Shown here: positions 1 through 54,400 of the stretch, piece after piece | How the letters are laid out: each line of letters opens with the position of its first letter | Numbering within the stretch: the first letter of the stretch is position 1 | Source: a virus | Strand: one strand, 5' to 3' | Length of the DNA stretch: 54,400 nt | Virus record (IMG/VR): IMGVR_UViG_3300025087_000086 | Location: 1 to 54,400 of that record | Position numbers and translations under genes: made by a program | The notes under the pieces: generated by a model | The model's database searches: none | Seen by the model: the letters and a program-made list of their open reading frames with translations, nothing else | Told to the model about the DNA's origin: nothing

Positions 1-705
1 GAAACAAAGCAAATCTATAGTCCATCTACGGATTGGGGTTTGACAGACTTTGGATATCATGACAAGTCCATGCTGCTGTATGACAATGCCCCGCTTAGAC
101 TCTATTCTTACGATAGGTTTCTGACTACACCAGTTAGCCAGAATGACTACAAGATAAACTTTACTTCTGGTGGAGTAGGAGTTCTAGAAATCGGAGTAGA
201 CATCGTTGGGGATACTAGTGGTGCTACTGCGACTATCAGTTCCGATATTACTCTTTCGTCTGGTTCCTTCGCTGGAGGGGACGCTGCTGGATACTTCTAT
301 GTAGAAGATGTCCACGGAGCATTCACGGACGGAGAAGGGATCGAAGTATCCTCGGTCAACTTCGCTACGTTAACTGACACAGAGCAGAGTACCGGCTCTC
401 AACCCTATGCGTATACAATAATCCCTAGCTCCCAAGACCTCTATTTTAATAAGCTGAATGATGCTTATGTAGTTGACTTCAATTACTTTAAGAAACTAGA
501 GTCACTGAGTTCCAATACTGATACTCCTACTTTTCGTTATGAATGGCATATGCTGATTGTCTACAGAGCCGTCTCTGAACTGGCTTCGTACCTCGGAGAA
601 CCAGTGCTTGAGCAAAGGTACTCTATGAAGTACTCTCAGATGCTTGGGCAAATGATGAGATCAGAAGTCCCAGGAAGATATATCAAGAAGAGGCCCATAG
701 CATAA
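1..705 (+). CDS. Tail/neck structural protein, 5' end outside window
   Basis: The frame is open from base 1, so the gene probably begins upstream; a TTG at 40 could serve as start but has no clear ribosome site. The C-terminal part (EWHMLIVYRAVSELASYL followed by a Tyr/Met-rich helix) resembles small connector or tail-completion proteins that precede the tail hub gene in podoviruses. This is resemblance by eye only. The stop overlaps the next start (TAATG at 703-707), so the two genes are translationally coupled. Confidence 0.75.
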   Translation, partial: ETKQIYSPSTDWGLTDFGYHDKSMLLYDNAPLRLYSYDRFLTTPVSQNDYKINFTSGGVGVLEIGVDIVGDTSGATATISSDITLSSGSFAGGDAAGYFYVEDVHGAFTDGEGIEVSSVNFATLTDTEQSTGSQPYAYTIIPSSQDLYFNKLNDAYVVDFNYFKKLESLSSNTDTPTFRYEWHMLIVYRAVSELASYLGEPVLEQRYSMKYSQMLGQMMRSEVPGRYIKKRPIA

Positions 706-3104
706 TGAGACTCAACAAGATTACAATGCCACAGGTCAGGGACCAGATAGTTCAGTTCACTGGAGGAGTGAACGAGTCTGAGACCCAACTTGAACTCAAA
801 CCAGGGGAACTCATTGCTTGTCAGAATTATATGGAAGCAGATGGCCCAGCAAAGGGATACGTATCGCTCAAGGGGTTCGAGAGATACGATGGGACTACTC
901 TGGCCTCTACTGTAGATGTTCCGATCCTAAGGGACTACGGGCTCTTAAATGATGATGCAGTGATCCTACTGGAATCAGATGGAACTCTTGGGTTCACTGA
1001 TCTAGCTAGTTCTCAGACTTTCACTGGTACCTCTGTAACAGAGCCAGAGACCTTTTCTTTTTATCCGAAATATAAAGATACCTCCTTCTTTGTGAATAAT
1101 CATGTAGGTGGGCTCTCAATGAGTGATGCGTTGGGTTTTATAGACCCAATTTGGGATGACTTTACAGTAGAACTTCGGTTCAAAGCTCATGCATCCCTGG
1201 ATACGACAGTAGACTCCACCCTTATTAACAAGACTGGATTGCTTAAAGTATACTGTGACACAGATGGAACTGACCTAAGGTTCGCTTTTAGCATCTCAGA
1301 CATAGCCCCCTCAACAACTACAGTAATCACTTCTAAGAAAGTTGTTCCGGGAGGAGAGTACCATGTAGTGCTCACTAGCAAAGCGGTAGCTGGGACCAGG
1401 ACCACTAGACTCTTAGTTAACGGGGAAACTCTTATAGAGAATGGCACATTTGATGTAGCAGAGATTACAGGTACAGATGATCTAGTATCCAACACAAACG
1501 CTCTGACTGTAGGTTCTACTGTACCAGCAGCGAGTACAGACTCAACCTACGGTTATTTCGATGCAATCCGAATAGACATTGGTTCATATAGATACTTTGG
1601 GCATTACGATATCCCAGTTCTCCCCTACTCCGACCCTGGATACAGCACGATAAACTATGATGACAGGTCCAGGGAGTTGGAGAGAGCAACCATTAAGCCT
1701 CCTTCATTAGCTTTCCAACCAAGCGGTATAGCATACTTCTCGGAAGACCATAAGATATACGTTAAAGCTGGAAACAAGATATACAATGACTCTGCTTCTG
1801 GATGGGTACAGAATACCGGTATCACTCCAAACGCCCCAGAGTCAGCTACATATACTTCAGAGATAATGAGAACCGGGGGAACACTCAAAGGGGCTGATTA
1901 CCGTATAGACGGATTTGATAGTGGTTCCTCAGTTCTGATCTTAGTAGACGGAGTATCACTACCCCGGATTTGGGATGGTTCCTCTTGTACTGTGCTCACC
2001 GATACAGCTATCCTAGAGATGGCAGATGCAGGTCAGTACCCATCCTTCACTATGGTCTGGGCTAACCGAGTGGTACTTGGCTACACCAGTGGTCAGTTAC
2101 TTATGTCAGCTTCGTTTTCCCCTACTGATTTCTCAGGGGGGTTTGGGGCTGGAGTGGTTCTAGGAGATGAGCTAGTTGGCTTCGTAGAAGGGCCAGAAGA
2201 TACTATGATCTGCTTCATGAGGAACAGTATCAAGGTATTCTATAGCTCCATTGAGGGCAGTGCTGATTTCGCTATGACATCTAAGGTATTCTCTAGATCA
2301 TCTGGGGCTATTGAGGGTACTATACAGAGGGCATTAAGTGATATCGTATACGCAGATGACAGAGGGGTTCTCTCGTTTCAATCCACTGATAAATACGGAG
2401 ACTTCGCTTCAGTAGCTCTAACTAAAAAAGTGAACAAGACTTTCCAGAGTAAGAAACTTACGATTACTTGTTCTATGATTGATAAAGAGAGTAACCAGTA
2501 CCGGCTGTTCTTCGAAGACGGTTCGGGGATGATCTTTACGTTTGATAAAGACGGTGCTCTAGCTGGGGCTACTTTCTGTAAGTATCAGATACCAGTGAGA
2601 GAGATAGTAACTGGGGAAGACGCTAGTGGAAACATTGTAAAGTACTTTGTTTCCTCTACCAACTATGTTTACAAGATGGACTCTGGAACCTCTTTTGATG
2701 GAATCGATATTCCGGTAGCCATTGAAACCTCGTTCCACAGCTACGGAGGCGCTAGGTACTGGAAGCGGTTTAGGAAGATCATATTTGAGATAGACGCTGA
2801 TGACTATCACTTGTGGTTCAACTATAAAGTGAACTATGATTACAAAGAGAACTTTATAAACAATTCCCAGGACACTTCGTTAAGCCTCTTTGACACTATG
2901 TCATCTTCTTCTCTCTGGGCCAAGGGAGATTGGGGTTCTTTCTTCTGGAGAAGCAAGAGCTTAGTTGAGAGACCAGCTCTGAATATCTCAGGCTATGGAA
3001 CCAACATGAGTCTTGCAATGAATCACTCAAGCAGATACTTGAATCAGCACATTCTACACAACATGATTGTGGATTACTCAGTGAACAACAGGAAAAGGAG
3101 ATAA
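705..3104 (+). CDS. Large tail protein with LamG-like insert and propeller-like repeats (nozzle/hub candidate)
   Basis: This 799-residue protein begins with a region typical of phage tail hub proteins (QFTGGVNESETQ). Residues about 150-300 look like a concanavalin A/LamG fold (VELRFKAH, then VNGETL and a distal DAIRID strand). The remainder has repeated beta-rich segments around Gly-Asp turns, compatible with a beta-propeller as in T7 gp12 or P22 gp10 nozzle proteins. Its place between a connector-like gene and a tail fibre gene supports a tail-tube or nozzle role. The family name is inferred, not proven. Confidence 0.7.
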   Translation: MRLNKITMPQVRDQIVQFTGGVNESETQLELKPGELIACQNYMEADGPAKGYVSLKGFERYDGTTLASTVDVPILRDYGLLNDDAVILLESDGTLGFTDLASSQTFTGTSVTEPETFSFYPKYKDTSFFVNNHVGGLSMSDALGFIDPIWDDFTVELRFKAHASLDTTVDSTLINKTGLLKVYCDTDGTDLRFAFSISDIAPSTTTVITSKKVVPGGEYHVVLTSKAVAGTRTTRLLVNGETLIENGTFDVAEITGTDDLVSNTNALTVGSTVPAASTDSTYGYFDAIRIDIGSYRYFGHYDIPVLPYSDPGYSTINYDDRSRELERATIKPPSLAFQPSGIAYFSEDHKIYVKAGNKIYNDSASGWVQNTGITPNAPESATYTSEIMRTGGTLKGADYRIDGFDSGSSVLILVDGVSLPRIWDGSSCTVLTDTAILEMADAGQYPSFTMVWANRVVLGYTSGQLLMSASFSPTDFSGGFGAGVVLGDELVGFVEGPEDTMICFMRNSIKVFYSSIEGSADFAMTSKVFSRSSGAIEGTIQRALSDIVYADDRGVLSFQSTDKYGDFASVALTKKVNKTFQSKKLTITCSMIDKESNQYRLFFEDGSGMIFTFDKDGALAGATFCKYQIPVREIVTGEDASGNIVKYFVSSTNYVYKMDSGTSFDGIDIPVAIETSFHSYGGARYWKRFRKIIFEIDADDYHLWFNYKVNYDYKENFINNSQDTSLSLFDTMSSSSLWAKGDWGSFFWRSKSLVERPALNISGYGTNMSLAMNHSSRYLNQHILHNMIVDYSVNNRKRR

Positions 3105-3109
3105 TACAA

Positions 3110-4762
3110 GTGGGCACTAATAGATTTTTTAATCCTGGGACATCTCTTGATGTAGCCAATGGAACAGTCTCAGATGAGACAGATATTAATGATGTAGTAG
3201 ACGATGTAACGGATTCCTTCAATCTAGTGGAAGATGACATTACTCTGTTAGCTGCTGAAGTGTTCACAGGGGGCATTCTGGATAACACTGGACTCACTAC
3301 CCCCATCACCCTGGGATACACTGCTGCTGTGCCTCCCGCAACTCCAGCGGAGTATTCAGTGACTCTAGTTAATGACGCTGTTGCGAACATCAATACGATC
3401 TCTACAGACGGTACTCTAGCTGGGAATACAGACACGGATATCCCAACGGAGAAGGCAGTGAAGACCTATGCTGATACAAAAATTGCTTCTAGTTACTTAG
3501 ATACAGATGGAACACTAACAGCTAACTCTGATGTCAAAGTAGCAACTCAAAAGGCTACTAAGACTTACGCTGATACTAAAATTCCAAGCAGTTACCTGGA
3601 TACTGATGGCACCTTAGCAGCTAACTCAGATACTAAGGTTGCTTCTCAGAAAGCAGTGAAGACATATGTTGGTAATTACATTTCAACCTCATATACTCCA
3701 ACATACAGAAACATAATTTGTAATCAAGAAATGCTTGTAAACCAGAAGAACGAGAATGCCTCAGTTGCAGTTAGTACCTCGGCTAGGACTGTAGATAGGT
3801 GGTGGTGTAGTAAGCTCAATACGGATCAGCTAGTAGCGGGAGTTGCAAGGTATGGAGATAGGTGGGCTCAGGCAGCTTTTGGGTATAGCAGAGCTAGTCT
3901 AAGGTGCACAGTAAGCACAAAAGAGACTACTACTGATGTAGATGAGTATCTTATTCCTTTTGAATACAAGTTTACAGGGACCGATTATAATCACCTCAGA
4001 GGTACTACGAACTGGACTCTCTCTTTTGATTTTAAATCAAATATGCCGAATAACTCTGTATTCTCTATAGTGTTTTTCACTGGTGCTATAGGAGTTGGAG
4101 ATGCTTACACATACGATTTCACATATGCATCAACTAGTACTGTCCAAAGAATAACAATGCCAATGCCAATTTTCTATGGTACTTCTATCGCTGCTGGCTT
4201 TAGGATAGCTGCTTTCGGGGGAGTGAATTACCAATGCACCGACCTAGAGACTTGGGAGAGTTCCTCTTCTGCGCTTTGTTCTCCATTTGCTACTGATTGG
4301 ATTTCTTATGCAAATGGAACATATACTTCTATCTCCTCTGTTCAGATAAATGAGGGAACTGTAGAAACAGCTTTTGAGAGAAAAGAGTTTAGGGAGTACT
4401 TAGATGAGTGCTACCCTTATTTTTACAAAACATATGAAGAACCATATGCACTTGGTACTACAGATGAGTTCAATGCTGAAGTGGCATTTAAGAATGCTCC
4501 CGCTGGGGCTTCTATCGACTTGTATCAGAATGTACATTTCCCAAAGGAGTCAGATACTGGAGGTGCAGCGCCAACAGTAGTTCTGTATTCTACTAGTACT
4601 GGAGATAGCGGAAAGATTAGGAATGTTACAGCAGGAACTGAGATTGCTGCTACAGCAGATGTTATCAGTAGAAAAGGTTTTAATAAAGTAGATACTGGGG
4701 TCACTACATTAGCTGATGGTGATAGGATCGCATTCCATTATACTGTGGATTCTGGATATTAA
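3110..4762 (+). CDS. Tail fibre protein
   Basis: The gene starts at GTG 3110 behind an AAGGAG site. The 550-residue product has an N-terminal attachment part, then three imperfect repeats (about residues 100-190) of the pattern DTDGTL.ANSD.KVA.QKA.KTY, the usual trimeric tail fibre shaft repeat. Beyond residue 200 is a beta-rich domain with many Trp and Tyr residues (DRWWCSKL, WTLSFDFKS), likely carbohydrate-binding. It probably recognises the host surface. Confidence 0.88.
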   Translation: MGTNRFFNPGTSLDVANGTVSDETDINDVVDDVTDSFNLVEDDITLLAAEVFTGGILDNTGLTTPITLGYTAAVPPATPAEYSVTLVNDAVANINTISTDGTLAGNTDTDIPTEKAVKTYADTKIASSYLDTDGTLTANSDVKVATQKATKTYADTKIPSSYLDTDGTLAANSDTKVASQKAVKTYVGNYISTSYTPTYRNIICNQEMLVNQKNENASVAVSTSARTVDRWWCSKLNTDQLVAGVARYGDRWAQAAFGYSRASLRCTVSTKETTTDVDEYLIPFEYKFTGTDYNHLRGTTNWTLSFDFKSNMPNNSVFSIVFFTGAIGVGDAYTYDFTYASTSTVQRITMPMPIFYGTSIAAGFRIAAFGGVNYQCTDLETWESSSSALCSPFATDWISYANGTYTSISSVQINEGTVETAFERKEFREYLDECYPYFYKTYEEPYALGTTDEFNAEVAFKNAPAGASIDLYQNVHFPKESDTGGAAPTVVLYSTSTGDSGKIRNVTAGTEIAATADVISRKGFNKVDTGVTTLADGDRIAFHYTVDSGY

Positions 4763-4779
4763 TTAAGAGGAAAAAGAAT

Positions 4780-6045
4780 ATGGCAACAACTGACTTAACA
4801 CTACAACCTGCTGAGAAAGTAACAGCTCTTACTGGGTATACACCGGATAAAGAAATTAATGTAGCTAGGGTCAGCGAGACTCCTCAGTACTTCACTAACA
4901 CTCAGGATACAACAAATACTCAGGAGACTTCTGGTACCCAAGCCACTGCTACTGACCCAACTCAGTCTTCGACAACTGCTCCAGACCAAACAGGCACAGC
5001 GCTAGCCGGGGCTGGAGCCATTGGAGACCAGGGTACAGCTAACGCAGAAGAGGCCAGGACTGCTGCAAACGTAGCGACTGGTACTTATGATTCCAAGAAC
5101 CTAGGCACAGTAAACCAATCCGCTCAAGTAAAGTCTGGAACTGGAATGATAGATGCTACTGGGGGAGCAGCAACTGTGCAGGGGCAGTTGGAGAAGTTAC
5201 TGGCTTATGATAAAGAGACTGGGCAGTACACTAATCCCTACATAGCTAACGCAGAAGCCAAAGCTAAGGAACAAGCAGCAGCTTCCGGGTTACTGGGGTC
5301 TTCTATGGCCGCTGGTGCAGCTAGGAGAGCAGCGATTGAATCCGGGCTACCGATTGCTCAGCAAGACGCAGACACCTATGCTAAAGCTACTCTCCAAGAG
5401 CAGGATACTTATAACGCCATTTCCAAGAACATCGCTGATGGAGTAGTCACTGCTGACCTGAAGCATTACCAGAATACCCTAGACCAAGCCATGGCAAACA
5501 AGAATACTCAGATGAATATTCTAATGGATGCTGCGGCTAAATCTAATGATACTATAGAGCAGGGATTCCTAACCCAGATGTCTAAGTCTATGGATCACTG
5601 GAGCCAGAGTACAATGGAGAATGCTAGGAATAATCTTAATGTCGTTATGAAGAAAATGGACCTTGACCAGCAGACTCAGCTACAGACTCAGAATCTTGTG
5701 GCTAATCTAGTCTCTGGAACCCAAGGGGAAATCATGAACATGATGCAAGACCCTGACTTTGTTGGGGGCTTTTTGACTGCACTAGGAGACCCTGCTGGAA
5801 CTCCTAAGTATTTTAATGATGCAGATGGTAATGTGGACTACACTCAACCAAACTACACAGCAGCCCAGAGAGCTAAAGCTAAAGAGAACATGATGACATT
5901 CTTTAGTAAAGATATTATGGGTTACGCTGCTGCTAATACGAAGTTCATTACTGACTCAGTTGGGCTCTTTGACGATTACTATCTCTGGGCTCTAAGGGAA
6001 ACTTGGAATGCAGGAGTACCGGGGACTAGCGGAAGCTTCTACTAG
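4780..6045 (+). CDS. Virion protein, probable internal/ejection component
   Basis: This 421-residue protein has a Thr/Gln/Ala-rich low-complexity N-terminus, then a helical region with GLLGSSMAAGAARRAAIESG and LPIAQQDADTYA. That motif style recurs in podovirus proteins located between tail and pilot genes. Long Ala/Gln/Met-rich helices suggest a coiled assembly. No enzymatic motif was seen. Function is inferred from position. Confidence 0.7.
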   Translation: MATTDLTLQPAEKVTALTGYTPDKEINVARVSETPQYFTNTQDTTNTQETSGTQATATDPTQSSTTAPDQTGTALAGAGAIGDQGTANAEEARTAANVATGTYDSKNLGTVNQSAQVKSGTGMIDATGGAATVQGQLEKLLAYDKETGQYTNPYIANAEAKAKEQAAASGLLGSSMAAGAARRAAIESGLPIAQQDADTYAKATLQEQDTYNAISKNIADGVVTADLKHYQNTLDQAMANKNTQMNILMDAAAKSNDTIEQGFLTQMSKSMDHWSQSTMENARNNLNVVMKKMDLDQQTQLQTQNLVANLVSGTQGEIMNMMQDPDFVGGFLTALGDPAGTPKYFNDADGNVDYTQPNYTAAQRAKAKENMMTFFSKDIMGYAAANTKFITDSVGLFDDYYLWALRETWNAGVPGTSGSFY

Positions 6046-6069
6046 AGCTAATGGGATCGGAGGGAATAC

Positions 6070-6561
6070 TTGGATACTAAACAAAACATGGGTACTGGGT
6101 TTTTCAGAGCTAATTGGAATAACTCACAGACAGTCATCAATATTGTACGAGGGCTCACTGGGAACCCTAATGCTTCTGCTGACATGATTCTTAAACTTAG
6201 GAATCCTAGTTTCTATGTGTTCATAAGTGACTCAGGAAAGTCTCTGTTATCCTTTGAACCAGTGTTTGGAGCAGTACCTTGGTATCTAGTTCATACGTTT
6301 TGTGGTGAGGGTGAACGAGGGTTACAGTTAAAACTCTTCCTTTTAAGAGTCGGTCTCTGGATGGCAGAGAATACCAAAGCAGAGGCATTCATGGCAGTGA
6401 TCCCAAGCGACCTAAGGCACTACGGTATCTTTCTAAGATCAGCTATGGGGATGAAACGAGCTGGCAGGGAGTCAGATACTACTATATACACGATTGGAAT
6501 TGATAGGTACGAAGAGATGAAGAACAAGTTAATTAAATTAGAAACAGAGAACGGAGAATAG
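6070..6561 (+). CDS. Small virion-associated protein, possibly GNAT-like fold
   Basis: The gene starts at TTG 6070 with a strong GGAGGG site 5 bases upstream. The 163-residue product alternates strands and helices (FYVFISDSGKSLLSFEP, LRHYGIFLRSAMGMKRAG) in a way reminiscent of GNAT acetyltransferases; some phages carry such a protein among their ejection genes. The acetyl-CoA loop is not clear, so this assignment is weak. It sits between two virion genes. Confidence 0.6.
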   Translation: MDTKQNMGTGFFRANWNNSQTVINIVRGLTGNPNASADMILKLRNPSFYVFISDSGKSLLSFEPVFGAVPWYLVHTFCGEGERGLQLKLFLLRVGLWMAENTKAEAFMAVIPSDLRHYGIFLRSAMGMKRAGRESDTTIYTIGIDRYEEMKNKLIKLETENGE

Positions 6562-6563
6562 GT

Positions 6564-7355
6564 ATGCCTGTATTTGTTGGGTTTGCTGCTATAGGTGGTG
6601 CTCTGGGATTCGCTGGAACCACTGCTATTGTAGTTGGTGTAGCCGTTAGTGCTGCTGTAGGTGCTGCTATTGGTGGTCTAGTTGCTGCTGTTACTGGAGG
6701 GGACATCTTAGAGGGGATGCTCTTTGGAGCAGTAGGTGGCTTAGTGGTAGGTGGCGTCTTCGGAGTAGGCATTGGAGGGGCAATAAATGCTACTGGTGCT
6801 GCTGAAGGTCTAGCGAGTACAGCTAGTATAACTGGGACAGGAGGTTATGTTAGTAGCTCAGGTGCTCTTACTACTTTCGCTACTCCATCAATTGGAGCTA
6901 GTGGTACTGTAGCTGCTGGCGGAACTGCTTCAGGAGGTATGGGTCTTGGGGAATCTATGGTTGCTTCTGGTCTCATGAAAGCAGCCGAAGGATACATGGG
7001 AGCAGATGAAGCAGAGAACCAAAGAGAGTGGCAGTCCTCAGAAGCAGCTAAGAATCGAGAAGCACAGATGGCAATGTCTATGAACAGTGCTGCTGCGGCT
7101 TCTAACTTCCATTTGACTGAGAAACTCAAGTTACAAGAGGCATTACAAGAGGACCAAATCCAAACTCTCAGGGAACAAGAGAGTATTCGTAGAGGCCGAG
7201 GGAGACTACAAGGTGCAGTTCTCTCGGGTGGACAGGGGGTTCAGACCGAGAAAGCAGAGCTACTTAAGCCGACTCAGCCAGAGACTATGGTAACTGCTCC
7301 AGTACAGCAGAGACCAATACTCAGAACTCAGACCACTGCGCTGAGGGGTGCATAA
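6564..7355 (+). CDS. Glycine-rich membrane-active virion (pilot) protein
   Basis: The first 90 residues are Gly/Ala/Val-rich with two or three hydrophobic segments, one starting GGALGFAGTTAIVVGVAVSA. The C-terminal half is polar and helical (residues about 145-215, many Gln/Glu/Arg). This resembles DNA-ejection proteins that enter the host envelope. The gene follows its neighbour by two bases and overlaps the next by TAATG. Confidence 0.7.
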   Translation: MPVFVGFAAIGGALGFAGTTAIVVGVAVSAAVGAAIGGLVAAVTGGDILEGMLFGAVGGLVVGGVFGVGIGGAINATGAAEGLASTASITGTGGYVSSSGALTTFATPSIGASGTVAAGGTASGGMGLGESMVASGLMKAAEGYMGADEAENQREWQSSEAAKNREAQMAMSMNSAAAASNFHLTEKLKLQEALQEDQIQTLREQESIRRGRGRLQGAVLSGGQGVQTEKAELLKPTQPETMVTAPVQQRPILRTQTTALRGA

Positions 7356-8239
7356 TGAATTTCCTAAAGAACTACCCTCCAGTTGGGATACGGAATGGAA
7401 CCTATGGAGCTACCCCCAGTACATCTGGAACTCCTACGATCCCCCAAGGACAGCCACTAGCTCTCAATGGACCTGGGCAACTCCCACCAACTGGGCTAGG
7501 GTCTCTTGGTATCTCTACTTCAACGGCTCCCTACGGAGAAGCATTTGAGAACATAGGGAACCAGTGGTTAGATGCTCAGAACCAACTTAGTACCGCTGCT
7601 AGCCAGTTTGAGAAAGATGTAGCAGCAGCACATAAAGACCTGGGGACAGTGGACTCTACTGTAGATAAACTCTACTCAGAAATCTTAGAGAAAGAAGGAG
7701 TCAAGGTAGCAGTGGGTGCTCCAACTGGATCATTAGATAATAACGGGAATCTGGTGCAAGGACCATTTGCTGCTGAAGCTGAGTACGAGATACCATACTC
7801 AGTCTGGGATGATCTATGGAAAGCTTTCCATGACCCAAACGATCCGAGGCACGAAGAGATGAAGAACTCTCCATGGAGAATGGGTAGCTATAAAGATGAA
7901 GCAGGAGTGGAGCATCTATACGTTGACCCTAATGGATACGGTAAAGAGTTGCATGAACTCTTTGCTACCATGCCAGAGCAGATCAAGCAAGGGGCCTATG
8001 CTGAAGTAGCGAAGAAATGGGAAGCTGCATCAGAGCAATTAGCTGAGCAAGAGACAGAGGGACTGGCAAAACTAGGTGGCTACACAAACCAACTGGCCTT
8101 GGCGGGGAATCAACTTGGTGGTCTTTATAGAGATATGGACGTTGATTTACCCAAGGAGTTTCGGAACACTGGTATCGGAGAAGGAGAACGTGGTGGATCA
8201 CAACGTAGACAGACTGGCTTCAGTGTACTAGGGGGCTAA
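7355..8239 (+). CDS. Virion protein, coiled, ejection set
   Basis: This 294-residue protein has a Pro/Gly/Thr-rich N-terminus and Ala/Gln-rich helices around residues 65-115 and 200-255. There is no recognised enzymatic motif. Its start overlaps the stop of the preceding pilot-like gene, so it probably belongs to the same virion substructure. A second frame at 7348-7548 is a shadow. Confidence 0.68.
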   Translation: MNFLKNYPPVGIRNGTYGATPSTSGTPTIPQGQPLALNGPGQLPPTGLGSLGISTSTAPYGEAFENIGNQWLDAQNQLSTAASQFEKDVAAAHKDLGTVDSTVDKLYSEILEKEGVKVAVGAPTGSLDNNGNLVQGPFAAEAEYEIPYSVWDDLWKAFHDPNDPRHEEMKNSPWRMGSYKDEAGVEHLYVDPNGYGKELHELFATMPEQIKQGAYAEVAKKWEAASEQLAEQETEGLAKLGGYTNQLALAGNQLGGLYRDMDVDLPKEFRNTGIGEGERGGSQRRQTGFSVLGG

Positions 8240-8243
8240 TAAG

Positions 8244-9074
8244 ATGGAAGAAACTATGATGAATAACGAGAGCCAGGAACCAGAGAACAACCAGGAAATG
8301 TCTCTGGAGACAAACCAGGAGAACCAAGGGAATCCAGGGAGCCAAGGGAAACCAGAGAGCCAAGGGAACCAGGGAGCGACTGGCTTCCAAGCTATGGTTG
8401 ACCCCAGTAAGAACCAAGATGTTGACCCAGCTACTCAGAGGAAACTAGAAGACATAAAGGCTATGACCATTAACTTTATGTACAGTGACAAGACTAAGGC
8501 TTCAGTAAAACAGATGGTCTCTGGCAAAGATTACCAGAAGACTGTCCCGATGGCTGCTACTTCGATCTATAAGCAGCTACAAATGTTCCTCAAGAAAGAC
8601 ACTAAGAAGCCTCTTGATTTGGATACTAAGCTGGCTATTGGTCTCACTGCATTCAGTGAAACGATGGAGTTGGCTCAGGCTATGGGAGCGATACCCGCAG
8701 ATGTCTCGGAAGATGAAACTGAGTCAATGCTTCGTAAAGTCATGCAAGATGAGATTCAAGCTGGGCTTAAGAGTGGAGAGATTGACCCAATTGAGTTACA
8801 GAGCAAGATTGAGACTATACTTCCAGATAACATGAAGCAAGAGGGGTCTAAGCTTGTTACTGCCCACGGTGGGTCGGATAGGCCAACTCAGCAGATGGTG
8901 GATCATATGAGAAAACAAAACATAGAGCGTCCACTGAGGACTGAGAATGAAATGCTGAAGGATCAGAACAAGCAGACTAGGACCGCTCTAACTGGGCTCC
9001 AGAACGCAGTACCGATTCAAGGGAAACCTAATATCCCTAGTACTGGTGCAGAAGTCTTCATGGGAGGTAAGTAA
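8244..9074 (+). CDS. Virion protein with Asn/Gln-rich N-terminus
   Basis: The 276-residue product has a low-complexity N-terminus rich in Gln, Asn, Gly and Ser (residues 5-47), then a helical body. The first perfect copy of the genome-wide palindrome lies in the low-complexity part, read as MSLET. No catalytic motif is visible. Context suggests a structural or scaffolding role. Confidence 0.68.
   Translation: MEETMMNNESQEPENNQEMSLETNQENQGNPGSQGKPESQGNQGATGFQAMVDPSKNQDVDPATQRKLEDIKAMTINFMYSDKTKASVKQMVSGKDYQKTVPMAATSIYKQLQMFLKKDTKKPLDLDTKLAIGLTAFSETMELAQAMGAIPADVSEDETESMLRKVMQDEIQAGLKSGEIDPIELQSKIETILPDNMKQEGSKLVTAHGGSDRPTQQMVDHMRKQNIERPLRTENEMLKDQNKQTRTALTGLQNAVPIQGKPNIPSTGAEVFMGGK
8299..8312. 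repeat. Palindrome, perfect
   Basis: Leftmost copy; read as MSLET in a virion gene. Confidence 0.9.
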
Positions 9075-9076
9075 TC

Positions 9077-9994
9077 ATGGGAGCATGGGGTGCAGCGTTG
9101 GCAGGATTCGTAGGTGGAGCAAGTGGAGAGTACGTTAAGCAAGCAGACGAACAGAGAGAGTGGGAGCGGAAGCAGTTACTAATGCAAGCTGAGTTGATGA
9201 AGTCCAAAGAGTTGGCTCAGTACTCTGCTGGCTTACAGAAGATGAACAAAGAATATGTAGATGCAAGCGGGAATCTAGTCCAAGCCACTATGGGTCCAGA
9301 TGGGAGCGTAGCGATACCAGAGGGTGCTACTTCAATGGACATCATGCAGGGACTCCAGAGCATTGAAGCATCTAAAGCTTCCGCTGAAGCGTCTAAGGCA
9401 TCTGCTGCTCAGAATACTGCTGAGACTGCGTTGCTTGGTAAGAAGATGTCTCTCGAAGAGAGGAAGGTAGCTGCTGATGAGCTAAGGGCCAGGACTGATG
9501 CAGCAGGTGGTGGAGTTAAGGTGACTGACTTTGATAAGAAATCTTTGTTAGCTCAGAGAACAATGATTGGCATCCTCCAGAAGCAGAAGACAGATGACCC
9601 AGATGCTATTGACTGGGGTAAAGTATCCACTGCTGATAAGGCTGCATTGAACATGGCTGGAGCATTACCCCCTGATATCAAGATGTCCGATAAGCCAATG
9701 TCTGAGGGGGAGGCCAGGAAAGAGGCTGTAAAGATTGTAGCTGGGATGGAGAAAGAAGACCCAACCCTATTTACTGGAGTACCTGCTGTAAACTCTATAT
9801 GGCCTGGGCAGGATAAACCAGAAATACCAGCTAAGAACAGAGAGGAAATTATAAACTCCCTTACCAGAGAAATCCAAGGGGAGTCAGCACCAAGCTCCCC
9901 CAAGACAGTTTCTGTCCCAGTTGGTACAGTTCGGAATGGCTACAGATTCAAAGGTGGAAACCCTAACGATAAGAATTCTTGGGAAAAGATTTAA
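9077..9994 (+). CDS. Virion protein, probable internal/ejection component
   Basis: This 305-residue protein opens with a short Gly/Ala hydrophobic stretch (AALAGFVGGASG) and continues as a charged, Gln-rich helix, including Ala/Ser repeats (EASKASAEASKASAAQ). Such proteins often form the internal core or channel in podoviruses. It lies directly before the giant polyvalent protein, leaving three bases between them. Confidence 0.68.
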   Translation: MGAWGAALAGFVGGASGEYVKQADEQREWERKQLLMQAELMKSKELAQYSAGLQKMNKEYVDASGNLVQATMGPDGSVAIPEGATSMDIMQGLQSIEASKASAEASKASAAQNTAETALLGKKMSLEERKVAADELRARTDAAGGGVKVTDFDKKSLLAQRTMIGILQKQKTDDPDAIDWGKVSTADKAALNMAGALPPDIKMSDKPMSEGEARKEAVKIVAGMEKEDPTLFTGVPAVNSIWPGQDKPEIPAKNREEIINSLTREIQGESAPSSPKTVSVPVGTVRNGYRFKGGNPNDKNSWEKI

Positions 9995-9997
9995 TAT

Positions 9998-12900
9998 ATG
10001 AATCCTTGGGAAGAAGATTGGAGTTCAGTTGCCTTAGAGGAACCAGAGGCCCAAGCTACCGCTTTGCCTTGGGAAGAGGACTGGTCTGCTTCGTCTTTGA
10101 TGAATACAGAAGAGGAAGAGAAACTTGAGAAGATTAAAGAACAGCCAGTTACTTATCAACCCCCCGCTGGCATAGAGAGTGCCTTAGCTACTGCTGAAGC
10201 CCCAATAAACAGTGAGGATAAATTTAGCCGTACAGTACTATCAAAAAACGAAGAAACTAAATTTCAACAATGGATTCACTCAACTCCCTGGTATTCTGAA
10301 TATGTGCAGAGGTATGGTGAAGAGCCAGACTTTAACACCCCTGATTATGATTATCGTGGGGCTTGGAAGTCAGGCGTAAAGCCTGAGAGAAGTGAAATAG
10401 ATGGTCAATATCATTGGGGTAGTGTCAGGCCAGATACAGGAGAATATTTAAAATCAGCTAATCATCCAACTTTTTGGAAACAAAAATTCATAGAGAAAAA
10501 TGGATACGATCCTGATAAATCTCCTATTACTCTAGAGACAAAACCCAAACCAGAGAAGAAGTTCTATAGGAAAGACGACCTCGGAGAGTACCAGCGAACA
10601 CAGGACATCGGTTCTCTAGAGTTCATGTGGGATGATATTAAGCAAGCTCCATTTGAAATCGCTAAGAATATCGGTACTATACTTAAGCTTGGGGGTAATG
10701 TCTTTAAATCTGATGAAGGTATAACGTACAGAGAACAGAGAAACAAAGAAAAACCAGGGACATTCACTGCTGCTCAGACTTATGTAGGTGGAGCAATAAC
10801 TGAAAGCATAGACAAAGTAGCATCTATAGCAGAGAAACTTGGGACTACTGCGACTGATTACTACAGGAATAAGTCAGAAGAGATTCAACAAGTTGCTGCT
10901 GTGTATCCCCATATCTGGGAGAACCCAGCTCAGCTAGTTGATCCGAAATATATTGCCAGTACTCTGATCCCAACATTCCGTGATATGGGTGTAGCCTATG
11001 CTGCTGCGTCCTTGACCGGGGGTATTGCTGCTCCTCTGGTTTTCGGTACTGTCATGGGTGCCGAGACAGCATTGCCCAACTACGAAGAGAACATTCGTAA
11101 AGGCATGGACCCAACGCTTGCTGGGCAGACTTTTGCTACTCAGTTCGTAGTGACATCTGTACTTAACTCTTCATTCGTAGCGAAATCCCTAGGACTTGGA
11201 GATGACGCATTTAAAGGAGTAGCCACTAGAAAAGGGGTCTCTGGTAATATTCTCTCTCGCTTAGAGGCTGGAGCCCATGCTGGTCTAAGGGAAATGCCAG
11301 TTGAGTACTTGGATGAGGTAACTCAGAACACTACAAATCTAGTCGCTACAAAGATGGATGAGGGAAAAGACCTCAAGACAGTAGCTCAAGAAACCAGTAA
11401 AGAATTACCAAGTATCTTTCTTAATGCACTTGATGTAATCCCCGCTGCTGGTGTATCCGCTGGTGGTATTGCTACTGCTGCATACAGACCAGGGACCAAA
11501 GATGATCCAGAAACTTCCAAGGAGAACAGGCAGACTGAAGCGGCTATAGACAAAGTATTGGAAGATGCTGGAATCCCAGGGAAACAAGAGAATTCTTACC
11601 AAGATTCAATGAGTCTCTCTGGCTCTCAGGTGTTCGGTATTACCTCAACCTACACTTCCAGTAATGTTCCGTTTGGTCTAGACTTACCAGAGACACCTAA
11701 GCCAGAACCTAAGGCATCTGGAGCAGAAGTCGCCTTCGGCCAAGTTGGGATATCACAAGGAGACCTTAGTGGTGGAGCTGCTGTGTTTACCGAGGGTGGT
11801 GGGCTTCGAGTCTCTAACCAAGGGACTGTACAAGAAGTTGCAGAAAGTGCAACTGTTAGTACACCAGCCGCCCCTGAGACTACACCAGCTACCCAAGTAT
11901 CAGAAGCATCACCAGAGACCCCAGTGGCATCTCCAGTTCCAATTGAGACTCCTGCGGCTACCCCCGTAGCTGTTCCACAGGAAACTGCTCCTAGCCCTCT
12001 TGTAGCCCCTGGAATCCCTACTCCCTCTGAGACGCCCAGTGCTTCAGAGGTCCCTAGTGTTCCAGTGTCTCCAGAGACAACTTCGGTACTCTCCCCCAAA
12101 GCCAAACCTGCTGCATCTCTCTCTGAAGAACAGAGAATAGCCCAGGAAACAGTAGCTAAGGAGTCAGAGATAGCTAAGGCGTTCATAGAAGGCGGCATAG
12201 ACTCTCTGTATGCTACAGTGGATTCACTGTATAAGCAGAGGATCTCTTCGTACAATAAGCTAGATGTAACTGGGAAGTCTCGGGTTAAGAAACCTAGTAA
12301 GCGGGGCATTTATGACGAGTTGATCCAAGAAGCAGAAGCAGAGAGGATTGCTGCTGGGTATAATGAGAACTTCAAAGTAGTGGCTGAAGAGGTTGCTGAA
12401 GAAGTGCTGGGTAACGAGGCTCCCTCTGCTGTAAAAAAAGAGAAACGAGGAAAGCTTGTCTGGTCTACTAAAGAGGACGGGGTAGACACGGCTACTGATG
12501 GTACCAGTAACTACTACATAACCAAGAACACTAAGCCCGATGGAACAAACGAGGAGGGTTACATTCTGTGGAAAGGCAAAGAGAATGTAGGCGTCTTCGG
12601 TTCCAAACGAGCAGCTAAGATGTCGTTGGTTCCAGAGACCAAGTTCGAGATCAAACGAGACACTGGGAAATCTGATTACTTTCGTGTAGTGTCTACGGCT
12701 ACTGGTCAAGCTGTTATGCCTACTGGTTTCAAGAAGAAGTGGATGGCTGAAGAGTTCTTACGGAGACTAGAAGCTGATCCCAAGATGAACAAGTCTCAAG
12801 CAGCTAAAGAGATTAGGGAACTTAAGAATAAACCGAGTACTGGGGCCAAGGTATCTGGGAAAATCCTAGTACCCAAGACAGTTAAGACTGAGCCGGTTCT

Positions 12901-15900
12901 GGATACTGAGAAAGAAGCGAAGGAAGTCGAAGCCAAGAAGCAAGCTGAGATTAGGAAACAAGAAGAGGCTAAGGCGAAGGAAGCTGGTACTAAGATATCT
13001 GAAGAAGAGAAGAAACTCATAGCTGAGCGTCATGCCTACAATACTAAGCGAGCTAAGATTCAGAAAGAAGTAGATGAACAGAAGCGTTCTCCGAAAGACC
13101 TCTTGCCGACTTGGGAAGAGTACCAGAGGAAGCTGAGTAAAGCCCAGCCCAAGCAATTAGAATTAAAAAAGAAAGAACAAGAAGAGAAGAAAGCGAATGC
13201 AGAGAGGGAAGCTAAAGCTAAGGAAAAAAAGGAGGCTCAGGCTGAAGAGAGAGCAAAGGAAGAAGAAGCTGGAGATGCTGAGAAGACTATCACTCCAGAG
13301 CAGACCAAAGAGATCAAAGAAATCCCAGAAGATAAGTTCGAGAAACCCCAGAGAGCTAAGACTAAGAGTAAGATTATCCCAGTCACCAAGGGAATCAGGA
13401 CTCGATCAGTAAAGATTATAGAGACGCTACAAAGTATTCTAGGTCTCTCCGACTGGACTATAGTAGTAGCTGATATCAACCAATTCCGAGATATGCAGAG
13501 TAACAAAGCTGCGTCAGAGGACATAGGATTTAATGAGAACCTAGATAATGATGTGATTCTATTCCTAATCAGTGAAGGGAAAGACTACGCTATAGATAAA
13601 GACCGGAGTACTAACGGTTCTATCTACTCTTTCGTAGAGAACAGGCAGCTAATCCTTTCCATAGATGAGTCCAAGTTCGCTGGTATCAAAGGATCAGTCC
13701 GGGCTATGGGTATCATTGCTCATGAACTGGGCCATGCTGTAGCAAACCGAATCCTAGCTAACATGAATGCAGTAGATCGGAATCAGATTCTTGATAAGAT
13801 GATAGACGACTACTCTGACTACTATGCAAAGACCTTTGAGAGCCACATGAGACTTGGGGAGACTTTGTTAATCTCTCGAAGTGCAGCTAGTAGAGTTCAG
13901 CTAAGAAATCATATTGAAGAGACAATACTGGGGAACACTAGTAAAGATATTCCAATAGATACAATGTCTACTCCAAGTACCAAAGCTTACGTTAGCTACC
14001 TCACCAGCTTCAACGAGTGGTTTGCTGACCAAGTAGCTAAATATGTTGAGCATGATGTAGCAGTAGTGTCTAAGTTCGACCAGTTCATGAAGGGCTTTGC
14101 GGATACAGTACTAAAGGCTATTAGTATCATCAATGAATTTGCTGGATTCGATGTAATCCCAATGTCTAAACCAGCGGAGTCAGTAGCGAATTTTATTAAG
14201 GATATCGGTTCAGTTGCATACGGTTCAGACAAGGGACAGTTTGATAAGAGCTGGAATGAGAATCGAAAGTGGTTACTCAGGCAGCAACTAGACGGAAGAC
14301 AGAGAGCAGTAAAGCTAGCTGCGACTTCTTCGTATGTGAATAGCCTCTCTGACCATAAAGCTTATGTGGATGGGGTATCAGACTATGCGAGGGGCCACAA
14401 GCCAAAGAGCGCCCAAGTACCCGATAAGGACACTGGAGTACCCACGGACCCCTTTTATGATAACGATAATGCTCTTTTAGACGATCAAGGGAATCCCCCG
14501 TTTGTGTTCCATGGTTCACCAGAGATACTGAATGGGGCCATAGATACTTCTATCGGTAACAAGATGAACTACTTAGGCGCTGGATTCAATGTGACATCTT
14601 CAGCCGAAGACGCTTCATTGAATTACAGCGGAAATGGCACTGGGATGCTTTACTCCTACATGGTCAAGATGTCAAAACCATTCTATGTGAACGATAGTGA
14701 CAATGCTATGCCAATGCTGTCCAAAGATATAGAAGCCTTTATTCAAGGGATCAAGAAAGAGTCTAAGAAGTACCCCAAGGAAGTTAGAGAACGATTTAAT
14801 GAAATCGTAGGCACTTTACAAGAATCTGCCGACATAAATGAACCAGTGGACTCCACTGATATCTGGTCAATGTTCCAAGAGAATTTAGGTCAAGACTTTG
14901 GCATTTATGTTAGAGACAACGAGGGAGACAGGACTTCCGCTGGATACATATTGAATAATGTACTCAGGGATATTGGTTATGATGGAATAGTTCTGAACGC
15001 TGGAGCCGAGATGGGCTTCTCCGCTGGAGGGGATTCTATATTTACTGCTACTGGGATGAGTGGGATTACAGAGGACACTGTACACTATCTCATGTTTAAC
15101 AGCAGTGATCTGATAGATATTACCCAAGGAGTGGACTCTGAATCCAGTCTTCCGGGAATTCCAGATAGCTCAAAAGGGTTAGCTAACGAGAACATAGTCA
15201 CTTTCTCTGGATTAGGAGGAAGCATCGAGACTTCTGCTAAAGTGAGTTTCTCTAGTGTCTCCAGAGACAACTCAGCTACTACTAAGATTCCAGGGGAGAC
15301 TAGGTTACAACGTAGGAAACGGGAGCGCCTTGAAGCTGCTGGAGGTAATGCTGGCTTAGTGTCTGCTCAGACTGGACTCATTATGGAAACCGTAGAGGAA
15401 GCTAAGGAGACTTTCGCTCAGTCCAGATCATTCTCAGCTAAGCAAAGACGGATGGCTGAGCGGGTTCTGAACAACTTAAAGGACATAGTAAAGACCAACT
15501 TAGAGTCCGCTGCTGATAGGCTTGAGCAGATATCCCCTTCTCTGATGAGAAAAGTAAATAAGTATGTGATGTATGTGAACACTAAGAATGCAGATCATAA
15601 GAAACGAGTGTCCCCGTTTATCGGATTCGTCTCGAAACAGATGACAGCAGAAGACGCTGACTTGTTTGGCCTTTATCTCAGTAACGGTAAGGAGACTGAC
15701 TGGAAACAAGTTGAGAAGATGTTCGCTAAGTACCCAGGGCTAGAGAAGCACTGGAAAGATACCGAAGCTGTTCTTATGGAAATCCGTAAGGCAGCAGAAG
15801 AAGTGGGCCTTTCCATGGAAAACCTAGTGGACAACTACTTCCCAAGGAAAGTGAATGATGTAGACGGGTTACGAAGGTATCTATACGGAGATGACTCAGT

Positions 15901-17611
15901 AGGGAAGATCAATGATGAAATCCGTAGAGCTAAGGTCTATGCAGAGAAACACAGTATCCCGTTCACAGACAAAGACGAAGCTGACATAATCAACCAGATG
16001 ATATCTACTGGGAGATACTATGGACATCTCCAGAAACCAGGGGCTCTAAAGGAGAGAAACATTCAACGAGTGAATTCTGCCATGCTCTCTCAGTTCTACT
16101 CTCACCCAATGGAAGCACTAACTGCTCATATCTACGAGATGAATGAAGCCATTGGTCAGAGGATAGTGATTGGCCATAAGCTAAGGAAAGCTAAGATGGC
16201 TGAGCTAGTGAGACAGGAGAAGAAGCTTGAGAGATCAGAAGAGGGTTCTAAGGAGCGTAAGCGGTTAATAGAGAAGGTCAAGGGATTAAGGAATTACTTG
16301 TTCGACGTAGATAACAAGAATGAACTGAATGATTCCATAAGTAACTTCATTCAGGCTGAGATATCTTCTGGATCACTTAAGGGGAAAGACGCCGATGAAG
16401 TACTGACTATCCTCCGAGCAAGGATGATGGAGAAGGGAATCTATGGGTGGACTAATACAATAAGGAACGTAGGGCTTATTTCCACTCTAGCTGATTTTAC
16501 TTCACTCATTACTCAGAGCTCTGAGGTAGTGTTCTCTATGTATCGGAACGGAATGCTGAGATCACTAGCGGCTTTGGTACAGACTAAGGAGATCACTGCT
16601 GAGATGTTTGATCTTAGGTCAGCTCAGTATGAGTGGCAGCAAGAAGGATCAGCTAAGTGGGTCTCCAAGATTCTGAAACTCACTGGGTTCTCTGCTGCTG
16701 ACATCTTCATGAAAGAGTCCGCTATGCAAGCGACCCTAGGGAAGTGGAGATCAGTAGCGAGGAAGGGAGACGCAAAGAGCCTAACGAAGTTCAGGAAACA
16801 TTGGTCTCCTTATTTTGGGGAAGACGTAGAGACTCTATTAGTAGACCTCCAGAGTAACGAGGTTACTGATACAATCAAAGAGATGGCGTGGGCTGACCTC
16901 CTCAAGTACCAGCCACTAGATGTCATAGCTAATCCTATTGGGTACATGACAGGTGGGAGAACTAGGATTTTCTGGATGCTAAAGACTTTCCAACTTAGAG
17001 CGGTCAATGCGCTGTACCGAGAGTCAGTTAGGGAGGTGCAAAAGGGCAATGTAGCTAAAGGTATTAAGAATCTCATGTATCTCACGTTCTTGATGGTCAT
17101 GGGGGGAGCTGGGAAAGATGAGCTACGGGACCTGTGGCTTGGGAGAAAAACTGGACTCTCGGATCAGTTGTCCAATAATCTTTGGAGTATCTTTCTCATG
17201 TCGAATTATGAAATCAGTAACATAGGGAAATCTGGACATGGCCCTATGTGGAGCGTAGCGTCTAAGATACTCCCCCCTGATACTATAGTAGATACTATAG
17301 TTATGGACGTTGTTAAGACTGCCCAGGGGAAACCTACTTATAACACAATCAAGCATTTCCCGGTAGTGGGCAAGGTGTTCCACTCAAGGTTCACTGAGGC
17401 TGGGAGAACCAAGGAATCCGGGAGACAGAAGAGTCAGTTCTTAGCAGAGCTTAGAGATAATGTAAGTAACCCAAGGGAATTACGAAGGATTAGGAATCAG
17501 ATACTAGAGTACAATAGAGAGCGTCTTGTCTCTGGAGACAGAGAAAACATTATATCGACCACTAGCATTTCTAGGGTCATTAACGATGAAAAGAAAAAGA
17601 GAAAGGAGTAA
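9998..17611 (+). CDS. Giant polyvalent protein: HExxH zincin plus ADP-ribosyltransferase-like domain
   Basis: This 2537-residue protein is very likely packaged and injected. The N-terminus carries the motif PWEEDWS twice (residues 3-9 and 24-30). A conserved segment follows around residues 90-165 (WYSEYVQRYGEEPDFNTPDY), then hydrophobic helices near 325-400, a Pro/Thr/Glu linker near 620-710 and a Lys/Glu coiled coil near 965-1120. HELGH at residues 1242-1246 is a zinc metallopeptidase motif. VFHGSP (His1505) and the later GYDGIVLN resemble the ADP-ribosyltransferase domain of phage polyvalent proteins. LVDNYFPRKV near residue 1945 matches a large-polyvalent-protein-associated domain. Such proteins are thought to counter host defences on entry. 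Functional claims are inferred from motifs. Confidence 0.85.
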   Translation: MNPWEEDWSSVALEEPEAQATALPWEEDWSASSLMNTEEEEKLEKIKEQPVTYQPPAGIESALATAEAPINSEDKFSRTVLSKNEETKFQQWIHSTPWYSEYVQRYGEEPDFNTPDYDYRGAWKSGVKPERSEIDGQYHWGSVRPDTGEYLKSANHPTFWKQKFIEKNGYDPDKSPITLETKPKPEKKFYRKDDLGEYQRTQDIGSLEFMWDDIKQAPFEIAKNIGTILKLGGNVFKSDEGITYREQRNKEKPGTFTAAQTYVGGAITESIDKVASIAEKLGTTATDYYRNKSEEIQQVAAVYPHIWENPAQLVDPKYIASTLIPTFRDMGVAYAAASLTGGIAAPLVFGTVMGAETALPNYEENIRKGMDPTLAGQTFATQFVVTSVLNSSFVAKSLGLGDDAFKGVATRKGVSGNILSRLEAGAHAGLREMPVEYLDEVTQNTTNLVATKMDEGKDLKTVAQETSKELPSIFLNALDVIPAAGVSAGGIATAAYRPGTKDDPETSKENRQTEAAIDKVLEDAGIPGKQENSYQDSMSLSGSQVFGITSTYTSSNVPFGLDLPETPKPEPKASGAEVAFGQVGISQGDLSGGAAVFTEGGGLRVSNQGTVQEVAESATVSTPAAPETTPATQVSEASPETPVASPVPIETPAATPVAVPQETAPSPLVAPGIPTPSETPSASEVPSVPVSPETTSVLSPKAKPAASLSEEQRIAQETVAKESEIAKAFIEGGIDSLYATVDSLYKQRISSYNKLDVTGKSRVKKPSKRGIYDELIQEAEAERIAAGYNENFKVVAEEVAEEVLGNEAPSAVKKEKRGKLVWSTKEDGVDTATDGTSNYYITKNTKPDGTNEEGYILWKGKENVGVFGSKRAAKMSLVPETKFEIKRDTGKSDYFRVVSTATGQAVMPTGFKKKWMAEEFLRRLEADPKMNKSQAAKEIRELKNKPSTGAKVSGKILVPKTVKTEPVLDTEKEAKEVEAKKQAEIRKQEEAKAKEAGTKISEEEKKLIAERHAYNTKRAKIQKEVDEQKRSPKDLLPTWEEYQRKLSKAQPKQLELKKKEQEEKKANAEREAKAKEKKEAQAEERAKEEEAGDAEKTITPEQTKEIKEIPEDKFEKPQRAKTKSKIIPVTKGIRTRSVKIIETLQSILGLSDWTIVVADINQFRDMQSNKAASEDIGFNENLDNDVILFLISEGKDYAIDKDRSTNGSIYSFVENRQLILSIDESKFAGIKGSVRAMGIIAHELGHAVANRILANMNAVDRNQILDKMIDDYSDYYAKTFESHMRLGETLLISRSAASRVQLRNHIEETILGNTSKDIPIDTMSTPSTKAYVSYLTSFNEWFADQVAKYVEHDVAVVSKFDQFMKGFADTVLKAISIINEFAGFDVIPMSKPAESVANFIKDIGSVAYGSDKGQFDKSWNENRKWLLRQQLDGRQRAVKLAATSSYVNSLSDHKAYVDGVSDYARGHKPKSAQVPDKDTGVPTDPFYDNDNALLDDQGNPPFVFHGSPEILNGAIDTSIGNKMNYLGAGFNVTSSAEDASLNYSGNGTGMLYSYMVKMSKPFYVNDSDNAMPMLSKDIEAFIQGIKKESKKYPKEVRERFNEIVGTLQESADINEPVDSTDIWSMFQENLGQDFGIYVRDNEGDRTSAGYILNNVLRDIGYDGIVLNAGAEMGFSAGGDSIFTATGMSGITEDTVHYLMFNSSDLIDITQGVDSESSLPGIPDSSKGLANENIVTFSGLGGSIETSAKVSFSSVSRDNSATTKIPGETRLQRRKRERLEAAGGNAGLVSAQTGLIMETVEEAKETFAQSRSFSAKQRRMAERVLNNLKDIVKTNLESAADRLEQISPSLMRKVNKYVMYVNTKNADHKKRVSPFIGFVSKQMTAEDADLFGLYLSNGKETDWKQVEKMFAKYPGLEKHWKDTEAVLMEIRKAAEEVGLSMENLVDNYFPRKVNDVDGLRRYLYGDDSVGKINDEIRRAKVYAEKHSIPFTDKDEADIINQMISTGRYYGHLQKPGALKERNIQRVNSAMLSQFYSHPMEALTAHIYEMNEAIGQRIVIGHKLRKAKMAELVRQEKKLERSEEGSKERKRLIEKVKGLRNYLFDVDNKNELNDSISNFIQAEISSGSLKGKDADEVLTILRARMMEKGIYGWTNTIRNVGLISTLADFTSLITQSSEVVFSMYRNGMLRSLAALVQTKEITAEMFDLRSAQYEWQQEGSAKWVSKILKLTGFSAADIFMKESAMQATLGKWRSVARKGDAKSLTKFRKHWSPYFGEDVETLLVDLQSNEVTDTIKEMAWADLLKYQPLDVIANPIGYMTGGRTRIFWMLKTFQLRAVNALYRESVREVQKGNVAKGIKNLMYLTFLMVMGGAGKDELRDLWLGRKTGLSDQLSNNLWSIFLMSNYEISNIGKSGHGPMWSVASKILPPDTIVDTIVMDVVKTAQGKPTYNTIKHFPVVGKVFHSRFTEAGRTKESGRQKSQFLAELRDNVSNPRELRRIRNQILEYNRERLVSGDRENIISTTSISRVINDEKKKRKE
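12066..12079. repeat. Palindrome, perfect
   Basis: Read as SPET in the Pro/Thr linker of the giant protein. Confidence 0.9.
15256..15269. repeat. Palindrome, perfect
   Basis: Read as VSRD in the giant protein. Confidence 0.9.
17527..17540. repeat. Palindrome, perfect
   Basis: Read as VSGD close to the C-terminus of the giant protein. Confidence 0.9.
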
Positions 17612-17618
17612 ATACAAA

Positions 17619-18125
17619 ATGACTTTAAAGAAAAGCCTTACAGTAGCTAGTGCGTTACTTTTATTCTGCACACTCTCCGCTCCATCTTACGGAGCACTGA
17701 CCTGTACTGAGAGCATCCAGCTAGCACCAAGTATCTCTTCTGTAGATACCAGGAAAGCTCTGGTTAAGTTGGACTGTGAATTTGATACGACACCAGGGAC
17801 AGCTACTCATACGATATCCCAAGTGACTATGGACAAGGTGTTTGGTTCTTATCTGTTGCTAGTGGGTACTGATCCTGGGGCTAACCCGGACACCCCTCCA
17901 GATGCAGCTAGTGTAGCGATTGCTGATTCCAGAGGTAAGTCTTTTCTCACTGCTGCTGGGAATGGGCTGAATTTAGTCCACGCTACAGCCTTCCAGGAAG
18001 AGTACCCAACTGGTCCCAATGGGGATCACTACCAGATTTCTTGGGGCCATAGGCTCACTGTGACGATTACAGATCAGGCTACTAACAATGCTGACTTAGA
18101 CATTTACTTAGAGTTCGTATGGTAA
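17619..18125 (+). CDS. Secreted or surface protein with Sec signal peptide
   Basis: I place the start at ATG 17619, behind AAAGGAG. An upstream in-frame ATG at 17526 lies inside the giant gene and lacks a site. The 168-residue product has a signal peptide (KKSLTVASALLLFCTLSAPSYG, broken here as KK-SLTVASALLLFCTLS-APSYG). The mature part is beta-rich and reads like the decoration-type proteins of other phages (VGTDPG, ITDQAT). A signal peptide on such a protein is unusual. Confidence 0.75.
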   Translation: MTLKKSLTVASALLLFCTLSAPSYGALTCTESIQLAPSISSVDTRKALVKLDCEFDTTPGTATHTISQVTMDKVFGSYLLLVGTDPGANPDTPPDAASVAIADSRGKSFLTAAGNGLNLVHATAFQEEYPTGPNGDHYQISWGHRLTVTITDQATNNADLDIYLEFVW

Positions 18126-18823
18126 TCAAGATGAAGAGATTTACTTTAATCCTTATTCTATTGACACTCTGGGCTCCAACTGCTTTTGCAGCAGGGCCTC
18201 CTAGTACTCCTGGTCTTTGCGTGGCCCCCATCCCCTACAACGCAACCACCTGGGATGATAGTACCTGCTATCCTACGGCTGGTGCGGTGAGGGATAAAAT
18301 CGAAACACTAAACGGGTGGGACTTTATTCTTGAGGACGGCAACGGGGCAGCGCCTACCACTGACGGGTACATTAAATACGATCGCACGGCTGAACGGTTG
18401 CAGGTTGGGGATGGAGCGGCCACCAAGGAGTTCTACGACCACACGGCCAATTCAACCACCTTTGCCAGCAAGTCCTTGCTTTCTCCTGATCCGATAACCT
18501 GCACCACCAGCGATGTACTCGGCACAAACTGTGGTGCTGGTGTGGACATGCGTATGGCCCCTGTTGTCCAGATCGAGAGCGGTACGGTTGAGCTGATGGC
18601 CGTTACTCAGGGCCGGGCCTGTGTGTTCTGCACCACGGCGGCAGTGTGTAACGTAGACCCGAACGTATCGGACAGATTCATCTTTGAGGGGGCCAGCGCA
18701 GGGGACGGCAAGAAGCTGGTAAGTGACGGCACTATCGCGGCCTACATCTGTTTCTACAAAGACAGTGCTGATGGTTGGACGGCGGTTGATAACCCCGGCG
18801 GTCACTGGTCGGCGGAGCTGTAA
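18119..18823 (+). CDS. Secreted protein at a composition junction
   Basis: The ATG at 18119 overlaps the previous stop; ATG 18131 is an equally likely start. The product has a signal peptide (RFTLILILLTLWAPTAFA). The first 60-70 bases have the composition of neighbouring phage genes, then the DNA becomes clearly GC-rich with different codon choice. The mature part contains a DGYIKYDRTAERLQVGDG segment of tail-fibre style and several Cys residues. It may be a fusion of a resident leader with imported sequence. Confidence 0.7.
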   Translation: MVIKMKRFTLILILLTLWAPTAFAAGPPSTPGLCVAPIPYNATTWDDSTCYPTAGAVRDKIETLNGWDFILEDGNGAAPTTDGYIKYDRTAERLQVGDGAATKEFYDHTANSTTFASKSLLSPDPITCTTSDVLGTNCGAGVDMRMAPVVQIESGTVELMAVTQGRACVFCTTAAVCNVDPNVSDRFIFEGASAGDGKKLVSDGTIAAYICFYKDSADGWTAVDNPGGHWSAEL

Positions 18824-18824
18824 T

Positions 18825-19541
18825 ATGAACAAGATTAAACTTTTAATTATCGCGTTGTGCCTGATCCTACCTATCCCGGCAGTTGCTACCGGGGATTGGT
18901 TTACGATGGCTGCGGGGTCGGGGGATTCGGCTGGCGGATGTACTGCAAACCTGTACACGAATAGCGTTTTGTATAGCAGAGATATACCGTCTGGCATAAC
19001 TGCTAGTAACTGGAGCCAGGCCGGTACGGACGTTGCCGCATATAATGCTGTAGGCTTGGACGGAGATGCAAATACAGCATCAACTTTAACTGATGATAAC
19101 GCGAGCGGGATTGATTCTGTTACGCAACAGTTTTCAATCCCAAACGACTCAAACTATAATACAGTGCGAGTATTTATCAAAAAAGATTCAACCACAACAC
19201 GGTTTCCATCAGTAAAACTGCGACAATATTTCGGGACAGAGACAAGTCGGCAAATACAAATTAACACGCAGACAGGAGCAACAACTGCATTTACCTTTAC
19301 TAACGGAGCTGATGAGGCCAATAGTTGGGGCGACGGGTCGTGGTGGGAAGTGCTGTTATCGGTGCAGAATAATACGAGTGGAGCAACAAGCGCCCAACTT
19401 ACCGTTAGCCCTGCAAGCGGATCAGAGTGGGGGGCTGCTAGTAATCTGGGGCAAGGGGCTGCCATTATCGGAAACATAGAATTTTACAAGGGAAAAACAA
19501 TAGCAGAAATTAGAGGGCTTTGCCCTGTGTATCACCCATAA
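18825..19541 (+). CDS. Secreted beta-rich protein, possibly carbohydrate-binding
   Basis: I choose ATG 18825 because a signal peptide follows directly (NKIKLLIIALCLILPIPAVA); the longer frame from 18723 lies within the previous gene. The 238-residue product resembles jelly-roll carbohydrate-binding modules (FSIPNDSNYNTVRVFIKKDS, WWEVLLSVQNN). It could belong to the tail fibre apparatus or act at the host surface. No catalytic residues were recognised. Confidence 0.7.
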   Translation: MNKIKLLIIALCLILPIPAVATGDWFTMAAGSGDSAGGCTANLYTNSVLYSRDIPSGITASNWSQAGTDVAAYNAVGLDGDANTASTLTDDNASGIDSVTQQFSIPNDSNYNTVRVFIKKDSTTTRFPSVKLRQYFGTETSRQIQINTQTGATTAFTFTNGADEANSWGDGSWWEVLLSVQNNTSGATSAQLTVSPASGSEWGAASNLGQGAAIIGNIEFYKGKTIAEIRGLCPVYHP

Positions 19542-19553
19542 ATGAGGCGCAAT

Positions 19554-20051
19554 ATGAAATACATTATCACTCTCGCAGCAATCCTGCTCTTTGCAGTATC
19601 AGCGCAAGCGGAAACATTCTGCCAGTGGACCGGAATCGCAGCAACCAACTGCATCTCTGCCAAGCTCGGAACGGACGGACTCTACCGGGCAACGGTTAAC
19701 GGCGCAAAGAAAAACTTCAGCGAGGCACAGGCCAATGAGCATGGTTATTTTCTTGCTGAAACCACAGCCCCGACCTTCGACCCGGCAACCCATAAACAGG
19801 GAGCAAGGATCGAGTCGAAGCCAGGCAACCGCATCCAGTGGACCTATGAGGCCGAACCGTTAACCATTGAAGAGTTGGCTACGATTGCCGAAGCGGCAAA
19901 CTTGGAAGCTGAACTGCAAAGCCTTGTGGCATCACTGAGCTATGCTGATGTGGCAACTCATGTAAACACCACGTTCAGCGGACTATCAGTAGCGCAAAGA
20001 AGCAGCCTGATCAAATTGTACCGGGTTGTGCTGTACATGGCGAAGCGTTAA
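19554..20051 (+). CDS. Secreted protein with tail-fibre-assembly-like C-terminus
   Basis: ATG 19554 follows a GAGG site and opens a clear signal peptide (KYIITLAAILLFAVSAQA); ATG 19542 is an alternative start four codons earlier. The rest, with alternating short strands and a helical C-terminus (TIEELATIAEAANLEAELQ), resembles proteins found next to tail fibres. The DNA is GC-rich compared with the flanking phage genes. Confidence 0.68.
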   Translation: MKYIITLAAILLFAVSAQAETFCQWTGIAATNCISAKLGTDGLYRATVNGAKKNFSEAQANEHGYFLAETTAPTFDPATHKQGARIESKPGNRIQWTYEAEPLTIEELATIAEAANLEAELQSLVASLSYADVATHVNTTFSGLSVAQRSSLIKLYRVVLYMAKR

Positions 20052-20440
20052 TGGACCGCTGGGACAAAATAGCCATAGCCGTAATCCTGGCCCTGCTCCT
20101 GGCCTTCTGGCTCCAGGGCTGCACAACCATGCTCCCTCAAAGCCAGCTCCAGCCGAACGTAAAGAAACACCTGGGCCGGGCACTGACCTCGGAGGAAGTG
20201 GATATCCGGGAGAGCATAGACGGAGCAGGGATATACTCAGCTTGCCTGAAGATCGGTGTCAATCCTCTGCTGATTGTTTGGGGGTTCCCGACGCTGGAAG
20301 GGTGTGCAAAGCGATGGTGTGGCGAGGATAAGCCTTGGGAGTCCGAGAAGCCATGTGTGTGCGAAATCCGGCTTGTTGCAGATTGTACGCGGGTCAGAAA
20401 ACATGAAACCAAACACTGCTATGGATGGGGTGAGTTATGA
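20051..20440 (+). CDS. Lipoprotein with Cys pairs and HExxHC motif
   Basis: The 129-residue product has a membrane segment ending in a lipobox (LQGC, Cys24), so it is probably anchored to an envelope membrane. The C-terminal part has several Cys residues and HETKHCYGW, close to the HExxH motif of small zinc-binding phage and plasmid proteins. It could be a zincin-like lipoprotein or a spanin-like lysis factor. It starts at the stop of the preceding gene and its own stop overlaps the next start. Confidence 0.65.
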   Translation: MDRWDKIAIAVILALLLAFWLQGCTTMLPQSQLQPNVKKHLGRALTSEEVDIRESIDGAGIYSACLKIGVNPLLIVWGFPTLEGCAKRWCGEDKPWESEKPCVCEIRLVADCTRVRKHETKHCYGWGEL

Positions 20441-20679
20441 GACTCGGCAGATTTTACGTCCCTAAATCACTGGTAGATGATCGAAACATCCTCCCCATTC
20501 TGCAAATGCTCGAACTGGTCCCGACCCGCGTACAATCTGCCTACGAGGGCTATATGTATGAGTTCGAGGGCACATCGCCACACTTCCCGGAGATCGGGGA
20601 AGGGGCGAAGGTTCCGCTGTATGAGGTGCTGGAATATAATGGCGAGCTTGTTATCAAACCGAAAGAGGAAGGGCAATGA
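20437..20679 (+). CDS. Small protein of unknown function
   Basis: The 80-residue product is not recognised. It is soluble, with an acidic centre, and its start overlaps the previous stop (ATGA). It is the last gene of the GC-rich block; the composition changes back to the phage norm within the next gene. Confidence 0.62.
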   Translation: MRLGRFYVPKSLVDDRNILPILQMLELVPTRVQSAYEGYMYEFEGTSPHFPEIGEGAKVPLYEVLEYNGELVIKPKEEGQ

Positions 20680-20954
20680 TCTATTCCCATGTAATCCAAG
20701 AGAGTTCTAAGGTTGTCTCTGGAGACAATACTAGAGCCCAAGGAAATCAAGGGTCACTAAGCTCACTTAGTATACCTAAGTCTCTAGGGTATTATATAAA
20801 ACATGGAAACCATTATGGAACCCTTATATCTACTAAAGATAAGAGTACTATAGAGAAGAGACTAAAGGGATATACTATAGTATATACTAATATATACTCA
20901 GTACAGAAAGAAGATTTAGTCATAGACGACTATGGGAATCCAGAGATAATCTGA
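20676..20954 (+). CDS. Small protein of unknown function carrying the palindrome
   Basis: The 92-residue product has a start overlapping the previous stop and a GAGGAAGG site upstream. The palindrome at 20714 is read as VVSGDN. The rest is basic and Tyr/Ser/Thr-rich (STKDKSTIEKRLKGYTIVYT). Function unknown; the codon use is AT-rich, unlike the block just before it. Confidence 0.6.
   Translation: MIYSHVIQESSKVVSGDNTRAQGNQGSLSSLSIPKSLGYYIKHGNHYGTLISTKDKSTIEKRLKGYTIVYTNIYSVQKEDLVIDDYGNPEII
20714..20727. repeat. Palindrome, perfect
   Basis: Read as VSGD at the start of a small gene just right of the GC-rich block. The symmetry extends one base on each side. Confidence 0.9.
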
Positions 20955-21015
20955 TTACAAGGAATTCAGTTGATCCCTGAATCCCAAAGATAAACTAAGA
21001 AGAGGAGAACCTAGG

Positions 21016-21372
21016 ATGCAAAAGCTACTCACTACAATTTATTTACTTATCACTTTGTTAATGGTGTCTGGATGTGCTTCAGACGCTTATGTTAAAATCT
21101 ATGCTCTAGGTGCTGAAGGTGGCTATGGCCTCATTGGGGACGTAGTTGCTGGGGGATGCTTAGTCTTCACCAAAGGAGAAGTCCAAGGAGGAATGAGTGT
21201 CTCTTACCAAGGGAAAGACTGTCAAGTTGCCATTGGCAAAGCTCCGGCTCCCCCTGTTGAGATTGAGCCAGTACCAGTGGAGGCTGAACAAGTGCCAGTA
21301 GAGACCGAAGATTTACCAAGTGAACCTGAGCTTCCCATGTCTGGAGACGTAACTGAAGAGGAGGTATTATAA
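21016..21372 (+). CDS. Phage lipoprotein
   Basis: A signal peptide ends in a lipobox (VSGC, Cys20) followed by a short Gly-rich domain and a Pro/Glu/Val-rich tail. It has a good ribosome site (GAGGAG). Candidates are an outer-membrane lysis protein (o-spanin) or a superinfection-exclusion lipoprotein. Its place at the start of the lysis cassette favours the first. The stop overlaps the next start. Confidence 0.68.
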   Translation: MQKLLTTIYLLITLLMVSGCASDAYVKIYALGAEGGYGLIGDVVAGGCLVFTKGEVQGGMSVSYQGKDCQVAIGKAPAPPVEIEPVPVEAEQVPVETEDLPSEPELPMSGDVTEEEVL

Positions 21373-21845
21373 TGCATGAGATTAAGTTGTCACAAGTAAA
21401 CAAAGAGTTAGCTAAGTTTGATATCAAGATTCTGTGTGATGAGAACCCTGGTGTTCCGACTCCACCTAATCCAGTTCCAGTGCCTCCAGTAACTCCCCCG
21501 GCATCTGGGATTTTAGATGTGAGCTACAAGGATATCATTCACCACTATAACCCCCACAGCCTAATTGATGCTGCTTACCCCAAGGGTAAAGGTGTATCTA
21601 TTATATTCTGTGTGGGAGATAAGTATGAGTCTGTAGTGTTCAATGGAACCCCCTTTAGACTTCAGAATGGAAACGATGAAGGCAGGGAATGGTGGACTAG
21701 CATTGACTTCAAGGGGCAGAAGCCAGTGGCTATGAGTGGTACTGTGATTGCTAAGAATCGGAATGGAAAAACCTATAGATTCACTATCCCCGCTGGAGGG
21801 AGTAGCTACTTGAACTATAAAGGGAATTGCTTCGGGAGGAAGTAA
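21372..21845 (+). CDS. Unknown protein with Pro-rich linker
   Basis: The gene starts at ATG 21372 behind GAGGAGG. A short N-terminal helix is joined by a Pro/Val linker (residues about 25-45) to a beta-rich domain (VSIIFCVGDKYESVVFNG, SIDFKGQKPVAMSG). The linker suggests two independently folded units. No known family was recognised. It sits between a lipoprotein and a papain-fold protein in the lysis region. Confidence 0.65.
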   Translation: MHEIKLSQVNKELAKFDIKILCDENPGVPTPPNPVPVPPVTPPASGILDVSYKDIIHHYNPHSLIDAAYPKGKGVSIIFCVGDKYESVVFNGTPFRLQNGNDEGREWWTSIDFKGQKPVAMSGTVIAKNRNGKTYRFTIPAGGSSYLNYKGNCFGRK

Positions 21846-22342
21846 TGGATACCGTAGAACAGCGTTTCATTTACTACGGTCAGTACGAGGGCGTTTCCTT
21901 TGGTTCCAGAGTTATTCGGTTCTTCACTTGGTCTAACATCTCCCACACTGCTGCATTCTTTCCACCGAATGAACAAGGGGAATATGGGGACATCATAGAA
22001 GCTTGGAGGGAAGGAGTAGTTCGAAGGCACTGGACAGTTGGCCATAAGAAAGGGACTAAGATTACTATCTTCAAAGTCCCTTGTACCAAGTTTCAGCAAG
22101 ATAAGTTCTATGCTTTAATGCAAGAGAAGCTTGGGAAGAAGTATGACTTCTTTGGAGTGATTGGGTTTCCATTCAGAAAGATTTGGGAATCCCCTAATCG
22201 CTGGTTCTGCTCAGAAGCGGTGTATCACAGTGCTCTCTTGGCTGGGATCATGTTGTTTAGAAACATTCAAGCTTATCAGGTGTTCCCTGGTCTACTATCA
22301 GTGACCCCTTATGCAGAAGAAGTTGGAGTACTAACAATATGA
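21845..22342 (+). CDS. Permuted papain-fold (NlpC/P60-superfamily) protein
   Basis: The 165-residue frame starts at ATG 21845, overlapping the previous stop; a longer frame from 21827 is less likely. The order of motifs, histidine first (NISHTAAFF, His34) and cysteine later (WFCSEAVYH, Cys122), is that of circularly permuted YiiX/YebB-type papain-like hydrolases. Such proteins cleave peptide or amide bonds, often in cell wall or lipid contexts. In this cassette it may assist lysis. Catalytic activity is inferred from the two residues. Confidence 0.75.
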   Translation: MDTVEQRFIYYGQYEGVSFGSRVIRFFTWSNISHTAAFFPPNEQGEYGDIIEAWREGVVRRHWTVGHKKGTKITIFKVPCTKFQQDKFYALMQEKLGKKYDFFGVIGFPFRKIWESPNRWFCSEAVYHSALLAGIMLFRNIQAYQVFPGLLSVTPYAEEVGVLTI

Positions 22343-22410
22343 ACTGGACAGGAATCACTATAGTTATGCTACTTCTATTGTTATCTCTATCCGTTCTTGG
22401 GATACAGTGA
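22339..22410 (+). CDS. Tiny membrane peptide, 23 residues
   Basis: This short frame starts at an ATGA overlap with the papain-fold gene and ends at an overlap with the next gene. Apart from its ends it is one hydrophobic helix (MLLLLLSLSVLGIQ at the C-terminus). Tight coupling on both sides makes it likely to be real. It may be a holin partner or regulatory peptide; no family is recognisable at this size. Confidence 0.55.
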   Translation: MNWTGITIVMLLLLLSLSVLGIQ

Positions 22411-22754
22411 GAGCAATGGAAACCAGCGAAGAAGTAAAAGAGCATATCGAATACACCTACAATGCTAAGGGTAACGAAGAGCTTAGGGATTCAGATAGAG
22501 AACGGATAGAAGCAATTGTTCAAGAGGAGCTGAATAGAGTCCTTAGTAAGAGGAAGGCCACTTGTAACTTCTGTTCATCTCCAGATGCAGTAGAGCACCA
22601 TGCTAGAGCCCATGAGTTTCTTGATAAGCTCATGGCGACTCTAGATCGGCTAGAGAATATCAAATGGGGAATCCTTAAGTCTGTATTACAAGTGATTACT
22701 ATTTCTTTACTCGGACTCATTGGAGCCTTGTTGTGGAAACAGATAAAGGGGTAA
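22407..22754 (+). CDS. Membrane-anchored protein, holin/XhlA-like candidate
   Basis: The start is GTG 22407 (overlapping the previous stop) or ATG 22416. The 115-residue product has an acidic helical N-terminus with CNFC and HHARAHE, and a C-terminal membrane segment (VLQVITISLLGLIGALLW) ending in a short basic tail. That layout matches hemolysin XhlA-like proteins and some phage holin partners. It directly precedes the endolysin. Confidence 0.68.
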   Translation: MRAMETSEEVKEHIEYTYNAKGNEELRDSDRERIEAIVQEELNRVLSKRKATCNFCSSPDAVEHHARAHEFLDKLMATLDRLENIKWGILKSVLQVITISLLGLIGALLWKQIKG

Positions 22755-22784
22755 CTAAGTGACCAATGGGATTAAGGTGATACT

Positions 22785-23165
22785 ATGACCTGGGCAAACT
22801 GGATATTCTGGCTAACAATGAATCTTTACTTCGAAGCCAGGGGAGAGTCTCTGGAGGGGAAGGTTGCTGTGTGTCATGTAGTTATGAACAGAACAGTAAA
22901 ACGGAGGAAGAGCGTAGAAGAGGTAATACGGGAATCTAAACAGTTCTCTTGGTACAACGGGAACATAGTACCTCCTGTGTACCAGCCTATGGAACTGATC
23001 GGGTGTATTGAAGCTCTCTTTGTTTTCTTTGGAGAGAGAATGAAGGGCCTCAACTTGAGCGGAGCTGACCATTACTTTAACCCGTACTTAGTATTACCAA
23101 GCTGGGCTAAGTCAATGGTTAAGATTGGGCTCATAGGGAACCATGAATTCTATAGGAGTAAATGA
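22785..23165 (+). CDS. Endolysin, SleB-type cell wall hydrolase
   Basis: The 126-residue protein carries the signature of the SleB/Hydrolase_2 family: YFEARGES with the likely catalytic Glu17, then VAVCHVVMNR, QFSWYNG and a final GADHYFNP...GNHEFY. This family hydrolyses the glycan strands of peptidoglycan. It has no signal peptide, so it needs a holin. Holin candidates lie on both sides. Confidence 0.9.
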   Translation: MTWANWIFWLTMNLYFEARGESLEGKVAVCHVVMNRTVKRRKSVEEVIRESKQFSWYNGNIVPPVYQPMELIGCIEALFVFFGERMKGLNLSGADHYFNPYLVLPSWAKSMVKIGLIGNHEFYRSK

Positions 23166-23166
23166 T

Positions 23167-23373
23167 ATGAATGCTAATATAAAAACTAAAACAAAAGCCA
23201 AGGTAAATAGTCTTAGTGCCACAGCTTACCAAGAATTCACTAAGGTCGCTATGTTCTCCCTAGTGAGTCTCTGTGTAGCAAGTGGAGTCTTTGGGTTCGC
23301 TTCGATTGCTAGTGCTGTTATTCAGTATGGGTTACTTAATCTAGCCAAGGCTTTCTTCACTGCAATAGTCTAA
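23167..23373 (+). CDS. Small membrane protein, holin candidate
   Basis: The ATG at 23167 follows the endolysin stop by one base. The 68-residue product has a basic N-terminus (NIKTKTKAK) and one long or two short hydrophobic helices in residues 25-68. Size and place fit a holin. An in-frame start at 23143 inside the endolysin is less likely. Confidence 0.62.
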   Translation: MNANIKTKTKAKVNSLSATAYQEFTKVAMFSLVSLCVASGVFGFASIASAVIQYGLLNLAKAFFTAIV

Positions 23374-23388
23374 GTACCTCATTAAAAG

Positions 23389-23430
23389 AGCCAGAGAGTA
23401 CCAAGGTTCAATCCTTAGTACCCTCTGGCT
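23389..23430. terminator. Hairpin between convergent transcription units
   Basis: AGCCAGAG at 23389 pairs with CTCTGGCT ending at 23430, and the inner GTAC and AAGG/CCTT also pair, giving about 16 base pairs with two mismatches and a six-base loop. On the - strand it is followed by CTTTT, so it should best stop leftward transcription; it may act in both directions. It lies between the rightward lysis genes and the leftward genes. Confidence 0.6.
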
Positions 23431-23549
23431 ACCTCCCTACCTGTTACTTGCTTAGTAGTATCTCTGGGTCAGTTATGCCTATCCTTTGGAGTGAACTAAG
23501 TACAGCTCTATTCATAGCCTCTTGTTGTGCAGCTCTTGAAGAAGAGGAA

Positions 23550-23642
23550 TTAGTTAAACCCAGCATCCATCCTAGCATACTCCTCAGCTTTCCTCCGAGC
23601 TTCCTCAGCTTGCTGCTCAATCCTCTTTCTTTCTTCTAGCAT
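23550..23642 (-). CDS. Short charged coiled-coil frame, possible out-of-frame tail of next gene
   Basis: This 30-residue frame (MLEERKRIEQQAEEARRKAE and on) is strongly heptad-like. The same frame continues upstream with similar residues (RDKRDQRRQLKGELKR) until a stop inside the end of the neighbouring gene. It may be a small gene or the other-frame extension of the coiled coil at 23683-23931, by frameshift or an old indel. Confidence 0.4.
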   Translation of the reverse strand: MLEERKRIEQQAEEARRKAEEYARMDAGFN

Positions 23643-23682
23643 TCTCTTTAATTCCCCCTTGAGCTGTCTCCTTTGGTCTCTC

Positions 23683-23931
23683 TTATCTCTCTATAATTTC
23701 AGTTAGCATCTCCTGAAGAGTCTCTACTACCTGGGTGAGTTCATTTACCCTAGTCTCTAGGGCCACTACCTTGGTCTTCAGCTCGACCATCTTTTCACTA
23801 TGTTCATCACAGATAGAAGTTAGAGATACTTGAGTAGCGAATACACCAGTAGAAGGCATATACCCCGAACCAGCTCCATTAAAAACTGGTGTATTCACAT
23901 GGTGATGATAAGCATCTTTAGAACCACTCAT
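23683..23931 (-). CDS. Coiled-coil protein of unknown function
   Basis: The 82-residue product has an N-terminus with a His triplet and Gly/Ser residues, then a coiled coil from about residue 42 to the end (MVELKTKVVALETRVNELTQ). It is the last or second to last gene of the leftward unit. No partner is known. Confidence 0.62.
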   Translation of the reverse strand: MSGSKDAYHHHVNTPVFNGAGSGYMPSTGVFATQVSLTSICDEHSEKMVELKTKVVALETRVNELTQVVETLQEMLTEIIER

Positions 23932-23934
23932 AGG

Positions 23935-24264
23935 TCATTTCCACTTCAAAGGCTTATAGCCGTTATCCACAAAGACTTGATGAAGCACAGCACTAAGCGT
24001 AGCTATCTGTGGGTGACTCATCTCGATTCCAGTGATTGAGTTGATAGCCTCAATTGTTTCGTGGAGCCTAGTCTCTTCTTCGTCCGGGCCACCTTCATGT
24101 TTCTTGGAGTACACATCTTCGTTTAGATTGATTACTTTCCGTACTCCATCGTAATTCCCAAGTACCATCCCTGCTTCGTCTTCTCCAAAGACTTGAGCAT
24201 ACCTATCCTCTAACTCTTCGTTTGGCATATACACAATTGGAATCTTGAATCCTAGTATCTTCAT
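23935..24264 (-). CDS. Degenerate zincin-like phage protein
   Basis: The C-terminal half (RLHETIEAINSITGIEMSH, then VLHQVFVDN) closely resembles small phage metallopeptidase-like proteins whose motif is LHExxHAI. Here the second His of HExxH is Glu, so zinc binding and activity may be lost or altered. It has a GAGG site 6 bases before ATG. Family assignment is by eye. Confidence 0.65.
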   Translation of the reverse strand: MKILGFKIPIVYMPNEELEDRYAQVFGEDEAGMVLGNYDGVRKVINLNEDVYSKKHEGGPDEEETRLHETIEAINSITGIEMSHPQIATLSAVLHQVFVDNGYKPLKWK

Positions 24265-24467
24265 AGTACCTCTTCATAGTTTTCATTAAAGAACTTCTTT
24301 GCTACATACCATTGATCCTTTGGATTTTGAGGGTTTATGGCTATCATCCCTCCTTTTTCTAAGGAGTCCTCTGGACTAACTGACACACCATCCATGTCTT
24401 CCCCTGGTATGTAAGGACGCATTAATTGAATGCCAACTTTCCTATAAGGCTTCCATTGGTTGCTCAT
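24261..24467 (-). CDS. Unknown small protein
   Basis: The 68-residue product contains a Pro/Gly-rich stretch (MRPYIPGEDMDGVSVSPEDS) and a C-terminus like that of small phage proteins that limit a parameter or bind a partner (NPQNPKDQWYVAKKFF). The last bases overlap the downstream start (ATGA). Function unknown. Confidence 0.6.
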   Translation of the reverse strand: MSNQWKPYRKVGIQLMRPYIPGEDMDGVSVSPEDSLEKGGMIAINPQNPKDQWYVAKKFFNENYEEVL

Positions 24468-24673
24468 TCATTCCTCGCTATAGCTGCATTAGCCCAGAAG
24501 ATAGATGTTTCAAGGTGAGTCATAGCTACTAACTGCTCCCTGCTTGCAGGGGTTAACTCTTTAATCAAGTAAGCTAACTCCTTAGCTTTCTCCCTAAGTG
24601 CCACATACTTCGCATTCTGTCCAGGCTTAGGAGAGTGGTACACAAAGTTGTTCTCTAATACTTTATCTTCCAT
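24464..24673 (-). CDS. Unknown small helical protein
   Basis: The 69-residue protein is helical (ALREKAKELAYLIKELTPAS) and ends in a segment typical of small phage proteins that follow lysis or replication genes (ETSIFWANAAIARNE). Its stop overlaps the next start. No function is assigned. Confidence 0.62.
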   Translation of the reverse strand: MEDKVLENNFVYHSPKPGQNAKYVALREKAKELAYLIKELTPASREQLVAMTHLETSIFWANAAIARNE

Positions 24674-24676
24674 AGT

Positions 24677-25792
24677 TCACTCCTCATTCTTAAGTAACCA
24701 TCTATTACTGATAGCTTTGAAACTAAGCTGCTGTTCGTCTCGAACTCTAATGACCACTCCTTCTGCATCTGGATTACACCCAACTACCGAGGTTCTCTCT
24801 GCTTCGGATAAGAAGTAGGCTCTCATGTACACTGGGTCTCTGTTCTGTGGTATCGCTCCAACCCAAATCTCTGGTACTGCATAGAGCCCAAGAGCTGCAC
24901 AGATACAGAGTTTCTTGTCATAGCTCAAGTACTGCTTGGTATCTATGTCCCAAATACCAAAGACGAAGAAGTGTAATTCTGAGAGCCCATACTTATTCCC
25001 CTGAACCCCTGGACCCACGATCTCCCCTTGGATAGCCAGAGATACGTTGTTCTTCTTACAGTACGCAGTGAGCCTCTCTTCGATACTATAGATGCCTGAG
25101 ACACTCCACCAAGTGCTCCAGTCTTTGCACTTCTTCCAGACATTACGGGAGCATACTCCGTATAGCCCTCGGTTAAAAAGCCCGTTCTTAAAGTCTCGGT
25201 TATAAAAGTAAGTAGTACTCTGACCGTCTAGTTTCTCAGTGCATACTATCTGCTTACCGTAGAACTGAGAGAAACTAGTTACGTTCTGTACCCGCTCTTC
25301 GTCTGTCTTTGGAAACCACTCGGGCCATGAACCAGATGCCCTGGGATAGAGGTAGCTATGAATTCTTCGGCCTACCCCGAATCTCAGTAACCACTTATGG
25401 GGCGGTGGTTTTCTGGAGTAACATTGAGTCACTGAGTCTTTGGAGCCAGGGGTTTCGTAGAGTTTCACTCCAAGAGTTTCAGTAACATCTGCTCCAAGTG
25501 CCCAAGACTCAGAAAGCCCAACTGTCTCTGGAGACAAAGCTAAGCCTTGGCTTAGTTGTCCCCTGAGCTTTATGGTCTTCACTCTGAACTTCCTGGGTCT
25601 CAGAAATTCTGACCAAGATGCCTCAGGGAGTACAGAGTCTATTTCAAAGTAAATGCATAGACTCCCTGGTACGAACTCCCCTTTCTTCACTACACACTGC
25701 CACCCATCTATACGAGCTAACTCTATGTTGTCTGCTCCGTCTATAGGGGTAATCTCCTGTATCTCTCTTACCGTTGCTAGTTTCCTGTTCAT
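24677..25792 (-). CDS. RNA ligase (Rnl5/DraRnl-like)
   Basis: The 371-residue protein has an N-terminal OB-like domain (KLATVREIQEITPIDGADNI, then WQCVVKKGEF) and a nucleotidyltransferase domain. Motif I is EKLDGQS with adenylated Lys187; IQGEIVGPG is motif III-like, EGVVIRV motif IV and LSFKAIS motif V. The layout matches Deinococcus-type RNA ligases that seal nicks in RNA, including RNA with a DNA guide. In phages such enzymes repair tRNAs cut by host anticodon nucleases, which fits the phage-encoded tRNA set. The palindrome at 25523 is read as LSPET. Confidence 0.85.
   Translation of the reverse strand: MNRKLATVREIQEITPIDGADNIELARIDGWQCVVKKGEFVPGSLCIYFEIDSVLPEASWSEFLRPRKFRVKTIKLRGQLSQGLALSPETVGLSESWALGADVTETLGVKLYETPGSKDSVTQCYSRKPPPHKWLLRFGVGRRIHSYLYPRASGSWPEWFPKTDEERVQNVTSFSQFYGKQIVCTEKLDGQSTTYFYNRDFKNGLFNRGLYGVCSRNVWKKCKDWSTWWSVSGIYSIEERLTAYCKKNNVSLAIQGEIVGPGVQGNKYGLSELHFFVFGIWDIDTKQYLSYDKKLCICAALGLYAVPEIWVGAIPQNRDPVYMRAYFLSEAERTSVVGCNPDAEGVVIRVRDEQQLSFKAISNRWLLKNEE
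25523..25536. repeat. Palindrome, perfect
   Basis: Read as SPET in RNA ligase. Confidence 0.9.
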
Positions 25793-25828
25793 TCTTAAGT
25801 TTCCTCCTTATTCTTTTGTGCCCTTTTA

Positions 25829-25927
25829 TCACCAAACACCAGTAATGAATCTGCCTAAGACTATTCCCAGGATAATAGCGGCAGCAAGACCGTCAACAAC
25901 TGCAACACCAATTAAAAAATCTTTCAT
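25829..25927 (-). CDS. Membrane peptide, 32 residues
   Basis: A good GAGGGG site precedes ATG at 25927. The product is one hydrophobic helix with flanking charges (DFLIGVAVVDGLAAAIILGI, then VLGRFITGVW). It lies between RNA ligase and ferredoxin. It resembles other tiny phage membrane peptides and is otherwise unidentified. Confidence 0.55.
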   Translation of the reverse strand: MKDFLIGVAVVDGLAAAIILGIVLGRFITGVW

Positions 25928-25946
25928 AACTTCCCCTCTCTCTCTC

Positions 25947-26120
25947 TTAGTTCCCATGTATCTCTACTATAGCTTCCACTGGACAAGCATCTTTGCAACT
26001 CCCACAGCCAGCGCAGTTGTCTTGATCTATCACAGCATAGACCATAATAGTTATGGCATCCAGTGGACACACATCTAGACACTTCTCACACCCCATACAT
26101 TCAGAAGTCACTAGTATCAT
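25947..26120 (-). CDS. 2[4Fe-4S] ferredoxin downstream of RNR
   Basis: The start at 26120 overlaps the RNR stop (ATGA). The 57-residue product has two complete cluster motifs, CMGCEKCLDVCP and CAGCGSCKDACP, spaced as in clostridial-type ferredoxins. It is a small soluble low-potential electron carrier. Coupling to the RNR gene suggests that it supplies electrons to deoxynucleotide synthesis or to its activation. A longer frame to 26201 is a shadow within RNR. Confidence 0.85.
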   Translation of the reverse strand: MILVTSECMGCEKCLDVCPLDAITIMVYAVIDQDNCAGCGSCKDACPVEAIVEIHGN

Positions 26121-28051
26121 AGCACATCGCAGCTCCCCCCTGCACAGGCATACTCTTGCATACCTGTAGTGGTATCCTCTGCTTCTACGAAGGCACTCCA
26201 ATCTATTGAAGGGAACCCCTCAGTGGCTTGTTTATACTGATCCTCAGTTATCTCTTCATACGGAGCATTCTCGTAGATACTTTGGCTCTCAGCTCTGGGA
26301 AAGAACGAGAGCCCTCCAATGGAATCCCAGTGATCCCATACCCATTGAGCTATAGCGAAGTACTCATCATCACTGTAGTAAATAGTCTGGCTAGGATTAC
26401 CATCGCACCAGTGATCTCTGTAGATCAGCCATAACTCAAGCTGTTCCATGGCGCTCATATCTCGGGTAGTTACACAGTTCTCTGGAGCAGCTACATAGAA
26501 GCTGAATATGTACTTGTCTCCAGAGACAACATAGGGGACTCCCTGGTCAACTAGAAAGCCAGTGAGAGAATCCTTGCTATCTTGAGTAACTCTTCGTATG
26601 TAGTACCTAGCATAGCGCGGGTGAATCCCAGAACTGCTATTGACAAGCTGAGATACAGTACCGCTCGGCTTAATGAGAGTAAGCTGCTTGCTTGGGTTAA
26701 TACCCAGTCTACTTGACCACTCTTTATTCGTGGCATTTGCTACCTCCTTGAGTAGTGCCAATGTATCTTCTAACTCATTGTCACCAATATTATACTTTGA
26801 TTTATTTATACCAAGAATTCCCCATCCGCTTCTCCCGCTCATCACTGGATGATCCATGATACCAGTTAGTGACACCCCTAGTAACCGCTCTTCTTCTGCA
26901 TTGTCTTTCCAAACCTTACGAAGATACCTGAAGTTAGTTAGAGTGGACTGAAGCGTTCCAAGTATCGTAGCTAGTCTGACCTTTTCCTTAAGAGTTTTCA
27001 GGGTGTCCTTTGGCCTTACAATTACCTCTGTGAGATTGCACAAGCCACCGTTATCTCTAAGAATACTCTCGCCACATGGGTTTAGCAAGTAATCTCCTTT
27101 ATACTCCCTCCCACAGCTTTCAGCCTTAGCTTTCAGAGCCTCCTTATTTACTATACCTCGTTCTCCTGACTTAGAAATGTAGAGGTTCCTCCACTCTTTT
27201 GAGAATGAGTCCAAGTCAGGCTTCTCAGTATAAGCTACTGAGTTATTAGCTAGTGTCCGGTAAGGGGCGATAGAGTACCAGTCACCATTTTTTGCTCGGC
27301 GCATACGGTCATCAGTCAAATTTGAGAAACTTATTGTAGCGCTCCTTCTTACCCCTCCAGCAATGATCGCATCAGCGATTTTGCAACAGATATCATGGAC
27401 TTCCAGTGAGTTCAGTTTTCGTTTACCCTCTTTCACTGCGGTTCTAAAAGTCCTAACGGTAAAAGACATGAGAGCATTGAGAGGCTCAGGGCCACTAGCG
27501 CGGCCACCAAAGGTACGAAGTCGAGAGCCAGCAGGGCGGATAGCATCGAGGTTCCACTTAGGAATATTCCCGGAATAAAGCATAGAGATAAGTTCCTTGT
27601 ACGCTGAGGCCCAGCCAATCTTGGAATCTCTAACTTTGATGACTGTCTCACTCTCATTCAGTTCCTCCGGTAGATCAGGAAGTTGGTTGATATACTGCCT
27701 CTCGACTGAGAATCCAACTCCACACCCGCAGCTAAGGAGGTACATGATCTCATCGAAGCACCTCGGGTGGTTGATTGCTATAGCTGCACAGTTGAACCCA
27801 GATACTTCATCACGCTCTAACGCTGGCCCAGCAGTCATTAGTGCTCTCATACTGGGGGCTATGGAAAGGCTCAATATCGCTTCTTCAATCTTGTAGCTTT
27901 CATTAAGCATACTCTCATCCCAGCCAAGAGTTTGCTTATGCCAAAACTTAATATACCTCTTAACTGTCTCTTCCCAAGTCTCCCTTCGCTTCTCAGCATC
28001 GAGATAACGGGCATACTTGGAAGTATGGATGTAGCGTTGAAGGTCATTCAT
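26117..28051 (-). CDS. nrdJ: Class II ribonucleotide reductase, B12-dependent, monomeric (RTPR-like)
   Basis: The 644-residue protein shows the glycyl-free, single-subunit pattern of adenosylcobalamin-dependent ribonucleoside triphosphate reductase. FNCAAIA (Cys88) and GGLCNLTEV (Cys338) are the redox pair, NPCGES has Asn324, thiyl Cys326 and Glu328, and the C-terminus has the shuttle pair CAGGSC (Cys636, Cys641). It is shorter than the roughly 740 residues of the Lactobacillus enzyme. It converts ribonucleotides to deoxyribonucleotides for phage DNA synthesis, with no need for oxygen. It lies between small ferredoxin genes. Confidence 0.9.
   Translation of the reverse strand: MNDLQRYIHTSKYARYLDAEKRRETWEETVKRYIKFWHKQTLGWDESMLNESYKIEEAILSLSIAPSMRALMTAGPALERDEVSGFNCAAIAINHPRCFDEIMYLLSCGCGVGFSVERQYINQLPDLPEELNESETVIKVRDSKIGWASAYKELISMLYSGNIPKWNLDAIRPAGSRLRTFGGRASGPEPLNALMSFTVRTFRTAVKEGKRKLNSLEVHDICCKIADAIIAGGVRRSATISFSNLTDDRMRRAKNGDWYSIAPYRTLANNSVAYTEKPDLDSFSKEWRNLYISKSGERGIVNKEALKAKAESCGREYKGDYLLNPCGESILRDNGGLCNLTEVIVRPKDTLKTLKEKVRLATILGTLQSTLTNFRYLRKVWKDNAEEERLLGVSLTGIMDHPVMSGRSGWGILGINKSKYNIGDNELEDTLALLKEVANATNKEWSSRLGINPSKQLTLIKPSGTVSQLVNSSSGIHPRYARYYIRRVTQDSKDSLTGFLVDQGVPYVVSGDKYIFSFYVAAPENCVTTRDMSAMEQLELWLIYRDHWCDGNPSQTIYYSDDEYFAIAQWVWDHWDSIGGLSFFPRAESQSIYENAPYEEITEDQYKQATEGFPSIDWSAFVEAEDTTTGMQEYACAGGSCDVL
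26515..26528. repeat. Palindrome, perfect
   Basis: Read as VSGD in the RNR gene; symmetric one base further out. Confidence 0.9.
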
Positions 28052-28229
28052 GCTTTTCTCCCTTATACCTAGGCACTCTAATCCCGGTCAGTGTATCAAT
28101 TGCTTTGTAGAGCTGAGCTACTACCTCTTCCACTTCGACTGGATTAAATATTCCAAGGTCAGCTCTATGCGTATGGTAATGCAACTTGATATCTTTGTAT
28201 CCACCTATATCTCTGATCTCAAATTTCAT
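28044..28229 (-). CDS. Small protein upstream of RNR
   Basis: I favour ATG 28229 (GGGAG site 6 bases upstream), though an in-frame ATG at 28250 overlaps the previous stop. The 61-residue product (MKFEIRDIGGYKDIKLHYH and on) is unknown. Its stop overlaps the RNR start, so it is coupled to it. Confidence 0.6.
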   Translation of the reverse strand: MKFEIRDIGGYKDIKLHYHTHRADLGIFNPVEVEEVVAQLYKAIDTLTGIRVPRYKGEKHE

Positions 28230-28246
28230 AGACGCTCCCTGGTTCC

Positions 28247-28399
28247 TCATGATATCTGAGGCTCCAGCTTACTAATCTCTTTCTTAAACTTCTTTACACA
28301 AGCAGAACAGATACAGAGACCAGGAGTTCGTTCAATCAAGAACTCTTTGTATCTCTCTACCTCTTGCTTAGACTTACCACAGAATGCACAATGCTCCAA
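28247..28399 (-). CDS. Small ClpX-type zinc finger protein
   Basis: A TTG start at 28399 follows AAGGAG. The 50-residue product, beginning MEHCAFCGKSKQEVERYKEF, has CAFCGKS and CSACVKK, the four-Cys pattern of the ClpX zinc-binding domain, here on its own. In ClpX that domain binds adaptors and substrates. A free copy could interfere with host ClpXP or act as an adaptor; this is inference. Confidence 0.7.
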   Translation of the reverse strand: MEHCAFCGKSKQEVERYKEFLIERTPGLCICSACVKKFKKEISKLEPQIS

Positions 28400-28403
28400 G
28401 GTA

Positions 28404-28577
28404 TTACTCCTTAATCTCAATAAGATACAGTGGGCAAGCAGTTACACAGTCTCCACACTCAGTACACTTATAAGTATTGATCTTGACTCCATTATGTAGT
28501 ACCGACTTATCTATAGCCATCTCTGGGCAAGCGGCTATGCACTCACCACATTCGTTACAACCGAGCTTTATATTCAA
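28404..28577 (-). CDS. Second 2[4Fe-4S] ferredoxin
   Basis: A TTG start at 28577 is preceded by GGAGG. The 57-residue product has two complete cluster motifs, CNECGECIAACP and CTECGDCVTACP. It differs from the ferredoxin at 25947-26120, so the two are not a recent duplication. Two such carriers flanking an RNR within 2.7 kb is unusual in a phage. Confidence 0.82.
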   Translation of the reverse strand: MNIKLGCNECGECIAACPEMAIDKSVLHNGVKINTYKCTECGDCVTACPLYLIEIKE

Positions 28578-28589
28578 GATGAACCTCCG

Positions 28590-28877
28590 TTACTCTAAAG
28601 TATTCTCTACGTCTCTCGCTACAGCCTCAGCTTTACTAAGTAACTGGCTGTAGTACCCACTGAGTTGCTTAGAATTGAACCTATGCTTAGGGATAGGCAC
28701 TCTAACTAACCTAAGGTCTGTCTCTAGAGACGCTACCTTGTTCCTCAGCTTCATATTATGTGGTGGAAATACCATAGCTCTCCGTGTCTTACGGTTGAGC
28801 TGCTCGTAGATTCCAGTGGCCCTCGGGGTTACTGAGACCAGCTCAAGCTTCCCAGTGCTTTGATTGAACTTAATCAT
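28590..28877 (-). CDS. Unknown basic helical protein
   Basis: The 95-residue product is basic with a short helix (YEQLNRKTRRAMVF) and a second helix at the C-terminus. A one-mismatch palindrome is read as ASLETD. No family was recognised. Confidence 0.6.
   Translation of the reverse strand: MIKFNQSTGKLELVSVTPRATGIYEQLNRKTRRAMVFPPHNMKLRNKVASLETDLRLVRVPIPKHRFNSKQLSGYYSQLLSKAEAVARDVENTLE
28719..28732. repeat. Palindrome, one mismatch
   Basis: TGTCTCTAGAGACG; read as SLET on the - strand. Confidence 0.7.
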
Positions 28878-29059
28878 AGTTCCCCCTTCTTAGCTTCATC
28901 AAGAAGGTACTCAATCTCCTCTGTACCACCAGCTACATCAATCAGATACCTAACTATGTCTGCTATGGTATGCTGCTCAGTAATGAGCCAGTCATCCGCA
29001 CCAGCTATGTACATCTTACCTTCTACAAGTTTAGTTACTGGTCTCTTTATTTCACTCAC
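28874..29059 (-). CDS. Unknown small acidic protein
   Basis: The 61-residue acidic product overlaps both neighbours by four bases. It has a helical C-terminus (GTEEIEYLLDEAKKGEL). No family was recognised. Confidence 0.58.
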   Translation of the reverse strand: MSEIKRPVTKLVEGKMYIAGADDWLITEQHTIADIVRYLIDVAGGTEEIEYLLDEAKKGEL

Positions 29060-29319
29060 TTTACTCTCCTCGCTTTCCTATGTTCTTTCATCTGCTGCTT
29101 AGCTATCTTAGCTGTCTCTGGGGACACATCTCCGTAATGAGTAGCATACCCATCCTTGGACCAGCCTGAGCCTTTAAGGTGAAACTCTGGGAGGCTAAGC
29201 TGTCTAACTAGTTTCTCTCCACACTCTTTGCAGTACTGGTCATTCCGTAGGTCAACTGGGATCCCCAGTCTGTCCTCTTTTTTCTGACACTTCAGACATA
29301 AATAAGTGTATGTTGGCAT
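29056..29319 (-). CDS. FmdB-type zinc ribbon protein
   Basis: The N-terminus MPTYTYLCLKC followed by CKECGEKL is the FmdB/CxxC small zinc ribbon pattern. The rest (FHLKGSGWSKDGY) also matches that family, known from bacteria and phages and regulatory in a few cases. A near palindrome is read as VSPET. Role in the phage is unknown. Confidence 0.78.
   Translation of the reverse strand: MPTYTYLCLKCQKKEDRLGIPVDLRNDQYCKECGEKLVRQLSLPEFHLKGSGWSKDGYATHYGDVSPETAKIAKQQMKEHRKARRVK
29113..29126. repeat. Palindrome, one mismatch
   Basis: TGTCTCTGGGGACA; read as SPET in the FmdB-type gene. Confidence 0.65.
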
Positions 29320-29324
29320 GATAC

Positions 29325-29873
29325 TTAGTCTCCCTTACTCAGAATCCTATAGAGTACTAAGTACCCAATCAAATCAAGTATCGTATCATCCCCTGGATAC
29401 TCAGTACCCTTAGCGACCCTGGACAGCTTATCATCTATGCGAACTCTCATCTGTTCCAACGGATCGGCTTTACTGAACACTCGGATCGGCTCAGCGGCTG
29501 AGTTACCGTAGCATTTGTTCTTGAGTAGAAGCATAGACTTGACTACATCACACTCCCTTGTAATCCTCTGTTCCATTGGAACCACTGGAGTCTGCCCAGT
29601 ATCCTTTAGGTACTCTACGATTTCTTCTTCACTCAAGTACTTCCCAATCTCCTCTTCTACATTAATAACTGGAACTGGGCAAGAGAACATGGGTGCTACA
29701 TACCTTAACCCTAGCTCTTTGTCTGACTTCCTCCTGCCTTCCAGCGTTTGACACTGACACCCTTCGTCCTGAGTATCTTGGGTATCAGGGGCGTCTTGGG
29801 TATCAAGGATATCCATACCGTTCTTATTATTCCAGTCATATACTTTATGAAGCCTAAGTTCCAAGCTACCCAT
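29325..29873 (-). CDS. MazG-like/DUF1599-type protein (nucleotide modification associated)
   Basis: The C-terminal half (LLLKNKCYGNSAAEPIRVFS, then RIDDKLSRV and ILDLIGYLVLY) matches the all-alpha DUF1599 domain, often found near nucleotide biosynthesis or modification genes and related to MazG-like pyrophosphatases. The N-terminus has an Asp/Thr/Gln repeat (DTQDAPDTQDTQD). It probably works on nucleotides. Confidence 0.7.
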   Translation of the reverse strand: MGSLELRLHKVYDWNNKNGMDILDTQDAPDTQDTQDEGCQCQTLEGRRKSDKELGLRYVAPMFSCPVPVINVEEEIGKYLSEEEIVEYLKDTGQTPVVPMEQRITRECDVVKSMLLLKNKCYGNSAAEPIRVFSKADPLEQMRVRIDDKLSRVAKGTEYPGDDTILDLIGYLVLYRILSKGD

Positions 29874-29887
29874 AGGTCACTCCTCCC

Positions 29888-30106
29888 TTAATTTCCAGGA
29901 AAACATAAATACTTCTTTTCTTTTTTCTTGTTCTCTTCTGACATAGTGTTATGACTTCTCATTACATAGCTACCATTGTTAACAGCGGATACCATTTCAA
30001 TATCTTCTCCCTTTAATTCCTCGTAATCACTATAGAGTTTATATACGATCTCAAGGTCATCTGGAAAAAGCTCCAAGAATTCTCTTAACTCTTTTACTGT
30101 CATCAT
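29888..30106 (-). CDS. Unknown small protein
   Basis: The 72-residue product starts TVKELREFLELFPDDLEIVY, a pattern seen in many small phage proteins of unknown function. A good GGAG site precedes it. No catalytic residues are visible. Confidence 0.6.
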   Translation of the reverse strand: MMTVKELREFLELFPDDLEIVYKLYSDYEELKGEDIEMVSAVNNGSYVMRSHNTMSEENKKKEKKYLCFPGN

Positions 30107-30109
30107 AGG

Positions 30110-30364
30110 CTACTCCTCCAAGTATGTAGTTTTATCTCCAACCTCATCAAAACAGCTACTATCGAGTAGAAACTGGGACCAATAGGGATGATCCACATCT
30201 ACATCTTTTACTGGGCCTACCTCTGTTTCAATCCAGTAGTCTCCAACTTCAGTGACAGTCATTACATCGGGCCTAATTGGACAATTCTTATCTACTCCGT
30301 TGGCTTGGTAAATACCAAAGGAATTAATAACTACCACCATTCCTACTCTTGGATTCTTTAACAT
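30110..30364 (-). CDS. Unknown small protein
   Basis: The 84-residue product has a beta-rich pattern (VGMVVVINSFGIYQANG, DYWIETEVGPVKDVD), similar to phage small proteins with an SH3-like fold. That fold is a guess. It lies in a tight run of small genes. Confidence 0.58.
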   Translation of the reverse strand: MLKNPRVGMVVVINSFGIYQANGVDKNCPIRPDVMTVTEVGDYWIETEVGPVKDVDVDHPYWSQFLLDSSCFDEVGDKTTYLEE

Positions 30365-30367
30365 AGG

Positions 30368-30550
30368 TCACTCCTCCAAATGTAAATCTTCTTTAAGCAT
30401 TTCTGAAATTTGCTCGTACCTCTCTTCGACCCAAACCTCTAGCCCATCCTCCAAATCGGACACAGTAACCTCGATCCGTTCCTCTAGTTCACACAGGGAA
30501 TAGTTCTCCTTGAGCAGTTCAATCATCTTTTTGATAGTGAGTTTCTTCAT
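30368..30550 (-). CDS. Unknown small acidic helical protein
   Basis: The 60-residue protein is acidic and helical (LKENYSLCELEERIEV). It is spaced closely to its neighbours and has an upstream GGGCACT leader without a strong ribosome site. Function unknown. Confidence 0.55.
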   Translation of the reverse strand: MKKLTIKKMIELLKENYSLCELEERIEVTVSDLEDGLEVWVEERYEQISEMLKEDLHLEE

Positions 30551-30565
30551 AGTGCCCTTTGGCCT

Positions 30566-31294
30566 CTACCGTAGCAAAGATTCAAACGAGATAGCCACTG
30601 GCATCCCGGATACTATAACCACTGCTCCCCTAATGGGTCGGATTACTGAGCCCTTGTTATAAGCGTATGGTGGTCCCTTGTCCGAGATGAGACATCCGGT
30701 GTCCACTGCATAGATGAGCTTAGTTGGTGAATGTATCCCCTGTATCCCGAACTTCGAGTGAGCATGGGCCAATACCGTAGTCATTCCCATAGTCTTTGCT
30801 ACGTTATATGTGGAACCAGATGCAGTATGCCTGAAGTAGAGCTTCTCTCTAGTAGAGTTCACTGTGATGCTAAGATCAGTACTCCATCTCCAGGTGCTAG
30901 GGGCTCTGATAAGCTGGTTGTAGGGTACAATCATCTCCTTTGGTATCCCAGCCATAGTTCCACTCTTGTAGAGCCTATCATCGTGGTTAGAGGCAATGAT
31001 GTCCATACGGGGGAACAGCTCAGCTAACTCTTCACAGCAGTCCACAGCCCTACTTATCTCAGAAGAAGGGGATTCATGGTTAGGAGCCTTGGGATATGCA
31101 GAGAACGCATACTGATCCAACAAGTCTCCAGCATGAATCACTCGGTCTGGTTCGTACTCCTCTTTGATCTTTCGTAGGAATCTAAATGTATCCCTATGCT
31201 GATATGGGAAATGTGTATCAGCGAATGCCAATACAATTTCATTGTCATATCGTTTAGTTAGTCTCTGGTTCAGATTCATTGGGTTCCTATTCAT
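30566..31294 (-). CDS. Calcineurin-like metallophosphoesterase
   Basis: The motifs of the family appear in order: ADTHFP (Asp26, His28), HAGDLLD, ASNHDD, FRHTAS and LAHAHSKFG. The 242-residue enzyme could remove phosphates from nucleic acid ends or nucleotides; the substrate is not clear from sequence. I start at ATG 31294; a GTG two codons earlier is possible. Confidence 0.85.
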   Translation of the reverse strand: MNRNPMNLNQRLTKRYDNEIVLAFADTHFPYQHRDTFRFLRKIKEEYEPDRVIHAGDLLDQYAFSAYPKAPNHESPSSEISRAVDCCEELAELFPRMDIIASNHDDRLYKSGTMAGIPKEMIVPYNQLIRAPSTWRWSTDLSITVNSTREKLYFRHTASGSTYNVAKTMGMTTVLAHAHSKFGIQGIHSPTKLIYAVDTGCLISDKGPPYAYNKGSVIRPIRGAVVIVSGMPVAISFESLLR

Positions 31295-31550
31295 TATCAC
31301 TTATCTCTTTCTCAAGTTCTTTCTTTTGCTTCTCAAGCTTCTTGACTTCAGCCTTGAGTGTTGCTCTATCTTCACTCATCCTCTGAACCTGCTTCTTGTC
31401 ACCCAATGCAGACTCCATCCTATTACACATACCTTGAAGCTCTTCGATGAGACCCACAAGAGAGCAGTAGTTCCTTGTCTCGTTGCACTTCCTCATCTCT
31501 TCCAATACATCACATGCTGTTCTGTTAGCCCAGTACTCGTAGAAACTCAT
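31287..31550 (-). CDS. Coiled-coil protein of unknown function
   Basis: The 87-residue product has a C-terminal coiled coil from about residue 58 (RATLKAEVKKLEKQKKELEK). The N-terminal part has several Cys residues. The stop overlaps the phosphoesterase start. Confidence 0.6.
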   Translation of the reverse strand: MSFYEYWANRTACDVLEEMRKCNETRNYCSLVGLIEELQGMCNRMESALGDKKQVQRMSEDRATLKAEVKKLEKQKKELEKEISDNE

Positions 31551-31771
31551 CCTTGGCCTCCCATTAGTTTATTCAGTAAATTTGCTAAGCTCCCACCGTC
31601 TCTCTGAAATGGACAACTGTCTCCAGAGACAAACAGAGTGCATTCAGAATTGAAGTAATGTTGACAGTCCTCAGCACCCTTACTGCCCTTATGTTCACAG
31701 TTGTATAGGTACTGTCGCTTGTGCGTTCTCTTGGCACAATCTTCAGGTTTCATGGCGTGATACTCAGTCAT
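31547..31771 (-). CDS. Cys-rich small protein
   Basis: I start at ATG 31771, which overlaps the previous stop; the frame extends further upstream. The product has five Cys residues after the start (DCAKRTHKRQYLYNC, DCQHYFNSEC, CPF), probably binding zinc. The palindrome at 31618 is read as FVSGDS. Function unknown. Confidence 0.6.
   Translation of the reverse strand: MTEYHAMKPEDCAKRTHKRQYLYNCEHKGSKGAEDCQHYFNSECTLFVSGDSCPFQRDGGSLANLLNKLMGGQG
31618..31631. repeat. Palindrome, perfect
   Basis: Read as VSGD in a Cys-rich small gene. Confidence 0.9.
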
Positions 31772-31955
31772 CCTCTTTAACCACAAGATAACAATCTTTA
31801 TGAATAACTATCTCAACCATGCTGGTGGGAAAATGAAGCGGACAAAAACCTTCACGCTTAACATCAGGTTTCCCATTTTGTCCTTTGTCCCAAATTTCTA
31901 CAGTTACCTTAAAATCACTTGTGTCTGCATTTTCAATTCTAATTACCTTTGACAT
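31764..31955 (-). CDS. Unknown small protein in AT-rich patch
   Basis: The 63-residue product is beta-rich with a Cys-Pro-Leu-His segment (GFCPLHFPTS). Its codons are richer in A/T than those of most neighbours. It starts a patch of three or four such genes extending to 33035. Confidence 0.58.
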   Translation of the reverse strand: MSKVIRIENADTSDFKVTVEIWDKGQNGKPDVKREGFCPLHFPTSMVEIVIHKDCYLVVKEDD

Positions 31956-31970
31956 GATCTATTCCTTTAA

Positions 31971-32174
31971 TTAATAATTAATCTGTGGTATATCTTTCCA
32001 TAAAGATATATTTTTATCATCATTGACAGTACCGCCATTTGACAATGCCAGCTTACCGTCGTTAAATTGAATTAATACTGGATAATCATAATCATTAGGT
32101 GGCAAAATATCATGTCTACTAACCCATTTGATTTGTGTTAGGTTAGATAACTGTCTTGCAAGTTCAATACTCAT
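31971..32174 (-). CDS. Unknown small protein, DUF551-like fragment possible
   Basis: The 67-residue product contains WVSRHDILPPNDYDYPVLIQ and ends WKDIPQ, reminiscent of short phage and bacterial domains that begin W.p.. and end in ..W...P. It overlaps its upstream neighbour's stop. AT-rich codons suggest recent acquisition. Confidence 0.58.
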   Translation of the reverse strand: MSIELARQLSNLTQIKWVSRHDILPPNDYDYPVLIQFNDGKLALSNGGTVNDDKNISLWKDIPQINY

Positions 32175-32866
32175 TCTATCTCCCTTGATAACGGTCTATT
32201 AAAACGTATTCGTAAAACCCTCCCATCTGTCAGAAGAACACTCCCCATCATTTTTCCGTGTCCACAACAAGAAGCATCGGTCGGGATGTTCGCGGCGTTG
32301 AGAGCAGCTACAATATCAGCGATACAAATATCGACCCCCTCAACTCTTCCGTTTAATGGCATTGGTATTTGACACTTGTATTCACCGACTGGGGTACATT
32401 TACTTGGCTTCAGTCCTGTTGTGTAGTGAGCCTCTTCCGTTCCAGTTATATTGCACCAGTCAGCATCGGCACATTGCTCAGCCATAGAGTCTTCACAATC
32501 CCCTATGCCATCACACAAATTTCCTCTTTTACCCCTTTTAAGTCTTTTATCCATATCATTAATAGCCTCTGGCAAGCTTTCAGAGAATGCATCAGTATTG
32601 TCAAAAGTACCTGTATCTGTATTCATCCCCGTTCTCATCCCCTCCTTGGCGGTTAATGCCTCTGTCCCATGAAACCATATTGGAACATTATCATAGCCTA
32701 ATATTTTCAATCTTCTATTGATACAAGAAATGCAAAGAATCCCACAATCATCATCATCATTTTTTGTTGGTTTAATTTTATTCCAAATATCATCAGTAAC
32801 AATCCCCTCTATCCATGAATCACTTCCGTAAACCATTCCGCAATCGTTACAATGTGTATGACACAT
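32171..32866 (-). CDS. Cys-rich protein of unknown function
   Basis: The 231-residue product has two Cys pairs at the N-terminus (CHTHCNDCG, CGILCISC) that likely bind zinc, a Cys-rich middle, and a C-terminal domain with DASCCGHGKMMGSVLL. The latter is a motif seen in small phage proteins. Base composition differs from neighbours. Function unknown. Confidence 0.62.
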   Translation of the reverse strand: MCHTHCNDCGMVYGSDSWIEGIVTDDIWNKIKPTKNDDDDCGILCISCINRRLKILGYDNVPIWFHGTEALTAKEGMRTGMNTDTGTFDNTDAFSESLPEAINDMDKRLKRGKRGNLCDGIGDCEDSMAEQCADADWCNITGTEEAHYTTGLKPSKCTPVGEYKCQIPMPLNGRVEGVDICIADIVAALNAANIPTDASCCGHGKMMGSVLLTDGRVLRIRFNRPLSREIE

Positions 32867-32867
32867 T

Positions 32868-33035
32868 TCAATTCACCTGGTTGTGGATAATTATTAATTT
32901 TCCATCTGAACGATACTCTTTTGCTTCTGGTACACACTTGCAAAATTCATCAAGCATATGCGGAGCCAATGGTTTCCCGTCAGTATTTACTGGAACAACA
33001 TGGACCATTCCTTTTATTTCAAACCATCGCCACAT
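32868..33035 (-). CDS. Unknown small protein overlapping its upstream neighbour
   Basis: The frame from ATG 33035 gives 55 residues (MWRWFEIKGMVHVVPVNTDG and on) and overlaps the upstream gene by 22 bases. A later ATG at 33008 would remove the overlap but puts the AAGGA site too close. I favour the longer form. Function unknown. Confidence 0.5.
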   Translation of the reverse strand: MWRWFEIKGMVHVVPVNTDGKPLAPHMLDEFCKCVPEAKEYRSDGKLIIIHNQVN

Positions 33036-33454
33036 ATCTCTACATTCCCAGGAAGTTCTTTGAAGTACCTCTCACACCGCTCAAGGAACCTAGGGAGTTC
33101 TTTGTGAAGCGAATACGGAACGTCTTCGGTATAATAGAACCTCCCCTTGATTGCCCTTCGTACTGCTATCTCTGATGCTTGGTCTTTGTTGAACCTGTTC
33201 CCTGCGAACAGTTCTCCAATGAAGTTATAAGCTGACCAGCCAAGTCGTACCGTGTCGTCTTCATCCCGATATGCAAAGAGACACCCAACTGGCCTGGTCT
33301 TATCTTTGTTACCGTACTTGTCTCGTTTGTAGACGTACTCAGCTAGAGGCTTGTAGTGACCCTTATACTCGTATTCATACGAAGCCTCATACCCATAGTC
33401 TAACCCACTCAGGTCTCCTTCTACCTCTGCAATTACAGTCTCTTTTTCTTTCAT
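33014..33454 (-). CDS. Unknown phage protein
   Basis: The 146-residue product is Tyr/Glu/Lys-rich (YGYEASYEYEYKGHYKPL) with a later helix (QASEIAVRRAIKG). It has the same GGAGGAAATCAAATG leader as the gene to its right. No family was recognised. Confidence 0.62.
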   Translation of the reverse strand: MKEKETVIAEVEGDLSGLDYGYEASYEYEYKGHYKPLAEYVYKRDKYGNKDKTRPVGCLFAYRDEDDTVRLGWSAYNFIGELFAGNRFNKDQASEIAVRRAIKGRFYYTEDVPYSLHKELPRFLERCERYFKELPGNVEICGDGLK

Positions 33455-33465
33455 TTGATTTCCTC

Positions 33466-33783
33466 CTAAAGAAGCTCTTCTTCTTCAATAATTTTATAAA
33501 ACTTTATACCTTCTAGCTGAGAATACCCAGGCTCCGGTACGGGTATGAAGTCAAGTAGAATATCAAGCTCCTCTCCAGTTAACAAAGGAGGCCCATAGTA
33601 CTGTCTAAGTTCTGAATCATCATACTCTTCTATCCCAGGATTCTTTGGATTTCTAAAGAGTGGTTTGATTTTATCTATAATACCTTTTAACTCATCAAGC
33701 TTTTCTTTTGACACATTATACACTTCTGTTACATAATCTGCATCATTAGTATCTACTATTACTTCTACTTTGTATTCCTTCAT
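33466..33783 (-). CDS. Unknown acidic protein
   Basis: The 105-residue acidic protein begins KEYKVEVIVDTNDADYV, typical of small phage proteins with a ferredoxin-like fold. No functional residues were recognised. It is the last protein gene before the tRNA cluster. Confidence 0.6.
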   Translation of the reverse strand: MKEYKVEVIVDTNDADYVTEVYNVSKEKLDELKGIIDKIKPLFRNPKNPGIEEYDDSELRQYYGPPLLTGEELDILLDFIPVPEPGYSQLEGIKFYKIIEEEELL

Positions 33784-33820
33784 TTGATTTCCTCCGGTTA
33801 CTTTGATTTACTTTGGTCAC

Positions 33821-33896
33821 TGGTGTTCCCAGGTGGAGTCGAACCAACCATCAATCTGTTATAAGCAGATCGCTCTAGCCGTTGAGCTATGGGAAC
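33821..33896 (-). tRNA. tRNA-Ile (anticodon UAU)
   Basis: GTTCCCA pairs with TGGGAAC as acceptor; D, anticodon and T arms fold fully and CCA is encoded. The loop CTTATAA gives anticodon UAU, reading the rare AUA codon, which the phage genes use often. Confidence 0.92.
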
Positions 33897-33917
33897 ATTT
33901 GGATTGCTTAATGCAAC

Positions 33918-33993
33918 TGGAGCCACAGGGAAGACTCGAACTCCCATGTTCCCGCTTACAAGGCGGGAGCTTTGCCAATTAAGCTACTGTGGC
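33918..33993 (-). tRNA. tRNA-Thr (anticodon UGU)
   Basis: Acceptor GCCACAG/CTGTGGC, anticodon stem CCCGC/GCGGG with loop CTTGTAA, T arm and encoded CCA are all present. It reads ACA and related Thr codons. Confidence 0.92.
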
Positions 33994-34001
33994 TAATACT
34001 A

Positions 34002-34098
34002 AGAGTGCCAGGGGATTCGAACCCCTGCTTGCAACCTGCTTGCTTTAAAGGGAATCGAACCCTTTACCTACTTTGGTAGGTGTACACCAGTAGCACTC
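34002..34098 (-). tRNA. Unusual tRNA-like gene, class II type or degenerate
   Basis: The ends pair (GAGTGC with GCACTC) and a normal T arm (AGGGG-TTCGAAT-CCCCT) is present. The middle is odd: a second T-arm-like hairpin (AAGGG-TTCGATT-CCCTT) sits where the anticodon arm should be, which would give anticodon CGA (Ser), and a further hairpin CCTAC/GTAGG lies in the D region. A GCAA/TTGC stem could be a long variable arm. It may be tRNA-Ser, a chimera or a decayed gene. Confidence 0.5.
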
Positions 34099-34106
34099 TT
34101 ATGAAC

Positions 34107-34182
34107 TGGCTCCAGAGCCAGGACTCGAACTTGGAATACCTTGGTTAACAGCCAAGTGTCTTGCCAATTAGACTACTCTGGA
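34107..34182 (-). tRNA. tRNA-Asn (anticodon GUU)
   Basis: Acceptor TCCAGAG/CTCTGGA, D stem GTCT/AGAC, anticodon stem CTTGG/CCAAG with loop CTGTTAA, and encoded CCA are visible. The T stem has one mismatch. Confidence 0.9.
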
Positions 34183-34193
34183 GTGTATTCTAG

Positions 34194-34343
34194 TTATTCT
34201 GTCTCTGTTGGTTTCCTTAAAAGCGTAAGTGCATGAGCTAAACTAGCTATAGCTTGAGCAAATTGCTGCGCTTCAAACGCACTCTTCGTGTCTGTTAATG
34301 ATTTCGTTAGTTCCTCTATTGCGTTTTCAAGTTTCTTTTCCAT
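34194..34343 (-). CDS. Small helical protein inside the tRNA cluster
   Basis: The 49-residue frame (MEKKLENAIEELTKSLTDTK and on) is a single amphipathic helix pair with Ala-rich centre. AGGAG lies upstream. It is below usual length cut-offs but its amino-acid pattern is clearly protein-like. Function unknown. Confidence 0.6.
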   Translation of the reverse strand: MEKKLENAIEELTKSLTDTKSAFEAQQFAQAIASLAHALTLLRKPTETE

Positions 34344-34525
34344 AGGGTTTCATCTCCTAATCTCCGTCAGTTTTAGAACCAACCTAATGCGGCTGAGTTA
34401 GGCTGGTTAAACAGGTATCTGTCTCTAGTACCTAGACCCTCAGCTCAGTACCGAGGGCTTCCTGAGCCCGTTTCCCTGCTAAGCAATCGTCTCTAGAGAC
34501 AGACTCCATTGGCCTCTCTGCTATC
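34344..34525 (-). other. Structured non-coding stretch in tRNA cluster
   Basis: No gene is seen. It holds a hairpin with arms 34377-34387 and 34398-34408 (one mismatch), smaller repeats such as GCTCAG/CTGAGC, and a one-mismatch palindrome at 34488. It may be a small RNA, processing signals or a decayed tRNA. No tRNA T arm is visible. Confidence 0.45.
34488..34501. repeat. Palindrome, one mismatch
   Basis: Intergenic, between tRNA genes. Confidence 0.7.
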
Positions 34526-34612
34526 TGGTCCAAGTGGAGAGACTCGAACTCTCACGCCCTAACGAGCGGCAGTCCCTAAAACTGCTGTGGCTACCAGTTA
34601 CACCACACTTGG
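34526..34612 (-). tRNA. tRNA-Leu (anticodon UAG)
   Basis: Acceptor CCAAGTG/CACTTGG, anticodon stem GCAGT/ACTGC with loop TTTAGGG, a long variable arm and encoded CCA define a class II tRNA. It reads CUA and related Leu codons, which are common in phage genes here. Confidence 0.9.
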
Positions 34613-34618
34613 ATACCT

Positions 34619-34719
34619 TAAGGTACTACACAGGTGAAAGGACTTTTTACGAGATGCGGTAGCCCACTCTTGACTTTATACCCGACTCAACCTTTACTTA
34701 CTACCTGTGTAGTACCTTA
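34619..34719. repeat. 17-bp perfect inverted repeat
   Basis: Arms at 34619-34635 and 34703-34719 are perfect complements around a 67-base interval. The left arm also overlaps the 12-base palindrome TACCTTAAGGTA at 34614-34625. It lies between tRNA-Leu and the end of a small gene, whose last codons are in the right arm. It may be a transcript-end or RNA-processing structure. Confidence 0.75.
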
Positions 34720-34916
34720 TAGTCATTTTCTGTAAATGAGCTACCATCCTCCCAACCGAGTGAACTTAGTGGCACTGGCTTAGTTCTGTGCGTTTCGTTC
34801 CCATTCCTATCCTTATGAATTGAGTAACCATAAGTCACCACTCTCCCGCCTTCAAATAAACTAAACATTTTTAGTTCAACAGTCCCATAAAATGTAGATA
34901 GATTAATCTTTTTCAT
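34701..34916 (-). CDS. Unknown small protein
   Basis: I start at ATG 34916, which overlaps the end of the upstream gene (ATGAAAAAG), instead of a longer frame from 35033. The 71-residue product has a beta-rich pattern (STFYGTVELKMFSLFEGGRV). Function unknown. Confidence 0.6.
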   Translation of the reverse strand: MKKINLSTFYGTVELKMFSLFEGGRVVTYGYSIHKDRNGNETHRTKPVPLSSLGWEDGSSFTENDYKVLHR

Positions 34917-35118
34917 ACCTGAACTGATCTCCCAAGAAATCCACTGACTCTCCCGGGTAACACTTTGGCCTCTCTCCAAAGAAACACACTGGAGCCCCCT
35001 CGGAACCCCACCATGCTTCCGCATTAGCTGCATCGGTATCAGTGAAGAACCTGTCGCATTTGTTCTTGTGTGTACAGGTGTTCTCTCTACACCAGGTTCG
35101 ACCTTTGTAGCACATCAC
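34903..35118 (-). CDS. Cys-rich small protein, zinc-binding candidate
   Basis: The 71-residue product has four Cys and a His in the first 21 residues (CYKGRTWCRENTCTHKNKC) and two later ones. It resembles phage proteins that bind zinc or a metal cluster. It overlaps both neighbours by a few bases. Confidence 0.6.
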   Translation of the reverse strand: MMCYKGRTWCRENTCTHKNKCDRFFTDTDAANAEAWWGSEGAPVCFFGERPKCYPGESVDFLGDQFRYEKD

Positions 35119-35486
35119 TAGTAGCTCCTCCCACTTATATATTTATTCTTTATATCCTCTCCTAACTTCTTGAGTTTTACCTCTCTAACACTCTCTTGCT
35201 CCTGAGCATTCAGTATTATCGCTTCCAGCTTTCCAAGTATCGCTAAGTACTGAGGGTGAGTAGCATCACAGTAGTCTCCGTGTTTCAGTGAATGCTCTAG
35301 TGCTTGTACTGGGTCACTAGTTTTGAATGAACCATCTCTCATAAGCAGACTAAACCTACAGTCCTTACAAGTGTATCGAAACGTACTCACATACATCCCG
35401 TCTATTCTAATTGAGCATCTGAACTTAGACTCTCCCTGATTCCCTTGGGAGTCTTGGGTATCTTTTGCTTTTCTATCTGAATCCAT
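35118..35486 (-). CDS. Unknown protein overlapping the endonuclease gene
   Basis: The 122-residue frame overlaps the previous gene by 85 bases. Its first 20 residues (DTQDSQGNQGE) are low complexity. A CxxC motif follows (YTCKDCRFS). The start may be later, at MYVSTFRYTCKDC. Function unknown. Confidence 0.55.
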   Translation of the reverse strand: MDSDRKAKDTQDSQGNQGESKFRCSIRIDGMYVSTFRYTCKDCRFSLLMRDGSFKTSDPVQALEHSLKHGDYCDATHPQYLAILGKLEAIILNAQEQESVREVKLKKLGEDIKNKYISGRSY

Positions 35487-35902
35487 TCCTTAGTTACCTC
35501 CCCGGAACAGAGAACCTCAGGTACATTCTGCACCGAATAACATAGAACCCCATACCTGTTACACCAGTCTCTGTATGTCATGTAGCTACCGTCTTTCCTT
35601 ACCTGGCCGTACTTTTTCTCTGGATTGGAGAAGAGAAATACTAACTCTACCCCAGGCGTCTCAGCAATAGCTTTGTACTTCGCTGCATCCCCCTCCCGAA
35701 AGAAACCCTTGGTCTCTATGAGTAGCCACTCCTTTCCGATAAAGGTGAAGTCAGGTTGGTACACCCTAGACATCCTGTAGTGTACCTTAGCTTCTTTACT
35801 CTCGTACTCAGCAGCAGGTAAGAGAGCCGCTACTGTCGCTTCAAACTTGCTCTTGTACTTCCCCGTTTTCTGGGGTTTCTTGGAGTATCGCTTGTATTTC
35901 AC
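35402..35902 (-). CDS. Endonuclease I, Holliday junction resolvase (T7 gp3-like)
   Basis: The 166-residue protein matches the T7 endonuclease I family: KSKFEATVA with Glu21, then YQPDFTF with Asp51 and IETKGFF with Glu63 and Lys65, the catalytic E...D...ExK set. It resolves branched DNA during replication and packaging. It starts at GTG 35902, inside the end of the exonuclease gene, a coupling also seen in T7-like phages. Confidence 0.88.
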   Translation of the reverse strand: MKYKRYSKKPQKTGKYKSKFEATVAALLPAAEYESKEAKVHYRMSRVYQPDFTFIGKEWLLIETKGFFREGDAAKYKAIAETPGVELVFLFSNPEKKYGQVRKDGSYMTYRDWCNRYGVLCYSVQNVPEVLCSGEVTKEWIQIEKQKIPKTPKGIRESLSSDAQLE

Positions 35903-36965
35903 TTGGTAAAATCGCTCCTCTAGTAAGTGGTGGTTCCCATACTTCTTTTGGGTCTCTAAGTAAATGAACTTGTCTAGCCACGTTCGTTAAAGCTGCTAAA
36001 GCAAGGTCATACTTATCATTTGGTGTTAGATACCCAGACATTTCCTGCGGGATGTTCTTCTCCACATCTTTGAGATAAGCAAGAAGAGTTGAGAAAAAGA
36101 AACTCTCGTCTGAATCAGAGTTCCTTGTAGCCAATATCTTTTCAGCAGTCTTAGGGCCTACACCAGAGATACCGTAGATACCATCAGTAACGTCTCCCAT
36201 TAGTACCTGCTTCCAGAAATTGTAACGAGCCGCCAGTTGGTCAACCTGTAGTATCTCATCCTTCACTGGATTATAGTGAATCCCTGGAATCTGAAGCAAA
36301 TCTTTGTCTACAGAGACAATTACATTGGCTATTCCGAGTTCATTCAGTTGCTTGTTTCGAATAGCCAACACGTCATCTGCTTCGAGCCTATCCACAGACA
36401 TCGCTCCGAACTTATCCATAAGGTACTGCTTACAAGCGTTCAGATGCACTGGCTTATGCTCTTCCTTGCGCTTCTCTTTGTACGAGGGGTTGACTTCTTT
36501 ACGGAAATTCGTAGCTCCAGTGAGATAGAGTTCGAAGAAGAGATTCTTAGTATCCCCAATATGGTTATCCACTAAGCTATTATACATACTCTCAAGTGCC
36601 ATAGCTACATTGTGTATAGCGTATGACTCTGGTTCTGGTTTGAATACTGTAGTGATCTTGGGATTCTCTATACCGTTAGCTACACAGAAGGCGTCCATGT
36701 CCTTCTTATACCGAGTAGTGTAACCCTTGGAACTGTGTACCCCTGGCTCATTGGATACTCTGTACCTCACCTTATACATCTTCCCATCACAAGTAGCTGC
36801 TGCTCTGTAAGCGAATACATCAGCATCTACCAAGTACACTACATCACTTGGGTTCGGCTCAGTGAACCCTGTCCTGCATACCATACTTGACAAGGGATTC
36901 TTCTTTGGCTCCTTGTAAGTACCATTCTTTTTCATGTCTAATATCTGTTCTGCTATTAGCGCCAT
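35841..36965 (-). CDS. 5'-3' exonuclease / flap nuclease (T7 gp6-like)
   Basis: The 374-residue protein (ATG 36965, after CTGGAG; a GTG six codons earlier is possible) shows the FEN motifs: VYLVDADVF, DRLEADDVLAI, IVSVDKDLLQIPG and the helix-hairpin-helix GDVTDGIYGISGVGPKTA. It degrades DNA from 5' ends, removing primers and supplying nucleotides. The one-mismatch palindrome at 36305 falls in the SVDKD motif, where a perfect copy would replace Val. Confidence 0.88.
   Translation of the reverse strand: MALIAEQILDMKKNGTYKEPKKNPLSSMVCRTGFTEPNPSDVVYLVDADVFAYRAAATCDGKMYKVRYRVSNEPGVHSSKGYTTRYKKDMDAFCVANGIENPKITTVFKPEPESYAIHNVAMALESMYNSLVDNHIGDTKNLFFELYLTGATNFRKEVNPSYKEKRKEEHKPVHLNACKQYLMDKFGAMSVDRLEADDVLAIRNKQLNELGIANVIVSVDKDLLQIPGIHYNPVKDEILQVDQLAARYNFWKQVLMGDVTDGIYGISGVGPKTAEKILATRNSDSDESFFFSTLLAYLKDVEKNIPQEMSGYLTPNDKYDLALAALTNVARQVHLLRDPKEVWEPPLTRGAILPSEIQAILQETPENGEVQEQV
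36305..36318. repeat. Palindrome, one mismatch
   Basis: In the SVDKD motif of the flap nuclease; the deviating base preserves Val. Confidence 0.65.
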
Positions 36966-37008
36966 AAGTTCTCCAGTTGCCACTGAGTTGAGTTGTCTAG
37001 GTCTCTAC

Positions 37009-37096
37009 AAAAAAGAAAGCCTTGTCTCAGGTACCTTGGAAGCTCCCAAGCATTACCCCCGCGAGGTTGTTAGGTTCCCGTCTCCAGAGACAAGGC
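37009..37096 (-). terminator. Terminator downstream of SSB, containing a palindrome half
   Basis: On the - strand, GCCTTGTCTC (37087-37096) pairs with GAGACAAGGC (37019-37028), directly followed by a T-rich run (37009-37018). The inner arm is part of the near palindrome at 37079-37092. The loop holds other pairing options. It should stop leftward transcription after the SSB gene. Confidence 0.6.
37079..37092. repeat. Palindrome, one mismatch
   Basis: Intergenic, forming part of the terminator stem after SSB. Confidence 0.7.
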
Positions 37097-37102
37097 AGTT
37101 GT

Positions 37103-37576
37103 TCAGAATACTATGTTGTTTGATCCAGCGCCGTTGAAAGCTACAAGGTTCTCTACTACTACCTTATCAAAGTAAAGAGGAAGGTGGGTCTTCCCTGCCA
37201 CTGAGAAGAACTTAGCGGAGCAGTGTACTGTGACAATGCTGCCGTTCCCTATCGCGTCAGTACATGGAGTGCCATCGGGGAACTCCACTACAGGAGGGGT
37301 GCGAAGTGTCCCATCTGGGTTATGTACTTTGCGTTTAGCAGTGATGAAGTACTCACCTTCCTTTTCCTTGACCGGAAATCCAATTGCTTTCATCTCATTG
37401 TATTGAGCTTCACTTAGTAACAGATCAATCTTCCAAGCTGGTTTAATAGAGTATTTGGCGTTCCCTTCATCCGGCTTATGGACCCTAGCCCATCGGCATT
37501 CTGTGCTCTGAATCTGGAACTTCTGATACTTACCTTCAAAGGCACTCTGCATTTCTTGAATCGTTGGTTTACTCAT
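37103..37576 (-). CDS. Single-stranded DNA-binding protein (podovirus type)
   Basis: The 157-residue protein reads as an OB fold of the phage SSB type: WARVHKPDEG, AWKIDLLLSEAQ, IGNGSIVTVHCSAKFF and a closing strand VVVENLVAFNG. It has a GGAGG site 7 bases before ATG, and a consensus promoter lies just upstream. The terminal region lacks the very acidic tail of T7 gp2.5. It protects single strands during replication. Confidence 0.78.
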   Translation of the reverse strand: MSKPTIQEMQSAFEGKYQKFQIQSTECRWARVHKPDEGNAKYSIKPAWKIDLLLSEAQYNEMKAIGFPVKEKEGEYFITAKRKVHNPDGTLRTPPVVEFPDGTPCTDAIGNGSIVTVHCSAKFFSVAGKTHLPLYFDKVVVENLVAFNGAGSNNIVF

Positions 37577-37669
37577 TTGTTTTCCTCCGTTACATTGGGT
37601 TACATTGGTTCTTTCCGTTAATTACTTGGCCCATCTTGGTTTTCTTTAGCTCAACTCAGTGGCAACCAA

Positions 37670-37698
37670 ATAGTACCAAACCTAGTACATCTTGTCAA
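37670..37698 (-). promoter_or_regulatory. Sigma-70-like promoter for SSB
   Basis: On the - strand, TTGACA (37693-37698), 17 bases, then TACTAT (37670-37675). This is near the consensus for the main bacterial sigma factor, and the SSB gene starts about 95 bases downstream. It allows expression by unmodified host polymerase. Confidence 0.68.
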
Positions 37699-37937
37699 GT
37701 ATATGTAAGTAATTGAATTGGTTCAAAGTCTTCTTTCTCCCCCCACCATGGAACTTCCCGGTCTTTATCAAAAGTATTAAACTGGTTTTCAGTTATAAAT
37801 CCGAAGCAGTCCCCTCTAGTTCCGAGGATAAGCACTAAACTTCCGACTTCTATACACTCACTAATTGAGTCAGTAGTCTCTCCATCCCTGCTCTTGAGTA
37901 CTGCATAGTATGGCTCATCAAAATATTTTGTACTCAT
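37695..37937 (-). CDS. Unknown small protein
   Basis: The 80-residue product overlaps the sigma-like gene stop (ATGA) and ends at the SSB promoter. It is beta-rich (CIEVGSLVLILGTRGDCFGF). It could be a partner of the preceding sigma-like protein, but this is only by position. Confidence 0.6.
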   Translation of the reverse strand: MSTKYFDEPYYAVLKSRDGETTDSISECIEVGSLVLILGTRGDCFGFITENQFNTFDKDREVPWWGEKEDFEPIQLLTYT

Positions 37938-38545
37938 CCCAGTACCCCCTTACCCTTGTGTATAATAGTCTTTATAGCCAGAGCCACAGTCTGCCTTGAT
38001 ACCCCGAGCCTCTTAGCTACCTCTTGATCCGAGTTGCCATAGTGTAAGTAAAGTTCAAGTATCTCTCTTTGCCTAGCAGTGAGTTTGGCTTTGCTTAGTA
38101 CGTCTTCAAGCTCCAGCTCAATGGTGTGGTGGTCTGCCTTAGGATCATCTATGCTCTCTTCAAAATTAATAGGCTCAGGGATATCCCATATATGGGATTC
38201 ATTATTTATTATCTCTTCTATAGAATACTTAGATTCCTTAGTATTACCTTTGCTCTTCTTAGTACTCTTATATCTAAAATTCCTATACTCTTTTCTTTCA
38301 TAAAGGTAACAAGAAAACAGTACCCTCTGGTATACAAAGGTATTCATTGGTACCCCTAGGTCCGGGTTGAACATATGCCTTGCTTCCATGAGCCAGATGA
38401 AAGCCTCTTGCTCCATGTCCTCCCTGAAAGGCTGAAGGTGCTTCTTGAATGAGATGAATTTATTTACTACATACTTACAAAAAGATATATCGTTCTTGAT
38501 ATCTTTGTCATCGTACTGAAATTTCCCAGCTCTAGGTTCACTCAT
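37934..38545 (-). CDS. RNA polymerase sigma-70-family factor
   Basis: The 203-residue protein has a region-2-like segment (MEQEAFIWLMEARHMFNPDL, then NTFVYQRVLF) and a clear region-4 helix-turn-helix (LTARQREILELYLHYGNSDQ, then VAKRLGVSRQTVALAI). It is small, like extracytoplasmic and phage sigma factors. It may redirect host polymerase to later phage promoters, which would fit the absence of a phage RNA polymerase in this window. Confidence 0.8.
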   Translation of the reverse strand: MSEPRAGKFQYDDKDIKNDISFCKYVVNKFISFKKHLQPFREDMEQEAFIWLMEARHMFNPDLGVPMNTFVYQRVLFSCYLYERKEYRNFRYKSTKKSKGNTKESKYSIEEIINNESHIWDIPEPINFEESIDDPKADHHTIELELEDVLSKAKLTARQREILELYLHYGNSDQEVAKRLGVSRQTVALAIKTIIHKGKGVLG

Positions 38546-38817
38546 ATATCCTCTTGTATTAAGATTATTTCTTCTAGTTCATCGAGTCTCCAATTCCAGA
38601 TGCCATTTCCATGTATCCACTCATTCTCTTGGAAGTTGAAATCTAGATTACTGTAGTAAGTATACATTGGATTTACTACAACACCAGTATTTCTAGTTGT
38701 TTTACATAAGAATCCTGTCTTAGCTATCTTAGCAGATGCGCTAGTAGTTCTATCCTTTGTAACTACGAACACAGTCCCCACTGGGGGGAGCTTAGGCACA
38801 TCAATGGACTTCTGCAT
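38542..38817 (-). CDS. Unknown small protein
   Basis: I start at ATG 38817 after GGAGG; this is inside the end of the polymerase gene. The 91-residue product (MQKSIDVPKLPPVGTVFVVT and on) is beta-rich with several Trp residues near the C-terminus. Its stop overlaps the sigma gene start. Function unknown. Confidence 0.62.
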   Translation of the reverse strand: MQKSIDVPKLPPVGTVFVVTKDRTTSASAKIAKTGFLCKTTRNTGVVVNPMYTYYSNLDFNFQENEWIHGNGIWNWRLDELEEIILIQEDI

Positions 38818-40720
38818 AATTACCTCCAAATTTCACATCACATTCAATGGGAATCTTTATGTCGTAGAATTCCCCCGCTCTCTTAGCAGAGACCCCAAGG
38901 CAAACATTAAGAGCATCCCTGTGATCTTGTGTATCTTCCATCTCGTACTCAAGCTCATCATGGTATGCTATGAGTTGCTTAATTATAAAAGCCACTAAAC
39001 CGCAGTACCACTCATGCATTAGCACCATCCAACGCTTGAAGATGATAGCCGCTGAGGATTGGATCAAGCTATTAAGCAGCTTATGGTCACTCCTAATGAA
39101 CACCTTACGCCCATCGAGACCATAGATAAACCCCTGGTTTCTTCTGAACGACTGAACCAAAAGCTCCCTGATACTATCAAGGCCCTTGTTAATCCTCCAG
39201 TATTCTTTGACTAGCTTCCTTGCTTTATTTACTGGTATCTTAAGCAACTTACTAAGCTTCTCTGGACCAGCACCGTAGCTCAGTGAGTACAGAAATATCT
39301 TAGCATCGTTCCTAGATATCCCCAGAGTCCTAGCATTGTAGGTATGAATGTCCTCTTGTAACAAGACGTTTATCAACGCTCCTCCATCAAACATAGCGGA
39401 GTAATGTCCCATGAGCCTCGCTTCAATCCCCTTGAGGTCAGAGCCTATCATGACCATGCCTTCAGGCACTTTAAACAACTCCCTTAACTCTTTCCCGTAT
39501 GCGCTTGTAACTCTGGGTAAATTCACTACCTTACCTGAATGCCTGTACCTAGCAGTAGGAGTACCACAAGTGATCCCATCTGCGGGGAGTCTACCGTCTG
39601 ATCTGACCTCACCTATTGCACCCTTACTACAGTCCTTCTCGTTGACTAGGAATGACATACGATGCTTCAGAGTCAAAAGGTGAGCAATGTCTTTACCTAG
39701 ACCAGCGGGGAGGGAATCATAGGACTCTTCAGTAAGTCTCGGTGAAGACTTTTCCTTGGTCCCCTTCTTATAGTTCCACTCAGTAGGCTCCCAACCGAGA
39801 CCAAGAAGTACTCCCTTTAGCTCGTCCGGAGACTTCACATTGACTTGCCTGAATCCCACTCTGGAGAAGGGACCGACTGCTAGACTTGAATGGGAACCGT
39901 TGCCACTAACGTACTTCATAGCTCTAGTGGACAGAGAACCGTTAGCATTAAATGGCTTAGATACTTCGATTACTCCCTTGGTTTTCTCTTGAATCCAAGG
40001 GAGCCTTGATTGTACCTCAATCTCTAGCTCAGAGAATTCTTGGGAGAGATTATTGTAGAGACTAATGGCTTTATCTGTATCAAAGAGCACTCCATTCAGC
40101 ACTTGATGAGCATGTATCCAAAGTACCTTTTGTTCTAAGTCTACTGCCGATTGCCAAATGGGCTTCTGAACTCCATTTACTTCTCTGGTTTCGTAGAGTC
40201 CCTTGGTCTTCACAAAGTACTCATACAGTTTCCAGTTCAGCTCCACATCTCTTATGCATCTGGTCAGCATGTCATCTGATAGCTGGGTCCAGTCGTTGTG
40301 CTCTACCTTGGGGATACCCAATACGTCTCCCCAGTACTCCAACGAATTCTCTGTCTCTGGAGACAGCAGTTGGGATACTGTCATAGTGTCTAGTATCTGG
40401 AAATTCCAAGGAGTGATCTCAGTACCCCTAGATAACCCAAGCTTCTTAATCAAAGGCAGATCAAAGCCACATATGTTGTGTCCAACCAGAGTACGACTGT
40501 TATTAATAAAATTCTTAAGCTCTCTAATCCCATCAGCTATCCCACCCCATCTGTTGTTGAGGTGTATGAAATCTCGAATCTTACTTATATCATCATAGTA
40601 TAGGAACGTATCACTACTAGTTCTCACTACAATACAATGTATCTTAGTGGCCTCATACAGTAACCCATCTGCTTCTATGTCAAAGACTACAGTGTTCGCT
40701 GGATTGTATTCCCATGTCAT
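38801..40720 (-). CDS. DNA polymerase, family A (T7-like)
   Basis: The 639-residue protein has a 3'-5' exonuclease domain (VFDIEADG with Asp14 and Glu16; HNICGFDLPLI) and a polymerase domain with motif A (MIGSDLKGIEARLMGHYS), motif B (DAKIFLYSLSYGAG) and motif C (AYHDELE, Asp588). No 5' nuclease domain is present; the flap nuclease is a separate gene. It is the replicative polymerase. The palindrome at 40352 is read as LSPET. Confidence 0.93.
   Translation of the reverse strand: MTWEYNPANTVVFDIEADGLLYEATKIHCIVVRTSSDTFLYYDDISKIRDFIHLNNRWGGIADGIRELKNFINNSRTLVGHNICGFDLPLIKKLGLSRGTEITPWNFQILDTMTVSQLLSPETENSLEYWGDVLGIPKVEHNDWTQLSDDMLTRCIRDVELNWKLYEYFVKTKGLYETREVNGVQKPIWQSAVDLEQKVLWIHAHQVLNGVLFDTDKAISLYNNLSQEFSELEIEVQSRLPWIQEKTKGVIEVSKPFNANGSLSTRAMKYVSGNGSHSSLAVGPFSRVGFRQVNVKSPDELKGVLLGLGWEPTEWNYKKGTKEKSSPRLTEESYDSLPAGLGKDIAHLLTLKHRMSFLVNEKDCSKGAIGEVRSDGRLPADGITCGTPTARYRHSGKVVNLPRVTSAYGKELRELFKVPEGMVMIGSDLKGIEARLMGHYSAMFDGGALINVLLQEDIHTYNARTLGISRNDAKIFLYSLSYGAGPEKLSKLLKIPVNKARKLVKEYWRINKGLDSIRELLVQSFRRNQGFIYGLDGRKVFIRSDHKLLNSLIQSSAAIIFKRWMVLMHEWYCGLVAFIIKQLIAYHDELEYEMEDTQDHRDALNVCLGVSAKRAGEFYDIKIPIECDVKFGGNYAEVH
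40352..40365. repeat. Palindrome, perfect
   Basis: Read as SPET in DNA polymerase. Confidence 0.9.
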
Positions 40721-40737
40721 GATTACCTCCGGTTACA

Positions 40738-40929
40738 TTAGATAATCTTCTCATACATAGAGATTATTTGCTTTAGAATTTCTATAGATTTTCCTTGGTA
40801 ATAAACAGAACCTTCACAGAGAATCACTATGATCCACACGAAAGCAGCATGGTAATTACCAGAGATACCAGCGTTTACTCCCCCCATAAATGCAACTATA
40901 ATCATGAGTACTTCTAAGTTAATCTTCAT
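40738..40929 (-). CDS. Small membrane protein
   Basis: The 63-residue product has two hydrophobic segments (VLMIIVAFMGGVNAGI and FVWIIVILCEGSVYY). Its start overlaps the previous stop. Function unknown. Confidence 0.58.
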   Translation of the reverse strand: MKINLEVLMIIVAFMGGVNAGISGNYHAAFVWIIVILCEGSVYYQGKSIEILKQIISMYEKII

Positions 40930-41168
40930 TGTTCCTCCTTAGTAACCTGGATTCTCTCTACTATTTTCCAACCATGTGCATCACACCCATCTAACATACA
41001 CCCAAACTTTTTTTCTTTTATCTGGCTTTCTAAAAGAGTTACGTCATCTCCCGGCCCATAGGGCATTATTAGTTGACAAGGTTCAGTGCAAGAGTCACCA
41101 TCCAAACAAGCAGTGCACTCAAGGATTATATAAAGAGTTGCACTTTTATCCCTGGTTCCTAAACTCAT
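40926..41168 (-). CDS. Cys-rich small protein
   Basis: The frame extends upstream to 41294, but ATG 41168 is better because another gene occupies the upstream bases in a different frame. The 80-residue product has six Cys residues (CTACLDGDSCTEPC, CMLDGCDAHGW), likely metal-binding. Function unknown. Confidence 0.6.
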   Translation of the reverse strand: MSLGTRDKSATLYIILECTACLDGDSCTEPCQLIMPYGPGDDVTLLESQIKEKKFGCMLDGCDAHGWKIVERIQVTKEEQ

Positions 41169-41325
41169 CGAACTCCCTCCTGAATTCATTAAGAATATCC
41201 TGAGCTTCGTACCAGCCGTCCTCGGACCTAGGATCATAGTGATCCTCTTCTTCCCAGCGTACCTTAGTTTTTCCCTTGCTCTCCTCTGCTTCAACTGCCA
41301 TAAGAATATCTAATGTTTCGAACAT
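41146..41325 (-). CDS. Acidic small protein, 59 residues
   Basis: This frame (MFETLDILMAVEAEESKGKT and on, ending EFDEFRNQG) overlaps the next gene's start by 23 bases. Its strongly acidic, helical composition looks genuine, and it is more protein-like than the alternative frame across the same bases. Function unknown. Confidence 0.6.
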   Translation of the reverse strand: MFETLDILMAVEAEESKGKTKVRWEEEDHYDPRSEDGWYEAQDILNEFRREFDEFRNQG

Positions 41326-41333
41326 AGTATCCC

Positions 41334-42998
41334 TCAGAACACCATAGCAGGTTCAAGGTAATCCCCAGTGGTCGCATCATAGTTTACTGCGAACCGACCA
41401 GCATTACCGAAGTTGCGGTCCTCTAACAACACAAACTGGCTTGTGTTCCTCTCTGCTTCCTCCAAGTTCGGGTCTTTGTTTCGCTCGATCCCAAGCATAT
41501 AGAAGCAGTTCTCCATCATCGCTCTGCTTCCTCGGAACTGGACTGATTCGACTTTCCCACCTCGTTCATGAGGCACACCGTTTGTAGGAGCTTTAAGATG
41601 GCAGGTAACAATATAGAAGAAGCCCAAGTCCTGAGCCATACAAGCAAGCTCATCGCTGATCTTCCTGAGCTCAGTCTCAGTGTCAGATGAGCTGAGGTGA
41701 TTAGTAAGCTTCGTAATGGGGTCAATAATAATTGTTTTACTCCCTTCGGACACCACATATCTTATGTACTCCTTTAAGGTTGCCCAATCGGCTTGACCAA
41801 ATGCTTGGTACATGAAGAACTTACCGTCCATAGAATCAATAGTCTTCTCTAACTGAGCTAAGTTAAACGCTACATCTGGCTTATGGTAACAACACTTGTC
41901 TATCTTCCCTGCTAACTTCTTTACTGTAAGTGGGGGCTGCTCTTCAAACTTAATTACCGCTGGGATATCTCCGTCGTTAGCTAGGATTCTGTGCTTAATT
42001 AACTCATTAAGCAGCTCAGATTTCCCTATCTTCACCCCAGCTCCAATAAACATCCCCTCTCCATCTCTCATCCCATAGGTCCACTTCTGTAACGTAGGCC
42101 AGGGCCATGAGCGTCCATACTGAGGGGCTACACAGGCTTTCTGTTTAACATCTCGGACCCTGACCAGGAACGGGGGGCGATACTTCTCTGCTGTATCAAA
42201 CGCCATAGTAAACTCAGTTTGTCTCCCCGCCATGAGCATATCATTAGCATCCTTTAGCGGAAGCTTAATGATCTTGATACGGGGGAACAACTTAGCTAAC
42301 TCAGTAGCTAGCTCTTGTCCAGGGGGATCATTATCAGGAGCGAAGTAGAGCTCACCAATGGACTTCAATATATCCATGTTGTTCTTCACTACTCCTAGCC
42401 CATTGGAACCAGGGATACCTAGTACTGGGATACCAGGGTGTGTCTTCTTAAGCATGTCAAACACAGCCATTGCGTCTTCTTCACCCTCGGTGAGAACCAA
42501 GCGTCTCGGTACTCCTTTCAGCGTCTGAATACCGAAGAGGTCTTGCTTGATGCCTCTAGTTTTCTTGAGAGTAAAGAAGTCTTTGGTTTCTATAGTCCTT
42601 CCTTTGTGAGTGAACAGTGCTCCCTCTGCATAAATCGGATAGTAGTGTTTAACTGGAGCCCCGTCTACCTGAGAACACTCAGTAACAACTGAGTACATTC
42701 GTCTAGTCTCTACTGAGATGCCCCTGTCTGCTACTGATACCAGTGAGCTAATGTCCAGGGTAGCTGTTGACATAAAAAGGGTTGTCTCTGGAGACAGGAC
42801 CATTGTACCAGAAAGGCTCACGATTGGTTCTATTGGTTCAGGCTCTCTAGTCATATACACTGGATGATACTTGGTTCCATGTAGACAAGTCCATGTACGC
42901 TTGTCATTCATGAGAAACAAGTGGTCCCCTTTTTCGTCCTTTCCGATTGCTCTACATGCTGGGCATGGTCTGTTGCTCATAGATACCTCTGTTGCCAT
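41334..42998 (-). CDS. Primase-helicase fusion (T7 gp4-like)
   Basis: The 554-residue protein starts with a zinc-binding CPAC (Cys12, Cys15) and a later TWTCLH, as in T7 primase. A TOPRIM part follows (LVLTEGEEDAMAVF, FAPDNDPPG), then a RecA-type helicase with Walker A (GAGVKIGKS), Walker B (TIIIDPITKL) and a distal arginine region. It unwinds DNA and makes primers with the family A polymerase. Its AAGGAG site is strong. The palindrome at 42783 is read as LSPET. Confidence 0.92.
   Translation of the reverse strand: MATEVSMSNRPCPACRAIGKDEKGDHLFLMNDKRTWTCLHGTKYHPVYMTREPEPIEPIVSLSGTMVLSPETTLFMSTATLDISSLVSVADRGISVETRRMYSVVTECSQVDGAPVKHYYPIYAEGALFTHKGRTIETKDFFTLKKTRGIKQDLFGIQTLKGVPRRLVLTEGEEDAMAVFDMLKKTHPGIPVLGIPGSNGLGVVKNNMDILKSIGELYFAPDNDPPGQELATELAKLFPRIKIIKLPLKDANDMLMAGRQTEFTMAFDTAEKYRPPFLVRVRDVKQKACVAPQYGRSWPWPTLQKWTYGMRDGEGMFIGAGVKIGKSELLNELIKHRILANDGDIPAVIKFEEQPPLTVKKLAGKIDKCCYHKPDVAFNLAQLEKTIDSMDGKFFMYQAFGQADWATLKEYIRYVVSEGSKTIIIDPITKLTNHLSSSDTETELRKISDELACMAQDLGFFYIVTCHLKAPTNGVPHERGGKVESVQFRGSRAMMENCFYMLGIERNKDPNLEEAERNTSQFVLLEDRNFGNAGRFAVNYDATTGDYLEPAMVF
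42783..42796. repeat. Palindrome, perfect
   Basis: Read as SPET in primase-helicase. Confidence 0.9.
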
Positions 42999-43008
42999 AG
43001 TTTACTCC

Positions 43009-43242
43009 TTAGGTTTCCACTTGTATCTCTTCCCTGTATTTCTCTACCCAGTTTGGTTTGAGAGTCGGTTGAACATTGGTCTTCAAACATACTACACTAA
43101 AGTCTGAAGACTCTACTCCAACACCAATCCATCTGAGGGAAATGATACAAGGAACCATTGCTTGTCTAAAGCTCCCTTTTTCAGTTTCATCTCGGCAAGC
43201 ATTGCACTCATACATTAGATCAGTTACTGTAGTTATATTCAT
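43009..43242 (-). CDS. Unknown small protein
   Basis: I use ATG 43242 behind GGAGG instead of a GTG two codons earlier. The 77-residue product has a Cys pair (CNACRDE) and is otherwise unrecognised. It lies directly upstream of the primase-helicase. Confidence 0.58.
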   Translation of the reverse strand: MNITTVTDLMYECNACRDETEKGSFRQAMVPCIISLRWIGVGVESSDFSVVCLKTNVQPTLKPNWVEKYREEIQVET

Positions 43243-43260
43243 AGTCACCTCCTAGGTAAC

Positions 43261-43443
43261 TCACTTCTTCCAGTGACATTTATGGTAGTAGCTATAGTAT
43301 GCCTTAGCTTGTTTTTCAATGAGTGCTGAGCTCTGTTCCCAGACACCTTTTTCTTCTTGGTAATACGGACGATCACAAGAGGGACAGATGAAAGTGATCT
43401 TACTGGAATCCCGGTGATTCATTTGAATCTGCTTAGGTTTCAT
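43261..43443 (-). CDS. Small zinc finger protein
   Basis: The 60-residue product has CPSCDRPY and a C-terminal HKCHW, which could form a single zinc site. Basic residues between suggest nucleic acid binding. AGGAG precedes the start. Confidence 0.6.
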   Translation of the reverse strand: MKPKQIQMNHRDSSKITFICPSCDRPYYQEEKGVWEQSSALIEKQAKAYYSYYHKCHWKK

Positions 43444-43452
43444 AGTGTCTCC

Positions 43453-43767
43453 TTAGAACGCAATGATTACAGTGATGAAGAGCAACACAGTAAGCCCAAT
43501 GTTCGCTCTCCAGAGCCACTTGAAATCCTTATGAATCAGGAACAAGTGATGCCCAATCTCTTCACAGACACTAGTAAGCTTCTTATCCAGGCTCTTGTTT
43601 ATCACAAGTTGCCTACGATAAGCAGAGGACATATCTGAGTAGTTCCCTTGAAGTGTATGGTACTTCTTGTTAAGCTCTTCCAGAGCTACATTAGTTGTCT
43701 CCGGAGACAGTGGTTCTGAGTTACCCTGGGATTCCAACGGTTTACTGAATGTCTCTACACGGTTCAT
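43453..43767 (-). CDS. Membrane protein with coiled coil
   Basis: The 104-residue product has a polar N-terminal helix and a C-terminal membrane segment (ANIGLTVLLFITVIIAF). The fully symmetric palindrome at 43696 is read as LSPET. A lysis or envelope role is possible but not shown. Confidence 0.6.
   Translation of the reverse strand: MNRVETFSKPLESQGNSEPLSPETTNVALEELNKKYHTLQGNYSDMSSAYRRQLVINKSLDKKLTSVCEEIGHHLFLIHKDFKWLWRANIGLTVLLFITVIIAF
43696..43709. repeat. Palindrome, perfect, fully symmetric
   Basis: Central CG makes all 14 bases self-complementary; read as SPET. Confidence 0.9.
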
Positions 43768-43812
43768 AGCGTACCCCTGTGTTACTTAGTAATCTTAAGT
43801 GCCTTAGTTTCC

Positions 43813-44268
43813 TTAGTTACCCTGGTTCCTCTTAGCTTTCTCTATAAGTTGCTCAAGCTGCTCTACAGTACTGAAAAGATTCTCAGTCTCACTAGCAAAG
43901 TACTCCTGAAGAGCTTCGACATGCTTAAGCACATCTTGGAGTGTAGCTGCATCAGCAGTGTCAAACGCTCCAGCTTTAGACATATGTATGAAGTACGAAG
44001 CATGAGTGACCGGGATTCCGTCTTCAGCGAGACAAGCGATAGCGGAGAGGAATGAAGGGTCTTTGCTAAGCTCAGCTATCTTCTGTACCATATGAGCCCG
44101 AGTAGTTCCACCGAAGAGACCTTTGAAGTTCACTACAATCTGATACATATAATGTGCAAAGGCAGCTTCATCAAACCCCTCCACTGACTGGCTGAGCTTC
44201 TTTCCATTAGTATTCACAGTGATTCCTTGGGCGTTTCCATTGTTACCAAACAGATTCATAATTTTCAT
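43813..44268 (-). CDS. Unknown phage protein
   Basis: The 151-residue protein starts with a Gly/Asn-rich segment (NLFGNNGNAQGITVN) then helices (AAFAHYMYQIVVNF). It is not recognised. Its start overlaps the preceding small zinc finger gene. Confidence 0.6.
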   Translation of the reverse strand: MKIMNLFGNNGNAQGITVNTNGKKLSQSVEGFDEAAFAHYMYQIVVNFKGLFGGTTRAHMVQKIAELSKDPSFLSAIACLAEDGIPVTHASYFIHMSKAGAFDTADAATLQDVLKHVEALQEYFASETENLFSTVEQLEQLIEKAKRNQGN

Positions 44269-44420
44269 AAAACTCCTCCAATTTTTATTTTAGTTGCTTC
44301 TATATCCTTAGAAGTTAGTTGCATAAATCTCTCAGTATGTGGCTTAGTTGTTTTCCTGCCTTTTGGGGTTTGGCAATAGTAACCTTTCTCTGCTTTGCAT
44401 CGTGGGCAATCGTAAAACAT
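44265..44420 (-). CDS. Small phage zinc finger protein, upstream part interrupted by TAG
   Basis: The 51-residue frame MFYDCPRCKAEKGYYCQTPK and on, with HTER, matches the short DNA-binding zinc finger found in many phages (CPxC...C...HxxR). The frame is open upstream across an in-frame TAG at 44445-44447 to a TTG at 44477 that has a perfect GGAGGAG site. The downstream ATG has no such site. The gene may thus be a mutant, or be made by reading through TAG. Confidence 0.62.
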   Translation of the reverse strand: MFYDCPRCKAEKGYYCQTPKGRKTTKPHTERFMQLTSKDIEATKIKIGGVL

Positions 44421-44496
44421 AATAGCTCTACAAAATCCCCACTTCTACCAGCCTTCGTTTGGAGTGTAAGGTTTCAAAGCTCTCTCCTCCGATTAC

Positions 44497-44799
44497 TTAG
44501 TTATGTTTCTTTATTTCAGAAAGAAATTCTTTTACTCTTGGCATGATATACTTATCCCTGACACGCTCAACAACACAACAGCTCCCATTGTGATGCTCTT
44601 CCCACCTACGACAATTCCACTTAAACGACTCAAGGTAATCACTGAACTTGTAAGTATTCCATTCTATACTCTGGTTTTCGTCCCACTTCCAGTACCACAG
44701 AGAACCCAGATCACTCTCTTGTTTTTCAAGAAGTGCTTTCTCTGTGTTTGAAACTAGACTGCTCAGGACTTCCTTAATAGCAGCAGATTTCTCATTCAT
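44497..44799 (-). CDS. Unknown protein, Trp-rich
   Basis: The 100-residue protein has two helical ends and a Trp-rich centre (LGSLWYWKWDENQSIEW). An AAGGTAAG site precedes the start. No family was recognised. Confidence 0.6.
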   Translation of the reverse strand: MNEKSAAIKEVLSSLVSNTEKALLEKQESDLGSLWYWKWDENQSIEWNTYKFSDYLESFKWNCRRWEEHHNGSCCVVERVRDKYIMPRVKEFLSEIKKHN

Positions 44800-44804
44800 A
44801 GTTC

Positions 44805-46448
44805 TTACCTTTTCTCCACTTCATTATCCAACCCAGACACCTTATACATTTCCATTACTGCCATCCTCTCGTTATCATCAGCAATCTTGTTGATGAATGC
44901 CAGATTAACAGCAGTGAGCATGGGGAGTTTCATCTTGGATACCATATCCAGTATAGCAATGAGACCCCTTGGAGACATAGTGAGAGCCAGTTCCCCGGAC
45001 TTATAGGCGTTCCTAATAAGCCCAGCAAACTTCACCAGCTTACGGATTACTGGTTTCCTGGTTCCCTTGAATTTCTGCTTCAGCATCTCTACTTCATCGT
45101 CTTCTTTCAAGTAGTTGAGATGAGCGTTGATACTGATCCGATCAAGCATACTCGTATCTTGAATCTGAGTAGCTGCGAACTTTTCCATAGAATCCCCAGT
45201 TCCCTTGACGTTATCAGTGAGGAACATTTGAAACTCAGGAGCAGGACGAATGATCTTATCAGCAGAGGTTCCAGGCATGTCATCTATTGTAAGGTACCCA
45301 TTTTTCTCATACAGATGCTGCATAGCCATAGCAATATGAGGGGGAATCTTGAATACTTCATCAATCGTAATCATGAAACCACCCATGAGCCCTTGGGGGA
45401 GGAGACCATACTTGAACTCCATCCCACCCTCAGATGCCCAAGGGAAGCCTAGGAACGAGGAACTCTCAAGATCACCTCTACCTCCAAGTCTCATATAAGG
45501 CTGCCTAAGATGAGCTGCAAACTGCTCTACAGCAGTGGTCTTCCCTGTCCCCGGAGGGCCAGTAATCAGCATCTTCTCTCCCAAAAGAAGGGCCACTACC
45601 ATACCTTCGAGTACCTCTGTATCCCAGAGGTAATCAGGATTAATAGCTGGAATATGCTGTCTCACTGCTTCGGGGAAGTGAGTTTCAGCATACACTGGGA
45701 CATCGTAGTCCAGCCCAGAGAGCGGGAGCTTTCCCCCCGTAATTGTGGAGAGCTTGATTACAGTCTTGGGAGCCGGAGCAGACACCTTGGCAACTCGTTT
45801 CTTAGGCGTCTTAGTTTCTGTCTCCAGAGACACTTCAGAGACCACTGGAATCTCTGGAACCAGAGTAGCAGTATTCTCTTTCTCTTTGGCTTCTCCAGAT
45901 ACCTCAATAATGAACTTGCACTTAGCAGTCAACTGAGAAGCAATGAGATTCACATGCTCCTTTGCTGCATCTTCGTCCACTTCTGCATCACTCATGTAAT
46001 CAGACACCACATCACTGAGAATATCTCGTCCAGGAGTGTGGAATTTCTCATTAGTGTCTACGCATTTCTTCAGCTCTTCCATGACAGCCCACTGAGCAGA
46101 GTTCAGAGTGATCGTCTCAGATATCACTGGAACCGTTGGAGTACCAGTAGACTCTACAGTTTTACACTTATCAAAAGGGATAAGCACCTTTTTCTCAGTT
46201 CCGTCTGTTCTACACAGATACGAGCCAGAGCTCTTTCCAACTACCTCAAAGTTGGCTCCAGTCTTGAAGCCGAAGTAATTAGTGGTCAATACTACTCTCA
46301 TAAGTTTTCCTCCGTTACCTAATGATTCCTCTGATTCTTTGGTGAACCCGTTGTTACCAAAGGCTAATTCCCTTGAATTGGTTTCCCAGTTTGCTGGGTC
46401 AAAAGCAGCATTTGGACTCATTGGATTTCTATAAACCGTGGTACTCAT
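44805..46448 (-). CDS. AAA+ ATPase, MoxR/CobS-like
   Basis: The 547-residue protein has an N-terminal half of about 250 residues with an SH3-like start and a helical segment, then an AAA+ domain: ITGPPGTGKTT (residues 297-304 hold the P-loop), MITIDEVFK (Walker B), DMPGTS and TSMLDRI. The order matches CobS and MoxR-type ATPases. In CobS it drives cobalt insertion with CobN and CobT; in MoxR systems it remodels proteins with a VWA partner. Such a partner is the next gene. Confidence 0.85.
   Translation of the reverse strand: MSTTVYRNPMSPNAAFDPANWETNSRELAFGNNGFTKESEESLGNGGKLMRVVLTTNYFGFKTGANFEVVGKSSGSYLCRTDGTEKKVLIPFDKCKTVESTGTPTVPVISETITLNSAQWAVMEELKKCVDTNEKFHTPGRDILSDVVSDYMSDAEVDEDAAKEHVNLIASQLTAKCKFIIEVSGEAKEKENTATLVPEIPVVSEVSLETETKTPKKRVAKVSAPAPKTVIKLSTITGGKLPLSGLDYDVPVYAETHFPEAVRQHIPAINPDYLWDTEVLEGMVVALLLGEKMLITGPPGTGKTTAVEQFAAHLRQPYMRLGGRGDLESSSFLGFPWASEGGMEFKYGLLPQGLMGGFMITIDEVFKIPPHIAMAMQHLYEKNGYLTIDDMPGTSADKIIRPAPEFQMFLTDNVKGTGDSMEKFAATQIQDTSMLDRISINAHLNYLKEDDEVEMLKQKFKGTRKPVIRKLVKFAGLIRNAYKSGELALTMSPRGLIAILDMVSKMKLPMLTAVNLAFINKIADDNERMAVMEMYKVSGLDNEVEKR
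45819..45832. repeat. Palindrome, perfect
   Basis: Read as SLET in the CobS-like gene. Confidence 0.9.
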
Positions 46449-48355
46449 ACCAAGAACTCCTTTAGTACGTTGAACAGCACCATATCCAAGTCTTCTGGGT
46501 CATTCACTACACAGTGGTGCTTGTAATATCGCTTCACAACGTCCGTGGTAACTCCGATACCGACTAGATCAATGGGAGTCTTTGTTTCGATATCGCTACA
46601 GACTTTCTTTAAATACCTGTCAGCATTACCACCATTCGCTCCACAGGGAGAACCATCAGAAAGGACAATAAGTAGTTTCCGATCCTCTTTGCGGTTCAGT
46701 AGCCGCTCTGCTGCATAGAGTATGGAATCTCCATCGCAGTTATAGTGCATATTAACCTGTTGAGATGACATGATATCTGCCATGGTCTCCTTTGATACTC
46801 GTTTTCCATAGGGTTTAAAAACGTAGGTGATAAGCCTACCCCTGCTAGAGAACCCAAGTATCTCGTGCTCAATTTGAAGAGCAGTGAGGGCTTCATTTAA
46901 CGCTACTACACAAGCAGATCCAATAGCGTACTTAGAGCCACTCATGGAACCAGAGCAATCCAGCAAGAGCTCTACTGCTGAGTTCTTATTGAGTCTTGAT
47001 CCATCTTTCTTCTTGAATATCCTCGGAGTTGCCCCTGGAATCTTGTTACCCGAATAGACCCTATGAACATTCTTTGAATGAATCTTCCCCTGAGTCTGCC
47101 CGTAGCTGTACGTTGAAACTGACATGGTTTGGAGATACTTAGCCACTTGTTTGGATACTGTGGAGTGACCAATAGCAGAGACAATAGCTTCCTTCTGGCC
47201 CTCATCAACTCTCTTCTCAGAGATATCAATTACATCATGCTTCGGATAAGGGATATACGGTCTGTCCCCCCCATGCTTCTCTACCTGAGTCTCTTCCATA
47301 GGAGCTGTCATTTTAGCAGCTATGGCTTTCTTGATCTTCTCCAACTGAGAAGCGGTAATCTGTTTGTCTTTCATTTCCCACTTAGCATCAATCAGTTTCT
47401 CGTTACCTTCGGCATTAGTGGGTTGTCCCCCATGCTCACCTTGGTTATGGTCAAAAGCAGAGTCTGGGGTACTGTCACACTTCTCGGAACCAGAGCCGTC
47501 TTTGTTTTGCTGCCCCTGACCTTCTCCTTGGCCCTCCTGAGGCTCTCCTTGGCCCTTTCCTTGCTTCCCTTCGCCTTCCTTGGGCTCTCCCTTGCCTTTA
47601 CCCTGATTCTCTCCTTGGCCCTTTTCCTGGCCCTGTGGAGGAGGGGGTTCATAACCAATGAGTTTAAGTAAATCAAGCACAATGCCAGCCTGTATCTCCG
47701 ACTCTTGGCCTGGGCTCTCTAGAACTGAGTCCATCCTTGTCTCCAGAGACAGCTTATCAAACGCTTCGTAGAAGTCCTTATGGATACCACGGTACTGGGT
47801 CATATCCAGAGCTTCCATTGGGTGTCCCATCCATTTTTGTCTACACTCAGCGGTATAGGCGAAGAGTGACAGGAACAGCTCATCAATGGGATCAGTAGAC
47901 GCAGTGAGCAAGGGATCAACATAAACACCCTTGCTCTTCTTCGTAAGGTCTAACTCAGCTTTTCCAGTGTGCATCAAGAACCTGCCGATACTGAATAACT
48001 GGTCTATTCTGTCGAACTTACCGAACATTGCTTTCTCACAGTACACATCCATGAGTAGGTTATTAATAAGACACACTAGCTTATCCTCGAAATTGAGATG
48101 CTTAATTAACTCAAAATAAGACCAGTGCATTTTCTCCATAACATGGGAGAGCTCATGAAAACTGAGAAACCAAAAGAACTCTTCATCGTAGCCAGAGGGA
48201 GGCGGCAAAGTAATCTCACAGTGCCTTCTCTTACTCATCGTCGCTTTTGGTTGGTTACAGTATGGCTCCCATCTTACGGAGATATTCCCACTAGTTGCCA
48301 GAGAAACCAAGAATTTCTTCTGGGCTTCACTGGTTAGTCCTATAGGAATTGCCAT
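46445..48355 (-). CDS. CobT-like VWA protein with HExxH motif
   Basis: The 636-residue protein overlaps the ATPase start (ATGA). The N-terminus has FHELSHVME (His67, His71), a zincin-type motif. A Gly/Gln/Glu/Lys repeat linker follows (residues about 240-300), then a C-terminal VWA domain with the metal site DCSGSMS (Asp466, Ser468, Ser470) and VLSDGSP. This layout matches CobT-like and DUF2201-type proteins that pair with MoxR/CobS ATPases. It could serve B12 formation or a protein-remodelling job. Confidence 0.82.
   Translation of the reverse strand: MAIPIGLTSEAQKKFLVSLATSGNISVRWEPYCNQPKATMSKRRHCEITLPPPSGYDEEFFWFLSFHELSHVMEKMHWSYFELIKHLNFEDKLVCLINNLLMDVYCEKAMFGKFDRIDQLFSIGRFLMHTGKAELDLTKKSKGVYVDPLLTASTDPIDELFLSLFAYTAECRQKWMGHPMEALDMTQYRGIHKDFYEAFDKLSLETRMDSVLESPGQESEIQAGIVLDLLKLIGYEPPPPQGQEKGQGENQGKGKGEPKEGEGKQGKGQGEPQEGQGEGQGQQNKDGSGSEKCDSTPDSAFDHNQGEHGGQPTNAEGNEKLIDAKWEMKDKQITASQLEKIKKAIAAKMTAPMEETQVEKHGGDRPYIPYPKHDVIDISEKRVDEGQKEAIVSAIGHSTVSKQVAKYLQTMSVSTYSYGQTQGKIHSKNVHRVYSGNKIPGATPRIFKKKDGSRLNKNSAVELLLDCSGSMSGSKYAIGSACVVALNEALTALQIEHEILGFSSRGRLITYVFKPYGKRVSKETMADIMSSQQVNMHYNCDGDSILYAAERLLNRKEDRKLLIVLSDGSPCGANGGNADRYLKKVCSDIETKTPIDLVGIGVTTDVVKRYYKHHCVVNDPEDLDMVLFNVLKEFLV
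47738..47751. repeat. Palindrome, perfect
   Basis: Read as SLET in the VWA gene. Confidence 0.9.
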
Positions 48356-48366
48356 GATTACCTCCG

Positions 48367-48606
48367 CTATCTAGGGGTTAACGTGTAGAACCCATCGAAT
48401 ACCATCTTGATACCTGGGAACAAGGATAAGTCCTCAGCAACTAGATCACGAATCTGTTCACAGAATAACACTGGAACAAACCCAAATCTGTCTCTGGAGA
48501 CAAATATCCAATACCCAAGACGCTTGGACACTACACAACGCTCTGTTACCTCAGTTAGTATAGTGGCTGACAAGCCACAGTATCTAGTCACAAGATGTTC
48601 ATACAT
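48367..48606 (-). CDS. Unknown small protein
   Basis: The 79-residue product starts behind GGAGG. It is beta-rich with two Cys (GLSATILTEVTERCVVSKRL). The palindrome at 48489 is read as FVSRDR. Function unknown. Confidence 0.6.
   Translation of the reverse strand: MYEHLVTRYCGLSATILTEVTERCVVSKRLGYWIFVSRDRFGFVPVLFCEQIRDLVAEDLSLFPGIKMVFDGFYTLTPR
48489..48502. repeat. Palindrome, perfect
   Basis: Read as VSRD in a small gene. Confidence 0.9.
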
Positions 48607-48871
48607 AGTACCTCCTGCTTTCTTAGGAATCTTGGGCCACTTTGACCACTACAATGAGTACCAGATACTTTGGTAAGAACCAGTTTTCACTGATACTCAT
48701 TAAAGTTTTCAAAGTAAACTAAATACCTCTGCTACAAGACGGCTATCTCTAGTACCTGAAAGACTGGAAAAGTTACTTGTCTTGAGCTTCATGGGAACGA
48801 AGAGATACCTAAGAAATCTAGGTAGAGCACTTGTTTAACCGAACACTACTCGCGTTCACTTGTTGCAGCTT

Positions 48872-48885
48872 TGTCTCTAGAGATA
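48872..48885. repeat. Palindrome, one mismatch
   Basis: Intergenic, seven bases before the 6-base-spacer version. Confidence 0.7.
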
Positions 48886-48891
48886 ACTCGT

Positions 48892-48909
48892 TGTCTCGTT
48901 ATAGAGACA
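48892..48909. repeat. Palindrome variant with 6-base spacer
   Basis: TGTCTC-GTTATA-GAGACA, intergenic; paired with the copy at 48872. Confidence 0.65.
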
Positions 48910-49135
48910 CCTTAGTTTTCCTTGTAACTCTTGCACAGTGCCAGTTCACTACGCCGTTACCGTAGTAACTACGCTGTTACGACTAAGTAACGAACCCTTT
49001 ACTCTCAAGCCTGTCGTTGATCTAATCAACTCCTCCAGTAAAGGGGAAATCTAGTATACTACTGAATAATAAATAGACTTTAAAGTAGTCCAACTACGGT
49101 GGCTTAGGTTCTAGTTTCATAGAATACTCCGAGTT

Positions 49136-49366
49136 TCAAGTTAATTGTACACTACAATACACAGCTTTGTACTTTCGTACAATTTGATAAAGCTCCTCTC
49201 TCAGCCGATCAGTTCTAGCGGCATTAATCAGTGAACAGCTTTTTGTATATTCATATTTTCGTATGAGCCGAAAGCAATATAAACAAGCCATAGGCATTTG
49301 CTTAGCTGATGCAGTGCAGAGAACCTTGTTAATTCTATTGACAATTACATGGTATGGAAGATTCAT
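49136..49366 (-). CDS. Unknown small basic protein
   Basis: I start at ATG 49366 (GAGG site); the frame extends to 49381. The 76-residue product has several Cys and Tyr residues (ACLYCFRLIRKYEYTKSC), probably helical. Function unknown. Confidence 0.52.
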   Translation of the reverse strand: MNLPYHVIVNRINKVLCTASAKQMPMACLYCFRLIRKYEYTKSCSLINAARTDRLREELYQIVRKYKAVYCSVQLT

Positions 49367-49374
49367 AGAATACC

Positions 49375-49794
49375 TCAGCAACTCTTGAGTTTCTTTCGTC
49401 CCTTACGCTTCTTTGCTGGTTTCGGTTTCCACTCAGGAATCAGTGGTTTACTCTTGGGTTTCAGTGGCTTTTTCGGTTTCCCCTTCCCAGGAAGTCCCTT
49501 ACCGCCAGCCCTCGGAGTCCTTGGCACCCTTGCCTTCGGTCCAGGGCCTTGTCCAGCTCCTCGTTGCTCTTGAAATTCCTTAGGCACTTGGTTTTCGGTT
49601 CCGTTGTTCGTTTCCACATGCTCGCTTGATTCATGTCTGCCTGTGATCCCTTTGCCATAATTGCCTCCAGCTACTTGGATTTTAGCTGTTCTCTGCTTTC
49701 TCGCTGAACAGCCAGTCTTTGAATCCCACTCAACTAGATATTGAGTAGATTCCCTGTGTATCTCACTGAGATTCCGTTTATGTACTCGCTTCAT
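49375..49794 (-). CDS. Lys/Pro-rich basic protein, with a competing frame
   Basis: The 139-residue product ends in a strongly basic Pro/Lys tail (KPKKPLKPKSKPLIPEW), as in nucleic-acid-binding proteins. Inside it, another frame (49461-49658) has a very good GGAGG site and a plausible sequence (MAKGSQADMNQASMWKRTTE). Either both are expressed or an indel has split one gene. The C-terminal half of this frame is the more protein-like. Confidence 0.5.
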   Translation of the reverse strand: MKRVHKRNLSEIHRESTQYLVEWDSKTGCSARKQRTAKIQVAGGNYGKGITGRHESSEHVETNNGTENQVPKEFQEQRGAGQGPGPKARVPRTPRAGGKGLPGKGKPKKPLKPKSKPLIPEWKPKPAKKRKGRKKLKSC

Positions 49795-49809
49795 AAGCGC
49801 CCTCGTTTC

Positions 49810-49992
49810 TTAGTGGCTCTCTAGCTCCTTCACAATACGCTGGAACAGGGTTTCAGCTTGCCTTATCGAGCGAATATCATACCGCTCTTTGGTAAGCTGC
49901 CCATACTTCCAGCCAAGCACCTTGTAAGTATTAAATCTTGTCTCCAGAGACAGCTCGACTCGGACCTTAGTGCTCTTATGGGTCTTGTGCAT
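49810..49992 (-). CDS. Unknown small basic protein
   Basis: The 60-residue product is basic (VLGWKYGQLTKERYDIRSIR). It has a palindrome at 49939 read as LSLET. Its start overlaps the preceding gene. Function unknown. Confidence 0.58.
   Translation of the reverse strand: MHKTHKSTKVRVELSLETRFNTYKVLGWKYGQLTKERYDIRSIRQAETLFQRIVKELESH
49939..49952. repeat. Palindrome, perfect
   Basis: Read as SLET in a small gene. Confidence 0.9.

Positions 49993-54400: not shown

Follow-up and report, generated by a model that had tools for sequence, protein, structure and literature searches.

The window, a stretch of viral DNA of 54,400 bases (positions 1 to 54,400 of IMG/VR virus record IMGVR_UViG_3300025087_000086), encodes two distinct ferredoxins in one minus-strand gene block with a ribonucleotide reductase (RNR) predicted to belong to class II. 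The reading favoured here, held with somewhat better than even confidence, is that both ferredoxins serve as auxiliary low-potential carriers in an anaerobic host. They would be expressed together with genes of nucleotide metabolism, and the RNR would use a redoxin of the host. Because the pairing of ferredoxins and RNR was confined to a few close relatives and the RNR has kept its thioredoxin contact site, the carriers are most likely accessory and not a proven power supply of the RNR.

Gene block and the two ferredoxins

Between positions 28,577 and 25,947, the order on the minus strand was ferredoxin A, a ClpX-type zinc finger, a 68-aa protein, the RNR and ferredoxin B. The earlier note had described this order with the ferredoxins flanking the RNR. 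All five genes were recovered on the minus strand where it had placed them, but the word 'flank' is loose, as two genes separate ferredoxin A from the RNR. Ferredoxin A (28404..28577, minus strand, 57 aa) matched Pfam Fer4_10 (E = 3.3e-11) and begins with a TTG start with GGAGG upstream. The small C4 zinc-finger protein of the ClpX N-terminal-domain type (28247..28399, minus strand, about 50 aa) matched Pfam zf-C4_ClpX above cut-off (E = 1.1e-6). It is followed by the 68-aa protein (28044..28250, minus strand), which has no assigned function, and by the intein-free RNR gene for 644 aa (26117..28051, minus strand). Ferredoxin B (25947..26120, minus strand, 57 aa) matched Pfam Fer4 (E = 8.2e-15) and has an ATG start at 26120; a longer TTG-started open reading frame, listed from 26201, begins within the RNR gene. 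Downstream of ferredoxin B lies a putative gene for a very small membrane-type protein of about 32 aa (25829..25927, minus strand), an open reading frame with the ribosome-binding site GAGGGGAAG before its ATG at 25927. The next gene encodes an RNA ligase (24677..25792, minus strand; Pfam RNA_ligase, E = 2e-23; phrog_968, E = 3e-74).

The junctions within the block are tight. Zinc finger and 68-aa protein share an ATGA overlap, the 68-aa protein and the RNR overlap by 8 nt (ATGAATGA), and the RNR stop and the ATG of ferredoxin B again form an ATGA overlap. Ferredoxin B is translationally coupled to the RNR in the window. For the zinc finger, a longer open reading frame begins at 28420, and an alternative TTG start at 28399 has AAGGAG upstream. 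The latter, 4 nt past the ferredoxin A stop, is probably the true start because of this upstream motif and because the homologue in L013, a related IMG/VR contig, uses the same start. Ferredoxin A and the zinc finger therefore probably do not overlap, and the overlapping starts and stops noted previously apply to three junctions but probably not to this one. Convincing internal terminators or promoters were not found in the block, where a pattern scan gave fewer of both than shuffled sequence. The block is likely to be co-transcribed as one minus-strand operon.

Both ferredoxins exceeded the cut-offs of Pfam Fer4-type models and contained two CxxCxxCxxxCP motifs each. In ferredoxin A the cysteines are C7/C10/C13/C17 and C38/C41/C44/C48. 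The double pattern of ferredoxin B occurred in 0/100 shuffles of the window. As had been noted before, the two differ in sequence; their identity was about 33-36%, and they are therefore not the product of a recent duplication. The homologue of ferredoxin A in L005, a second related contig, was 79% identical with a dN/dS of 0.11. Homologues of ferredoxin B were 88% identical in L005 and 82% in L013, with dN/dS values of 0.12-0.13. All cysteines were kept in each of them. The eight conserved ligand cysteines and the purifying selection show that ferredoxins A and B are functional proteins. Judging from the family, each would carry two low-potential clusters. An AlphaFold2 (AF2) model of ferredoxin B was unreliable (pLDDT 41). 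A host assignment by ferredoxin similarity was dropped, because the most similar proteins, from Nitrospirota (53%) and Chloroflexota (48%), are longer, about 400 aa, and matched through a domain. Ferredoxin matches at 41-50% identity in phage records from faeces are unannotated and were left out of the comparisons.

The ferredoxins might also be decoys or competitors that bind ferredoxin-dependent enzymes of the host and divert or block electron flow, rather than productive carriers. A pair of different small ferredoxins encoded close to a ClpX-type zinc finger, among small genes that could form a host-takeover block, would suit such a function. Intact cluster ligands throughout and purifying selection are, however, expected of redox-active carriers, and the decoy function is considered quite improbable.

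As a stand-alone ClpX-type N-terminal domain, the zinc finger (28247-28399, minus strand) might have host ClpX or a ClpX substrate as its partner. Its interpretation as a detached cysteine-rich domain of NrdJd (PMC5704485) was rejected because it matches the C4 type of ClpX and because NrdJm lacks that domain. The 68-aa protein was rejected as a redoxin, since the copy in the window has no cysteine. It had no match in Pfam or PHROG, and when its AF2 model (pLDDT 74) was compared with a viral structure library, nothing matched at E ≤ 0.001.

The ribonucleotide reductase and its reductant

The RNR matched the phage NrdJ family phrog_367 (E = 4e-158) and the RTPR structure PDB 1L1L (E = 2e-36). 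Phage class II RNRs are common, and 1,188 phage records matched the RNR of the window. Its active-site triad, C88, C326 and C338, aligned with cysteines of RTPR and was invariant in five relatives. A C-terminal CxxxxC pair, C636-AGGS-C641, lies three residues from the end, so that the cysteine relay is intact. We take C88, C326, C338, C636 and C641 to be the counterparts of RTPR C119, C408, C419, C731 and C736, residues whose roles in catalysis and relay are established. A cysteine-rich zinc domain was absent, as expected for NrdJm. By these features the RNR is classified as the monomeric NrdJm type, a predicted B12-dependent class II enzyme.

NrdJm enzymes lack the cysteine-rich domain, and the one from Lactobacillus leichmannii takes electrons from thioredoxin via its C-terminal cysteine pair (PMC5704485). 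The NrdJm of a Thermus virus that has no phage redoxin receives electrons from host NADPH via host thioredoxin reductase and thioredoxin (PMC6459318). The earlier note had called thioredoxin the usual reductant of class II RNR, which agrees with the known reductant of the NrdJm type. Nothing in the RNR of the window appears to call for a reductant other than the thioredoxin type. Genes for thioredoxin, glutaredoxin or the catalytic subunit of ferredoxin-thioredoxin reductase (FTR) were not encoded in the window, and a motif search of the window yielded no convincing redoxin. The FTR profile PF02943 had no match in the window or in nine relatives, and the host could supply this subunit.

Direct electron transfer from a ferredoxin to the RNR, replacing thioredoxin, would fit the adjacency of the genes. 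The RNR tail nevertheless keeps a thioredoxin-type CxxxxC pair, and a search of the literature for a precedent found none. Ferredoxins carry single electrons, and to our knowledge the direct reduction of a CxxxxC-type RNR tail by a ferredoxin is not known. Direct transfer is rated extremely improbable.

Retention of the ferredoxins in related viruses

The closest IMG/VR RNRs were those of L013 (93% identical apart from an N-terminal stretch) and L005 (88%), followed by L006, L007 and L008 (61-63%) and L042 (56-60%). Many of the compared contigs were fragments and most were incomplete. The ferredoxin-bearing relatives L005 and L013 come from neighbouring sample numbers. In both, homologues of the 68-aa protein (74-76% identical) and of the RNA ligase (88-91%) were present, and the end of the block was constant across the window and these two contigs. 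The remaining content was unstable. L005 carried both ferredoxins; its RNR was separated from ferredoxin A by other genes and from ferredoxin B by a single gene. The zinc finger was sought there and not found, other genes standing in its place. L013 held a zinc finger (79% identical), lacked ferredoxin A and had three genes between the RNR and ferredoxin B. One of these three, at positions 10453-10818 of L013, codes for a protein with a release-factor domain of the RF-1 (GGQ) type (Pfam, E = 5e-11). Ferredoxin B retained its place between the genes for RNR and RNA ligase in 3/3 clade members.

Outside this clade, ferredoxin genes were not found linked to RNR genes. Among 30 RNR-bearing viral contigs searched whole, a Fer4 match was obtained on two, L005 and L013 (2/20 in a smaller set). 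Relatives whose RNR was 61-63% identical showed no ferredoxin anywhere on contigs as long as 60 kb. The subset checked for thioredoxin, glutaredoxin and FTR had none of these either, which indicates that an RNR of this type functions without such proteins. At all other viral loci examined and at 80/80 loci of cellular genomes, the vicinity of the RNR held no ferredoxin motifs, leaving aside spurious cysteine-rich frames. The spacing pattern of ferredoxin B, scanned in 2.9 million viral contigs, returned 19 stretches, several of them cysteine-rich repeats; an RNR was present on 0/19 other viral contigs, a set that includes every genuine ferredoxin of this spacing found outside the clade. The spacing of ferredoxin A returned 13 stretches, which are pattern matches only. 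As whole-contig, locus and pattern searches linked ferredoxin and RNR nowhere else, the block belongs to one small clade, within which gene order is itself fluid. The earlier note would have given up a ferredoxin-driven RNR if relatives did not retain ferredoxins beside the enzyme. This is largely what was observed, with retention in the two nearest relatives only, one loss of ferredoxin A and genes inserted before ferredoxin B.

These patterns bear on an indirect route, in which electrons would pass from host oxidoreductases to a phage ferredoxin, then to a host FTR or ferredoxin-disulfide reductase, a host redoxin and finally the RNR tail. Operon linkage with the RNR, including the ATGA overlap with ferredoxin B, the retention of ferredoxin B in all three clade members and the lack of a phage redoxin are consistent with it, as is a ferredoxin-to-RNR precedent known by title for the class III enzyme of Methanosarcina barkeri. 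It is weakened by the absence of ferredoxins from every contig searched whole whose RNR is more distantly related, by the absence of ferredoxin A from L013 and by a phage that has no FTR catalytic subunit. The indirect route is judged unlikely. A link between the RNR and ferredoxin B is nonetheless conceivable, because this gene was kept in every clade member and is translationally coupled in the window.

The ferredoxins may instead reduce cob(II)alamin for adenosylation and so keep B12 usable for the RNR. Low-potential flavodoxin or ferredoxin can perform this reduction in other bacteria, the ferredoxins are co-located with a B12-dependent enzyme and the phage carries AAA+ and CobT-VWA genes. 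However, an adenosyltransferase was not found and ferredoxins were poorly retained across RNR relatives. The similarity to CobT lies in the VWA domain, which makes a role of that gene in B12 metabolism uncertain. Overall, cobalamin reduction is considered very unlikely. The genes concerned, an AAA+ gene (CobS/MoxR-like) and a CobT-VWA-like gene, are adjacent at 44805-48355 on the minus strand; they could act in B12 supply for the RNR or form a MoxR-VWA chaperone pair.

Other features of the window and its relatives were recorded. The RNR genes of L005 (8001-10886) and L013 (6786-10442) contain inteins at active-site cysteines. The intein before the first RNR cysteine starts with Pro in both and, by eye, has the Trp, Cys and Thr of class 3 inteins; it is nearly identical in L005 and L013, though the host RNR gene differs. 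A second intein of L013, with an HNH domain, precedes the NPC cysteine. The RNRs of L007, L008, L042, L044, L046, L049, L050 and L053 have large insertions near residues 109, 150-185, 350 and 468 of the window RNR, which are probably further inteins or introns. The palindrome TGTCTCYRGAGACA was found at 26 sites with at most one mismatch in the window (8299-53759), 17 of them exact (TGTCTCNNGAGACA), with 0.26 expected. Five copies were present in 17 kb of L005 and four in 12.5 kb of L013, and none was found in those of the more distant RNR relatives that were checked. The sites lie mostly inside genes, and the palindrome is reminiscent of dispersed repressor or stoperator sites, here peculiar to the clade. 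On the plus strand, positions 9998-17611 encode a 2537-aa protein, probably virion-borne, with a weak, below-cut-off match to the ADP-ribosyltransferase domain of polyvalent proteins.

Proposed role and comparison with known systems

According to the auxiliary-carrier reading, a small phage clade would have recently acquired two functional ferredoxin genes. Their shared minus-strand operon suggests expression alongside the genes of nucleotide metabolism. The ferredoxins would supplement the ferredoxin pool of the host, probably an anaerobic bacterium, and support low-potential reactions during infection, while the RNR would be reduced by a host redoxin. Both the reactions that the ferredoxins would serve and the reduction of the RNR by a host redoxin are inferred. 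A ferredoxin-using enzyme that could be an alternative partner was not found in the window, where many small genes are unannotated. Of the earlier interpretation as a whole, the presence of two distinct ferredoxins of low-potential type in the operon of a class II RNR holds, but the RNR keeps its thioredoxin-type pair and relatives do without ferredoxins. Its proposal of redirected host electron flow is close to the auxiliary-carrier reading.

If the ferredoxins are auxiliary carriers only, one more phage group joins the few with bacterial 4Fe-4S ferredoxins, in this case with two copies, and the genes mark an anaerobic infection strategy. It is doubtful that the clade has built a ferredoxin-powered class II RNR route that would supply dNTP synthesis from an anaerobic host's ferredoxin pool in place of NADPH, with either cobalamin reduction or a host ferredoxin-disulfide reductase plus redoxin as the connecting step. 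Should the ferredoxins feed the RNR, a virus could couple DNA precursor synthesis to the host ferredoxin pool; such coupling has so far been indicated for the class III enzyme of an archaeon.

That enzyme belongs to Methanosarcina barkeri, in which, going by the title of a report (Wei et al. 2015, a reference in PMC9176816), electrons reportedly pass from a ferredoxin disulfide reductase to a class III RNR. The path resembles the proposed phage route in ending at an RNR, but it involves an archaeal enzyme with a dedicated disulfide reductase, and no such gene was found in the phage. A ferredoxin of a Prochlorococcus phage (Campbell et al. 2020, PMC7397100, cited in PMC9973337) is phage-encoded like those of the window, and it was reportedly studied as a donor of electrons to host enzymes. 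It differs in being a plant-type 2Fe-2S protein that serves the sulfite reductase of cyanobacteria and has no relationship to the 2[4Fe-4S] ferredoxins of bacteria. We know of no ferredoxin operon for the RTPR of L. leichmannii. This enzyme (PDB 1L1L) shares with the RNR of the window its fold, the cysteines of the active site and a relay through a C-terminal CxxxxC pair, and differs from it in being bacterial and 739 aa long. The Thermus virus NrdJm (PMC6459318) is likewise a phage-borne B12-dependent RNR of the same subclass with a C-terminal cysteine pair and no phage redoxin. Unlike in the window, ferredoxins were not reported alongside it, and its reduction by host thioredoxin and thioredoxin reductase was demonstrated in vitro. 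In Lake Baikal, viruses of Nitrospirota carry a 4Fe-S ferredoxin that was read as an auxiliary metabolic gene (PMC7678222). Theirs is a single phage-encoded ferredoxin, 86% identical to that of the host and with RNR linkage unmentioned, whereas the window holds two divergent copies around NrdJm. Phage 4Fe-4S ferredoxins are thus already known, and the new element is the divergent 2[4Fe-4S] pair around an NrdJm RNR.
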